Shown piece by piece: positions 1-64,000 of a stretch of DNA of 64,000 nucleotides; the first letter of the stretch is position 1, and each line of letters begins with the position of its first letter. This DNA comes from Prostheceraeus crozeri (lineage: Eukaryota; Platyhelminthes; Polycladida; Euryleptidae), in assembly GCA_907163375.1 (NCBI GenBank), contig CAJQUW010001420.1:1279930-1343929 (forward strand), given 5' to 3'. The notes under the pieces were generated by a model. The model was given only the letters and a program-made list of their open reading frames with translations. It searched no databases and was not told the origin of the DNA. The position numbers were made by a program, and so were the translations under genes.

Positions 1-397
1 CTTTCAAAGTTAATTGAAATCATTGTCTTTGATTATGTGATTTTGCTCTGCCAGTGGCAGGTTAATTGCCTTGATATGATCACGCTTAAGAAAATTCTCT
101 TCAGGTTCACCATAAAAGTAACAGGAACCCATCGAATTGCTAATTTAACAAACATTAAATCTCCAAGGCTGTCATGACACTGAGAATCTGTAAAATACCA
201 TCATTCCTTCTTCATTGCAATCATGATCAGTCAATTCCGTGGTAATTTTTTCAAAACTGCATAGCCTAAATGTGCATATCTCACATTTTGAAACAATTCC
301 GACTGTATCTCCCTTGAGTTCATTTAATAAAATCGAAAGTGTATACATATTGGGGATTATGCGGAGTTACCACTCTACGTAATATGCCTACTCTATG
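1..397 (-). mobile_element. hAT-like non-autonomous element, family A copy 1 (partial)
   Basis: This is the reverse complement of the left part of the full-length family A element at 38219-39217 and matches the copy at 50204. Shared stretches include TGTCATGACA, TGAGATATGCACAT and TTTAATAAA. The outer end reads CACTCTACG...CTACTCTATG and stops at 397, matching the terminal CATAGAG of the full copy. The rest of the element lies before the window. No coding capacity is seen. Confidence 0.8.
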
Positions 398-1900
398 GTC
401 ATGTCCTTTTTGCAAGCTGATCTTTATTCAGGAATCAACTTCAAACAAGAGAGATGCCTGTCGAATGGAGTGACAGGACGTCTGTCAGATATTTACCCCA
501 AATTAGACTACAGTACTGCATTCTTGCTCAATGTCCAAGCTAACAGTTATTTTCGTATAAAAGCAAATTGCTGCAACGATTTGTCCGCTAAAGAAAGAGC
601 CACTGAAGCATTTTTAGTTGAAACATATGATCTTGCTCTTGAAGATGTATATAAACTTACCTAGTATAGCCAAATCTATTTTTAGGCCTTGACACCTGCT
701 AAGTCCTCAAGACACGGCAACACATCTGAGAGTCTTGAACTATAGTTCTAATGGAGTGAACTTGGGATCATGCGCAGAAAAGTTGAAAATAACCATGCTC
801 TGACATTTGTGATGATAATGTCAGACCTTTTGAAAGCATTTTTAGATATTGTTAGATATTTTTTGGAGAATATCGTGCAGTTTCCGATTGCTTTTCCATG
901 ATGCTAAGTATAGAGACATGAAACGCAAGGATTACTTCATTTCACTGAAAGGTAAGGTGCACCCATTTCGGAAAGAATAATTTTCAGAAAAAAGTAAACG
1001 AATTTTTCTAAGCAGCGATCTTGGAAGATTTTGTGACATCATCAGACACTATCAGTGATGAGGACCTATCACATACTTGAAGATTTTCATATTTCAAGGT
1101 GGGAAATTGAATTATGTTCTTTTTTTCATTCGCCAATATATTTCAACGACAAAGCGTCGTTATCATCAGGGCACATATTATGTAAAAAACTATTTAACAA
1201 CATGAGCTTAAAATTTGAAAAGGTGAAGATGCAAAAATAGATGTTTGTAGCACTGGGCTGTGTCTTTGAGAAATCACAGTTATGTGATTTTACGGCAATA
1301 ACGTGTGAGTGTTTCTAAAACTAAAAAATAAAAAGATATAGGATCGGATTTACCGCCGATCACGGTCATGAAACAGATAAAACCGGGTTACATGGCACTG
1401 ATTGCAAAAAACATTGATCTGACTAAATAATTAATTATAGAATTATAAACATGATCATGAGACTTATAAAAAGTATGAAATATTTATAAAATCTTTAGAA
1501 CACGACATAATCAAAAGAGTACAAAAGGTGAAGTAAATGAAGGGTTCTAGTTAATCAAGAAGCATCTATATTCCTCACATTCTTGCTTATTATTGATGGC
1601 AGGATTATAGCGCTGAATCATTGTTGCCTCTTTAAGTCGCAGGCTAGCTTCGTCTGTTGCACTGGCAATTATTGTGATGTTGAAGTCTCGCTTATACATG
1701 TGATTTTGTGTTTGAATACAGAAGAGTTTTTATTTTCAAGATGTTCTTTTATTCTAATATGCCACATAAGATTTTCAAATTAGAATTAGCGCTTGTGAAT
1801 TGAGAACGCGTAAATAAAGACACTTTTATGTTCTTGTACAAGGATATAGACACATTCATCATGAAGATATGATTTCAGGGGGCATCGGCTGTGTTGTACT
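398..1900. other. No recognisable gene
   Basis: AT-rich sequence. An 89-codon plus-strand open frame at 395-664 begins inside the end of the family A element and matches nothing I know; it could be chance or an unrecognised exon. No terminal repeats or RNA genes were noticed. Confidence 0.5.
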
Positions 1901-1904
1901 TTGA

Positions 1905-2400
1905 ATAGATCGGTTCCTTGACGCCGTCAATGACGTCATTAATTTAAGAAATTGACGTTAACAGCGTCAATTTGCCTCTGAAAAACACCGTCGGTGTCAA
2001 TTTTAGAATACAGTGGGCAAATTTGTCATTGCTAAGATTTGGTCGTTCGAGTTTTCTGTATACTGCATGTTTGTTTACGCGAGAAGGGGAATGTAATCTG
2101 GCAATGCAAAAAAGTGACATTTATTTTTTGGCTCAATGTTATGTATTAGAGCTAGCTGGGAAGGCGTAATCTCGACATTCTCAATAATGGGTATGTTAAT
2201 GGCTTTAAAGTAAATGTTCAGGTATGTCTATGAGTCATCACTTTCAGATAGCTGAACTGCTTGCTGCTGGCGATAATACAATCAAAATTATTCAATATGA
2301 CAATTCGCATCGGCTGTGTCTGTATTGATATTTCGCCTATAGCCTTATCGGCGAACGTCTTCAGGTTATTTCCTTTCATGTCCATACACCCCTGTCTATA
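1905..2400 (+). repeat. TTGACGCCGTCAA-family element, copy 1 (partial)
   Basis: The stretch from TTGACGCCGTCAA at about 1920 to about 2400 is homologous to the reverse complement of 40850-41440. Shared blocks include CTCTGAAAAACA, TCAATTTTAGAATACAGTG, AATTTGTCATTGCTAA and CAATATGACAATTCGC. Several TTGACGYCGTCAA-type palindromes lie near the end. The far end found in the 40.5-kb copy is missing here, so this copy looks truncated. Probably a non-autonomous DNA transposon; the superfamily is not known. Confidence 0.6.
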
Positions 2401-3189
2401 AAGCTAAACACACTTAGATTTGGAGAGCCTCTTAATATCGGCAAAAACAAACATTTTGAGCAACTTTATCCACTTTGAACCACATTCTCGCATAAATGTA
2501 CATTGCCGATTAGATGCATAATAAAAGCACATGCACATCATCGGAAATGGCCTGAAGACATTCCATGCCAAAAATTATGACTCTGTGCTTAGTACTTTTC
2601 GTTTAATCAGAGGAAACATAGAAAATTTCATTTTGACCAAAAAATGCAATCTGCGTCCCATTGGATTTACATGTGTTTTTCTTCGATCCTGTCTGACAAG
2701 AAGAGGAACTCACTAGAACTCGGCAGACGCGCCGATTCGTGGTAGTCGTAGGTTGTACATCATTCTGTGAAAGTCTCACTTTCGGCCTCGTTCCCTGCAG
2801 AAACTCATTCTGGCTGCCGGATTAGAATGACTTTGAAGTTTTGATCATTTACTCAGATTAATGCAGATAACACTTTATTTTTTTTAGCTGTCATTTCGGC
2901 ATATGCGTCTAAAACTAAGCTCAGTAAGGCTTCGATGTGCAGGAGGCTTCAGGTACACATAAAAGCTGCAAGTAGGCCTACAACACACGTGGCTTGTTGG
3001 ATTTCTAATCCATGCATACTTTTGAATATGCCAACTAAAAGATGAAATGCAGGTTTACATAACTAACTGATAATAACTGCGCAGCCATGTCTGCTATGAT
3101 CAATCGTCATCATGATAAGTAGCGAATTTCAGCCGCCTCAGGACAGTATACCTGTGGAAGTGGGTGCATAGTTTAGTCCATGTGAACAA
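2401..3189. other. No recognisable gene
   Basis: No homology to other parts of the window and no convincing open frame. It includes one TAGGCCTA at about 2973. Confidence 0.5.
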
Positions 3190-3332
3190 GTCCGGGTGAC
3201 AAGCATATATAGCCGAGTTTTTTGAAAAAACTGGCAACCTTAATCATAGATCATTATAGGTTTACCTGAACTTATGTTTAGTGATCATCCCTGTATCAAT
3301 CATCAATCATTTTCGATGAGTCCATCAAATAT

Positions 3333-5052
3333 AATGATAATCATAATGCTTTATTGAAACCAAAATATAGAGCGGTACATGGTTATGACTGCAAAGTCAT
3401 GTAAACTGTGAAAATCTGACAAAGGAGTTGGCGTAATAAGATGGTTTCCGCAGAGGAGTTGTCAGTTGCCTTTGATGTCTAACTTTGCTGATATGTTGAC
3501 GGACGTTGAAAAAGGAGGACAGGCGATGAGTATCACGATGATGAGACACTTTGCGGATGAGTTTATCGCAAACACGATCTAACACTTGTCTTAGGGATGG
3601 CTTGTTGTACATGCTGCACCAACGTTTGGCCAAACGATCCAGACGTTCAAATGTACAAAAGTGTTTCATCTTCATATCACATACAATGGGCCAACAAAAT
3701 GATAAACGAGAAAAAACAAGACCCATGTATCCCTGCCACACAACATGATCTTCATACATGATCTTCATTACAATTGATCTTCAGATGCCTTACAATGGAC
3801 ATAATACTACAGAATTTTTTGTATAAAAACGAGACATGAGAGTGCCATGTCAAATTAGCACTAAAGAAAACACCGAGGATTTTCAAATTTACAACTTCCT
3901 CTATGACTTCATCATTGACAACATTATTAGTACACCTGGTGGGATCAAAACGCTTAGAAAGAGTCATACATTTGGTTTTATCCACATTTATTGTCATTTT
4001 TTGGGCTACCCAATTACAAAAGGCGTCAACGTCCTCTTGAAAAAGATCATTACTGGTGTTGCCATTGGATAAGTGAATGAGGGTTATATCGTCAGCATAC
4101 GAAATAACCTTCGTGTTAGCGAACTGTGGGACATCATTAATCATGACAACAAAAAGTAGAGGTCCTAACACAGAGCGCTGAGGCACCCCACTGGTCACCT
4201 CTCCCCAAGGTGTGGAAATGCTATTAACGTAAACACCTTGAAAACGATTTGACAAAAAGCTTTGTATGAGATTCACTACAAGGGGATTGGAAGGGAAAAG
4301 GGTTCCAAGACTTTGGAGCAAGGTGAGGTGACTGAGTGAATCGAAAGCCTTATTGAAATCAATGGCAAGGAGTCGACAAAAGTTTGAGGGGCTGCTAGCG
4401 ATGTGTTGAAGGGAAGTGAGACGAATGTTCAGAAGGCATTAGTACAACCACCATTATCACCTGGGATGAAACCGAACTGTCGGCGATCGAATTTGCCTTG
4501 TAGGGAAGGTAGAAGAATAAGATCTCGAATCAATTTCTCAAGACATTTGCTCAAGAAGGGCAAAATGGAAATGGGACGATGAGCACATGAATCCTTCTTA
4601 GGGAGCGGGAGAACATTCGCTTTCTTCCAGATATCGGGAAAGATGTTGGCTTGAAGGCATAGATTAAAAATCCTTGTGATAGGGGAAGCACGTCAATGAA
4701 GGAGCGAAAGAAGATGCCAGAAACACCATCTGGTCCAGTAGAGTTAGACTTGGTGTTCTTCACCATGGTAGTGACTTGTGATTCCTCAACTATCGGGAAA
4801 GAATGATCCTCACACAGAAGATTATCATTATCGAAAAGGGAAATATCAGAAGCAAGAAAATTGGACTTGAAAGTGTCATTGATTTCAAGAGCTAATTTTT
4901 CATCGAGTTTTCTGCTTTGATTCCTCCGAATTTGTGAGTTGATGAGTTTCCAGCTATCCGAATTGGACGATCCAGCAGTAAGATTACATAAGTAACGTCG
5001 CTTAGCTTTGTAAGACTCCTCAAGAAACTTCTCCCTCAAGTGCAAGTACTTA
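3333..5052 (-). pseudogene. CR1/Jockey-type LINE 'AC', 3' part: broken reverse transcriptase
   Basis: Minus-strand remnant of a non-LTR retrotransposon ORF2. A linker (LREKFLEESYKAKRR), RT motif 0 (STGPDGVSGIFF), a region around 4330-4450 reading like the QFGF...DFNKAFD block, then GVPQRSVLGPLLF and the catalytic YADD (about 4105-4090) are followed by the thumb and C-terminus ending near 3397. A frameshift lies near 3760, and others must lie between 4321 and 4551. In GVPQRS, an R replaces the usual G. The 3' tail at 3333-3355 is ATT-rich. The 5' continuation is the fragment at 8296-8726: the encoded protein stops at ...KALSRG there and resumes at KYLHLREKF here, because element B is inserted between. 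Confidence 0.85.
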
Positions 5053-8000
5053 ATAATAATAATAATAAATAATAATAATAATGCTTTATTCGTCAATACA
5101 AAAGCGGTATGACATGCATGAGTACAAGACAGATTTCACGTGAATTTTGAAAATTTTACAAAGCTCTTGTTATACAGTGCTGAATTTCTGCGAAAAGGCA
5201 GCAATACAAGATGGTTTCGAACAATACGGGAGCTATTGCGCACTTCAAAAAATTTTGACAGCGGATGCTTGACAACATTGTTGCTAATCCTTTTGACAAG
5301 TTTAATACAGCTACGATCAAGCACTTCACGAAGTGAAGGCCGATCACGACTATTGGACCAATGCACTGCTAATTTATACAATCTTTCAAGCTTCTGAAAA
5401 TGTTTGGCACTGATGTCACGGATGACCGGCCAACTAAAGTGGATGTGACAAAGTACAAAACTTTCAAAGGCTTTCCAGACAACTGTACCGGTGTTCCTAT
5501 TAACACGTAAACGGCGAACAAGTGACATAGCTTTACAGCAGCGACGATATAGTACAGAAAAGTGAGTGTCCCAATGCAAGTCAGAAGAGAAATGAACTCC
5601 AAGGATCTTGGTGCAGTTTACTTGAGAGATAGATATACCATCCAACATGATGTCAGTCATTGGGGGAAGATTAGCGGAGCGGGAGAGGGTCATGCACTTG
5701 CATTTGTCTACATTAATGGCAAGATTTTTGCTGTCCGCCCAGGAGGAGAACAAACGAAAGTCATCAGGTAAACTTGAGATGTCACCATGCGAGTTAAAGG
5801 ACAACATAGTTACATCATCAGCGTAAACAACAGTGTCAGTATTTACAAATTCAGGAATGTCATCAATAAACAAGGAAAACAAAAGTGGTCCCAAAATGGA
5901 ACCTTGTGGGACTCCACTAGAGATGGGGCACCACACAGACACAACATCATTCGATACAACACGCTGGAAACGATCAGACAGAAAATTATGTATGAAATTA
6001 GCAGCAAGGGGAGAAGAGTGAAAGTGATCGCGAAGGGTTTCAGGGAAGCTTGCAGTGGCTGACAGTGTCAAAAGCTTTTCTAAGGTCAATGGCAATGAGG
6101 GAAACATAGTTATCAGAGTGAGCGGAAATGTGTTGTAGGATGGAGAGCCTAATTGCAATCAAAGCGTTGGTAAAACCACCAAAGCTATTGGGCAAGAAGC
6201 CAAACTGCCTTTGGTGAATGCTTCGGCTCAGTCCGGGGAGAAGGATTTTGTCACGAATCAACCTTTCTTACACCTTGCTGGGAAAAGGGAGTATAGATAT
6301 TGGACGAAAATCATCGCTGTCTTTCTTGCGAAGGGGAAGAATGTTGGCGTACTTCCAAGGACGCGGGAAAAAGCCAGTTTGGATGCACTTGTTGTATAGA
6401 AAAGCTAGAGGACATGCTAGCAGATCAGCAAAGGTTCTATAAAACAAACCAGGGATGCCATCTGGCCCAGGCGAATTTGATTTTCATCTCCTGATCATTT
6501 GAGCGACACAGGCTTCAGAAACAGACAAATCATCTGATGAATGAGTGACATCATCAGACGCTGAAAATTGGTGAATATCAGGAGGAGCAAAAGTACTATA
6601 AAATTTGTCATTGAGTGAGTTGACTTCACTAGCGTCAAGACTGGGAGGAGCCGAATGTTTTCCTAACTGAGAGTTAATGGATTTCCAAGTTTCTTTCGGA
6701 GAAGAGTGATTGTAGGAGAAATAACGTGACCTTGACTTGGCTAATTCAGAAGTGAATTTTTCACGAAGACTAAGGAATTTACCATAATTACCTCTGCTAA
6801 GGGCGCGATCTGTGGCATCAGACAGGGCTTTAAGGGAGGGAGTTAACCAAGGAGGGTCTGAGCTACGCATGCGGACAGTCTTCTCGGGGAAAAAGGTGTG
6901 ATAGAGGAACAGGAAAAATGCCTGTAGCTGGTCAGTTAGGACATCTATGTCATCAATATATAGAAAGGATTCATACCAGTCAACTGAAGAAAGAACTTCA
7001 CAGCATTGCGCAAAAGACGCATGAGTGCAACAGCGAAATTTGACTTTGGTGATAGTGGGAGGGCATGATTGGGAAGGCTTGACAAGAATATCTCGGTGAT
7101 CAGATCTACATAAAGGAGACAGAAAAACAGGAGGTGCAAAATACTGAGGCTGACTAGACAATATATCAAGAACATTATTGCCTCTTGTAGGCAAGTGAGT
7201 CAATTGTGACAAATTATTACACGTTAGAAACTCATCAAAAACGTGACGTAAGTCATTAACATCCCCTACGATAACATTATGACCACAAGTAGAGCTATCA
7301 ACAAAATTCTGCAAAGAGGCTAACAAAATGTCATGCGCCTTAACTTTACCGCAGTAAGGGTGATAAATGACACACAGATTCAGATCAAAATCGCTAATCG
7401 AACAGACTAGGAGATTCGATTTGATGCTATCAATGAAACTGTTACTCACAATAGAGACACAAAAATTGGATCTGTGGTATATTGCTACACCACCTCCTCT
7501 GAAGTCCCGATCTTGTCGAAGGATTTTGTAGCCTGGTATTGAGAGGGAAGCGTTGTGTGAGCGGAGAGTGGGGGACGTTGTGTTATTCAGCCATGTCTCT
7601 GTGATGCAAATCAAGTCAGGGTTCGATTCATAGACTCTGATCTTGAGATCGTCAACCTTGTTAAACAGGGATCGGCATTAAACAAAAGGATCGAGGGAAC
7701 GGCTGTTGGGGAACGTTTTGGTTGACGAAGTTTCACAGACACTGAAGGATTGCGTAATAGGATTGAAGGGGAGTCTCGTGCACAGTGGTCGCGTGAGGGA
7801 GCGGCAAGGTCCGGTAAATTTGGTCGACACCAGTTAGGGAGAAGCAGACGATGGAACCAAAGCACTCTCCGAGTCTTACGCAAGATTGGGTAATCATGTC
7901 GAAGGTTCAGCAGGTCCGCACGAGAGTATTGCAGCCGAGATGACATCCGAGAGGGAGAGACCAAGGAAATGTAACAGGCAGGCAGCAGGAATGCGATGAT

Positions 8001-8295
8001 GGGGATGAGACAAGAAAGTAAGCGTGGAACATTGCGTGCAGTTGAATAAGTCATCGGTAAAAAAATGAATTTTGAAGTTGAGTTGTAATCCGCAAGTCTT
8101 TGATGAAAATAAATTGCATAGCGATGTTGTCCAACCGTAGAGAAAAAGAATGATATAAAAATTGTCAGAGAACGATACCAGAAAGTGGTCAAGATTCACG
8201 TAAAATCGAATTGCACACGCGGAAACTGAACAGGGCGCCTGTAGACACAACCGTCTGCTACGAAGTCCGATGATGTTCGACCATATGTTTAATCA
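5052..8295 (-). mobile_element. CR1/Jockey-type LINE 'B', nested inside LINE AC
   Basis: About 3.2 kb, minus strand, with a 3' tail of ATT repeats at 5052-5085 that abuts the AC fragment. It carries one APE endonuclease/reverse transcriptase frame (5136-7690) and roughly 600 bp of 5' sequence (7691-8295) in which I do not recognise an ORF1. It belongs to the same family as AC (matching 3'-end sequence, protein homology throughout) but is clearly diverged from it. No clear target duplication could be read at its borders. Confidence 0.8.
5136..7690 (-). pseudogene. APE endonuclease / reverse transcriptase ORF2 of LINE B, three disabling changes
   Basis: The frame opens with the classic Jockey-superfamily start RSLFNKVDDLKIRV...NPDLICITETWL (about 7680-7590). 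RGGGVAIYHR (endonuclease), LPTRGNNVLDI and CRSDHRDI follow. After the linker come RT motif 0 (SPGPDGIPGLFY), RPISILPFPSKV, RQFGF, LIAIDLRKAFDTV (motif A), SGVPQGSILGPLLF (motif B), VVYADDVTML (motif C, about 5830) and a C-terminal end at 5136. I see three lesions: an in-frame TGA at 6484-6486, a TAA near 6268-6270 and a frameshift near 6045-6055. Apart from these the reading is continuous, so the copy is dead but not very old. Such proteins nick the target and copy the element RNA into DNA at the nick. Confidence 0.88.
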
Positions 8296-8726
8296 TATTA
8301 CATTGTACCACGGGAAAGGGCTTTATCGCGATCGTCAGATAGAACCTTCAGGGTAGGGGTCATCCAAAGTGGGTCAGTATTTCTCATGCGAACAATTCTC
8401 TCAGGAAAAAAAATATCGTAAAAAACTGACATAGAAATTGAAATTCAGATACAATTTGGTTGACATCATTGACAGAATCGGTTGGGCGAGAACAAAAAAT
8501 AATGTCCCAGTCAACAGAGGCCAAAAAATTGCGGGAATTTGCAAATGAAGATGGAGTAAATGAACGGGTTTTGACCCTGGTGGTAACAATGGGCTTGGGA
8601 GAGAGAGGTCTAGCAAAAATACCTAAATGATCAGAACGACCAAGAGGACTGAGGTATTCACAATCAGCATAAGACGGCAATCACGTCAAGAATATTTGTC
8701 CCTCGAGTTGGTTGTAGAACCAATTG
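8296..8726 (-). pseudogene. LINE AC, 5' part: endonuclease C-terminus and linker
   Basis: Minus-strand peptide beginning LQPTRGTNILDV, then SEYLSPLGRSDHLGIF, and ending FPERIVRMRNTDPLW...DKALSRG. It aligns with the endonuclease end and linker of LINE B. It stops where B begins, and its protein continues at 5052. The 5' end of AC is truncated at 8726, inside the endonuclease domain, which is usual for LINE insertions. Confidence 0.82.
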
Positions 8727-8875
8727 TCGCTTTAAGTTGGATGCATGCGAATCGGCTCCTCCCATCTTGCTGATGTGTGCTCCACACGGTTTTTCTCCAG
8801 TCTCTACCAGGCAGGAAAATACCCCATCCTTCTCCAAAAAATATGAGTACACTTTCGATTTTAATATTCGCTTTG

Positions 8876-9365
8876 GAGGAGAGATTATTGAACGAAACTG
8901 TTTACAGTGACATTTTGTCCGAAGACTTCAAGGGCACTTTACAAAAAGAACGAAAAACAATCGCCAGAAGATACAAAAAATGCGATCCATAGCATGGTGT
9001 GGCAGATAGGTCTACATGTAAAGGCAGTGTACACACACACATAGACAGAGAAAGGGAGAGAGAGAAAAAAAAATGAAAAATTATGAAAAAGAGGAGCGTA
9101 GCAGTTCTGCCTTCAGGGCGGACTTGAAGGTGGAAAGGGATGGAATTGATTTAAGAGAGGAAGGAAGGGAGTTCCAAACCCGTGCGGCAGCTACAGGAAA
9201 CGCACGAGCGCCCACAGTCTTGAGGCGAGAAGAGGGCAGCATAAGGTTCGAGGAGGAAGAGGAGCGCAACGAGCGCCTGGATTCGATGGATGAGGAAAGT
9301 TGAAGATAAGAATTAAGGTAAGGTGGAGCAAGGCCATGAAGGCATTTGAAAACGATTAACACACG
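8876..9365 (-). pseudogene. 3'-end fragment of an L2/CR1-group LINE
   Basis: The minus strand from about 9365 to 9073 encodes FKCLHGLAPPYLNSYL, RSLRSS, SSRLKTVGARAFPVAA and VWNSLPSSLKS...FKSALKAELLR. This is the very conserved C-terminal block of RT ORFs in the L2/CR1/Rex group, quite different from LINEs B and AC. A purine- and AC-rich 3' region follows (8990-9070). It interrupts the dispersed repeat whose collinear copy is at 10095-10682. Short 5'-truncated insertion. Confidence 0.8.
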
Positions 9366-9635
9366 ATTAACGTGAGGGTAAGATGCAATGTTCTCAAACA
9401 AACTAGTATTTCATTTTTGTCTCTGATGTGACCTTTGGTGCGTAGGTGTGATCGAGGCTAGGAAGGCTTGTCTGCTCCACTAAATCACCGAGTGAAAAGA
9501 CAATCCTTTTTCACTATCACGGTTCATTCCCTCAACTATTACAAGCTTTGCATGTACTGCTGTGTCTGTACTTTTGTTTGACGGAGAAAGTTGACAGCTA
9601 TGCACAAGAATAGATAATTTGTTTGTATTTTTGCA

Positions 9636-10094
9636 TGTTTGATGAGCTCTGTGCGTTGAATGCTTTGTAGGCTTACCAATTGGAAACCTCTCATTTTCGT
9701 ATTTCTCTAGCGATTCCGTATTAAAACAATCACATTAAAATGAGGGCCATATCTGCGATAAACAGTGTATAAACCCTGAGCAAAACCTTATTACAAAAAT
9801 CCTCTCGTAATGGAACCGAAATTCTTTCTAAACCAACCCCAAATTGATAATAACCCAAAACCCACATTTATTCTAAATGAATAAATCTCGCATCAACCGA
9901 ATGATAAAAAGGTAGGAATTCGAAGTCCATTTGGCCTAAAACAAATGGATCCTATATCTTAGCCATGGCACTTATTCATGGACATCCCATACATTCTAAA
10001 CTACGTAAATCTTGTATAAACTTATGTTTATGTATTCTACAGCAACCACAGTGGTCCCACGCTTCTTCCAGCCTTCTTTTCTTCAAAAATTCGG
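9636..10094. other. No recognisable gene between the two repeat copies
   Basis: Ordinary AT-rich sequence without open frames or obvious repeats. Confidence 0.5.
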
Positions 10095-10682
10095 GTTGTA
10101 TATAAGGCTAGTTTTTTTTTAAAATAATTGGTAACCTACATCATAGATTATTATAGGCTTACATGAACCTATCCTATTTTTAGTGATCATTGCTGCATCC
10201 ATTGTCAATTATTTTCGTTGAAAGTTTATCAAAGTCGCTTTAAGTTGGATGCACATGATTCGGCTCCTCCCATCTTACTAATTAATGCTCCACACGGATT
10301 TTTCTCCAGTCTCTACCAGGCAGGAAAATACCCCATCCTTCTCCAGAAAATATAAGTACACTTTCGATTTTAATATGCACTTTAGAGCAGCCATTACACA
10401 CGATTAACGTGATGGAAAGAAGTAATGTTCTCAAACAAACTAGAATTTCATTTTGTCTCTGATGTGACCTTTGGCGCGTAGCTGTGATCGAGGCTAGGAG
10501 GGATTGTCTGCTCTACTAAATCATCGAGTGAAAAGACAATACCTTTTTTCACTATCACGGTTCATTCTCTCAACTATTACAAGCTTTGCATGCACTGCTG
10601 TCTCTGTACTTTTGTTTGACGGAGAAAGTTGACATCAAGACAGTGGCAGCTATGCACGAGGACAAATAATTTGTTTGTAATA
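10095..10682 (+). repeat. Dispersed repeat, copy 2 (uninterrupted)
   Basis: Collinear with the three pieces of copy 1. Shared landmarks are TCATAGATTATTATAGG, TCGCTTTAAGTTGGATGCA, CTCCACACGG, CTCTACCAGGCAGG and GTTTGACGGAGAAAGTTGAC. Homology begins near 10095 and ends near 10682. I see no terminal inverted repeats and no coding frame. Confidence 0.75.
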
Positions 10683-10699
10683 TATTTCGGGTATAGTTA

Positions 10700-10735
10700 T
10701 AGGCCGGAGTCCGGAGTCGACTCCGACTCCACATC
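10700..10735. repeat. Short palindromic GGAGTC array
   Basis: Units of GGAGTC and GACTCC around a central GTCGAC form a near-perfect palindrome of about 25 bp. It could extrude as a small hairpin. Its nature is unknown. Confidence 0.6.
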
Positions 10736-10908
10736 CCTGTGGGCCTATACAAAACCGAATTTAGACTTATTAAAGCGTGAAGCAATGGTATGGGGTAAAA
10801 GGGTGGAATATATTACCCCGAAAGTGCCCTCCTTTAGATCGTTGTAACACCTGCCCTAAAGGCGTGCCGGCGTCCCTAACCACCGCAGATAGAAAACTTG
10901 CTCACTAG

Positions 10909-11394
10909 CATAGTTGGGCACAATCCGTTAATTTGTTAATCCGTTAATTAACGGAAGTTAACTTTTTTTAACTTTTTAACTTTCTAAAAAAAGTTAGCGA
11001 TTAGTTTAACTTCCGTTACTCTCATGGAAGTCCGTTGATCCGATAATTTTTTTTAATAAATATGCGGCTGAGAGCTCAGTTGAATGTCAAGTCAACTCTG
11101 TGTTACTGAAACTTTCCAAGAAATTCAATAGTGGCATACCGTCAAGTGCCTCTGTAAAAAGACTATTCTTCGAGATAGTCTCCAGACTAAACTTAGAATA
11201 GCAGGAAATTTATCTGACAATGTTAACTAAAACACGATTTTTAAGATTTTAAAATTTAACGAATCAGCGGTTTAACTTCAACTTCCGTTACTTTACTCCC
11301 AAATCAACGGATTATTGGTTAACGGAACTGCTTTTTTTAATTAACGGAACAAAGTTAACGGAACTAACTTTCTTTTTAACGATGCCCAACACTG
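10909..11394 (+). mobile_element. hAT element remnant with 8-bp target duplication
   Basis: Perfect target duplication CTCACTAG at 10901-10908 and 11395-11402. The right end reads CGATGCCCAACACTG and the left end CATAGTTGGGCACAATC, i.e. terminal repeats of the hAT type CAGTGTTGGGCATCG, somewhat decayed on the left. Around 11110-11225 the plus strand encodes LLKLSKKFNSGIPSSASVKRLF and, after a shift, GNLSDNV. This matches the C-terminal dimerisation domain of hAT transposases (N-x-x-x-P-S-S-A-x-x-E-R-x-F ... L-S-D). Many GTTAACGGA-type motifs flank this core. A deletion derivative that still keeps a piece of transposase. Confidence 0.88.
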
Positions 11395-11402
11395 CTCACT
11401 AG

Positions 11403-12545
11403 CTATCCCGACATGGTCAGTAATTCTTAAATCTCGTTACACTGCATTATCACATCATGAATGTTCACCACATTCTCGGTCTTGTATTTTATGTTCCCAA
11501 TAATGAGCAATATCAAAAGTCACTTGTATGCCATTTGAAATTGTAATTGCTTTGCATCGGAAAATACTTTTATATAACTGACAAGGTTATGAGCAAAAGT
11601 TCTCAATGAAAATCTCGCGCTACAAAAATGTAAATGCTAAAAATATTTCAGTGCTATGATTCCATTTTGAGCACAAAAGTGATTCACTATCAAAACAAAC
11701 ACTACAAAATGTCATGTGCACAAGAGAGCTGCTTTACATATTTATTAACAAGAAATCCCGCACAACAAGCTATTTTCCACTCATGGTTTCAGGATATCAG
11801 TTCTTAGACATGATTGAATTTCCTTTAAATTGTCTGTAGTTGCTTTAACTTTCCTTCTACTATTGTTGCCATGGAGCATCAGCATCAAGTTTGAAATAAC
11901 AAAATATAATAAATTACCAACTTTCCGTTCGCAACGATAAACTTCTATTTTCTTATGATATAATAGTATTATCAAATAGCTATTTTGTCTTAATTATTAA
12001 TCTATCAAAAAATTGATATGACAAGTATAATTCGAGATGTTTTCACTTGAAAATGAAACTGAAGTGCTGTAAAAGCTAGTAATTGATGGACGATCAAGTC
12101 TCTTCAAATGAATTATTAGAAAAGACTTGATGCTTCACATTTTCGAATCAGGCCGAGGGCAGTGTGAATTTTGCAATCGTAGTTAGTGCGGTTATATGAC
12201 ATATTAACATTACTTATTGATTTTTCACTACTTCAATCACATTCATCAGCTTAATTGATATGTCGAGATTTATAATTTTTTTAGTTTTTACATTGTGGAT
12301 GAAATAGCGTTGTTTTGGAACCTTATTCCGTTATGTCGTTCCTTCTTCTCCGTTTGACTTACCATTCCTGTCAATCTCCAGCTCCGATGTATAGTCAACA
12401 AAGAAGGACGAAGCACTGATCATACATCTTAAATTTTCAAATTGTTAATCCATTTTTCACTGCTAATAGATGGATTCAAAGCCATTGCAAATGTACATCA
12501 ACAAAGAAGACCTCAGACTTTGACTTGCCTTCCTAGCTTGACACA
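11403..12545. other. No recognisable gene
   Basis: AT-rich. The 64-codon minus-strand frame at 11781-11975 has no features that I recognise. Confidence 0.5.
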
Positions 12546-12553
12546 GAACATAG

Positions 12554-12986
12554 GGTACTTCTATTCTTACTAACGGTGAACTCCCCACATTTTTCAAGTT
12601 TTCCAAAATAATCAAATTTCGCCAGTTAGTCACATGGGGTCCAGAATAGACTTGATCTGTCACTGAGTGACACTACAGCACGACTGAGAAGTCTTACTTG
12701 AACCCTGGGATGAAGGATTGGTCCCTTGGATACTCAGTTAGAATACAAGGTTCAGCTGTGATCATGAACCTCGTGGCATTGTTGTCTACAGACAAATGAC
12801 GAGCAGAATTGTCTAATCCTGAGGCTGTAAATGTTCTACAAGTCAGATAAGAGGAGTTCTACAAACTCAACGCGCTAGTGAGACGGCCCATAGGAGCAAG
12901 AGAAGATCGTTGACAATGCAACACTTCCGGGTGTCAACAACAGAAATGTGAGAAATATGACAGAATGTAAAAAGAATAGAAGTACC
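12554..12986 (+). mobile_element. MITE, GGTACTTCTATTC family, copy 1
   Basis: Begins GGTACTTCTATTCTTAC and ends AAGAATAGAAGTACC, so the termini are inverted repeats of about 15 bp. Flanks are GAACATAG (12546-12553) and GAACATTG (12987-12994), an 8-bp duplication with one mismatch. The whole 433 bp is homologous to the reverse complement of 13130-13549. No coding capacity. The 8-bp duplication fits the hAT or P superfamilies. Confidence 0.85.
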
Positions 12987-13129
12987 GAACATTGAATATC
13001 TTTCTACGGTATATAACAAGAGCAACCGAATGCATGATATGAATGAATCAATGCTTCAGAACTTTAGTCGTTTTCATTTATTATAAGTGATGAGTTCGAC
13101 AATCAACTCAAGTCACGAGGATGACAATC

Positions 13130-13549
13130 GGTACTTCTACTTCCCTCCCCTACAATTTTGTTGTTGAAACCCTCGAGTATTGCATTGTAAGCGATCTTCT
13201 CTTAAGTGAGACCTAAGTGCAGACTCACCGTCGCAAAAGCGTCGAGTGTGTAAAATTCCTCTGGTTTGTAGAAAATTCACAGCACTTGCTTTGCCGTTCA
13301 TTGTGGCTGCAGTGTAGACAACAATTCCACGAAGTTAATGATCACAGCACAGCTGTATCTTGTATTCTAATTGAGTATCCAAGGTACCACTCCCTTATCC
13401 CACTGGTTAAGTGAGATTTCTCAATGGTATTGTGCTATCATTCAGTGATAGATCAAGTCTATTATAAATCCAATATGACTAAGCTTGACGAAATCCGATG
13501 AATTTGGAAACATTGGAAAATGTGGTGGTGGGTAAAGAATAGAAGTACC
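13130..13549 (-). mobile_element. MITE, GGTACTTCTATTC family, copy 2 (inverted)
   Basis: Inverted relative to copy 1, with a 143-bp spacer between them. Starts GGTACTTCTACTTCC, ends AAAGAATAGAAGTACC. Flanks are TGACAATC (13122-13129) and TGACAATT (13550-13557), so it has its own target duplication (7 of 8). Matching internal blocks include CTTGGATACTCARTTAGAATAC and AGAGAAGATCG. Confidence 0.85.
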
Positions 13550-13557
13550 TGACAATT

Positions 13558-14136
13558 TATCGAATTTTAGTGGTCGCAGCGTCCTGATATTAGACATTGT
13601 CAATTTCCGCTCCTGTATAACTTACTTATTCCAAATCTTTCAAAATTCATCTGAGAAATTTACTTAATGCAATGAGATACTAATTTCAAGTTGAAGGACT
13701 TAATAAGAGCAATAACTCAATCATCCGATATTGAGCTTATAGAGGTATAGATGTATAGTGTGTTGTCTGAAGTGCAATTAAAATAAATTGAGAAACATCC
13801 TAGAAGGATAAACAGTAGTCAAACCTGGACAAATAGTGGTTGATATTTACTTTTCTCTTTGAATAAACGGATGAGAATAAAACTCTGCTTTCTAGCAATT
13901 TCCTTCACATGATAAAAAACGAAAAACTCCTGCACTTTTTGCTGACGGAAATTGCATTTTGCTATTCATTGCAGTTTCAAGTCAGATTCCAACAACTTTC
14001 TCATGAGCGGAAATGTGGAAAAAGTGATCTAGAAATTTCTTAAATTTGAAATGAGCTCACGGTGAACTTCAACAAATTTAGGTGTACAAGAACTTTCTTA
14101 TTTGAATAACCATGGAATTATTTTTTCTGTTTACAG
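13558..14136. other. No recognisable gene; upstream of the zinc-knuckle exons
   Basis: No open frame. It ends in a splice-acceptor-like tract TTTTTTCTGTTTACAG at 14121-14136, so part of it may be intron of the gene whose last two exons follow. Confidence 0.45.
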
Positions 14137-14437
14137 GCTAATCAAAGAAGTAGACCTAAAGGACAAACACGGAAGAAGAGAAAAGTCCCACTACAAACCA
14201 GAAATTCATCTGTAAGTTTTGTGACCAATCTCTTGATGATCCATATGGATTTTTCCTCTTTCTTTGTAGAATTACGTGGACACAGAATGCATGTTCTGTG
14301 GATTGCTGTGTTCTGAATCCAGTGAGAATTGGATACAATGTTGCCGTTGTCTTAATTGGGCACACGAAGAATGCACAGCATACGAGAGCGGGTCAAACAA
14401 CATCTGTGACATTTGCGAAAATACCTTTGATGCGTGA
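14137..14437 (+). CDS. Last two exons of a pogo/Tigger-type transposase-like gene (PHD-like zinc knuckle)
   Basis: Exon 14137-14211 follows the acceptor TTTTTTCTGTTTACAG and encodes 25 residues including the basic run KGQTRKKRKVPLQ. Intron 14212-14269 is only 58 nt (GTAAGT ... TTTCTTTGTAG, phase 0). Exon 14270-14437 encodes 55 residues and TGA, with C-x2-C ... W-I-Q-C-C-x-C-x2-W-A-H-x2-C ... C-D-I-C. This Cys4-His-Cys3 pattern is PHD-like. A lysine/arginine-rich linker plus such a knuckle is common at the C-terminus of pogo/Tigger-type DDE proteins in invertebrates. No catalytic domain is visible upstream, so this is either a remnant or the end of a gene with distant exons. Each part is too short to stand out as an open frame; the splice signals and cysteines carry the call. 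Confidence 0.6.
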
Positions 14438-15787
14438 ATCCTTCGATACTTTTCTTTTATATTTCATACTTTAAGTTGAAAGAAACTGTTCATGAGTTTG
14501 CATGAGTTTGCATTGTTAATCATTTTTTGATCGGTTTATTGCTTCAAAAGCGTTATTAAGAAAAATAACATTAAGAAATGCGCTTATTTTTTATGAACCG
14601 TCATGCCCAGACATACCGGGCAAAATGGGTCAAGCAGTCAAATTGCTAATTTGTATCTTATCTTATTTTCTTTTAGAGGAGCACACTATTAATGGAGTTT
14701 ATATGAAAATTAGGATATTTATAAAACTAAATCAAATAAAAGCACCAGCGTTGACAATCATCAAAATATAAAAACAGCACTCTGAGGTTAAGTGACCCGC
14801 TTTGCCTGGGCTTCCCCTAGCACCTTCATACAGCTGTAAGGTGTTGCAATGTTCTGCGACATTGTAGTTCGTTTTGAGGTCAAAATTTGATCAAAATTTT
14901 GAGTGTCCTGCATGCTCCCTCATGTTTCGAAAAATGTCAAAATGGACGCGAAATATTTCTACTTAGTGTTTGACAAATGACTCTCCTAAATTATTTTAAT
15001 GTGATTGTAATTCAAGCCAGTGATTATTCTAAATTATCATAAATTTGTATAGATTTATCAAAATATGTAGAAATCCAATAGATTCAATATGTCGACTTTG
15101 CAGCCTGCCGGATAACCCATCATGCGAAATGCAATTAAGATTTTAATGTGTCTGTAATTCCACAATATTTTGCGGAAATTGAGATGATCAAAACTTTTGA
15201 TTCTTCCTTTCTACGCTCCATGCGTTAGATATTTTCATGTAGGCAAGAGCATGTTCATGATCAATGCCATGAAGTTGCCAAGAAGGTGAGCTTTTAGTTA
15301 GCTATACGCGAGTTGTAATATTATCGTGTGCGGTACTTCTGTGTTCTAAACATTGCAAATGCAAAACTGACATGATATGTCAAAATTTTGCCCAACTAGG
15401 AATATTTGAAGTCACAATCTGTGTGATGACACGTCATCATGGCTCGTATTTATTCAACAATTTTTGGTGTGCCACACTAAATGTTCGGGCATCAATTAAT
15501 TTCATCATTGAAATGGCTATAATGTCTAATAGAGCGCCGTCACATCTTAAGGCAGCGTGTCAAGTGAACTCTTGCCTTACCTGACAATTCGAGCCGGCTC
15601 GCGAAAACTCGGATGTGTATATAGTTTTTAGCAATAAAGTGGAAATACTTTTAGCAGCAAACTTATTCTTGGGGAGACGAGACAAATTGGTGTGATATCC
15701 ACAATGAAATAAGTTAGCATAATTTCAATTAAATTTTAGCTATTCGATTACTCGATGCTGATACTATTCTCTAAGTAGCATCACAAG
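14438..15787. other. No gene; possible small inverted-repeat element at 14605-14813
   Basis: GCCCAGACATACCGGGCAAA at 14605 and, inverted, TGACCCGCTTTGCCTGGGC ending at 14813 share GCCCAG..GGCAAA..GGGTCA, suggesting a MITE of about 210 bp. I found no target duplication. The remainder is AT-rich and is the 3' side of the minus-strand gene at 15788. Confidence 0.4.
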
Positions 15788-16888
15788 TCATCGCAAATAG
15801 ATGGCAAGAAGAGGTACTACGATGGCAATTATGACAACACAAGCAAACAAAATTGAAATGACGATCTTCAGGCGTTTTGAAATTTGACATCTCGTCTTTT
15901 GTATTACTTTTAAAGAACACAATTCTGGGTCGGTGGAAATCGGTGCAACCACTGCAGTTGGAATGTTGATGCTAAGATTCCAATTACCTGTTGTTTCTTG
16001 TAAAACACTGTTATCTGATCCTATCGACTGCCGATGTTCATTCAGCTGACTTGCTTTTCTTTGCTCAATTTCAGCAGCATCAGTCAATGCAAGCCAAGGA
16101 GTTGCGGCAACTTGCACTGAGTTTTGAAGAGAGCACAGAACAGTTCCGACTTCACGATGCTCTTGTCTTAATTCTTCAAAATCTGCCAGCAAATCTGCGT
16201 TTTCTGTGTCTTCTCCACCAAGCATAGAAACCCGTCGAGACGTATGCATAGATGATGGCAGACTTCTGTTTATATTGAAATGAAACTTTGATTTGTCCTC
16301 TGTGCCCACGTGAATTGAGTTTTTCAGCCTCATCGAAGTTTGTAAAATTCGAATAGTACGAGTCAGACGAGTCATAAAAGACTCTAGTATCGAAGCAAAG
16401 AGAAAGAAGAGACGTGGCTCACACACATTGTTATCCACTGTTGAATCGTCACCGCTTTTGTCTACACCAAACTTCAGTAAATTCACTGACACATCACGAA
16501 TATTGACCAATATTCGACGTCTGGCAATCCTAAGGTCAACTCGTAAAGACTGAGAGTCAACAATTGTTGCCACTTGCAAGAGAACATAATCAAGTCTTGC
16601 CACATCGTTGCTCAGGTGCTTCAACAAATCCTCCACTCGCTTCGGGTCGGCCATGGGTTGGCATATTGTCGGCACATTGACTGAATGGCAGCTTGACTTC
16701 GGCCCATGGCCCTTGGAAGGGCCGTTTTGCGGAGTCCGTGAGGGATCCAGCGAGAGACGAAATATACGGGACCATTGAGTTTTGAGTCGACGTCCGCGGT
16801 TTAATTCAGCTGTGTTGTCTGCTTCGTTGCCCCTCACAACAGCGTGTTCCCGATACGCTGACAATTTCTTTCGAATGACTTTCGCCAT
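15788..16888 (-). CDS. RGS9BP/RGS7BP-like membrane anchor for R7 RGS proteins
   Basis: A 366-residue intronless frame. Residues 85-135 (RVEDLLKHLSNDVARLDYVL ... DSQSLRVDLRIARRR) match the start of the R7BP/R9AP family, whose vertebrate members have DSQNLRQELQKTRQ at this point. A second conserved helix (ADLLADFEELRQEHREVGTV, 231-250) ends in the PWLAL region that corresponds to the syntaxin-like core. Residues 340-363 are one hydrophobic segment followed by YLR, a tail anchor as in R9AP. Family members hold R7 RGS-Gbeta5 complexes at membranes and speed GTP hydrolysis on G-alpha, for example in photoreceptors. The N-terminal 75-80 residues are basic, low in complexity and extra to the vertebrate length (about 235-257). 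Met79 (16654) is a credible alternative start, although the first ATG has a good context (GCGATGG). No disabling change is seen. The family call rests on short matches recalled by eye. Confidence 0.7.
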   Translation of the reverse strand: MAKVIRKKLSAYREHAVVRGNEADNTAELNRGRRLKTQWSRIFRLSLDPSRTPQNGPSKGHGPKSSCHSVNVPTICQPMADPKRVEDLLKHLSNDVARLDYVLLQVATIVDSQSLRVDLRIARRRILVNIRDVSVNLLKFGVDKSGDDSTVDNNVCEPRLFFLFASILESFMTRLTRTIRILQTSMRLKNSIHVGTEDKSKFHFNINRSLPSSMHTSRRVSMLGGEDTENADLLADFEELRQEHREVGTVLCSLQNSVQVAATPWLALTDAAEIEQRKASQLNEHRQSIGSDNSVLQETTGNWNLSINIPTAVVAPISTDPELCSLKVIQKTRCQISKRLKIVISILFACVVIIAIVVPLLAIYLR

Positions 16889-18145
16889 CGCAACTTGCTG
16901 AAGAGAGGAATAGAGACGAAGTTTGTGTAATTTAACAAGTGGCCACTAAGGAAGCCGCAACGGAATGCTAAAGAAGGAATCTTTGAGATATCACGACAAA
17001 AATCAAAAATAAGATGAGTTAACGGCGAAAATGATATGCAATAATTTGATAGAAAGTCAGAAATGGTTAGCACACAATTTGACTCTCAGAAACGTCACGT
17101 TGATAATCGCAGTGAGTACTTACAACATCCTCCAAATGACAAAATGATCTCAATGAATGCTTGAGGCACGCCTGTGAATTCTTCCTGTGTTTCTCTCACT
17201 TTAATGGGAATATGCATGTATAATCTAAGATTTTCAACATAATCGATAGAATAGCCACGTGCAAAAGTAAGCAATTGCAACTTAACAATGCAAAATGTCA
17301 CACTGAGTTAAATATAATTGAGGCAATTTTAGATTATTGCACTTAAGAATTTTAGCCCAGACACATATGAGGATTAATTGCGCCGCACGTTCACAACTAA
17401 TGATGTTAAGAGAGGAAACTTGCATGATGTATAGAAATGAAAAATTGAAGAAAAGACAGGTGTTGTGTTTTCCATCATAAGTCAGAGAAGATGCTATTTT
17501 TACAGAATAACATTTGCGTCATATTGAAACCTAAGAAAATTTGGCAGCAGTGCATTTACTTATTTAGATGCAAAATGAAAAGTTGAATTTGCAACGCTAA
17601 TGAAACAATTTCAGATGCTTGTAGTCTATTACTACCTATTTTAATTTTGATTAGTGAAATAAAGATCTTGATCCTATTATATGATTGCAATTTCACGCAT
17701 TTGTCTTGAGCCATTAATTAAATTAAATGCTTGTTCGTTGTAGTCATTGAGAGAATTTACCTTCACAAAACGAAAATCCAAAAACTCTCACCTTCAATGA
17801 TGATACTGAATTAAACAACCAATCAACCAAACGATATCAGTAGATCGTCACTGTCGCGTCAATATCGCACATGTGCTTTTTAGGGACGGTGGTAATACCT
17901 ACTATATACATTTTTAGCAATATCCGTTTTTTCAATGAAAGTTATATCGATGCTCATCCGGATCATGTGTCAAAATTTCGGTGGTTAATAGGGCCTAAAT
18001 CCTAGGGAAAAATCACTCAGTAGTTTGGCCCTACACTGTCAAAGCATGTGCTTACTTTTGGTTAGCACCTCACCTGTGAATTCTTGGTTAATATCGCATA
18101 TGTGCTTAGCAAGTAATATATCACATGTGCATTACCAATATTATA
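16889..18145. other. No gene; upstream of the R9AP-like gene
   Basis: No open frame with recognisable content. Promoter and 5' UTR of the minus-strand gene should lie just above 16888, but no specific element stands out. Confidence 0.45.
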
Positions 18146-18147
18146 TA

Positions 18148-18576
18148 CACTGTAAACCGCTGACTGATAACTGACGGACATCAATCCTACAAAATCTGTT
18201 TTGTCGGTCATTGTTAGTTCTTGTAGGCTGATTGCCACTGCATGAACACCTACAATATCTGACAAAAAGCGACAAAATGAGTAGTAATGAATTATAGCTC
18301 TGATTTTATCAAAAATGTAGGTAATTGATTAAATTATGTCAAAATAAATCATGGTTTTGCCACACAATAATACAGATTGCCAAAAAGTCAAGCAATCACT
18401 AATCGAAAATATCAATCAATATTCAACAGGTTTTGTTTGCATACAAAACATCTGTTTCAATGTCTGTGGAGAACCCACAAATTCGTCGGATATCACTGGA
18501 TATTGGAGGTGACAATCGTCGGTTGATTTTGTTAGTAATTTTGTAGGACAATATTGTCGGTCTATGGTTTACAGTG
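18148..18576. mobile_element. CACTG-terminated non-autonomous element 1
   Basis: Starts CACTGTAAACCGCTGAC and ends GTCTATGGTTTACAGTG, with TA on both sides (18146-18147 and 18577-18578). Subterminal regions repeat TGTAGG and TGTCGG in both orientations, such as CCTACAAAATC on the left and TTTTGTAGGAC on the right. CACTR ends, a 2-bp duplication and subterminal motif arrays suggest a CACTA/CMC-like DNA transposon. No transposase. Confidence 0.7.
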
Positions 18577-18578
18577 TA

Positions 18579-20104
18579 CAATTGCAGCCCTTTCATGGAC
18601 TCAATTCATATTTCAAATATCTGGTCGATGGCAAGGCACAGGTCTGAGTGTTTATATTTTCGGTAAGTAGCCTACTGCAGTCTACAGACACTGTTTTGCT
18701 TCCTCTGAAAAGTTTATAATTTGACACATAGTAAGTATTAACCAATTACCTTGAAATCACATATCGGATAATATCGCGACACAACGAATTATTTTAATAA
18801 ATCAGATGATGAAGCTAATTTTGTACAGAAGCACATAGAAGAGGAAACTGTGTTCTCATGGTCTCGTTTGTTCTCCTTTGTCAAATGCAAAAGTACTGTA
18901 CAAAAATCAATTAACAAGGATAAAGCGGAATAAAACTTCAAATTACAGACCAATTCACGCAATCGGCACCGCAGAGAGCAGACAAGATCATAAGACTTTA
19001 AATTTAAGTATAGGCAGCTAGGAAGATCTTAAGATAGAATAAAAATTTAGGACAATGAGATCTCAGAAATCTCGGGATTGATGTCTGTGATATTTCCATT
19101 AGAATGAGATTTTCTGACATCACATTTTCGGCCGATGAGCATCTTTGGTCGCATCAAAATATAAGTAGCATCCTGTCATATTGACTAAAGGCAATTTTAG
19201 CAATTATAGCCAATTGCGGAAGGCAATTTTTAATTGAAATTGACTTTTTTCATTCAACACATGGACACTGAGATGATGATTCATCGTGGCTTGCTTGTTA
19301 TGAAGCCTAAATTAATACCGAATAAAAATCAACTCAGATTTGATGATGAATTTACGATTCATATGCAGGCCTATTACAGATACACAAAAGCAAAAAATGC
19401 AAAACAATATGAACAAGAAAAGCTCATTGTAATTTTCACGAATGAAATTTCGACGACTAGCCGTGAACAATTACCTCTAAAAAACGTCAATGCACTTTAA
19501 AATGTTTCTTCAAATAAAAATTCGTCCGCAGTTCTAATGGCCAGCTACATGTAAGCTAAGTAGCCTACCTTCCATATCCTCTATTCATAAATGTGCTGCC
19601 GTGCATGCCCTTTCCGTTCACAACTTTACGTGTAATTCTCACGAATCTCTTAGAGCCATGAGATACCTTGAAAATTTCAAATTCTTGGATGAATTTTCAC
19701 GTATTTGACAACGCTATAATTTAAATGTATCAAGTAATGATTTCTCATTTCTATCCACGTGTCGTTGTAAATTGCATTTATGAAAGGGGAATGAAAATTA
19801 GTCACTTGGGATTTGATAGTCATAATGCGCCACAAATGAAACAGTAAATCAAGAAAGACTAACTGAAATTTAACTGAAATATAAAAGCGGTTTGAACAAT
19901 ACGAAAGTTAATTAATAATGAAGAAATGAGAAATAATCTTGCAAACCTGGGAATAGCCTATTCCCATTTTATCAATTTTCAAACCAGTGAATGTTGATCT
20001 CAGCGGTAGGAGTAAGTGCGTAAATTTATTGCAGTCACCATAGAATAGTGATTAATATTTTCCGGTTTTTCTGTGGAAAATTTTTGTGATATAATTTGTA
20101 CGCT
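18579..20104. other. No recognisable gene
   Basis: AT-rich. The 88-codon plus-strand frame at 19234-19500 is lysine-rich and matches nothing that I know. Confidence 0.45.
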
Positions 20105-20314
20105 TACTACCACAGTCGAGGAAGCTATGCACCAATAAAGTTGGTCTAAAACTCTAGCGATTTCATCATTATTTCGATTAAAACGGTTGCTCAAAGCGAT
20201 GCGAATCCCTTCCGCTGATTTTAGAGCATTCCTTTGTTGCCAGTCAGTGGCGTCGCGTGCTCCCAGACCATAGGCCTTCGCTCGGCATTGAAATACTATT
20301 TCTATGCCAGACAT
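20105..20314 (-). CDS. Possible first coding exon of an unknown gene
   Basis: The minus strand opens with ATG (AAAAATGTCTGG context) and encodes MSGIEIVFQCRAKAYGLGAR ... NRFNRNNDEIARVLDQLYWC, a well-mixed, amphipathic sequence unlike its AT-biased surroundings. A donor-like GTAGTAAGCG lies near 20108, after which the frame becomes less protein-like. No family is recognised and no downstream exon is found, so it may be chance. Confidence 0.25.
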
Positions 20315-20689
20315 TTTTATGTTACAACATTAATTTTCATAAACGATGAATTTTCCATAACAATTTCATGAACATTTTTTAAGGACGAGTGAATGTGCAC
20401 ATGAGAAGTTGATTGCTAATGTCGCTTAACCGCCTTGCTCAAGGAGCTCAGATTACTATATCCCCTCTCTATCCAGACCACATTTTCTCGAGATAAAAGG
20501 AGGCAAGGCCAGCAGTTTCTTGCGTTTCCCACGGTCGGTCAGGCACTCACTTGTTTGAAATTTTGATGCACTAAAATGTCTTGTATATCTTTTATTTCTT
20601 TCTCTGTGAGTACTTTCAGTTTTTATATCAGATGTTGGCCTACCTTGCTTGACGACTGTCATCTTTTCAGTATATTCCCTTCCGACGAA

Positions 20690-21540
20690 AGGCGTGGTTA
20701 TGAGCTCATCTACAGTACTAAACATAGCGTCACATCAATCACGCAAAAGCAAATTATGGAATTCTACCGAATCTGGGTGCTCGAGTCAGATGCATTACTC
20801 TGCACTCATTACCCTGACACGCTGCGTCTCATAGAGATTCAACGGAAAAAGTTATAAACAGACGGATGGTTTGGCTATGAGGAGTCCATTAAATGTATCT
20901 TTTGCGAACATTTTCGTGGGATATCACGAGCGTCGTATTGTGACACAATTTCCGGAACTGTTATCTTATGTGAGATATATAGACGATACGTACGTGGTTC
21001 TACCTCATTCAAAGAAGGCAGAATTTCTCATTACCTTGAACAATCTCCATCCTAACTTGATATTCACAGAGGATGACGACAACCATTTCCTGGATGCATC
21101 CTTGGATGTATCACAGACTGGTATGGTGAAGACAGGAAGTCTACTTTTTCCGGCTTGTATACTAATTACAATTCCTTTTGCACAAAGCCTTACAAAATTA
21201 ATTTGGTGAGGACTCTCCTCATGAGATCCAGACGGATTTGTTCTCCTGAGTTTATTCTACCAGAAGAAGAATTCCTCCGCAAGACTCTTGTCAATAGTGG
21301 TTTCCCGGAATGGTCTATCAGGAAGCATTCTGCATCCGTGGTAAGAGCTCCAGTTCTCACCGCAAAGAAGAAACCTGTCTTCTTCTCTCTACCTTATTAT
21401 GGTCGCTGCAGTGAAGAGGAGGCTGCGCGTCAAGTGGTGAAGGCTATTGAGAGAGCCTACATGCATGTCAAGGCCATCTTTTTCTTCAAGACAAGTCGCC
21501 TCTCCAGTAATGGTCGCAAGGATCTACCAGGGCATCAATA
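20690..21540 (+). pseudogene. Old Penelope-like reverse transcriptase fragment
   Basis: Plus strand. FNGKSYKQTDGLAMRSPL...FANIFV (RT motif 4; 20840-20930), YVRYIDDTYVVL (catalytic YIDD, about 20970), NNLHPNLIFTEDDDNHFLDASLD, then after a frameshift near 21150-21160 YTNYNSFCTKPYKINLVRTLL and FSLPYYG...AIERAYMHVKAIFFFKTSRL. These are the late RT and linker blocks of EN+ Penelope-like elements. RT motifs A and earlier are missing or decayed, and the frame is cut at 21541 before any GIY-YIG domain. It is a different and older lineage than the element at 22.6-29.0 kb. Confidence 0.8.
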
Positions 21541-21908
21541 AACTATATACAAACCCTTTATGAACACAAAGGGGTGGACGGCTCAAAATATACAAGGCTT
21601 CTAAATGCGCAAGGAAGTGACATTGAAAGAACTGTGTAAAATAGAAAAATAAGACGGAAAAGAAAATCCTTTAAAATCATTACAATCATTACAATGATTA
21701 GAAGCCGCGAAAGCGCTCGCGATGGCATTATGCAGGCATGTAGTCGATTGTAATGATTTTAAAGGATTTTCTTTTCCGTCTTATTTTTCTATTTTACACA
21801 GTTCTTTTAACGTCACTTCCTTGCGGATTTTAGAAACCTTTATAATTTGAATCGTGCACCATCCCTTTGTGTTCATAAAGAGTTCGTATATAGTTAGTTG
21901 ATGCCGTG
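21533..21908. repeat. Imperfect inverted repeat next to the old Penelope-like fragment
   Basis: The left arm at 21533-21695 (GCATCAATAAACTATATAC ... AAAATCCTTTAAAATCATT) and the right arm at 21737-21908 are reverse complements over about 165 bp, with roughly one change in ten. A 41-bp spacer separates them. The left arm starts where the RT frame ends, so this may be the element's terminal region joined to an inverted second copy, as often seen in Penelope-like elements. Confidence 0.75.
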
Positions 21909-22062
21909 GTAGTCTTGATTGTCAACATTCTTTTGTGCCATCTTTCCGTCCCTCTGTGTCTTGAGTTTTACTCATTGCATCTAACTGTGTGCGCATTTCA
22001 CTGTGATGTCACTTATACTCGGCCGTATCGCATGATTAAAGACCTCGAAAGCGCTCGCGATG
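21696..22062 (+). ncRNA. Two decayed hammerhead-like motifs
   Basis: ATGATTA ... CGAAAGCGCTCGCGATG occurs at about 21697-21728 and again at about 22033-22063. In the second copy ATCGC just before the core can pair with GCGAT just after it (stem I), and GAAA is followed by the self-complementary AGCGCT and then C, the layout of a hammerhead with a palindromic stem III. The CTGATGA core has become ATGATTA, so catalysis is unlikely. Relics at best. Confidence 0.3.
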
Positions 22063-22569
22063 TCTGCATGTTTAAATAAATTTACATTGACGACTCTATT
22101 CCTTCAGAAAGACTGCTTTAACACGGCGTAGTACACATGTCCCTGTTTTATGCAGTATTGGATAGAATGAATGCATCACATATTTCATATTCATATTTGG
22201 CGAGTTACTCAAAAGTTGGCGAAGAACATATGAAGAACATTGAAGAACATATTTAAGATTCTATATTAGACGAATGACCTAATAGGAGTCAAAAGATATA
22301 AATGTAAAATCTAAAATGTAGTAAATGAGAAGTAACAACCTGTTTTGTGGACAATGACAAGATCTGCTTCCTTGACATTTTCGACCTGTTTAGGGGTAGA
22401 ATGGAACACTCTTGATCCATTATCATTCTCACAATGTTATTGAGGGCTACTATCTACGTCAGCCTCGAATATCCTGTGGTGTCTTTGCGAATAGTCATCG
22501 ATATATGCATCAGGAGGTGCTTCGGAAGAAATAATTCTCCCTCAAAGACTTCCTACGAAATCTGCAGCT
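21909..22569. other. No gene; contains the second hammerhead-like relic
   Basis: Sequence between the old and the young Penelope-like elements. No open frame. The last bases before the target duplication read TCTGCAGCT. Confidence 0.45.
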
Positions 22570-22582
22570 GATATCCGAAAAA

Positions 22583-24306
22583 TGTATTCTATAAATCACG
22601 TGGTTACAATCTGCAACGAAGAAAAGGTTATTTAAATAATACGCATAAACAATTAAACAATAGGTATTGTTAGTTAAATATCTTTAAGAAATAAGAGCTA
22701 CCATTATAACCTAATGTTCGGTTAAGCAATGGATTGCTACTAAAAATTTTTATAGATTCAACAATGCTAATCTCAAAGTTCGAGTTTCCACGGTAAATGA
22801 TTTTAAAGCAATCATTATAGTTACGAAAACAATGGTTACATTGTTCTATGTGTTGTGCAATGGCACTATTGCCACTTAAGTGTTCAAGTTTACGTTGATG
22901 CAGACGTCTTTTGGTTTTGCCAATATATTGGCAATCAGGATCAACCTGACATTGAAAGCAATAGACAAGACGCGATTGCATGTCTGGACCTAACTTACTT
23001 TTAAGGGAGAAATATCTTCCAGTTTTGAACGAGGTCATAACAACCTTGCATTCCAAGTTAAGTTTACGAAATATTTTTACTAACTTATTACTAAATTTCT
23101 GTGATGCATAACCCACGAAGGGGATTTTGATTATTTTATTGAAGTCATTATCAATTGTAACGCGTGAAGAATTGTTTAATTTACGACCTATAAATTTGTT
23201 AATTGTTGATTGAATTAATTGCAATGGATAGCCATTTCTACTCGTACTTAAGATATTGGTAATTTTATTACATTCATTATGGAATAGATTCCAATTGGTG
23301 GATACATTGTAAGCACGATGAAGCATGCCTAATACTAGTGTGTTTTTCCAATTGCGAGGACATAAAGCATTGAAATTCAGTAAAAGACCTGTAAAGGTAG
23401 GTTTACGATAAATCTCAGTAAGTATATTGTCCTCATCAATTTTCAGAAGGACATCTAGAAACGGTAATTCTTTATTGCCCACTTCTGATGTAAAGTGCAA
23501 GTTACTGTGTTGAATGTTTAGAAAATTATGGAATACATCTATGTGTTGTTCATTGTTAAATACAGCTATGATATCATCCACATAACGACGATACACAACA
23601 GGAGAGAAAGGTAAGTCCTGCCATTTATGTTCTAGATTAGCTAAGAAGACGTTAGCAAGGGTTGGACCCAACGGGCTACCCATACTTACACCATCCACCT
23701 GTTGGTATACAGTATCATTCATAAGAAAGCAACCAGACGTGGCAAATTTTAATAAGTCTTTAAATACTTTTTCTTCGTACTTCGGTTTATTGGCATTACT
23801 AGGTGAGTACACTAATTTAGTTGCAATGTTGATTGCTTCAGTTACGGGTACGTTGGTAAATAAGTTTTCGACGTCAAAGCTCACAAGGGTGCTATGACGG
23901 TTTATTTTATGTTTAACATCATCTAATACACTAATGAAATCATTAGTTGATTTCAACATAAGGTCATCATTGATATGTGGTTTAATTAAATTGTCTAAGT
24001 ATTTAGCTAATTTATAATTAGCAGCACCAATAGTACTAACTATCGGTCGAACAGGGTAATTGTTCTTATGTACTTTTACGGTACCATAGATACGTGCAAT
24101 GTTACTACCAGAAGGCAGTATGTCCTTATAAACGCTGTCATCAACTTTATTTTTTACATATTTATTGAGATAGCGAGATAATTTATTTTCCTCGATACAA
24201 ACAGGATGTTTTTTAATATCATTAGGTACAGGAATTATTTTAAATTTAGAAGAATCACTCAATATCGCATTAAGTTTATGATTATAGTCATCAGTATCTA
24301 CAAGCA
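22583..24306 (-). pseudogene. Penelope-like copy P1, inverted and 5'-truncated
   Basis: The minus-strand frame (ATG at 24262, stop at 22670) encodes the last 530 residues of the protein made by the complete copy: RT with YVDD and the GIY-YIG end. The copy starts inside the codon corresponding to residue 275. It also lacks the last 33-34 nt of the 3' end (TTGACTGAGTATATC...) that both direct copies have. Asn replaces Asp in RGNS(N/D)FEIS. Without the N-terminal region and leader it is presumably inactive. Confidence 0.9.
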
Positions 24307-26077
24307 GGTCAAGGTATCGTGCTTGTAGATACTGATGACTATAATCATAAACTTAATGCGATATTGAGTGATTCTTCTAAATTTAAAATAATTCCTGTAC
24401 CTAATGATATTAAAAAACATCCTGTTTGTATCGAGGAAAATAAATTATCTCGCTATCTCAATAAATATGTAAAAAATAAAGTTGATGACAGCGTTTATAA
24501 GGACATACTGCCTTCTGGTAGTAACATTGCACGTATCTATGGTACCGTAAAAGTACATAAGAACAATTACCCTGTTCGACCGATAGTTAGTACTATTGGT
24601 GCTGCTAATTATAAATTAGCTAAATACTTAGACAATTTAATTAAACCACATATCAATGATGACCTTATGTTGAAATCAACTAATGATTTCATTAGTGTAT
24701 TAGATGATGTTAAACATAAAATAAACCGTCATAGCACCCTTGTGAGCTTTGACGTCGAAAACTTATTTACCAACGTACCCGTAACTGAAGCAATCAACAT
24801 TGCAACTAAATTAGTGTACTCACCTAGTAATGCCAATAAACCGAAGTACGAAGAAAAAGTATTTAAAGACTTATTAAAATTTGCCACGTCTGGTTGCTTT
24901 CTTATGAATGATACTGTATACCAACAGGTGGATGGTGTAAGTATGGGTAGCCCGTTGGGTCCAACCCTTGCTAACGTCTTCTTAGCTAATCTAGAACATA
25001 AATGGCAGGACTTACCTTTCTCTCCTGTTGTGTATCGTCGTTATGTGGATGATATCATAGCTGTATTTAACAATGAACAACACATAGATGTATTCCATAA
25101 TTTTCTAAACATTCAACACAGTAACTTGCACTTTACATCAGAAGTGGGCAATAAAGAATTACCGTTTCTAGATGTCCTTCTGAAAATTGATGAGGACAAT
25201 ATACTTACTGAGATTTATCGTAAACCTACCTTTACAGGTCTTTTACTGAATTTCAATGCTTTATGTCCTCGCAATTGGAAAAACACACTAGTATTAGGCA
25301 TGCTTCATCGTGCTTACAATGTATCCACCAATTGGAATCTATTCCATAATGAATGTAATAAAATTACCAATATCTTAAGTACGAGTAGAAATGGCTATCC
25401 ATTGCAATTAATTCAATCAACAATTAACAAATTTATAGGTCGTAAATTAAACAATTCTTCACGCGTTACAATTGATAATGACTTCAATAAAATAATCAAA
25501 ATCCCCTTCGTGGGTTATGCATCACAGAAATTTAGTAATAAGTTAGTAAAAATATTTCGTAAACTTAACTTGGAATGCAAGGTTGTTATGACCTCGTTCA
25601 AAACTGGAAGATATTTCTCCCTTAAAAGTAAGTTAGGTCCAGACATGCAATCGCGTCTTGTCTATTGCTTTCAATGTCAGGTTGATCCTGATTGCCAATA
25701 TATTGGCAAAACCAAAAGACGTCTGCATCAACGTAAACTTGAACACTTAAGTGGCAATAGTGCCATTGCACAACACATAGAACAATGTAACCATTGTTTT
25801 CGTAACTATAATGATTGCTTTAAAATCATTTACCGTGGAAACTCGGACTTTGAGATTAGCATTGTTGAATCTATAAAAATTTTTAGTAGCAATCCATTGC
25901 TTAACCGAACATTAGGTTATAATGGTAGCTCTTATTTCTTAAAGATATTTAACTAACAATACCTATTGTTTAATTGTTTATGCGTAGTATTTAAATAACC
26001 TTTTCTTCGTTGCAGATTGTAACCACGTGATTTATAGAATACATTGACTGAGTATATCTCCACCGTCTAAACATTCG
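24306..26077 (+). pseudogene. Penelope-like copy P2, direct and 5'-truncated
   Basis: Begins at the codon for residue 271 of the complete protein and stays open to the stop at 25956. The 3' UTR runs to 26077 (CTAAACATTCG), where copy P3 begins without a gap. The one nucleotide difference noticed in the 3' UTR is GTAGTATTT here against GTATTATTT in P1 and P3. It is the partial tandem copy upstream of the complete unit, equivalent to the 'pseudo-LTR' of other Penelope-like elements. Confidence 0.9.
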
Positions 26078-26349
26078 TTGTCTTGTGCGTGGTCTTCACT
26101 GCTACATTTTACTGGGTTGTGTAACATAGCATCATAGAACTCTTGTTGCTGGCCGAGCTCCTGTGGCTCCGTGTCATACCGCTGTACTGTTTTGTATTTA
26201 CAAGTTTGGTTAAGCGGCTTACCGTAACTCACCTGCTGATCTTACCTACACTGTAAGTTATTTTACCTCGTATGTTGTCGACTTCATCTTCATACTACTG
26301 TATTGATTTTACTTAATTTTTGCATAATTTCCTACCGCACGTTAACCTA

Positions 26350-26412
26350 ACTTTAGTGGCTCTGATGAAGATTGTTGGTAACAATCGAAAGACGTCTCAG
26401 CAAAATCAAGTG
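26350..26412 (+). ncRNA. Hammerhead-ribozyme-like motif in the P3 leader
   Basis: CTGATGA (26362-26368) is followed by a perfect 7-bp hairpin GATTGTT-GGT-AACAATC (26370-26386), then GAAA (26387-26390), the self-complementary AGACGTCT (26390-26397) and C. GCT just before the core can pair with AGC just after it (stem I), with further TTT/AAA pairing possible. This is the type I hammerhead layout with a stem III that could only form between two molecules or units. One extra A (26369) separates the core from stem II, a departure from the canonical form. Hammerhead motifs are known in Penelope-like elements. Predicted cleavage would be after C26398. Not proven active. Confidence 0.5.
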
Positions 26413-26443
26413 TTTTCTATCTTGTTAATGTACTTACCTAACT

Positions 26444-28903
26444 ATGAGTCTATACTCACTAGTCATTTGTTGTATACTGTGGTTTGTAAAAAGTAGTAAT
26501 CTTGCTGATCTATACTTTAGAATAAGTAATCACTTTAATGTATCTGTGAATGATCTCCGAAAACTGGAAAAATGCATTCTCAAAGTCAAAAAATTACAAT
26601 TGGATATCACCTATTTCAATGATTGTGATATTCTTCACTTGTGTCCTAAATTTCTTCTCACTAAACCTAAACTTAAACCAATTAGTGATGATGTTGATGA
26701 ATTCAACAAATTAGCCATCACATCGCATATAAAATTCTTAAATAAAAAATTGAAACACAATAAATTTAAACTCCAAAAGCTTACCAGTCACATTTCGAGT
26801 CAATTATCGTGGTTTCGTATTCTCACGTTAAAATTGGCTATTTACAAACATGTCAATAACTCTCTCCTACAAGTAAAAGAATCTCATCGTAGTAAATTAA
26901 GTAAACTTTGGCTTGAACAAAGGACTGCAACCCCGGATTGCATCATTAACCTTAGTAGCCATTCACTCTCTCTGTTTGAACGTGAAGCATTACGGTATGG
27001 TTTAAAAAATCCTATTGCTCCTAGACACCTTGATTTAGATAAAATGAAATATGAACTAGAAAAATCAATTTGTGGCGTACCACGCAATGATCCTAACTGG
27101 ACCAAAGAAATAAAATTAGATATAATACACTCACTGAAGGAATTCGAAGATAACTGCAATGACACTTTGAAAAGTAAACGTAACCGTATGTTACACATGA
27201 CTTTAAATAGACTATCTAAGATTCGTAACTTAAAGATTTGTTCTTTTGATAAAGGTCAAGGTATCGTGCTTGTAGATACTGATGACTATAATCATAAACT
27301 TAATGCGATATTGAGTGATTCTTCTAAATTTAAAATAATTCCTGTACCTAATGATATTAAAAAACATCCTGTTTGTATCGAGGAAAATAAATTATCTCGC
27401 TATCTCAATAAATATGTAAAAAATAAAGTTGATGACAGCGTTTATAAGGACATACTGCCTTCTGGTAGTAACATTGCACGTATCTATGGTACCGTAAAAG
27501 TACATAAGAACAATTACCCTGTTCGACCGATAGTTAGTACTATTGGTGCTGCTAATTATAAATTAGCTAAATACTTAGACAATTTAATTAAACCACATAT
27601 CAATGATGACCTTATGTTGAAATCAACTAATGATTTCATTAGTGTATTAGATGATGTTAAACATAAAATAAACCGTCATAGCACCCTTGTGAGCTTTGAC
27701 GTCGAAAACTTATTTACCAACGTACCCGTAACTGAAGCAATCAACATTGCAACTAAATTAGTGTACTCACCTAGTAATGCCAATAAACCGAAGTACGAAG
27801 AAAAAGTATTTAAAGACTTATTAAAATTTGCCACGTCTGGTTGCTTTCTTATGAATGATACTGTATACCAACAGGTGGATGGTGTAAGTATGGGTAGCCC
27901 GTTGGGTCCAACCCTTGCTAACGTCTTCTTAGCTAATCTAGAACATAAATGGCAGGACTTACCTTTCTCTCCTGTTGTGTATCGTCGTTATGTGGATGAT
28001 ATCATAGCTGTATTTAACAATGAACAACACATAGATGTATTCCATAATTTTCTAAACATTCAACACAGTAACTTGCACTTTACATCAGAAGTGGGCAATA
28101 AAGAATTACCGTTTCTAGATGTCCTTCTGAAAATTGATGAGGACAATATACTTACTGAGATTTATCGTAAACCTACCTTTACAGGTCTTTTACTGAATTT
28201 CAATGCTTTATGTCCTCGCAATTGGAAAAACACACTAGTATTAGGCATGCTTCATCGTGCTTACAATGTATCCACCAATTGGAATCTATTCCATAATGAA
28301 TGTAATAAAATTACCAATATCTTAAGTACGAGTAGAAATGGCTATCCATTGCAATTAATTCAATCAACAATTAACAAATTTATAGGTCGTAAATTAAACA
28401 ATTCTTCACGCGTTACAATTGATAATGACTTCAATAAAATAATCAAAATCCCCTTCGTGGGTTATGCATCACAGAAATTTAGTAATAAGTTAGTAAAAAT
28501 ATTTCGTAAACTTAACTTGGAATGCAAGGTTGTTATGACCTCGTTCAAAACTGGAAGATATTTCTCCCTTAAAAGTAAGTTAGGTCCAGACATGCAATCG
28601 CGTCTTGTCTATTGCTTTCAATGTCAGGTTGATCCTGATTGCCAATATATTGGCAAAACCAAAAGACGTCTGCATCAACGTAAACTTGAACACTTAAGTG
28701 GCAATAGTGCCATTGCACAACACATAGAACAATGTAACCATTGTTTTCGTAACTATAATGATTGCTTTAAAATCATTTACCGTGGAAACTCGGACTTTGA
28801 GATTAGCATTGTTGAATCTATAAAAATTTTTAGTAGCAATCCATTGCTTAACCGAACATTAGGTTATAATGGTAGCTCTTATTTCTTAAAGATATTTAAC
28901 TAA
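26444..28903 (+). CDS. Penelope-like reverse transcriptase with C-terminal GIY-YIG endonuclease
   Basis: Intact 819-residue ORF; an in-frame TAA lies just upstream of the ATG. The N-terminal ~250 residues are basic and of unknown fold. RT blocks follow: GQGIVLVDTDDY (271-282), KVHKNNYPVRPIVS, VSFDVENLFTNVPV (motif A, about 418), QVDGVSMGSPLGPTLAN (motif B), RRYVDDIIAVF (catalytic YVDD 516-519), LPFLDVLLKI, EIYRKPTFTG. The endonuclease begins VYCFQC (722) with the Cys-rich insert CFQCQVDPDC, then YIGKTKRRLHQRKLEH (YIG 735-737) and IAQHIEQCNHC. Proteins of this type cut the target and prime reverse transcription on it. RT and endonuclease hallmark motifs are all present, and near-identical partner copies point to recent activity. 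The layout (C-terminal endonuclease) fits Penelope/Poseidon-type elements. Confidence 0.95.
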   Translation: MSLYSLVICCILWFVKSSNLADLYFRISNHFNVSVNDLRKLEKCILKVKKLQLDITYFNDCDILHLCPKFLLTKPKLKPISDDVDEFNKLAITSHIKFLNKKLKHNKFKLQKLTSHISSQLSWFRILTLKLAIYKHVNNSLLQVKESHRSKLSKLWLEQRTATPDCIINLSSHSLSLFEREALRYGLKNPIAPRHLDLDKMKYELEKSICGVPRNDPNWTKEIKLDIIHSLKEFEDNCNDTLKSKRNRMLHMTLNRLSKIRNLKICSFDKGQGIVLVDTDDYNHKLNAILSDSSKFKIIPVPNDIKKHPVCIEENKLSRYLNKYVKNKVDDSVYKDILPSGSNIARIYGTVKVHKNNYPVRPIVSTIGAANYKLAKYLDNLIKPHINDDLMLKSTNDFISVLDDVKHKINRHSTLVSFDVENLFTNVPVTEAINIATKLVYSPSNANKPKYEEKVFKDLLKFATSGCFLMNDTVYQQVDGVSMGSPLGPTLANVFLANLEHKWQDLPFSPVVYRRYVDDIIAVFNNEQHIDVFHNFLNIQHSNLHFTSEVGNKELPFLDVLLKIDEDNILTEIYRKPTFTGLLLNFNALCPRNWKNTLVLGMLHRAYNVSTNWNLFHNECNKITNILSTSRNGYPLQLIQSTINKFIGRKLNNSSRVTIDNDFNKIIKIPFVGYASQKFSNKLVKIFRKLNLECKVVMTSFKTGRYFSLKSKLGPDMQSRLVYCFQCQVDPDCQYIGKTKRRLHQRKLEHLSGNSAIAQHIEQCNHCFRNYNDCFKIIYRGNSDFEISIVESIKIFSSNPLLNRTLGYNGSSYFLKIFN

Positions 28904-29036
28904 CAATACCTATTGTTTAATTGTTTATGCGTATTATTTAAATAACCTTTTCTTCGTTGCAGATTGTAACCACGTGATTTATAGAATACATTGACTGAGT
29001 ATATCTCCACCGTCTAAACATTCGATATCCGAAAAA

Positions 29037-29782
29037 GTCTCCATGTGAATTCCTAATACCTAATAAAAGAAGATTTAGCAGATATCTTTCTGTGGCTAGC
29101 TTGAACTCTTATTGACAAATAAAACCACTTGAATCTTTCAAGAATGTAAATAACAGCATCGCTCTCTTCATAAGGTGTGTAATTCATTCTGCAAGACTGG
29201 TGCCGAGTGATGCTTTCTGATGGATCTTTTGAACCTCAATATTTTATCTCCACCGACCCGAAAGCCAGCGATTAAGCAGGAACCGGAAATACTGCTCAAG
29301 ATGAGTGAGGAACGCCAGAAAATCTATGACATTCTTCCCATCAAGACATTGTAGTCAACTGACGATGGAAGAAAAGCTTGAGATATTTAGGCCTACTTGG
29401 AAATTGTAAACGCGAAACTGATGAAGATGTTAAAGCTCTACCCATTTCCAACACGACGGTGCACTGTGTCCGCTCATAAAGACAGTGTTATTCTCGCTCC
29501 ATCGTAAAGCTGTTCAATTGTTTGGTCTTTGCTTGAATTTAGTCCAGACATCAACCCAATACAGAATTAATCCAATAATTGTTGGGTGACCCTGTAGAAG
29601 AAGGAGCTCGTCCAAACACCATCAACTGTCTTCTGTAGAATTGATGAGCATCATAGGCTAATCCGGATGAGAGCGAAAGACATTTCAGCATGGCTGTCGC
29701 ACAGTCTTTGCACATCAATACCGCGTTGCATCAACTCCATGCTGCGAAATAGGGGTCATCATTCCAATTACCGTAAGATGCA
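29037..29782. other. No recognisable gene
   Basis: Flank of the Penelope-like insertion. Frames are short and broken. No terminal repeats were found. Confidence 0.45.
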
Positions 29783-29786
29783 CTAG

Positions 29787-30233
29787 GTGACATGTCACGC
29801 TCAATCACGGTACGCGTAATTCACGCGTAAACTACGCGTAATTACACATGACCCTAAACATCTGTGGCTATGCGTGACATTGCTGCAACATCTGTCGGCA
29901 GTCCTATTATATAGACTTTGCGTCTCATGTGTCTGCATGTATCAGAGGTTAGGTCTCAATTTCATGCTCAGGGAAGACAGAACATATATGTACTTAGCGG
30001 TTCATCCGTGGTTCAAGCGGCGACGAAGACAACCGAAGACGACGCGCAAACTATAAACGCTCGCCCGCGCGTATTCATAAACATTCCCCATGTTTTAGCA
30101 GCATCAGATCAAGTGATTTATTCTGACTCTTACTGCAGCTCATATGTACGCGCGTAGAAGAATAGAATGTCTTTATAACCACGGATGTTTGGAGTGTTCC
30201 GTAATTACGCGTGAATTACGCGTGGCATGTCAC
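29787..30233 (+). mobile_element. CTAG-targeting MITE, copy 1
   Basis: Starts GTGACATGTCACGC and ends GCGTGGCATGTCAC, flanked by CTAG on both sides (29783-29786, 30234-30237). Homologous over its length to 39748-40168 (inverted) and 59071-59518. Near both ends ACGCGT/ACGCGTAATT is repeated (TACGCGTAATTCACGCGT on the left). Interior landmarks are GACTTTGCGTCTCATGTGTC and CGCTCGCCCGCGCG. No ORF of transposase type. Confidence 0.88.
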
Positions 30234-30241
30234 CTAGCTTC

Positions 30242-31572
30242 GGGTGATTTGGGACAGTTTTGACTGTTTTTCTAGAATTTCATAATAACCATTAATGTTT
30301 GAAATTAAATAATGACTCATCTATGCGAATGGCTCAAAGAAGTAACATACTAATTTAGTGGCATCTGTATCATAATGTGCATCCATGTAGAAGCGAATAC
30401 ATGTGCTGTCCCAAGTCACTTGTGAATTAGACACTATTTGGACACTATTTGTGAATTACAACTAGATACTATTTAGAATAACACTATTACTTCACTGTTG
30501 CACCTTCCAGTCCCCGTAATGTGCTTGAAATTCCCACAAAACCAAGTAAAACGAAAAAATCAGTGTCCCAAGTCACCCCACATTGAGTGAATGGGACATG
30601 AAAACTCATTTTATTGGAATTCTCGTATTCACAACGTAGGCTACTATTTTAACGTAGACTATCAAATGTAATCAGAAAATCTGTTCAATAGTCAGCACCG
30701 GTGGTTTCATCAAATTCCAGTTGCTCGGTCAACATCACAGAGCTATAAATGTCCACGTCTTGTTGTAATTGGTTCCCGTAAAATCTTGATTATTTCATGC
30801 ATCACAACTTCAGATTCATCGACCCTGGTTGGCCATTCAAAGTACTTACTTACATGAGGATATGCCTTCACAAATGTCATTTTTAAATGACGTTGATTGT
30901 TCTGAATTTCATCAGTAAAAATACTTGTCACCTTACCAACGAATTTCTTTTTACTTCCGGAAGCCGTCTGCAGCTCGACAATCAGCCGCGTGTGCCCTTA
31001 TCAATGCTTTCTAACTCAAGACTTTGGTTTTCCTCAGCACCTGAACTCCTTAAAGACAAAATATAGATCTTGTTTAAATTAGAGGCCTATATTATCTTCA
31101 ATGGTTTCCTTTTACCTTCTATACTTCACCAGGTTTAGACTGTAGCTAACTAAGGTAATGGATATTTGTCGGCCATTCGGTTGGGGGTGACTTGGGACAA
31201 TATGTCTCTGCACTAATCAACTAAGTAGGTGTCAAGCAAAAAATATCGCATTAATAAGTACCAATCGCACTTAAGAAACAGTAATGTACTAATACTAACT
31301 TAATTCCATGAATTAAATCATTTTGTCTCACACACTTACTTGTGTGGAGAAAATAGTTTGAGCAACATTTTTTACATGCACGTGTTTTTCTCTATTTGAA
31401 ATCTCTGATTCTGAAATCAATGGATTCAAACAAAAATCTCGAAAACGTTTTTTGTCAAAGGAAATTCACTCCAAATGTTGATATTAAATAGTAAATGTTG
31501 ACTTGACATAATTACGTTCTTGTCTACAGATGAGGTTCAACGTCCGCTTTTGGTTTTGTCCCAAGTCACCCC
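30242..31572 (-). mobile_element. DNA transposon remnant bounded by GGGGTGACTTGGGACA repeats
   Basis: GGGTGATTTGGGACA at 30242 and TGTCCCAAGTCACCCC ending at 31572 are inverted. Internal copies lie at 30407 and 30564 (TGTCCCAAGTCAC orientation) and at 31184 (GGGGTGACTTGGGACA). The set can be read as one 1.33-kb element with subterminal copies, or as two short elements (30242-30580 and 31184-31572) on either side of a transposase fragment. The target duplication is unclear because the left flank is short. Confidence 0.6.
30743..31030 (-). pseudogene. C-terminal fragment of a DDE-transposase-like protein
   Basis: The minus strand encodes an acidic Ser/Glu-rich stretch (SSGAEENQSLELESIDKG), then after a 1-nt shift HTRLIVELQTASGSKKKFVG, followed by KVTSIFTDE, TFVKAYPHVSKYFEWPTRVD and EIIKILREP, ending at 30743. 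The KKKFVGKV ... F-x-W-P-x-x-x-D ... I-I-K-I-L-x-x-P pattern recurs near the C-terminus of pogo-like transposable element proteins. No catalytic part is present. It sits inside the GGGGTGACTTGGGACA-bounded region. Confidence 0.55.
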
Positions 31573-31577
31573 ATCTT

Positions 31578-32985
31578 AATAATAATAATAAAGCGTATAT
31601 ATTTCAGATATAAATGAAAATCGTACAAAGAAAGACAAAGTTACACAAAGTCAGATAGGTGTACTAGTATGTATTACTCATCGTCTAGTGAAATTACGAT
31701 TATACAATTTGCAAACGTATGGAATGAATGAACGACTTCTCTTCATAGTGCGCCTTCTTGGCAGCAAAAATCGACCAGAGTCTGATAATGTTGGCAAAAG
31801 ATAATGAATGACATGACCAGGTTTCATTACTTGTTTCATGAACTTCAAACTCAAATTATCTCGACGCATGGAAAGAGTTGGCAAATTATGATCACAGTCA
31901 CATATGTCTCCACATATCAATCTGTGAAATCGATTTTGTACCCTGTCAAAACGATTTGAATCTCTCTTCGATAAGCCAACAAAGACAGGAGCACAATATT
32001 CGAGCAAGGAGCGTACAAGCGAGAAGTATGCCAAACGTAATGCTGATGAACTTAGGGAGCGGCGTAGCTTTCTCAGGATATAGAATCTTCGAGATGCTTT
32101 GAGCAAGACATGATTGCAATGGGAGGACCATGTACTAGAGGAATCGAACCATACACCAAGAATTGACATTTCAGTTACTGAAGCTACATCAGGTGGGGAG
32201 TAATTGCCACATTCATTTGATTTCTTGATTATCAGAGACTTGCACTTCCGCTGATTGAGAGTGAGATCCATTTCCTTTGACCACCGTAAAAGCCCTGCAT
32301 GCTCGCTAGAGACGTGTAGATTTTCTGAGTCTTTGAATAGCGGGAAGCAAAGATTTATGTCATCGGCATAAATCACTAGGTGGCATTTCGAATCGTTGAT
32401 ATCTAAAGAAGACGTTGCTAATGCATAGAGATATGGGCCTAATATTGATCCTTGAGGAATCCCGGAAGTCACAGATGCTTGCCTACTACAGGAGGAGCCA
32501 ATTCTGACAAATTGTGAGCGGTCTTTTAGGTAGTCATGAATCCATCTGATAAACGCATTTGGAAAATTGCAGTGCTTCATCCTGTTCAATATGTGCTCAA
32601 ATTTTAAACTATCGAAGTCACAATCGAAATATCGAAGAAACAATCATGACACCAACTGTTCTTTGATCATCAAGATAGCGCGTCAAGTGATCATGCAGTG
32701 AAACCAGTGCACATGTGGTTGACGATGATGGTCGAAACCCAAACTGATGCTTATGATAGTACTCCAGAATTCTCTCCTTCATTGAGTTAAGGACAATGGT
32801 TTCAAGTAGCTTCGATGGCAAAGGGAGGACACTTATAGGTCGGAGATCGTCTAACGTCGGCTTCGAGGTTTTAGGAACCGGTGTGATTGCGGCGGTTTTC
32901 CATAAGATTGGGACTTCACAGTTTTTCAAGGATAAACGAAAAAGTTCACATAGAGGCTTGGAGATCTTACGGTACTAGCCATTAT
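31578..32985 (-). pseudogene. 5'-truncated LINE with frameshifted reverse transcriptase
   Basis: The minus strand, with an ATT-repeat 3' tail at 31578-31592, encodes VPILWKTAAITPVPKTSKP, LRPISVLPLPSKLLE and HQFGFRPSSSTTCAL. After a shift near 32630 come SVTSGIPQGSILGPYLY, LVIYADDINLCF (catalytic YADD, about 32370) and the thumb LLKASRRFYILRKLRR ... EYCAPVFVGL, with a stop at 31678. The endonuclease and early RT are missing (5' truncation near 32985). It is a Jockey-superfamily LINE, distinct from LINEs B and AC, and lies next to the CACCCC end of the preceding element. Confidence 0.85.
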
Positions 32986-33600
32986 ATTGTACTACACATG
33001 TACAAAACATACATATGGTTCCTATTCACTAATCAATCAGACACTTGATATTTTTATAAATATGTTCTACAAGGATAATATCACACTGCGAAATCATTAA
33101 TACAGCTTTTAAAGATTTTCTTGTCAAAATTTAAAGAAGTTTGAAATTTTATGAGATGATGCTCCCATTCTGTCCAATACTTAATACTAAAATCAATAGT
33201 TAGCAAATGACATGTTTTTCTGATTATTCAAAACTCTTTTTTCAGACGGCATGCCCACATCAAGTGCATGAAGCTATTCCGGCTTGTGGGCATTGCCCAC
33301 ATATTCTTAATTAGTTTATGTTCCATGATTAATCGCTGTCGGAATATACAAAATCGGCCTTAAGCGGCGCCGGAGTATAGAACATAAAATAGTTTCGGTG
33401 AATCCACTCAATAGGCTGCTACGTATGATGGACTGCGTTCTTTATTGTCTGAACTTTGTGCAGTGATGTCGATTGATTTCTCCAATCCTACGCTGTGATT
33501 CACGATAAGTTATGAGTTCTACTACCGAATTCGCTAGATGGCAATTTCATAGTTCCATTGGTAGATATTGACAGATGCGATCGTTATGCAGCGATAAGAT
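32986..33600. other. No recognisable gene
   Basis: AT-rich, with the short inverted GTGGGCAT/ATGCCCAC words at 33245-33300. Confidence 0.45.
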
Positions 33601-34010
33601 GAGTTCTAGACCAAAACGCAATCGCTACATGGATTGTAAAGTGCAGTTTCGACGAAGCAGACACAAGTGAAGAAGGGAAGAAACTGTCTGATGATGCCTC
33701 CAGTGGTGACAGTGATGCTGGCAAAGCACCAGGTTCAAGTGAATGATGAGAGGAAAACTCCAATTGAGGTTGGCAGCTACTAGTGGTTGCGGTAGAGAAA
33801 GATGGTCGGTTAGAGGATAGTGGACTACAGAAATGGCAAACTAAGACCGCGTTCCTGATAGACCTCAGTCATACAAGTCTCCAGATAGTTGTTCCAGAAT
33901 CTCCAGTAGACTTTGCACTTCTACTGTTAGATGAAGAAGTATTTAGATCAGTGGCTTTATGGTCGAATTCTCGAATCCTGGAAGAGATTCCAGCGACTGC
34001 TACGCGACCA
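33600..34010 (+). pseudogene. Possible piggyBac-like transposase N-terminal fragment
   Basis: An acidic stretch (EADTSEEGKK, SDDASSGDSDAGKAPGSS; 33655-33745), then W-Q-T-K-T-A and LQIVVPESPVDFALLLLDEE followed by VFRSVALWSNSR (33890-33970). PiggyBac-type proteins have an acidic N-terminus followed by a P-x-x-F-F-x-L-F-F-D-D-x-x-x-x-x-I-V-x-x-T-N-R-Y segment, which this resembles. It ends before the catalytic part, and no TTAA-bounded ends were identified. Weak homology by eye. Confidence 0.35.
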
Positions 34011-34737
34011 AGACCCTGCACAATTCAAAGTATGCTACAATATCATGGGGCTGCTGCGAAGCAATCACGATGCAGCTGTGCCGACTGCCAGTAGAAGCCA
34101 TTCTCTTCATAGAACACCACATGGTCTTGCTTCAATGGGCGGTACAAATATACTAACTAATAGCTTTGAGCGACCATGTGATTGCCACATTTGCCACATT
34201 CCGTTGGTAAATTTATTTATTTGAGCCACACCATGCATTTTCTAAAAACTAGCCTGAGTAAGTTTGAGTAATATTTTCAGATAGCCGTCCGGAAAGGGCT
34301 AGCTCCTTCTTTACTACCGATTTAACCAATTTGTGCCCTGCAGATAGCACGTTGGTTGGCGCTCTTCATGGAGTTTTCCATTCATTGAAACAGCAAAGAA
34401 CTAAAAAGGGCTGAAATGATATTCGCTTTATGGGATGGTAATCCCATGGGAATCCTATTATTTCCTCAGTGAGAATAGGACGCAATATTTTGTCTTACCA
34501 ACAAACAAGCCTGCAAAAGTTCAGTTCCTGGGCCTCTAGCTCACAACTCAGTTGTTGTCATATATCAAAAATATGCAAAACCCATAGAGCCGGAATCATT
34601 GCCTATGTCACCCGTGGTATGAACATGAGGCTATTAACATTTTGATAATTTTATACAAAATGCCCATACATTTTTTCAAATGAATTTGAGAAGTTTCTTC
34701 TGTTATGAGAGTTGCGTTCTTCCTGCTCTGTAAGTTG
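34011..34737. other. No recognisable gene
   Basis: No open frame or repeat of note. Confidence 0.4.
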
Positions 34738-34745
34738 CTGTAAGC

Positions 34746-35795
34746 CAGGGGTGCGCAACCTGCGGCCGTACGGCCGCATCCGGCCGTAAGTGAGGCAAAG
34801 TGCGGACGTGACAGTAAGAAGTAAATGAAAAAGAATATTGCAAATATTTCTGGAGTTCAAGGCAATCGAAAAACAATCGTCACTATAGTAGCGTACTATT
34901 CACCTTATAACTGTCGAATACCTTTATGCCCATGCTGCTTGAAAATGCGGGCCCGCAGGCGCGATGAAGGTGTTCAATAACTCATGAATAGAATATTTCA
35001 TGGAAGTGACATTCATGTGCATTCATGGCTAGAGTCATCATGCCATAAAAGAAAAGGGACAATTGTAGTTTGCTCGCATTGTTCACGCGCGTAGGCTTCA
35101 AGTCATGGCCTGAATAAGGATGCCCGCTAGATCAGTTTCTGCAGCGGATTGAATAGAAAGATATTGTATTTATACCTATTTAGATTGTGTATTTTCATAA
35201 ATAAAATATGTTAAAATTTCAGTTGTGTTTTTCTTTCACAATTATCATTAAATTTAAAGCTCACGTTATGGCTTGCGAAAGAACTGCATGATTAGTAATA
35301 ATAAGATACCGGTACTTTATAACTTCAATAATAACGCAAGGTATGAAGGCTTATGTACGAGGTTCTAGAGATGCGTATGCCTATATACGAGTGAATGCCC
35401 AGAATATACCGGCTCTATGATGAATGAATGAATGAATTTTGTATGGCTCGTGATTTCTATGAATTATTGCAGTAGCTTAGTAAAGGGTTTTCTCCTTCGG
35501 TTGCCCTTACAAAAACATGCTTCCAACTTATCAAGTGCTAATAACACCTCAAGCTAAAAATCTTTTCGGGTCAAATATGATCGTCGGTCGTGTATGGGTT
35601 AATTCGCTCATTCTTTACGAAGTAGGCCTTTATGCGACTTTCACTGTGTCATTCATCAGGGAAAGCTAATTTGAGTGGTGAAATATATAAAGGATTGGCT
35701 GTTGACCTTGTTGCTTGCACACATATTAAGTGAGGCCGTGATTCTTTCGGCCTTCGAAATGGCGGCCGAGAAATGTAAAAGGTTGCGCACCCCTG
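34746..35795. mobile_element. hAT non-autonomous element, 1,050 bp
   Basis: Perfect 16-bp inverted ends CAGGGGTGCGCAACCT / AGGTTGCGCACCCCTG. Flanks are CTGTAAGC (34738-34745) and CTGTAGGC (35796-35803), an 8-bp duplication with one change. CAGGGGTGCGCAACC is a typical hAT (Charlie-like) terminus. The subterminal CGGCCGTACGGCCGCATCC is GC-rich and palindromic. The interior is AT-rich with no transposase; it includes GAAT repeats near 35405. Confidence 0.92.
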
Positions 35796-35803
35796 CTGTA
35801 GGC

Positions 35804-38210
35804 TGTGGGACTTATTAAGTGCTGATAACTTCTTCGGGTTCTTCTCATATCCATATTATTCCCGCATCTCCTACTATATGACTTGAGATGATACATGCAT
35901 TATCCAGCAGACATCATTTAGATATATACATTTATATTCCATATACTTCTTGAATGGAGTTTGACGTTTCAGTGCTTTCCCGATAAGTTTTGCAATGTTC
36001 TCGAAGTCAGCTGATCAGCTTCATTTTCACGAATTCATTTGATTAGATTTGGAAAGCGTTCTGAATCAAACATTTAACTCCGGAAAGTCCCGATTTCCTT
36101 GTAAATGATATAATATTTCGAGGAAGTAAATAGACAATTATAATCAGAGGGTCAAAATTTGGTGAGAAGGATTGTCTTTGGTCAGAACTCTTGACATTTC
36201 ATCGCAATCAGATGAAAGAAAACATCCTGTCCGCTGAGATAATAACCTAGCTGTAAATATATGGAGATAGTAAATTAAATCTATTCATAGTTGTCAATTC
36301 TGATTCGATTGCAGAATCCGCAAAATTAGTGGATGCAGGCTAAATCATTCAAACACCTTACTGTGAGCAAGCAAATGAGCATTTTCATATCCGGGAGAAC
36401 AGGCGAACAATAGCCTATAGCGAGTTTTTTTTTATTCATGTCACTCTCATTCTTTTGTAGGTACTGGGTGCTTAGAAAGTACGCAGAGTGCATACTTTAA
36501 AGGTCATAGGTTTAGACCGATGTTTGAACATAGGCATCCTGGAGACAGATCAAACAGTGTCTAAGGCTATTGAAAGCATAGAGCATAATTGAAAGCAGGT
36601 TGGAAGGAATTTTATGAAAAGTGCATGAGATTATTAATAATTCATCGACTTTAATAACTTTCACTAAAACAGGCATTTCTTTTAATTGTGCTTATTACTG
36701 CCATCTATTAATAGTAGCAGCAGCATCAATAATTGCCGATAGAAGAACAAAATTACATGCATGCAGCAATGATATTTTGAGTTGACTAACTATCATACAG
36801 CGTAGGCCGACGCCTATGTGATAGCAAATTCTATTTCATCAAATGAAATCGTTTTTCTGTCCAGTGCCACATGTCAGATTTGCATTTTTAGCTGCTTTGG
36901 AACAATTATCAAGGAATGGACTATCACGATAGCAACACAGAAGAAAGAATAGTATCTTACAAATTCTTCGAGTCTCTGCTGATTGCTTTCGAGAGGCTGT
37001 AGGCCTACCTTTGACTCAACTTCGATTGTAAACCCGCGCACCCACTGGGGGGCGTTTTTCGTTCCTCCCTGGAGGATTTTTTAATATCTTTCAAGCCAAG
37101 CAAGCCATGGCCGCCAGATTTCTAGCAGCTAACTCTCTATGTATTATGCAACTTTTGACAGAAGGATATATAAGTTTGGCGTAATACATTACTTTCGGTG
37201 TGACAGCTGTTTTAGAATTTGAATGGTTGGAATATTTTGGCTGATTTCGCTATATATTCACTTCTTACATAAAGGAGTCTTCCTATTAATATGGAGATAT
37301 TTACAAATGAAAAATCTTTGAATTTGAATATCTGCTTATTATGTATGCATGTTTGAAATTTGAAATTCAATTTTTAAATATGATTTTTTAGATCTGTATC
37401 TGATCAGCAATTATTGAAATTTTTCAGAATCATGTTGTTTATAGCCTCAGTGTCTCGATAAAAGTCACCGAATTGGGTTGTGTCTTCACCTGAGGAAACT
37501 AAATGCCAAAATGTGCGATTTTAGTGATATTTGAGCTGAACTAAAAGTTTAAATTTTTTGACCTTTGACATCATCTATTACAGTGATGCAATCTTAGAGC
37601 GATTAATAATCATTGTTTTATTAACCACCTTAACCAGATCTTTCGATTAGTGTATGGTTTAGTAGCTTTTGTAGTTGTCATTTTCCATTTCAAATCGGAA
37701 ATTTGTCAAAAATTGGCGGTTTCTTCACCTTTGACCTTCACTTCAGTCCAGGGATGACCTTAAAAATAATAATAGTGATTTGTTTCTGAATCATCATTCA
37801 ATGCCTATTCGATTGATGTGTGGTTTGGCAAAGTTAGTGCAATAGTTTGGGAGATCAGCAGGGGTACAGGGGGACGAGTTCGGAAAAACACCACAATGGG
37901 ACGAGGATTGATAAGATTCTCTAACGATGGTCATTTCACTAGTTTCCTGAAGCTGACGAATAAGATTTCATAATCAAAGACAATGACCACAAATAGCTTC
38001 AAGATAAAAAGTTACATGGATCCATATCATTATTCTCAATTTAGTGAATCATAAAATTATGCTTGGGGAAATTGAATTAATCCACATGTACGAATATGCG
38101 AATAGCTGAATTCTATCCACAACGAGTATTATAATTCTACCGATCTATAACTCGATTCTGCTCAATGACTTCTATAGACCCTAGAATGCATTCAGCTAGC
38201 TAATAAGTTA
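35804..38210. other. No recognisable gene (2.4 kb)
   Basis: AT-rich throughout, no frames above 60 codons, no terminal repeats noticed. Contains a TAGGCCTA at about 37002. Confidence 0.5.
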
Positions 38211-38218
38211 GCCAAGTG

Positions 38219-39217
38219 CATAGAGTAAGTATATTTAGGTAGAGTGGAAACTCAGCCTTTATTAAATCCCCAATAGTTGAGTTCATGTCCGGTGTAAGTG
38301 TAAGTGTTAGTGTTTACTCCGTTTACCCGAACCCAGAGTTAACTCCGGAGTAAACTCTAACACTTACACTTACACCGAATGTGAACTCACATAATGTGTA
38401 TACACTTTCGAATTTATTAAATGAACTCAAGGGAGATACAGTCAGAATTGCTTCCAAATGTGAGATATGCACATTTATGCAGTTTTGAAGAAATTACAAC
38501 GGAATGAAGCAGAAGGAAAAAAGCAGAAGGAAATTATATTATTTTACAGATCGTCCGTGTCATGACAGCCTTGGAGATTTAATGTTTGTTAAATTGGCAA
38601 TTCGATGACCCTATTGCTTTCATGCTCAGCCTCAAGAGAATCTTCTCAAGCGTGTTAATTTATAAGCAACCTGCCACTGGTAGAGCAAAATAACATAATA
38701 TAAGACAATGATTTCATTCAACTTTGAAAGATGTAAATCAAAGCAAGTATATGTAAATGGATCCACATCACTATTCAGATTCAAGAAATGAAATATGAAT
38801 TTAGTGAATCATGAAATCAAGCCGTTGAAAAAGAACTTGAATTAAAAACTTGAAATTTCAGCCAAGAAAGCACGAATAATATCGCGACTTTTTCATGAAG
38901 ACTTTCATTATAATACAGTTCATGAAATTTCCTTGATAATCAACTTGATTTCCGCCTAGTTGGGATGCTTATTAGCAAATATTCATTCCTTTTGCTATCC
39001 AACTTGTATCATACTACTTATTTAGGAGAGTCATCTCGGTAATATATAAATTAGCAAAATTTGACTTTTTTCAATAGTGCTCAAATAATTTTTTGGACCA
39101 CGAATACGTAATCTCCGCAAAAATCTTCAATTTTCATGTACATAATTTTCTCCCCAAAAATTTTCACTGTATACAGATACTTTTTTTGAGTCGACACTCT
39201 ACCCTCCCTACTCTATG
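38219..39217 (+). mobile_element. hAT-like non-autonomous element, family A copy 2 (full length)
   Basis: Perfect 8-bp target duplication GCCAAGTG at 38211-38218 and 39218-39225. Left end CATAGAGTAAG...GGTAGAGTGG, right end CACTCTACCCTCCCTACTCTATG, imperfect inverted repeats. The 999-bp body matches 1-397 (inverted) and 50204-50865. A 113-bp foldback is nested at 38278. The only open frame, 39093-39278, runs into the right end and does not resemble a transposase. Confidence 0.9.
38278..38391. mobile_element. Foldback MITE nested in family A copy 2
   Basis: Arms GAGTTCA..CCGGTGTAAGTGTAAG and CTTACACTTACACCG...TGAACTC are inverted over about 46 bp with a 20-nt loop. Copies at 1-397 and 50204 lack it: there CCCCAATA or CCCAAT runs straight on into ATGTG..TACAC. 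That identifies it as an insertion of about 113 bp, with a 3-bp AAT at both borders. Confidence 0.8.
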
Positions 39218-39225
39218 GCCAAGTG

Positions 39226-39743
39226 TATTCCTAAAAAATGTGCTTCGTCTGTTGGAAAAGCATGCTATTGAGTATTAGCTTTATTGCTTCGTTGCTACAT
39301 ATTTAGGGTGTTCGCGATCTCCTTGCGGATTTCTGGTAGTGATATTACGGTGAATACCACTGCGTATTGAACAAAGTTGTTGGATAGATGAACTATATGC
39401 AAGTAGGCCTGCACTCGACGACAAGGTGCAGTATCAAATGATAAGTTAACGTTTATTTCATTAGTTATAAAATATCTACGCAATATATCCATTTTTACAG
39501 CTTTTCATAAGCCGCGAAATTCTGCTGTGAGTTTAATTGTGAAGCAAAGCATGAGTGATTCAAAATTTAAAGGTCTGAACCTAGAAATTCTTGGAATTTC
39601 AAAAGAAACGAAATGAAGCAATCAGCAATTTTGAAATACTAATGACTGCATTAAGTTTTATAAGATATAACAATATTTAGGATAGGTTAACTCCCTTGAA
39701 ATCGAGCATTTTTTAAAAAATACTAAATCAATAGGAGCAAACA
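39226..39743. other. No recognisable gene
   Basis: A 65-codon minus-strand frame at 39295-39492 is discussed under rejected items. Confidence 0.4.
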
Positions 39744-39747
39744 CTAG

Positions 39748-40168
39748 GTGACATGCCACGCGTAATTCACGCGTAATTACGGAACACTCCAAACATCCGT
39801 GGTTATAAAGACATTCTATTCTTCTACGCGCGTACATATGAGCTGCACTAAGAGTCAGAATAAATCACTTGATCTGATGCTGTTAAAACATGGGGAATGT
39901 TTATGAATACGCGCGGGCGAGCGTTTATAGTTTGCGCGTCGTCTTCGGTTGTCTTCGTCGCCGCTTGAACCACTAAGATGAACCGCTAAGTATATGTTCT
40001 GTCTTCCCTGAGCATGAAATTGAGATCTTATCACATTGTTTAGCCTCTGATACATGCAGACACATGAGACGCAAAGTCTATATAATAGGACTGCCGACCG
40101 ATGTTGCAGCAATGTCACGCATAGCCACAGATGTTCAGGGTCATATGTAATTACGCGTGGCATGTCAC
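39748..40168 (-). mobile_element. CTAG-targeting MITE, copy 2 (inverted)
   Basis: Starts GTGACATGCCACGCG and ends CGCGTGGCATGTCAC, with CTAG at 39744-39747 and 40169-40172. In opposite orientation to copies 1 and 3. The empty target would have read ACACTAGTGA. Confidence 0.9.
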
Positions 40169-40172
40169 CTAG

Positions 40173-40540
40173 TGAATTGTCTAAAAAATATGAAAGCGGT
40201 TACATTTCATCAAAACACATTTCAGACATTGAAAAAGTAAGCTATTCATCATTGCTCTCAAAAGAGTTAGCTTCCTCATTCTGAGATGTGGTTGACATAG
40301 AATCATCTTAAAATGAATGCACATTTACATTAAAGTCAATTCCGAGAGTATGAAGAAGACGAAAACATCTTGCTTTTTTTCACTTCTTACACTATTGGTC
40401 ATTCCTTTGATGTGCGGTCGAACATTGACTTTAACCCGAGTAAGTGATGTCTAGACATCCCAGCAACAACATTTGTATGACTTTACGTGAGTCTCCTTTG
40501 TATAAGCTAGCTAGCCCTGAAGTAATACTAAGTGATAAGC
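40173..40540. other. No recognisable gene
   Basis: No repeat or coding signal seen. Confidence 0.4.
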
Positions 40541-40545
40541 TGTGT

Positions 40546-41443
40546 TGTACGCGTCAATGAAAAAAATTGACTGTGTCAGCGTCAATTGCCAAATTATTGA
40601 CGCCGTCAACCATATCCTGAAATTGACGGCGTCAATTCATTGCGTCAATTTTACATCACACTTCAAACTATTGAAACTCAAATAGTAAATAGACTTTGTC
40701 GCTGCGAATACGTTTCCAGTAGGCCTGCAGATCTCTCCTTTCGGCACTCCTCACGGACAGCAAAACAATGTCGACAGATCCAAAAGCGAATTCGGAATAA
40801 AAGTGAAGTTGAATTTATCATCAACATGTAGAAAAAATGTCGAGAACGTTTACCGATAAGCCTGTAGACGAAATATCATTACAGACACAACCGAGGCGAA
40901 TTGTCATATTGAATGATTTTGATTTTATCATTACCACCAGCAGTTCAGCTACCTGAAAGTGATGATTCATAGACCTCTCGAAGAAATATCACAAGGTAGA
41001 CATACCTAAACCTCTACTTTGAAGCCAGTTCGGCGATTCGACCTTTTTCCGTTATTTTGTTTGTGTTGGAATCTTTATTGTTCTTTATTAAGCGAATCGA
41101 GTAACGACTAAGGCAGACAATAAAGATTAGACAATAACGTTTATTATTGTATAGTCATCCCTGCTTTGATGAACTGATAGTGTCATCTCCCCTACGTCAT
41201 AAGCACGCCCACACGTAGTCATTGCCGACCACCGATCAAATAAAATGTCATCAATCCATTGTGTAGACGCCGAATCAAACACTGTGTCCGCTTCTCGCAT
41301 CAACATGCAGAATACAGAAAACTTTCAAACTACGTCTGCAGAAAACACGAGCGTCCAAATTTTAGCAATGACAAATTTACTCACTGTATTCTAAAATTGA
41401 CGCTGACGCTGTTTTTCAGAGACAATTTGACGGCGTCAACGTA
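40546..41443 (-). mobile_element. TTGACGCCGTCAA-family element, copy 2
   Basis: Both ends carry clusters of the near-palindromes TTGACGCCGTCAA/TTGACGGCGTCAA: at least four at 40546-40650 and two at 41398-41438. The stretch 40850-41440 is the reverse complement of copy 1 (1905-2400). About 0.9 kb without transposase. The end abuts the terminus of the next element at 41444. Confidence 0.65.
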
Positions 41444-42248
41444 GCTCAGAGTTGGAAGTGGGTCGTGGGTCAGACTTCGTTTACCCACTTTCAACCAGGT
41501 TGGCCCATGATAGATTTGACAATCTCAAATACAGCAAACTTCATTTATTCTTATTCTTATCATTCATGAAAAATGATTGAGTCAGTGTCACTAAAAGGGA
41601 TGATGGATGCACACAGTCAAAATATGGAACACTATTGACTTCACACGCCTCATACAGTTTCGAAAGGGGGAGGAATTCACACAAATTAAAGGCTCGAAAA
41701 CAATTGCTGCTGTCTACTTAGAGATGTTGGTTGGTGGAGAGAAGTTGTTTGAGTAAAATTTGCATGCTCGATTCTCTGTCGCTATGTCTGACGATACCCA
41801 ATGATGTGTGACCTTGATTTCAAAGATACAGCTACTGAAGAAGTCAGGTATTCAGAGGCATTATTCATCTTGAAAATTTTCTTACAATGCCAGCTGACCT
41901 TCGTTTTGTTTATTTCGTTTGATTTTGTTGGTCTTTCGTAGAAAATATCCTCTGGTAGAGATAAGAATGGTAAATATTTGGTAAAGATTGATCAGAGCCT
42001 AAATATTTTCGAAATATGTAGTTGATCAAAATATCTTGATAATATGCATGCTTCATATCTAAAGTATTTAACCGTTCAATCTACTTTCGCATCATATCAC
42101 CATTCAAATATATCAGTTCATCTGTATGTACATTGTAAGCAAATTCATGAATTATAATCTTATCCTCGTGCAATTTTCTATTCACGCGTTACGCATGCTT
42201 GCTCCATTCGCTTTTCAATGAATGTCATTCTTACATCAAATATACAAC

Positions 42249-43166
42249 TAGGGTTTACAATCCCGGGATCTCGACCCTATTTCCGAGATTAAAAATCCCG
42301 GGATTACGTCTTCGAGATCTCGAGGTATTTCGAGATATTTGAAAGATTGGTCCTGAGTTCCTTCTAAGTGACATAGTTAAGAGAGTCAATGGCTTTTTTG
42401 AAAATGCATCTAAATTTTTTATGCTCCAAGTTTGATAAATTGCCAATGTGTTGTATTTGCCGAGCCAGCTGGTTAACCCTCGTTCACACAATGACACTAG
42501 TGTCGTGACATTAGTGCCGAGGAGCAGCGCGAAATCTGGGCTAAATCAATGCCGTGACACAAACCGTTCAGACGCTTAATAAACAGTGTACACTGCTACT
42601 AGTATTGCTTCTGTAAACTGAAAATACTTTGTAAATTAATAGCTGAAAGACAAATCACAACGATTTAAAATAACGAGTAAAGGCTCGTTCAGACAGAGCT
42701 AGGTTTGCGGTTTGCGGTCTCGAGACACAGGAATGATCCTCAAGCGGATGAAACAAGTCCTGGAATCGATACTTCCAACATCGGTAGAATCCGAAAGGGC
42801 ATTCTCGGCGGCCGGTTTGTTCTTAACGAAATTACGGTCGAGAATGAGTGATAACACAATTCAGTGTCTTACCTTACTTCGCCAATATTTTTTACGAGTT
42901 GACTAGTTCTACCTACTGTAGATGTTTGTTTAGTTCACGTTGAAAGATATACATTTTACAAGCACGTATCGTCTTTTGAAATATTTCTTGAAACTTGATG
43001 ATTAAAAACATCAGTATATATAAATCTAAGATTCTGATATTCGATATGAATCTAAGATTTATACAGTATATATAAATCTCGATCGAGATCCCGGGATCCC
43101 GGAATTGCGATTAGCCAGTCTCGAAAATCCCGGGATTGAGAAAACGCCTCGAGATTGTAAACCCTA
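42249..43166 (+). mobile_element. hAT element nested in the 41.4-43.8 kb element
   Basis: Ends TAGGGTTTACAATCCCGGGAT and its inverted counterpart ATTGTAAACCCTA; flanks TATACAAC (42241-42248) and TACACAAC (43167-43174), 7 of 8 matching. AATCCCGGGATT and CTCGAGAT words recur in both subterminal regions. A piece of transposase lies at 42712-42906. 918 bp in all. Confidence 0.9.
42712..42906 (+). pseudogene. hAT transposase C-terminal dimerisation domain (fragment)
   Basis: Encodes LPTSVESERAFSAAGLFLTK followed by LRSRMSDNTIQCLTLLRQYF and stops three residues on. P-T-S-x-x-x-E-R-x-F-S-x-A-G ... R-x-R-M/L-S-D is the hAT C-terminal domain signature. The catalytic part is deleted. The element would need another transposase to move. 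Confidence 0.88.
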
Positions 43167-43849
43167 TACACAACTTTCTATTTAAATCTAACATTAGCGG
43201 AAGTAAATGAAATTTGAATCGATTGCCATCAGAAGCTACAAAATATTAGTTTGACGATTTCTCTGAGATAATTTTCACACATAATACATGCATAACATTT
43301 GCATGAATAAATGATTTAGGCCTACTGCAATCTTATTTTTTAACTTCATTTGATTGAGAAATGTAAAATTAGTGAAAAATTTAGTCTATAAAGCCCTCAA
43401 CTTTACTAATCATCTCTCCACGAGTTAAATAGGCAGCACTAAAAAGTTTTAAGAGTTAAGAGTTAAAATAAGAAACAGAATCGCTTAAATTTTTTTAAAC
43501 CCTAGACATTTGTGGTGCATTAACTTTGATTATAAGATCATTTTGATGAGGTTACATATGCATTTATCATGTGAAAAATGATCTGATACACTTGAATCTT
43601 CATAACAAATCTTAACAACAATTTTGAGAGGCCTCAACTTAGATAGACCTGGAATCTTGAATGAAAATGAAAATAAAGATGACACCAGAAAAAGAAATTG
43701 CACTCGCATCATTCACCCTTGTAGGATGTGGGTCAGGTGGGTCGTGGGTCATGTTTTCGTGAAAAGTCGGTGGGTCAGGTGGGTCATGGGTCAAGTTTCG
43801 TTTACCCACTTCCAACTCTGAGTCGTAGCTACAACACTGGTGATATGCC

Positions 43850-44075
43850 ACTCACTCTAAACCAGCACCTCCTAAATCACACACTAAAGCAAGACACTCT
43901 TCGTAACTAATAAAAAAATCCTAAAGCAAAGCGTTTTAGGAGGCTAGCGCACTAGAGTTATTGTTCTCTTTAGTATGTCAACACTCTATTTCACGCAACC
44001 TCCTAAAATTCTAGTGTGTGGCGCTTTAGGATGCTTGTTTCTTCGATTTTAGGAGGTGCTGATTTACAGTGAGTG
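43850..44075. mobile_element. CACTG-type non-autonomous element 3
   Basis: Left end CACTCACTCTAAACCAGCACC, right end GGTGCTGATTTACAGTGAGTG, inverted over more than 20 bp with a few changes. TTTTAGGAGG or its complement occurs about six times inside (for example 43866, 43964, 44003, 44046). Adjacent flanks do not show a clear duplication. Only 226 bp. Confidence 0.65.
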
Positions 44076-46912
44076 AAATTTACCTTGAAGCCGTATTTAA
44101 CACATCAGAATGGAATCTTTAGGACATGTCCCGTTTTCATATAAAGCGAAGATTTTGAAGCTTAACTTCATCGTATCGCTTAGGGAATGCCTGAAGGAGC
44201 ATCATGCTGTGCGAAACTCAATTTCGCCAGAAATGGATATGTCGCGATTTGAAAGATCACTTTTCATATACTGTATGCGCATAGGTCTGTATTATAATGT
44301 TCAACACATCATTCAATTGGTCTTCGTCTGCTCTACACGAATATGTCTATCAATTTAAGTCTGATTAAGTTTTTTGATGATAAAGTTTTGATTCAAGCTT
44401 TGTACACTCGTATTACAAATGTGCCTACAATATGCAGTTGGTTAGGCTAACAACATCTAAAGTACAAAAAATGGCTAAAAATATTTAGATTACAGTCAAG
44501 ACTTAAAAAAACATCTAGACAGTTATTATTGAGTTCAATGTTCAATCATATGCCTACTGGAAGTCTAAAGTAACCGGCAATATATGAGACATACACCGCA
44601 CATGTAGAGCTAATCCCAGAAAATAGCGGTCTTTACTAGCCAGAATCTTAATTATCCAAGTCCGAGATGTCCAGCTTTGACAGTACTCGTATTTCCAAAT
44701 TTCAAAGCCTCGTTTACATATTAGTAATAATTGTACTCGCATTATAGAAACTAAGACAAGTCAGAAAAAGCAAATTCAAACAAATGTTTTTAAACTAGCA
44801 TTGCTTGACAATCTGTGTTATAGACAGACTGACAGCCAATAGCCTGTTGCTTTTCGCTACATGAATCAACCAGTGGGGAAGGACATGGGTAGAACAAACG
44901 AAAGAGACTAAATTTGCTTCAATACAAAATACGAAGAATCTATGATTAGAAAATATAATGGACCAAAAATGTTTGATGATATCATTTTTCAAAAGTAAAA
45001 TGATGTTATTTTATCATTGCCGATCTTTGCTTACACGTCATGATTGCAATATTGGCCTATCGCAACATAATTCAACGATTAGAAAATTATCCGTCTGAAT
45101 CATTTGGCGACAATATTTTGTACGAAAAGTCAGCATGAAGTGAAAACGTCTCCGATCCTGATACAATGGGAGCCTTCAATATGACCGCAAGAAGAATAAA
45201 ACAACAGACGATCAGGATCTCCACAGAGACAATCATGAGGCAGTGGACTGTTTTGATTGGAAGATTTATGAGCCTGTCTCGCAGAGAAAATGAGGAACAC
45301 AGACAGCCCATCCAGATTGACACGAAAGAGTCATTACAAATCACAAAGTGCGCGTTTTTGAAATAAAGGAATTAACTGCCGTCAGTTTCAACAATCACCT
45401 TGGATATTGATTGCTTTATGAGCTCTTTTACAATTAATTCTGTGACGGCGGATTTGCACGAGAGATACATCGGCTAATTCGTCTAGACTTGTCTTATCCA
45501 CCATTGTTGCTGACTATCTTACAGCTGAATGAAATAATCTCTTTGGCAACAGAAAATCTATTCAACAAATTCACCTTCAACTAAATTCAGCTAAAATTCC
45601 CTGCTTTGACTCAATCGAGATTTTGAACACAAATCTCCGCGATGCAGATCGAACATTCTACCATATTGCCGTCCGTGCGTTATAGATTTATTTCTGTTAA
45701 TGTTTTCAGATTTCAATTTTTAAAATATATTGTTCATATATGAGTCTGCATGGATAAGGAGCCATTTCCATTTCGGCTGTGGTCGCAAAGTATTATTTTA
45801 AACAAGAAATATGATATTCAGAAATCAGAATTATCCAGATTTGTCTGAAAACACCCATCGTTCTAGCGGAACAAATTTTGAGCTGCGTATTCGGACAAAT
45901 TGGCCAGTACTAGTCGGCATGTGTAAGGCATTGAGTATCTGTTGAACCGACTGTTCAGCAGACGCGCGTGTTTGTCAGTGCAAGTGTTGCTCTAGAAGAA
46001 TAAAGTCGAAATATTATTTTTAAAAAAGTCATGTTCATTCCTGAAACATAACAAAAGGCAATCATTTTAGTAATATTTACGTTATCGACCAAAATTGATT
46101 TGAGTCAATTGATAATAACTGTGCTTATTACAAGATTGATGAAAGACATGATTATTGCTCAAGATCATAATCATCACTTAGCCTGTCGAAATGCATTGGC
46201 TTGGAAAAATCAGAGTCAAAAACAATTGCTTCAATTTTCCAATTAATATCATGAATACAAATGAAGCACCTTGATCGTTTATTCAGAGCAAGGTTGGCCA
46301 ATAAAAGCCATCAATATTTTCCACCCTTTTGTGGCAAAAATCGACTAAAACTGGTTGAAACTCTTTTTTCCATTATTACTGCCCTAGTTTTACCATTTAG
46401 GTATTCACTACCAAGACGGTCGCACTGGTCGGTTGTGCACTCTTGCACTCTTATCGAGCTATAAGTCTGAAAAATAGATTCTGGTGGACCCTGTGGTGTC
46501 AACGCGTGGTTTTTGCATTCGTTCGGATCGTTGTTCCCTGGTCTTTCTGTTTCTAGCATTGATTTTCCACGTTTTTGCCACATCTGCCGGTAATCTGGGA
46601 TCATTTGTGGATTCTATTGTCAAGTAGCGTGATTGCTGCTCCATGCTTGTCATCGCCTCCATGTCCACATATTCCAGTGTATTGTGCATTCATCCTACGT
46701 CATCGTTCGCAGTGTCTTATTCTCTATTTCGGCTTTTCGTATTGATTGTTGGTGTGCTGACCAGCTGGTATTGTCAGCTGCTGAAACTATAATCAGCTGT
46801 TTTTGAAGCGTCAGCAAAAAAGCCCCTGTTCGAAGTGAACCGGAATATCGATTTTTCTTCATGTGATCAATTTCGTCATATCATTGCGTCCTCTTCCCAT
46901 TGCTTTTTGACG
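44076..46912. other. No clear gene (2.8 kb)
   Basis: A minus-strand frame at 45087-45344 contains a strongly hydrophobic segment (CLMIVSVEILIVCCFILLAV) and a well-mixed C-terminus FSLHADFSYKILSPNDSDG. It could be the last exon of a membrane protein; an acceptor-like TTTTCTCTGCGAGACAG precedes part of it. I do not recognise it. The frames at 44110-44358 and 46261-46689 show nothing recognisable. Confidence 0.4.
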
Positions 46913-47985
46913 AAATGAACCAAAGACTTGAACGAATTGATAACCTTGTTATCAGAGGTATATAGCAGAGGCTGATGATGGGACTGTTGATGAAAGACAA
47001 GATTGGGATCGTCAGAATGTGGGTGAAATTTTGAAAGAACTGCAACTTTCTACGGTAGAGGTCACTGATATAAAACGCATTGGTCGGTTTTGGCCTGAAA
47101 ATTATAAAATACGCCAATGATATGATTGTCATCGAACCAATTTTTCGAGGCAAATCAACACGGTCTGAAATAGACACCATTATTATCGTTTCTCTTTCCG
47201 AAATTGAACTCACTATCAATATGAGCAAAAGTAAACAAATTTTGATAAAATGTACTAAGTCTTTTGCGGATTGGACCAATATGAAGCTTGAAAATGTTAA
47301 CTCAGTGAAAATTTTAGGCTTTATTTTACATGATTCCTTATCTTGGGATCATCAAATTTCTGATATTCTGAAGAAAGCCTCCTCTCGTCTATGCGTTATT
47401 CGAGTTCTAAAATATATGCTAAATGAAAATGACCTGATAAGCGTCTATCACTCACTAATTACGAGTTTGATTATGTTTGCATCACCTGTTTATGGCTGCT
47501 TGCCTGTAAAGTTACAAAGCTAGAAAGATTTCAGAGGCGTGCATATAAGATCATTTGTGGTTCTAATTGGTTCTGATTGTCATTGCGACAAGTTCCCTCA
47601 AATTGTAAACCTTTTTGAACAGAGGGCTATTGATTTTTTTGAAGTGTTCAACTTTACATACGCTCAACAACTTGATTCCTGAAAGACTGCGTTCCAGTAA
47701 ACATTTTCGTGTTCCTTTTTGTCGTACTACCAGGTACTTGAACTCATTTTTACCATGGTCATGTATTTTTGTATAATCAGCGAATGTAGTAGTGAAAGAG
47801 TCGATTAGACACTTAATTATAATGTTGATGCAAGTTTCTTACAAAGTGTCTTCATTATTTGTCGTAAAGCCGTCTAATTTATTTTTTCATTTGAATATTG
47901 TATTCCTGATTATAGCTTGTAATGTATACGATTATCAATTTATTGAATAAACTTTTCTTACTTGCTTGCTTACATACAAGGCATT
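46913..47985 (+). pseudogene. Internally deleted LINE: ORF1 fragment joined to reverse transcriptase C-terminal half
   Basis: 46913-47100 encodes MNQRLERIDNLVIRG, then after a frameshift AEADDGTVDERQDWDRQNVG, EILKELQLS and DIKRIGRFWPEN, an ORF1-type coiled-coil/RNA-binding segment. Without a break it runs into KYANDMIVIEPI (a decayed YADD region, about 47110), NVNSVKILGFILHDSLSWD, ILKKASSRL and YHSLITSLIMFASPVYGCLP (ending at 47523). Past a stop, LERFQRRAYKIICG ... ERLRSSKHFRVPFCRTTRYLN follows, to about 47765. The end of ORF1, the endonuclease and RT motifs 0-B are missing. The 3' end reads TTGAATAAACTTTTC then CTTG repeats near 47985. Confidence 0.75.
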
Positions 47986-49455
47986 GACACTCCTAGCTTC
48001 GATGATTAACGCCAGTCATAATAAGTTCACTTTATCTGTCTTAAGTTCATCTAATTCTATCAACAGTAGGCCTGTATTTTCAGAATAGTAGCCTTATCAA
48101 TAACTTCAAATAAGCAGAAGCTTTAGGTATAAGAACAAACTTATGAAAAACCTATTATAACAATGTTAATATAAGGCTATGTGCATTCCTTCTAGGTAGC
48201 ACGCCTTTTGCGAATTTATTAAGTTAATTCAATATAAAAGGCAACAAGCGTACATTCTAGTTAGAAAGTACGTAGCATGATATAAGACATTTATAATAGA
48301 AGAGGTTTAGCCGAAAAATGTGATGCCAAAGGAATTAAATTCCAAATGTTTTGAATTGAGTTCAAAATATGAAATCATGCTCCACACTAATTATTCGATT
48401 TAATCATGCATACAGCTTACATGTAGCCTAAGATGAATCCTGAAATTAGAAGATCACCGTGACTCTAAAAATGCGTCGCAATCATTGATTGATCGTTATA
48501 CGTCTGTCATTTCGAAATATAGCATATAGCATATTTTATTATTATTTTTATTCAAGCGGCCATTCGATCACCCATGCAATATCACCTGTCATTAATATTG
48601 TTTGTCCCTCTCTGATTCTTTCCAACAATCAATTTTGCACCTAAATAGAGATTTTCTTTAAGATAATCTGAAGGTGTTCAGACATGTACGTGCATGTGCT
48701 TCGTTTTATTAAGGTTGCCGCTGTTTATATTTCATTGTTATTTGTTCCCCCAAATCATACTTTTCCGCTAATTGCAACTACGAGCATAATAGTCAAATAA
48801 TAGGATGATGTATTATACATATTAATGTAGTAAATATGTATTTCCAAGTGACTATTGCACACTGCTTGACTTGGGAGCTGACACTCACTAGTGGAGAGCC
48901 CTGTGGTAGGTATATTATATTCACTCTAATCTGGTTTCTAGCCTGGATCGCATACAACCTAAGACTTTTAGATAGACACTGTTTTCTGGTAAAACACTCT
49001 GCACAAAAGAATGAGAGTGGGATAAATAAAACTCGTCCACGTGAAAAACGGTGTTCGATTAATGTACTTTTGTGCTTAAAAATAATAATATATTTATCTT
49101 TATTATTTCAAATTGCAAGAAATCTAGCCATTTCATAAGAGCACTTATATGATGACAATTAAGGAATTAGCTGTTGACTCCTATTATCCGGCTAATAGGC
49201 AAATGATGCAGAAGTCAAATTTGTTCATAAAAATGTTGGAAAAATGGGCAGAGAAACTGTAGGCTTAGACAGCATCGTCTGTCGTTCGTCATGAAACTGA
49301 ATGTAGTGCTCTGCACCACACAATTGCAAAATGAAAACCTGTAAGCATCGCCACACTCAAATATGTATTAAGTAAGTTGATCTTACGGAAAGAAATAAAC
49401 TGAGTTTTAGAATTCTAGCTTTTACCAGTTTTATCCGGTTTTGCCAGTTTTTAAT
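47986..49455. other. No recognisable gene (1.5 kb)
   Basis: A 100-codon plus-strand frame at 48836-49138 includes a hydrophobic run (YIIFTLIWFLAWIAYNLRLL), but neither a family nor splice signals are evident. Confidence 0.4.
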
Positions 49456-49479
49456 ACTTTGTAAGGTTCAATACTTTGT

Positions 49480-49902
49480 ATGCCGTGGGTTTTGCTGGGT
49501 ATTCGGACAATGCCTCGAGAGCCATCTGGTGTATCTTCAGCAGAACATTTATATAATGATGGCATATGCATACCCGGAGAATTTTTTCCACATGAAGATT
49601 TAAATGATGAACTGGAGCGAGCTCGTCAGGCGGCCGCTGAATTTCGACCCCTTCCGTTTCATCATACAACTACGATGAAGCCGTATATCCACCGATCCTT
49701 GTGTGATGCTACTTATGTTTTTATACGCGTCGACTCGCACCGTTCACCCTTATCACCACCGTACCAAGGACCCTATCGCGTTCTCAAAAAGTTTGACAAA
49801 GTGTTTTTGATACAACTACCTAGACGACAAGACAAAATATCGATCGATCGCTTAAAGCCTGCATTTTTGCCAGATGAAAGTGACGATTCTACCCATTCTT
49901 AA
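49480..49902 (+). pseudogene. Gypsy integrase C-terminal fragment
   Basis: Encodes PWVLLGIRTMPREPSGVSSA, the VPGEFF-like IPGEFFPHED, then FIRVDSHRSPLSPPYQGPYRV, LKKFDKVFLI and ISIDRLKPAFL. W-V-L-L-G-I-R-T followed by the P-P-Y-x-G-P-Y/F-x-V (GPY/F) module and V-S-I-D-R-L-K-P-A is the C-terminal end of Metaviridae (Gypsy) integrases. The DDE catalytic residues lie upstream and are lost. About 140 codons remain of roughly 1,000 or more for Pol. The frame is still open. Confidence 0.88.
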
Positions 49903-49976
49903 CAGGTCTCATGTACATATTATTAGTTATGAAATTACGCTTCCTCCTCGCAGGCCTCATCTTGTAGGGGGGTTAT

Positions 49977-50186
49977 TGTAAGGTTCTATGATGGCCATTA
50001 AGATGTCGGCTTGCTGACCAATGGAAAACTGTGATAATTGTTATTGCCATAAACTCTCTATGAAACATACCTATTGTTGCACTACAGTATATTTTGAATT
50101 CAAATTTGTAATATGTAAGAAAGCTGATGTATGTTTCACAACTGCAAATACAGTCAACAGACACGCAGTGACTTTTGAACCTTACA
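49977..50186 (+). repeat. 3' LTR of the Gypsy remnant
   Basis: Begins TGTAAGGTTC and ends GAACCTTACA, a perfect 10-bp terminal inverted repeat with the TG...CA rule. Preceded by the polypurine tract. 210 bp, short for Gypsy elements. Confidence 0.85.
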
Positions 50187-50203
50187 ACTTAATCGCAAAA
50201 CCC

Positions 50204-50865
50204 CATAGAGCAAGTATATTAGGTAGAGTGGTAGCTTCGCATTTATTAAATACCCAATGTGCATACACGTTCGATTCTATTAAATGAACTCGAAGTGAAT
50301 ACAGTAGGATATTGCTGCCAAATGTGAGATATGCACATTTTTGAAGTTTTGAGGAAATGCCACGGAATTCACTGATCATGATAGTAATGCAGAAGGAATG
50401 ATTGTATTTCACAGATCCTGCGTGTCATGACAGCCTTGGAGAGGTAATGCTAGTTAAATCAGCAATTCGATGGGTTGCTACTTTCGTGCTCAACCTCAAG
50501 AGTGCATTTTCTTAAGTGTGACCATATCACAAGGAAGCTGCCACGCATTAATCAAAGACAATGATTTCAATTAACTTTAAAAGATGTAAATGAGTCCACA
50601 TCAGTATTCAGATTCAAGAAATGAAACATAAATTGAGTGAATCATCAAATCATGCCGATGAAAATTGAATTAAGAACTTGAAATTTCAGCCAAGAAAGTT
50701 CGAATAATATCGCGACTTTTTCATGAAGTCTTTCCCCTTGATAATCGGCTTAAGTTCTGCTTAGCTAGGATGCTTATCAGCAACTATTCATTCCTTTTGA
50801 TATATAACTTCTTTCATACTACTTATATAGCAGCTTCATGTCGATAGTATATAAATTTTAGGTTT
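50204..50865 (+). mobile_element. hAT-like non-autonomous element, family A copy 3 (right end missing)
   Basis: Starts CATAGAGCAAGTATATT...GGTAGAGTGG and follows family A copy 2 to about 50865 (ATCGCGACTTTTTCATGAAG, then CATACTACTTATATAG). The last ~160 bp with the CTCTATG end are absent, and no target duplication can be read. It lies 14 bp beyond the Gypsy 3' LTR. Confidence 0.8.
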
Positions 50866-51014
50866 TTAAAAAACATTTAAATTTTTTTATATTAGACTTC
50901 AGCCCGATTCCAGTAATTTGATTCTTTAGATCTGACAAAATTTACCTAGATTGGACTCTGACCTAGAAGTTGAAATTCCCGACAACAGACAGTTATTTTT
51001 CGTTCTTGTCTCTG

Positions 51015-52013
51015 CACTGTGAATCGCTGGATACGAAAATTACATACAAACATATACCAAAATCACATACAATTTGATAACTAACATCTGATACGAGATC
51101 CTCATATGTTTACAGAGATCTGGTATGTTTTTCATACCACATCTCACTTACTTTCGTATGTGATTAGTATGTAGCGATACGAACTATTCTATCTGTGATT
51201 GGCTGTTTTACACTGAAATACGAGTTTTTGGTATGTTTTATATACGAGACCCGATGCAAATTCATCCTCATTCGTATGCCTCTGGTATGTGCAGCTTTAA
51301 GTCACATGGCAAAAAAATGTGTATTACATACTACTGTCAAATAACTTTTTTCAGTAATACCAGTCGCGAATATTTTCTGTTTGATAGAGTGATGTTTAAC
51401 TAGATTAGATACATAGTGAATTTTAAGCTCCACGAGATTGACGTCGTTGCTACTTGTCTAGCAACATTAACAGGACGTTTCGCTAGCTCTACTTTATGAG
51501 CCAAGTTGATAAACATCAATTCATTCGAACGATATTAGTGGTGCAATCATGTTGACTTATATATCTCAAACATAACTATTTTTGCGTTCATGAATTATAT
51601 AATGTGTATTTATTTCGGATTGATAATATGCTTTATTTCAAAATGACATAATGCATAATTGTTGATGGTTGAATACTTATTGATTATTCATGAAATGCCT
51701 TTGACTTGCGTGTATTAAAATCGAATTCAGTATTTGAAGTATGACTCTTGAATGTCATTATCTCACTACTTACAGAACAGTAGTAACATTAGTGTGATCT
51801 TTATTGACAAAAGGCCTTAAATCAACATACTTTGGACATGATTGATGCTTTCTTTTAACATTGTACTGGTATGGCTTTAGTATGTAAAGCATACCACATT
51901 TGAAATAACATACGAAAAGCATACAAATATATACCAAGAGAATGCAGAAATATACCAAAAAATACTTTAGTATGCATCCTTCGTATGTGATTGGTATTGA
52001 CCGATTTACAGTG
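51015..52013. mobile_element. CACTG-terminated non-autonomous element 2, GTATG-rich
   Basis: Starts CACTGTGAATCGCTGGATAC and ends GTATTGACCGATTTACAGTG, flanked by TG on both sides (51013-51014, 52014-52015). More than fifteen GTATG/CATAC words are packed into the first ~300 and last ~150 bp, many as GGTATGT or ACATACCA. The middle (51310-51800) is ordinary AT-rich DNA. 999 bp, no transposase. Confidence 0.7.
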
Positions 52014-52015
52014 TG

Positions 52016-52640
52016 TAACTGATGCAAGGCCACACATCGCTTTTCTACGGATATATGTGCCAACTGAAATATATGCTGAACAATAACTAAGTCTTTTGTT
52101 GAATAGATAGTAGGCCTATATTGAGCCGATTCTCAGCAGATCATAATTAGCGTTGATCTGACGAGATGAAATGGTTTGCTAGAAACTAAAGCAATCAGCA
52201 AGAATGACCGAAATACATCATGCATGCAAGCGATATGGATGCCGTCTAAACTTGTCGGAATACAATTGTAGTAAGTAAGTCGAACTGAAGAAGAAATAAG
52301 AATTATCCATTATCTGCAAAATTCACGTCTTCATGAAATAAAACTTGTTGAACCTAACAAATTTTGTGATATCATTTTGTGATCAGGACAGTCTGTTTAT
52401 CTTCAACAATAACATCGCCATCACGAAATTTTTTCATGAGAACTCATGAGATTTAATGCGGAGTCATGAGATTCGAAGTGGGACGATAAAGATGGATATA
52501 CAGAAAGTGTAGACGAAAGATGCTGGTCAGATTCATTCCATGTACACGACGTGTGCGAACATTCTCCCCAAACATGACATTGTGATATATACGACGACTT
52601 CAACAACTGAAAAAGATGACGAAGAAGAATGTGGAGAAGT
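52016..52640. other. No recognisable gene
   Basis: Ordinary sequence leading into the purine tract. Confidence 0.4.
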
Positions 52641-53255
52641 AGAAGAAAAGGAAGAGGAGAGATGATGAAGAAAAATATTAATGTGGAGAAACAGAAGAAA
52701 AACAAGAGGAAGACGATGAAGAAAAAGAAGAAGCAGAAGAGGAAGCAGAACAAAAAGATGAAGAGGAGAAGAATTTAGAGAAGCAGGAGCAGAAGAAGAA
52801 AAAAGAAAATAAATTATAATAATAATAATAAGAAAAAGAAGAAGAGGAAGAAGAAGAAGAAGGAGAGGAAAAAGAAGAAGACGGAGAGGAAGAAGAAGAA
52901 GAAGAAGGAGAGGAAAAAGAAGAAGACGGAGAGGAAGAAGAAGAAGAATGAGAAGGATAGGAAAAAGAAGAAAAGAAGAAGAAGAGTGAGAAGGAGAAGG
53001 AGAGGAAAAAGAAGAAGAAGAAGAGGGAGAAGGGGAAGAAGGAGAAGGAGAGGAAGAAGAAGAAGGGGTAGAAGAAGAGGCAGAAGAAGAAAAAGGAGAG
53101 GAAAAAGAAGAAGATGAAGAGGGAGAAGGGGAAGAAGGAGAAGGAGAGGAAGAAGAAGAAGGGGTAGAAGAAGAAGCAGAAGAAGAAAAAGGAGATGGAG
53201 AAAAAGAAGATGGAGAAGAAGGAGGAGAAGAAGAAGATGGGACGGAAGAAGTTGA
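52640..53255 (+). repeat. Long GAA/GGA purine-pyrimidine tract
   Basis: About 600 bp in which the plus strand is almost entirely A and G (AGAAGAAGA, GGAGAGGAAAAAGAAG), with a short AAT run at 52816-52830. Internal imperfect repeats of about 65 and 130 bp (GGAGAGGAAAAAGAAG...; GGAAGAAGAAGAAGGGGTAG...) indicate local duplication. Open frames over it (Glu/Lys on plus, Leu/Phe on minus) are composition artefacts. Confidence 0.9.
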
Positions 53256-54027
53256 TTATGGCGACGTGTAAATTTATCCTTCAAGATTCTCTTGTGTGGG
53301 AAACCATCTCCATGGATGTGAATGGAGAGAGAATGGCAATGTCTCCGCGGCTCTGCATTATTTGGATTCCTCTTCCTCTATGTATTCAGATTGCTTCATG
53401 TTTGACTTTTAGCATCTATTGTGAGCATTGAAACTCTCGTCGGTTGCTTTCTCATCTCAATAAAAATCATCAATCATAGAAGCACGCTGAATATAGACAA
53501 CGAGACACAGTCACACATTATTAAACTGATATATATGCTATATCTACACATGTTTTCTACTGTTTCATCAATAAATGAAGACGTGTCTGTTTCATTTTCA
53601 ACGGCAGTCTCTAAGCCAACAGATGCATTTTTCCTTACTGCTATGGTAGAGGTGTTGTTCATAACGTTTTAACGTTTTAACGTTTTAGAGCTGGCATGCT
53701 TCTCTGCATCTTTTAGACTGCATTAGTCTTTGGATAAATACACATTTCAAACTCTTCCAATATTATCCTGTGTCAGACGGCAGTTGAAGACAGTGGAAGA
53801 CATCTACATTACACAGTCTATGGTTGAAGTTGACCATCAACTTTGTTTATCAAGATTTCTCATTTCTCAACTGTATCCTGTGTGCTGACATTATGTGGAA
53901 ATTTTGAATTTTCTAAATAGCTTCAATAAGACACGCATTTAAGTCCAAACTTATTTCACTTTTACAACCAGTTTAACGCAGAAAAATTATCTTTTAATGT
54001 CAATCTGATCGCCGATACAAGTAGAAT
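53256..54027. other. No recognisable gene; upstream of the secreted-protein gene
   Basis: Probable 5' flank of the gene at 54028. ACGTTTT is repeated three times at 53661-53687. No promoter element was singled out. Confidence 0.4.
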
Positions 54028-54624
54028 ATGCTATTACTCAATATCCTATTTTTGTTAATTTCAATCAAATGGATTTACATCGAGGAAGCATTTGGATTGA
54101 AATTTGTTGAAATGAAAGATAGAGGATTCTCTCTCAGGATTAGCAAGGTAATATCAAATGTAGCATCTACTGAAGAATGCATGTTGACATGTAAATTGAC
54201 ACCATTTTGCGTGGGATTCTTTTTTTTTGCAAATAAATGCGCATTTCAATTTGAGACAAGAGAAAACATAATGATGTACAGAAATCTGGGAAAGAAGAAG
54301 TCCAGTCATTCTGTATTTGGACTTCTATGCGATCCGACAGCAGGATATACTAAGATCAGAGTTGCCTCATTTTCATATGCTCGCTTAGTAAATATAAACA
54401 AAAGATGGAATTGGAATGCAGCCCTTAGAACTTGTCAAAGGATCTGTACTCTTCATCACTGGTGTTTGGCAATTAAATTTGTTATTTATAAAACTGGTAG
54501 CATCATATCCCAGTATAGGTGTTATGAAACATCTCGCCTGCATTTCCATGATGATAATGGCAGAAGTGTCACATATAAAAAACGTTGTCATAGAGAAGAA
54601 ACCAATCAATGCGTTTCACCTTAG
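54028..54624 (+). CDS. Secreted protein with two PAN/apple-like cysteine modules
   Basis: A 198-residue single-exon frame. Residues 1-23 (MLLLNILFLLISIKWIYIEEAFG) form a signal peptide. Two modules share one spacing: C51-x3-C55-x5-C61-x9-C71 and C136-x3-C140-x5-C146-x18-C165, each preceded by a short aliphatic/aromatic strand. Further cysteines are C101, C187 and C195. STEECMLTCKLTPFCVGFFF is close to the PAN/apple core (S-x-x-E-C-x-x-x-C-x-x-x-x-x-C-x-x-F-x-F). PAN domains are extracellular disulphide-bonded folds that bind proteins or sugars. No transmembrane anchor follows. An in-frame stop ends it at 54624, and downstream sequence has no close AATAAA; one lies near 55320. It is also possible that a longer spliced gene uses this as an exon. 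No relation to neighbouring elements. Confidence 0.5.
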   Translation: MLLLNILFLLISIKWIYIEEAFGLKFVEMKDRGFSLRISKVISNVASTEECMLTCKLTPFCVGFFFFANKCAFQFETRENIMMYRNLGKKKSSHSVFGLLCDPTAGYTKIRVASFSYARLVNINKRWNWNAALRTCQRICTLHHWCLAIKFVIYKTGSIISQYRCYETSRLHFHDDNGRSVTYKKRCHREETNQCVSP

Positions 54625-55927
54625 TTGTTGCAGATTTGAATGCTGGCCAAACAAGACAAGCCTGACTTGATGCATGCAACAAGTGCCCTACATTATGCCA
54701 TATTCTCGGCCCCGCCAGTCCACAAATACTTGCATGCATTTTCAACAAATACTCATTTGTATGTGGCCTGCATGTTACTTTAAAAAACGTCTTTTTACTT
54801 TAATTATATTGACATGAAAGAGTAAATGTTTCTGTGTTTGTGGCGATTGCCTTATTTGATTAATGATGATGATAAATTGACAATATAGTATATATAAAAA
54901 AGCGGTTGTGTTTGTTATTAACTGAAAACATCAGCATAGTAGTGTTTTTGGGCTTGTGCCATATTTCAAGTCAGTAATTTCATGAGAAATACTTTGCATT
55001 TGATCTCTTCACACTTCTGAGCTTTAGATTTCAATTAGGCCTATCTGTTGGTGTATGAGACAGGTTTTTGAATTACTCTGATATTTCTTATATTTTATGA
55101 TGGAATTATAGAGGTAGGCAGAAGTAGCAAATATTGTGGGTTAATATCATGCGTATAAGTCACAATGATGCATGCAGTGAAACAAAAATACAAATACAGA
55201 CGCCTGAAGATCGTTGATCTCTCCGATTTTTGCATGTAATGTGTCATTTTACAGTTTGCGCTTTCATGTAAGTGCCCAAGTGGTCATTGCATTGCGGTTT
55301 TGAATGTAGCTTCCCATTCAAATAAACAATTTTGACTATTGACTATTGACTAATATACATATGCAAGCAGCTCATCAATATCTAAAAATCCATCTATTTA
55401 CATCTTCACTACACTCCAATACAATTTGGCCTTTCTTCGGCTTCCTGGAAAGCACTTGATTTTTTCCAGTCACATGTATTTGGTTTTTTAGAAAATGATT
55501 TGGTTCTCTGGGAAAAATTGTTTCTTTGGAAAACCAAATTCTTTGAATGCATATTCTGTATAAGAAGCTGTTCATGGAAGAAACCCTGTTCAAGAGAAAT
55601 CGCTGCTATTTTGAAACATAGAAATAGACGTAGATTATGTCTAAATGAACAGGAGTGAATATGATGAACTATTCATTCTTGCTAGTTGATTGAGATTTTT
55701 CAACAACTTTCTATGATGCAAATAAATTCTCCTTTATTCTTTATAGTTAATTCTGTGGATCTTTTCATTATTTATGGCAATATAAATGAAAGAAAAAAAA
55801 TATATAAAATTAAAATAATAAGAATATATATAAGATTTTATTAAGGCAGTTTTATTCATCAGTTCTTCTAAGAACGAATTGCGACATATAATAAAGACTC
55901 TAGAGGACAAAGATATAATATTAGAAA
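54625..55927. other. No recognisable gene (1.3 kb)
   Basis: AT-rich 3' flank of the secreted-protein gene. The 72-codon minus frame at 55375-55593 repeats KNQ/PK words and looks like a chance frame. Confidence 0.4.
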
Positions 55928-55929
55928 TA

Positions 55930-56961
55930 AAGGGCTGGCCAAAAGTAACGCAAAATATAAATGAGCTGTAATTTTTTGCTATGCAACATTTTCCATAGGA
56001 TAGAGTATCAAGGGCACTAGCACGCTTGAAGATTTTTACAATAATAGCAGAAAGTGATAAAATCATGTCTATTCAGAAAATACAAGTGCATCACAATAAA
56101 TATTCAAAATAACCTCCGATATCTTCGGATGCGCGCGCCACATCAGAGGAAGAAGCAATGTCAAGTTGATTCAATGATAGAGCTGACTGCAGATGCTCAA
56201 TAACCAATTCAGATCGCTCTTCGTTGAATGATGGACAACCTGATTTGGTACATCATGTAGAGAAAATATCTTTTCAAATTTGGATATAAGACGTGTGATG
56301 CCAATGACAGAAATTAACTTCGAACAATCTTGTGCTTGATGTTGAAGGCTATCAAAATGGCAGTTGGACTTCGGTTATTAGCATAAAAAAGTTGAACAAT
56401 GAATCAAGTTTGGTAGAGAAATCCATCACGTTCACTCGAGAGAGTGAGTATCACAGTTCGCAAAGGCGGAATTAAGTGCTTATTAAATGCGCATCAAGTA
56501 CACATTAAATTCAATGTCTGTGTTTGATATTCAACACGTTTGTTGGTCACCACGGTATCCGCATAAATGATTAAGGAAAGAGTTTGATTTTGTTCAGTTC
56601 TTGCTAGTTTAAATTTCTCTATCAAAAAGAGATATCTATGAAGGTATGACACAGTACTGTTGAAGCATTGAAAGACAGGATTTGATTGGGGATTTCCAGC
56701 TGACAGTTACCGAGTTCTCTGATGCAGTGTCGCATCTTGTTCGAGTGCTTCAACTTGTCACCAGAAATAATGCAGGTCATTGTTCGTGGCGCACTTGTAC
56801 ATGTAAGTATTTTTTGAATAGACATGATTTTATCACTTTCTGCTATTATTCTAAAAATCTTCAAGCGTGCTAGTGCCCCGGATTCTCTATCCTATGCGAA
56901 ATGTTGCATAATAAGAAAATTACAGCTCATCTATATTTTGCGTTACTTTTGGCCAGCCCTG
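55930..56961. mobile_element. Tc1/mariner-type element with ~165-bp inverted ends
   Basis: AAGGGCTGGCCAAAAGTAACG at 55930 and CGTTACTTTTGGCCAGCCCTG ending at 56961 are inverted. Homology extends to about 56095 and 56795 (for example CACTAGCACGCTTGAAGATT / AATCTTCAAGCGTGCTAGTG). TA is present on both sides (55928-55929, 56962-56963). The interior of 700 bp shows no readable transposase. Confidence 0.85.
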
Positions 56962-57257
56962 TACTTAAATTGCTATGAAAAGTATTATGTTTGGTCTGCA
57001 GTAAAGTCTCATGTTTTTCAACTTTAGTATATCAAATTGGCTATACGGATGTAAAGGTATATCTTATAAATATAGTTTAGTGTTCCTTATATCAACTACA
57101 GGCTGATAAGTATAATTCATGACAATTATTCATTTCTTTCATATAGAGAGTAAATTATCTTTATCGTCAATTATTTTGCTTCATGTTCACGGTGTCATCA
57201 CCATTGCTATGCTAAAGACAAGCTAAAATCAAGCTGCCCAATCTAGCTGCTAAGCTA

Positions 57258-58370
57258 CAGTGATGATCATAAAAAGTGGACCACCTGAATTTTATCCCAC
57301 TTTCGCATGAAATTTTGTCAATAGTTGGTACACATTTGGCAGAAAAATAAAATAAAAGCTGAAATAATTTTTGCTGTTCTTCAGTGGCTCTGTAGAGTCA
57401 TTTGGCCCTTAATAGGGCCAATGGTAGATTCACTGGTGGTCAAATCTATTTCGCAACCTTACCAGAAAATTCAATCACTTAATCGAATCCGGAAAGGCAT
57501 GCTTTCGATCAGGCGATTGATCACTACTTGATCCAAACTCTCCCGGTCTTGTTTTAACAAAACTTCAAGTCGAGAAAGACCATCTCCAGGAAGAATTAAT
57601 TGACTCACACCGTACTTCAGAAAATGTGGCTTTTTGCAAAACTTTTACAAATCCATCGAAATCATGTTATCCCTTTGGATATAGAGTTCAATTCGGCCAT
57701 TCATCCATATCGCAGCGCAGATAAGCAATCTTTTACCTCCTTGATTCAGACAATGTTACATGATCAGGAATTGGATCACCTGACTTCATCCTAAACTCTC
57801 AAACGGCCACTGCGATCTCGGAGACATGCAGACGCTTCATCAATCCAAACAACTTGATTCCATTGAGAAAGCCAGTGGCAGTACTTAGGGCCCGCTTCAG
57901 CCAACTCTAGCTCTTGTGATTGGTGGTCATTTCTATCCCTGATGGTCTCTTACAGCTTATGAAGTGCTCACTTTTCAGACGACGTATCACCGATATGGCA
58001 GAAGCTGTCGGCTTCTGATGTGTTTCTTTCTAGGTCTAATCATCCGAGCTGTTTGAAAGCTTGTCTTTCCTTTCGCCAAATTCCAACTTTTTTTAGGAAG
58101 GGAGAAAAAAATAGTTTTCCACCTTTGGATGGTGGTCTTTTGGACAGCTATGTACTCGTACTTTTCGGCAAATCGGCCGGTCGGACTGTCCTTCTGACAG
58201 AAGAGTTGAAACTTTGCCCTTCAAAAACACTTTCGCAAACTTCGACTCAGTCATCATAAAATAAGATGAATTCAAAACCGGATAGAAACTTTGTTTAAAC
58301 AACTTATCTGGGTCAACCAACACTTTGATTTGGATGTGTATAGCAGACGTCTCGACAGCATACATATTGA
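57258..58370 (-). pseudogene. Decayed Tc1-like transposon and transposase
   Basis: The left end is TA then CAGTGATGATCATAAAAAGTGG, a Tc1-type terminus. On the minus strand 58320-58090 reads TESKFAKVFLKGKVSTLLSEG and PIAEKYEY...KTTIQRW (a helix-turn-helix N-terminus after shifts), 57940-57840 GPKYCHWLSQWNQVVWIDEA (first catalytic Asp region) and 57520-57470 VINRLIESMPFRIR (the C-terminal L-x-x-S-M-P-R-R motif). Many stops and frameshifts. The other terminal repeat was not found; a weak candidate is near 58615-58655. Confidence 0.65.
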
Positions 58371-59066
58371 AAGCTTGAAAATGACCTCGTTAGCGCCAAA
58401 AGATGCAAACAACTTTTCAACAACATTCAGAAACAGTAAATTATGCACTAATTTTGGAATATCATGAATTCTCTAAAAGTGCACCAATTTCGACGAGTAA
58501 TACATTAAAAGAATGCTCAGAGAAAGCACTTTCGCCTCGTGTTTGATTCATTGTCATGCTCACATGTTTTCACATTGAAAATTAGAAATTTCTTAAAGTG
58601 GCGATTTTCACATTTTGACCTCTGTCCACTCTAAATAATGACGGGTGCAGATGTATAGTGGCTCATTGAATAGCTGAGAACATAAGCTCTTGAATGTGCA
58701 TGGCTTGTCAATGTAAAATGAGATTGAATGACGGGAGAATCGATAGAAGTTTGACACATTTTAGATGGTCCTTTTTTTATGTTCAACTCTGTGGCAACTA
58801 ATGACACCATAGAATTCACCATAAAACTTTTGACCATCTCAAAAATTCCAAAATCTATTTTGCATTATCTGGTGTTTAAATTGAAGACTGAAAGCCAGTA
58901 GACAGCGTACATGTATCTGCAGTAAAGTAGAGGCGGATAGTATTGCGACTTAGAAAAGCGACTATCTATTGAATCATAAACTTTGAATCTCATTAGTATT
59001 CAATTTATCTAATTATCAAGTTTGTCGTCAAAGGTATATAGAAATATTTATTTATTCAATACGACA
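58371..59066. other. No recognisable gene
   Basis: Nothing noted apart from the possible decayed Tc1 right end near 58640. Confidence 0.4.
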
Positions 59067-59070
59067 CTAG

Positions 59071-59518
59071 GTGACATGCCATGCTCAATCACGCGTTAAC
59101 CACGCGTAATTACACATGACCCCAAATATCCGTGGCTATGCGGGATATTGCTGCAATATAAGTTATATAAGTTAATTGGCAGTCCTGTTATATAGACTTT
59201 GCGTCTCATGTGTCTGCATGTATCAGAGGCTAAACAATGTGATAGGACCTCAATTTCATGCTCAGGGAAGACAGAACATGCTTAGCGGTTCATCTTAGTG
59301 GTTCAAGCGGCAGCGCAGACAGCCGTAGACGACGCGTAAACTATAAACGCTCGCCCGCGCGTATTCATAAACATTTCCCATGTTTTAATAACATCAGATC
59401 AAGTGATTTCTGACTCTTAGTGCAGCGCGTATGTACGCGGGTAGAAGAATAGAATGTCCTTAACCACGGATGTTTGGGGTGTTCCGTAATGACGCGTGAA
59501 TCACGCGTGGCATGTCAC
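59071..59518 (+). mobile_element. CTAG-targeting MITE, copy 3
   Basis: Starts GTGACATGCCATGC and ends GCGTGGCATGTCAC, with CTAG at 59067-59070 and 59519-59522. Same orientation and nearly the same length as copy 1 (448 against 447 bp). Empty target ACACTAGTGT. Confidence 0.9.
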
Positions 59519-59522
59519 CTAG

Positions 59523-60178
59523 TGTATCGTCCAAGTCAATGAGAGACAAAGCAAGAGATATGCGGTTTGCAGGCATGTATGTACATAAACATAACCACCC
59601 ATGCAGGCATTTACAATGAACTTTTGAATATCCACGTTTTTGAATTGCTTTCTATTTTTAGTTATTGTTGCTCTCCATTCCAGCATTTTCGATCGCTTCT
59701 TTTCTTTTAAACAGCCTGTTAATATAGTGCCAAGCATCCTCGAGACCCGCAGGTTTGCTAAGTTGCATGTGTCTAATAATGGGGCTACAAATACTTGTGG
59801 ATAGAATTCATGAAAGAATTCTAGCCATTTGCATTCGCCTCTCTAACAAGTCATAGATCGACAGATGAATTACTGGTTTACTTGTCCTCTTACTCTGTCT
59901 GTTCTCACTCTGAAGAAAAATCAAAATGCAATAGCTAGTCTATTTCACATTCATCAATTATTGTCTCAAATAAACAGAACGCATTTTAAAGCACACCATT
60001 ATGTCAAAGCAGCTTATTCACTAATTTTGCCAAAAATAGTGACTCAAGAATACAAATAATCGCTCTTTTGACAATTTTCATTGTTGCTATAGGTATAACA
60101 TACAGAGGTTCTTATTTTGAGCAATTCCATATAGAAAACAGACATTCGTTCACAAGACTTTTAGGATCTATGGGCTGT
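59523..60178. other. No recognisable gene
   Basis: Short frames only. Confidence 0.4.
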
Positions 60179-60179
60179 T

Positions 60180-60250
60180 TAACCCTCAGAGAACTGAGGT
60201 TTTTCACACCCTCTGAGACCTGAGGGGTCCATTGGACCCCTTTCACATAT
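60180..60250 (+). mobile_element. Possible piggyBac-type terminus
   Basis: TTAA at 60180 is followed by CCCTCAGAGAACTGAGG, a CCC-starting imperfect palindrome, then CCTCTGAGACCTGAGG and GGGGTCCATTGGACCCC. TTAA plus CCC is the piggyBac signature. The matching other end was not found in the window. Confidence 0.35.
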
Positions 60251-62257
60251 TCATAGTTTACCTGCCTAAATCGATATCAAAACATTAGGTAAGTTTATTA
60301 TTAGTAAGAAAATGATGTCTGCGTGTAGCAGGTCGATATAACTAATACTCTGAGTGTCTTTCAGCCTTCTCAGTGAACACATGCGAAAATATGGTGTTTT
60401 TATAAGTCAACCACATTAGCACAAGATCAGTTGTACTAAGAAGAGGCTTTACGATATTTTCTGTCACCAGAAAGCCTCAGACAGTTTGATGTTGATGAAA
60501 TTGATTTAACTCATTAAACGTGCTGTGATTTCTTTGCATATTTCGAAGTATATCAAGAAATATAGCTAAAACATCAAAAAGCATGAATATTTTCACATGT
60601 AGAATGTATGCGAGTCATTTCGGATCGAATTCCAAGATGACATATAAATGCCATCGCGTATTACCACTCCTAAAAAGTAGCAAATTTTGGCTGTGATAAT
60701 AAACGGCAAAATTGAAATACTGAACTTGTAAAACTGCAATGAGAACAATTTGTCTAGTACGAACATGTTACTTGAGTATTTCAAATATGATTTTGCATCT
60801 CCATTACTCATATCAAATGCTTTGATGGATTATTCAGCTACATGTAGGCTACATGTAGGCTACATGTAAACCAAATTCAAAAAAAGAACAATATATTTTA
60901 TAATTATGATTTGTAGCTTTATTCAAAACATTATTTGTGGCATCGATGAATGACAGACAAGCAGGTCTGAAAGCTGTGAATAACAGTTTCTAAAACTCTC
61001 ATACAAATATATATGTACTACTATCAGTGATTTTCTCTTTTGTAGGCCTATTTCGCTTGTCTTTCTGTGTATGCATAGCGGTTCATGTCGTCTTGAAAGA
61101 AGTTGCCAAGTGTGGTGGGCTTTGAAGCACTTAGTGCACAATCCCATATCGCACTTCTAGCATTTCGTAGGTACGTGAAAGACCTGACATTGAGCCACGG
61201 CGCAGCAGCTTTCTTAGGTAGACCTATGGGTGCGATCCAATGGCATGTAGGCCTACTATCACTGCGTTTTGCCACTGACGAATTCTGACGTCCGGTTTCT
61301 CCCATGCAATTTTTACTTTTTGGAGTTGATAATTGCACTTCTTCATCTTAAATCCTGAATGTTGACTTTTCAATAGAAGCCTAGCGTTGTCATCCTGAAT
61401 AGAAGAGGATTATTGAAAATAGCTTTTCCATGCACCGTGAAACTTTAAAAATGATACGTACCCTGTATCACAAGAGACAAACAAAAGCTATCAAACGTGC
61501 CTTCAAAAAAAACTAACATGCTGATTTACACAAGTTACAGCTACAAAGGTACAGCAATAGAAGCTACGAAGCTTCGAGGAAGGAAATAGTGATGCAAATT
61601 TGTTCCTTTGCGTCCATTGTCTTCAAACCATGAGTAGGCCTACTGAAGTTGATGATCTCACGTCGTTGACCTCCTGTGATGCCCTGCACAGCATTGGTAT
61701 ATATTCAAAATAATAAAAGAGCCAAACAAGCTGATAGCTCACAATTTTGTTGTCAAACAATTGTAACAATCGCGCATTCGATAGACATTCATATTGTAAA
61801 TGTAGAATTAGGCCTACTTGATCTGCCGTCGTCAAAGCCGCCTTCGTCGTCTTTACCACCGTCTCTGCACTGCCTTCACAAACTTATAATGGGGTCTTTA
61901 TTTCAACATAATCCTATCCATTGTTAATTAGATCATGCAGCACATGAATCGCTGAGGTTTTTGATCTGAAAGATATACCTATTCTGACTTTCACAGTAGC
62001 GGATTACGCAATGGCACATATATACGTACTGGCATATATAGATCAAAATTGAATATCTTTCTTAACTTAACAAAATGAAGAATTTCTTGGCGTCATTTTG
62101 AAAAACAATTTGAATCTCCCGCAATGGATAAAAAGATGATTTCACATCGCATGTCTTGAGCATCGTTCTAAACTATGTTCTGTCAAAAAGAAATAATTCG
62201 AAAAACGAGTTTTCATTCTTAAAATGAAGCATAAATGGAAAGAAGTTACCTGGCATA
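60251..62257. other. No recognisable gene (2 kb)
   Basis: GCTACATGTAG is repeated three times at 60836-60870, and four TAGGCCTA palindromes lie between 61040 and 61820. The frames at 61048-61338 and 61623-61927 have no recognisable domains. Confidence 0.45.
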
Positions 62258-62259
62258 TA

Positions 62260-64000
62260 CGTGGTGTGATCCAAAATGTCCCGGACTAACCTACTTGCAG
62301 ATAACCTGTGATAACGAATACTACTTCAGATGTAAATTTAGGTCTTTAAGGCATGAGAAATATGGTCGCCGAAATAAATTTTTCCGGTCAGTTTTCTATT
62401 TTTAAAAAATATTTTTACATTTTAACATGAATTTCTGTATTTTCTGAATTGATCGAGATCCGATTTGTCTTATTGTTATAGTTAGATTGATTTTGATTTG
62501 TACCTTATTTGACGGATATCTTTGCCATGAATATTGCACGTCTTTTGTTAATTGCTTCATGTGTTACGATATCAATCAGTGAAGTTCATTCAGCACGCAT
62601 TCATTCATTAAGAAATCCGTGTCAACGATGGTTCTTTGTTCTATCAGTTTTCATGATGGATGTGACAAGCGGTCTTCAGTCGAATATCGCAGTGTGATAC
62701 GATACCTCCTGATCCGCGCTTCGCTAATGGTGACATTCTAAAGGAATTAAGCCTGGCATATGGAAGCAAAGCTCCATCGAGAACTACTGCTTATTTCTGG
62801 ATAAGCGAATTTAAACGCGGAAGACAATCTGTGGAGCAAGATTTTTCAACTGTTGGTCAGCCGCAGGAGATTCCGGAAGAGAAATCGAGTCAGTGCGATG
62901 AAGTGATTACAGCACACAGAAGGATAACCATCCGTGAGTTGTCAAGAGAGTTTGCGAATCAGTTATCACTCCTGTCATGACATCATCGAAAGACTTGGAA
63001 TATCGCAAACTGGCATCACGTTTCGTACCGAAGTTTCTGTCACCTGAAATGAAGAACAGACTTCTGGCGGCACAGTCAAATTTGGATCTCCTCGAAATGC
63101 ACGGAGATCAGTTTTCTGAACTGCATCCTTACAGAGGATGAAACACCTTTAAGTTTGTATCTGCCTCAAAGTAAGCGAGAATCTGCAGAGTGGCGAAAAT
63201 TCAGGCGAGTCTGCCCCTTTGAAAATACGATCCAGAACATCACATCGCCGGTCGTTGATGCTGACGGTCTTTTGGAACGCTTCGGGAATCCAACTGGTTG
63301 ACTTTGCGGATAAAGGAGTAAGAATCAATAGCGAATATTATTCCAATCTGTTATCTGAAGCGAGGAAGAAAATAAGAAAGCCACGAAACATTCCCCTCTA
63401 CTTGCTTCATGACAATGCTCCGATTCACACCTCGCAGAGACAACCAATGCCTTAACGAGAAACGGATTTCAACTATTGAGCATCCTCCTTATTCACCTGA
63501 CTTGGCCCCAAGTGACTTCTATCTGTTTAGATTCCTCAAAAAGCATCTTCGTGACACCATTTTGAATCGCCAGTTGAACTGCGGGAATGCAGTTACTGAG
63601 TTTTTTGATTCTTGACACCGGAATTTTTCATAAAGCTTTTTGTGAATTGAGACTTCGTTGGCAAAAAGTGACGAATGCTAACGGCTCATACATTGAAAAG
63701 TAAACTGTTTTCTGGAACAAAACATTTGTTTTTCCGTTAATTATTAGTCAGGTTATTAGTGATAGCTTAACTGTCAAGTTAATCTAAATATATTAATTCT
63801 AAATCGCTAGAATTTATAGGAAAATCTTGAAATTCAGACAAAAATGTTTGAAAATTTTGAAAAAATAGAAAACTGACCGGAAAAATTTCGGCAACCATAT
63901 TTCTCATGCCTTAAAGACCTACATTTACATCTGAAGTAGTATTCGTTATCACAGGTTATCTGCAAGTAGGTTAGTCCGGGACATTTTGGATCACACCACG
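62260..64000 (+). mobile_element. mariner element, complete to the last base of the window
   Basis: TA at 62258-62259 is followed by CGTGGTGTGATCCAAAATG. The window ends with the exact complement CATTTTGGATCACACCACG at 64000. Inverted repeats are about 165 bp (62260-62425 and 63836-64000) and differ at few positions. Total 1,741 bp. It carries a broken transposase. Confidence 0.9.
62700..63690 (+). pseudogene. mariner transposase, broken by frameshifts
   Basis: GDILKELSLAYGSKAPSRTT AYFWISEFKRGRQSVEQD and RRITIRELSREF (62730-62960) form the helix-turn-helix part. After frameshifts come TEDE (first catalytic Asp, 63137), VMLTVFWNASGIQLVDF, YYSNLL and LLHDNAPIHTS (second Asp, 63411), then HPPYSPDLAPSDFYLFRFLK (third Asp, 63514). 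The second and third Asp are 103 nt apart, i.e. DD34D once a 1-2 nt indel is allowed for. At least three frame changes, so inactive. Confidence 0.85.

Follow-up and report, generated by a model that had tools for sequence, protein, structure and literature searches.

The 64-kb window (the whole stretch of DNA analyzed here) contains three copies of a Penelope-like element (PLE), two of them head-to-head, which we interpret, with a probability of roughly 75%, as one insertion of an endonuclease-bearing PLE that would have proceeded by dual target-primed reverse transcription followed by end joining of the two cDNAs. This genome has 32 or more distinct loci from one closely related family, and they turn an optional tail and occasional palindromes, both loosely described so far, into a countable rule. 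They also argue against simple self-priming and, at nucleotide resolution, allow the use of the ribozyme in vivo to be tested.

Structure of the insertion

The features of the locus are listed in Table 1, in which unit coordinates are given as u = window position - 26078. The target site duplication (TSD) has exactly two occurrences in the 64-kb window, and its reverse complement has none. The AA at 22581-22582 is common to the TSD and the element, and a start at 22583 is equally good. An inverted-repeat search delimited arms at 22581-24306 and 24320-26045, 13 nt apart. The spacer between them belongs to P2 and matches P3 at 27254-27266 exactly, and A24306 can be assigned to either arm; P2 thus simply reaches 13-14 nt beyond P1. 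Alignment of the three copies, as envisaged in the first-pass annotation, revealed two differing sites between P1 and P2 (22780/25846 and 22639/25987), one between P2 and P3 (25987/28934), and one between P1 and P3 (22780/28793). P1 is devoid of the 3' tail of about 34 nt in which P2 and P3 end. The partial P2-P3 tandem yields a pseudo-LTR.

This layout bears out most of what the annotation had read from the locus, i.e., a 13-bp duplication around three copies, near-identical P1 and P2 arms 13 nt apart, outer boundaries that are both element 3' ends, the lack of the last 33-34 nt in P1 alone, and one insertion event, the whole complex lying inside one TSD. The head-to-tail run of P2 into a complete P3 also stands, with the correction that T26078 sits between the two copies and that the tandem period is 2947 nt.

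Table 1. Features of the PLE insertion in the window
Feature	Position	Strand	Remarks
Left TSD copy, 13 bp, GATATCCGAAAAA	22570-22582	+	Exact sequence present twice in the window
P1, inverted, tailless, 5'-truncated copy	22583-24306	-	u2912 down to u1189; 2 mismatches to P2
P2, 5'-truncated direct copy	24306-26077	+	u1175-2946; tail at 26044-26077; pseudo-LTR of the tandem
Palindrome spacer, 13 nt	24307-24319	+	P2 sequence; 1-nt microhomology (A24306) at junction
P3, complete unit	26078-29024	+	Period 2947
Predicted minimal hammerhead-like ribozyme	26359-26401	+	Motif scan; cut predicted between 26398 and 26399 (u320/u321)
ORF, 819 aa, reverse transcriptase and putative C-terminal YIG-type endonuclease region	26444-28903	+	RVT_1; PF01541-bearing relatives
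Tail at right outer end	28991-29024	+	u2913-2946; not present at left outer end
Right TSD copy	29024-29036	+	First G doubles as u2946

Element class

The open 819-codon reverse transcriptase (RT) frame of P3 matches RVT_1 (E, 2.8e-13), and 345 of 7,992 scored candidates are relatives at an E of 0.001 or better; the closest is one 99% entry, followed by full-length sequences that are 48% identical. A search of the query ORF for PF01541 at an E setting of 10, with filters that drop most matches above 0.1, returned no match, and the ORF aligns through its YIGKTKR region with three PF01541-bearing relatives that are 41-43% identical. Judged from its anatomy, the element is probably of the PLE type rather than of another RT type, in line with its initial identification. 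LINE-1 identity was rejected, as no poly(A) precedes the right TSD and the unit has a single long RT frame. PAc of Anolis, a Penelope/Poseidon-type PLE, has an RT with a C-terminal endonuclease, tandem units, a pseudo-LTR, a hammerhead motif, a 30- to 40-nt tail between two RT starts, and extension of both target strands (PMC11167929); the element described here resembles it, with an endonuclease region that is putative and a hammerhead-like motif that is predicted. The annotation had compared the tail with one reported for other PLEs, correctly so: in vitro, the tail corresponds to the stretch that two RT start sites delimit (PMC11167929).

Palindromes at related loci

We examined 32 distinct loci of the same genome, window locus included, in a nonrandom sample gathered via the full ORF. 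Opposite arms were found in 26/32 loci, and 23 of the 32 have two arms ending outward at a normal start site. In all 23 two-ended insertions, including that of the window, a motif-based count found a tail at one outer end and none at the other, i.e., one 34-nt tail per insertion, and a TSD of at least 10 bp (median, 13) flanks 22 of them. A walk-based measure counted 21 tailed and 23 tailless ends among 44 anchored ones, with 2 unanchored; its mismatch with 23 plus 23 is attributed to older copies with tail indels (C10087 and C9151, by eye), and the motif-based counts were preferred and used here. The survey of other copies put forward in the annotation recovers the tail asymmetry of the window locus. 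Opposite arms differ at 17 of 25,254 sites within an insertion and at 2,858 of 488,557 (0.58%) between insertions.

Near-perfect palindromes are a classic artifact and our case is built on assembled sequence. Nonetheless, an assembly or amplification foldback, or two unrelated adjacent insertions, would be a highly improbable origin of this locus: the palindrome ends match element ends, arm lengths are often unequal, junctions vary among loci, and 22 of the 23 insertions, the window included, lie as a whole between the copies of a single TSD. The last of these results led us to reject assembly foldback. Given the tail rule, the TSDs, and the arm identity, the palindrome is a usual product of this Penelope-like family.

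Some features of the sample are counted against dual priming. Six of the 32 loci are single-armed, and the sample is ORF based. The insertion's own opposite arm is strictly closest in just 8 of 14 testable cases (3 ties; another insertion closer in 3), and 15/23 junctions are noncoincident.

Arm lengths and self-priming

The further-reaching arm is the tailless one in 15 insertions and the tailed one in 6, and both are equal in 2. In the window the tailed arm is longer (4719 versus 1726 nt), and the tailless arm is longer at C5812 (2859 versus 161 nt) and C2494 (2845 versus 64 nt). These lengths bear on a snap-back origin of the palindrome, in which a cDNA primed at the right nick (P3, then P2) would fold onto its own 3' end and copy itself into P1, leaving a 13-nt loop. 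The short spacer and the 1-nt microhomology suit such an event, and the longer tailed arm means that geometry alone permits self-copying at this locus; moreover, self-priming on an antisense template has been proposed for rotifer Penelope palindromes (PMC3846280). We nevertheless consider snap-back quite improbable. P1 stops at u2912, which is internal to the P3-P2 cDNA, and there is no cause for a self-copy to stop there. Containment of the second arm within the first, although not violated by length in the window, is violated in 11/23 insertions (C12006, C9995, C9717, C5812, C11273, C2494, C7312, C11286, C13706, C9151, and C4143), where the tailless arm outreaches the tailed one in the upstream direction by 18-3258 nt (by at least 99 nt in 9), so that simple self-copying cannot produce these arms. 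In the same 11 insertions, the longer tailless arm has no tail at the place where the shorter arm has one. Two further loci, C728 and C10624, agree with them and were left uncounted as multi-unit, not strict cases, as were C9636 and C11948, where the arms differ by just 13-14 nt at the ribozyme site. Junction fillers (see below) are likewise unexpected from a simple hairpin. The tiny spacer had been taken to favor snap-back, a preference that the pairing of long tailless with short tailed arms elsewhere (C5812, C2494) reverses, making cDNA primed from both cut strands the better of the two options originally offered. Snap-back followed by a template switch is a conceivable variant.

Proposed dual target-primed reverse transcription

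In the preferred reading, dual target-primed reverse transcription, the element protein would make a staggered cut, and each of the two resulting 3' overhangs would measure about 13 nt. Priming from the right-hand 3' end would begin at the distal start (u~2944), giving a cDNA that includes the tail and copies P3 and then P2, while the left-hand 3' end would prime a tailless cDNA at the proximal start (u~2913) and copy P1. One RNA, or RNAs of a single source, would serve as template for both cDNAs, which would stop near one template point (u1175 and u1189), probably the RNA 5' end. The 3' ends of the cDNAs would then be fused by microhomology or alternative end joining, with a 1-nt overlap here. 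The TSD, the head-to-head order, the tail rule, the arm identity, and the junction types are directly observed; from them we infer the cut polarity, the order of steps, a single RNA molecule, a protein dimer, and the end-joining pathway. That either arm may reach further fits two independent extensions.

The loci surveyed here show the hallmark of twin priming: within a single TSD, the arms run in opposite directions and trace to one source RNA. In LINE-1 twin priming, each of the two nicked strands primes synthesis on a shared RNA and an inverted 5' part results inside one TSD; a minority of LINE-1 insertions take this form, and their second primer anneals at an internal position. In contrast, opposite arms are the majority among our loci, and a constant distance of about 32 nt separates the second start from the first. 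The purified PLE protein of Anolis cuts both strands and extends them, with starts at two tail-flanking sites (PMC11167929). In vitro, that protein showed no start-site difference between top and bottom strands, so that a one-each rule was not evident, which counts against the model (PMC11167929). As described for Adineta vaga, Penelope elements also form head-to-head inverted copies and junction palindromes, with a 31-bp tail on one inverted pLTR (PMC3846280). In the rotifer cases described, TSDs are 8-10 bp, the inverted part is mostly a short pLTR, and self-priming was proposed (PMC3846280). In our family, the TSD median is 13, both arms often span kilobases, and dual priming fits better.

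If the two RTs proceed until a shared template ends, the inner ends of the arms should coincide. Taking arm ends as BLAST limits, possibly off by a few nucleotides (e.g., C1427, with mismatches right at the junction), paired inner ends lie at most 30 nt apart in 8/23 insertions, window included (permutation mean, 1.65; P, 3e-5), and coincidence persists in 5/17 without ribozyme-site ends (P, 5e-4). Inspection of 20 of the 23 junctions identified 8 with 1-4 nt of overlap, 1 with none, and 11 with 2-28 nt of filler; some fillers repeat an adjacent arm (C2077, C9995, C2494, and C11948, by eye). In the window and at C13930, the arms stop at near-equal unit positions and yet differ in length by one or two whole units. 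The RTs therefore did not start at neighboring sites of one unit, and the model requires a further assumption, be it a tandem RNA, a template jump, or an unequal exchange at a later time.

A predicted ribozyme at the inner ends

A motif scan allowing one extra base after CUGANGA located a single hammerhead-like site in the unit, and the same rule found the motif in 3 of 2000 random units. Inner arm ends fall within 2 nt of the predicted cut in 9/46 cases, and these 9 are among 21 ends at or below u366, for a cut that was not predicted blind: it was derived by hand after some ends had been seen, and the scan rule was fitted to the motif's extra base. The general enrichment of arm ends below u366, partly due to ORF-based sampling, was left out as evidence. 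The pile-up may be an in vivo footprint of the predicted ribozyme. Alternatively, it could mark a transcription start site or an RT stop at structured RNA, which we regard as rather unlikely, because the one cut position returned by the scan directly precedes u321, where the ends cluster. Several observations do favor this alternative. The cleavage reading derives from genome sequence, and Rfam searches gave nothing at gathering score across the whole window and, at 26000-26500, two subthreshold snoRNA matches and no ribozyme. In the motif, an extra A separates CUGAUGA from stem II, and stem III is palindromic and lacks a loop (AGACGUCU); the MFE fold contains stems I and II with a stability no greater than that of shuffles (z, -0.04), and the start-site region does not fold better than shuffles either (z, -0.61). 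Core insertions reduced the activity of some other hammerheads (PMC3088659). The Anolis study reported no reads with either end at the ribozyme cut and found the ribozyme dispensable in vitro (PMC11167929).

In the ORF of PAc, the hammerhead cut is at 26 nt and the RT starts follow downstream, at 111-118 nt (PMC11167929). Here, the cut predicted in the next unit is about 320-355 nt downstream of the starts, so that an RNA running from cut to cut would have both of them close to its 3' end. R2 processes its RNA with a self-cleaving 5' ribozyme, although that ribozyme is different (HDV-like), as is the element (PMC3774820).

More generally, we see about even odds that PLEs integrate two-sidedly from two fixed starts, tailed and tailless, with the predicted hammerhead cut often supplying the template 5' end in vivo and cut-ended symmetric palindromes as a normal outcome. 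If so, the tail would mark which strand used which start site rather than being an optional extra. A literature search of titles and abstract openings found no report of the tail rule or of the ribozyme-site pile-up, and prior publication is possible.

A rolling-circle mechanism on a circular RNA cut by the ribozyme was considered after the tandem units of C10624 proved near-identical, with a single variable site across the compared units. It was not adopted: the variant patterns of C13930 are unlike those of a single circle, and unequal exchange could homogenize such arrays. One C10624 unit is missing about 140 nt (u2677-2819).

A single insertion with three near-identical copies

The structure in the window, confirmed at the coordinates given at first pass, is an ordinary product of a Penelope-like family with informative regularities. 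The first-pass annotation was right to read it as a single insertion event. The window holds exactly two occurrences of the target site duplication (TSD), GATATCCGAAAAA. Three copies are enclosed: an inverted arm (P1), a 5'-truncated direct arm (P2) and a complete unit (P3), which differ pairwise at one or two sites. The tandem period is 2,947 nt, and unit coordinates (u) are window position minus 26078.

Features of the insertion and of the remainder of the window
Feature	Window position	Strand	Unit position	Description
P1	22583-24306	minus	u2912 down to u1189	
P2	24306-26077	plus	u1175 to u2946	
P3			u0-u2946	complete unit; ORF of 819 codons
Hammerhead-like motif	26359-26401			stem I GCU/AGC, CUGAUGA, one extra A, 7-bp stem II, GAA, palindromic AGACGUCU
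Second hammerhead-like motif	1134-1169	minus		outside the element (same scan); CTGATGA, one extra base, 7-bp stem II, predicted cut
Broken LINE-like retrotransposon pieces	3752-8195	minus		RVT_1 at 3755-4438 and 5139-6158; Exo_endo_phos at 6487-7677, just under curated cut-off
Further RVT_1 fragment	31678-32643	minus		judged LINE-like
Inverted repeat	30008-30237 / 39744-39973			230 nt at 99% complementarity, halves separated by 9.5 kb; may be the termini of a further mobile element
Low-complexity region	52533-53377			short-period repeats; open frames rich in Ser/Pro/Leu/Phe
ORF	54025-54624			borderline PAN domain (E 1.9e-4); perhaps a host exon

The P3 ORF protein contains an RVT_1 domain and has 345 relatives at E 0.001 or better from 7,992 scored candidates; none of the 120 listed bears a name more specific than 'hypothetical protein'. 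Pfam did not recognize an endonuclease in the query, whose putative endonuclease region aligns with three relatives carrying PF01541 (GIY-YIG), a domain present in some relatives among the matches listed.

Loci of the family in the genome

An ORF search of the 2.05-Gb genome (14,165 contigs) returned 55 scored matches from 33,920 first-look candidates, spread over 34 contigs; this list is a lower bound, and a full-ORF search favors long copies. We examined 33 of the 34 contigs, leaving out C7131 (contig edge), and excluded C2941, which duplicates the C10087 locus (99.5% identity across 200 nt of one outer flank). The final sample comprised 32 distinct loci, the window's own included; for many, sequence covers the ends and junctions, and the interior is known as an ORF match alone. 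Opposite arms occur in 26 of the 32, always minus then plus (head-to-head), and six are single-armed.

Both outer ends lie at a normal start site in 23 loci. Outside these stand the single-armed tailless C11694 and C13865 and tailed C6094 (each with a 10-bp TSD), tailless C11859 (weak 8-bp repeat only, set off from the ends), and tailed C13669 and C557 (no TSD seen); C10358 (left end tailless, right end stopping at u2931 within the tail) and C2375 (tailed, second arm truncated), neither with a TSD; and C8339 (coincident arms at u489/u490, both outer ends away from a normal site). A u174-u2885 join occurring twice in the plus arm of C13706 (42296-42752) resembles the u173/u2885 join of C4349 and may mark a subfamily.

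One tailed and one tailless outer end in two-ended insertions

The tail asymmetry noted at first pass was correct and extends to the family: all 23 two-ended insertions pair one tailed with one tailless outer end by motif-based count (P = 1e-7, assuming each end independently tailed or tailless at 50:50). A TSD of at least 10 bp (median 13, lengths including overlap with element letters) flanks 22 of them; none was found for C9151. By walk-based measurement, which anchored 44 of 46 ends and apparently mis-sorted two older ones, tailed ends fall at u2932-2947, and the range for tailless ones is u2909-2920. The start sites are thus two and discrete, separated by roughly 32 nt, and the two-start, two-strand rule is exceptionless in this sample of 23. 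The anatomy is that reported for Anolis PAc: the tail is the interval between two reverse transcriptase (RT) start sites, a protein predicted to dimerize extends both strands, and no difference in start site was seen between strands in vitro (PMC11167929). In a rotifer study, 'one of the inverted pLTRs' is noted to carry the tail, as an optional feature (PMC3846280). To these descriptions the present analysis adds the count of tailed and tailless ends.

Between the opposite arms of an insertion, 17 of 25,254 compared positions differ (0.07%), against 2,858 of 488,557 (0.58%) for arms from different insertions; gapped sites, sites beyond u2904 and sites where one arm's units disagree were left out. 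Among 14 insertions with enough overlap, the own partner is strictly closest in eight, tied in three (C3752, C11273, C1427) and beaten by another insertion in three (C9995, C9636, C7312); single-source templating is therefore strongly favored overall and not proven locus by locus.

Proposed joining of two cDNAs

The first-pass annotation preferred snap-back, a cDNA folding back and copying itself, by which the second arm would have to be contained in the first. This was not borne out. With the 34-nt tail taken into account, 15 of the 23 insertions have the longer reach on the tailless side and 6 on the tailed side, and in the other 2 the arms match to within 8 nt; 11 of the 15 exclude simple self-copying, with a tailless excess of at least 99 nt in nine (30 nt in C12006, 18 nt in C4143). 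Not among the 11 are C9636 and C11948, ribozyme-site pairs with arms 13-14 nt apart, and C728 and C10624, multi-unit arrays that an internal tail might explain. Geometry permits snap-back at the window locus because the tailed arm is longer, but P1 stops at the standard tailless start site, unrelated to the P3-P2 cDNA.

We compared 22 junctions, of which 20 belong to the two-ended insertions; these 20 overlap by 1-4 nt in eight cases (window, 1 nt; C7312, 4 nt), abut in one and contain 2-28 nt of filler in 11. Short fillers also occur in C4143, C4349 and C9151, and filler repeats an adjacent arm in C2077, C9995, C2494 and C11948, as judged by eye. With cDNAs primed from both cut strands, two 3' ends would be fused by a pathway that, from the junctions, looks like alternative end joining.

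Inner ends and the predicted ribozyme

Paired inner ends lie within 30 nt of each other in 8 of 23 insertions (partner permutation mean 1.65, P 3e-5): the window, C13930, C12006, C1427, C4143 and the ribozyme-site trio C9636, C2077 and C11948. Without insertions having any ribozyme-site end, the count is 5 of 17 (mean 0.82, P 5e-4). Most simply, each RT would have run to one common template 5' end. In addition, arm lengths differ by one whole unit in the window and by two in C13930, for which a tandem RNA with several starts, template jumping or later unequal exchange is needed.

The scan, which tolerated one extra base after CUGANGA, found the hammerhead-like motif at one place in the unit and predicted one cut, before u321; among 2,000 random units, 3 contained any such motif and 0 contained one with a 7-bp stem II. 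Rfam did not recognize the motif, and its fold was no more stable than shuffles. Inner arm ends at or below u366 number 21 of 46, and 9 of these 21 lie no more than 2 nt from u321 (0.29 expected if uniform; binomial 4e-12), a coincidence that is not blind, since the cut was first placed by hand after some arm ends had been seen and the scan then set to allow the extra base. Both arms end there in the trio, and one arm in C4463, C11286 and C10087; C10358, outside the 23, adds one further end, and the window's own arms have no inner end at this site. From these positions, the pile-up is likely an in vivo footprint of the predicted ribozyme. Cleavage there would not be universal, because some arms, as well as the tandem ones, continue past u321, and others stop just beyond (C4349 and C13669, at u294).

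In C12006, C9717 and C11859, three arms stop internally at the very position of the tailless start site (about u2910-2912); an RNA may have begun there, or an RT may have been blocked by an upstream start already in use.
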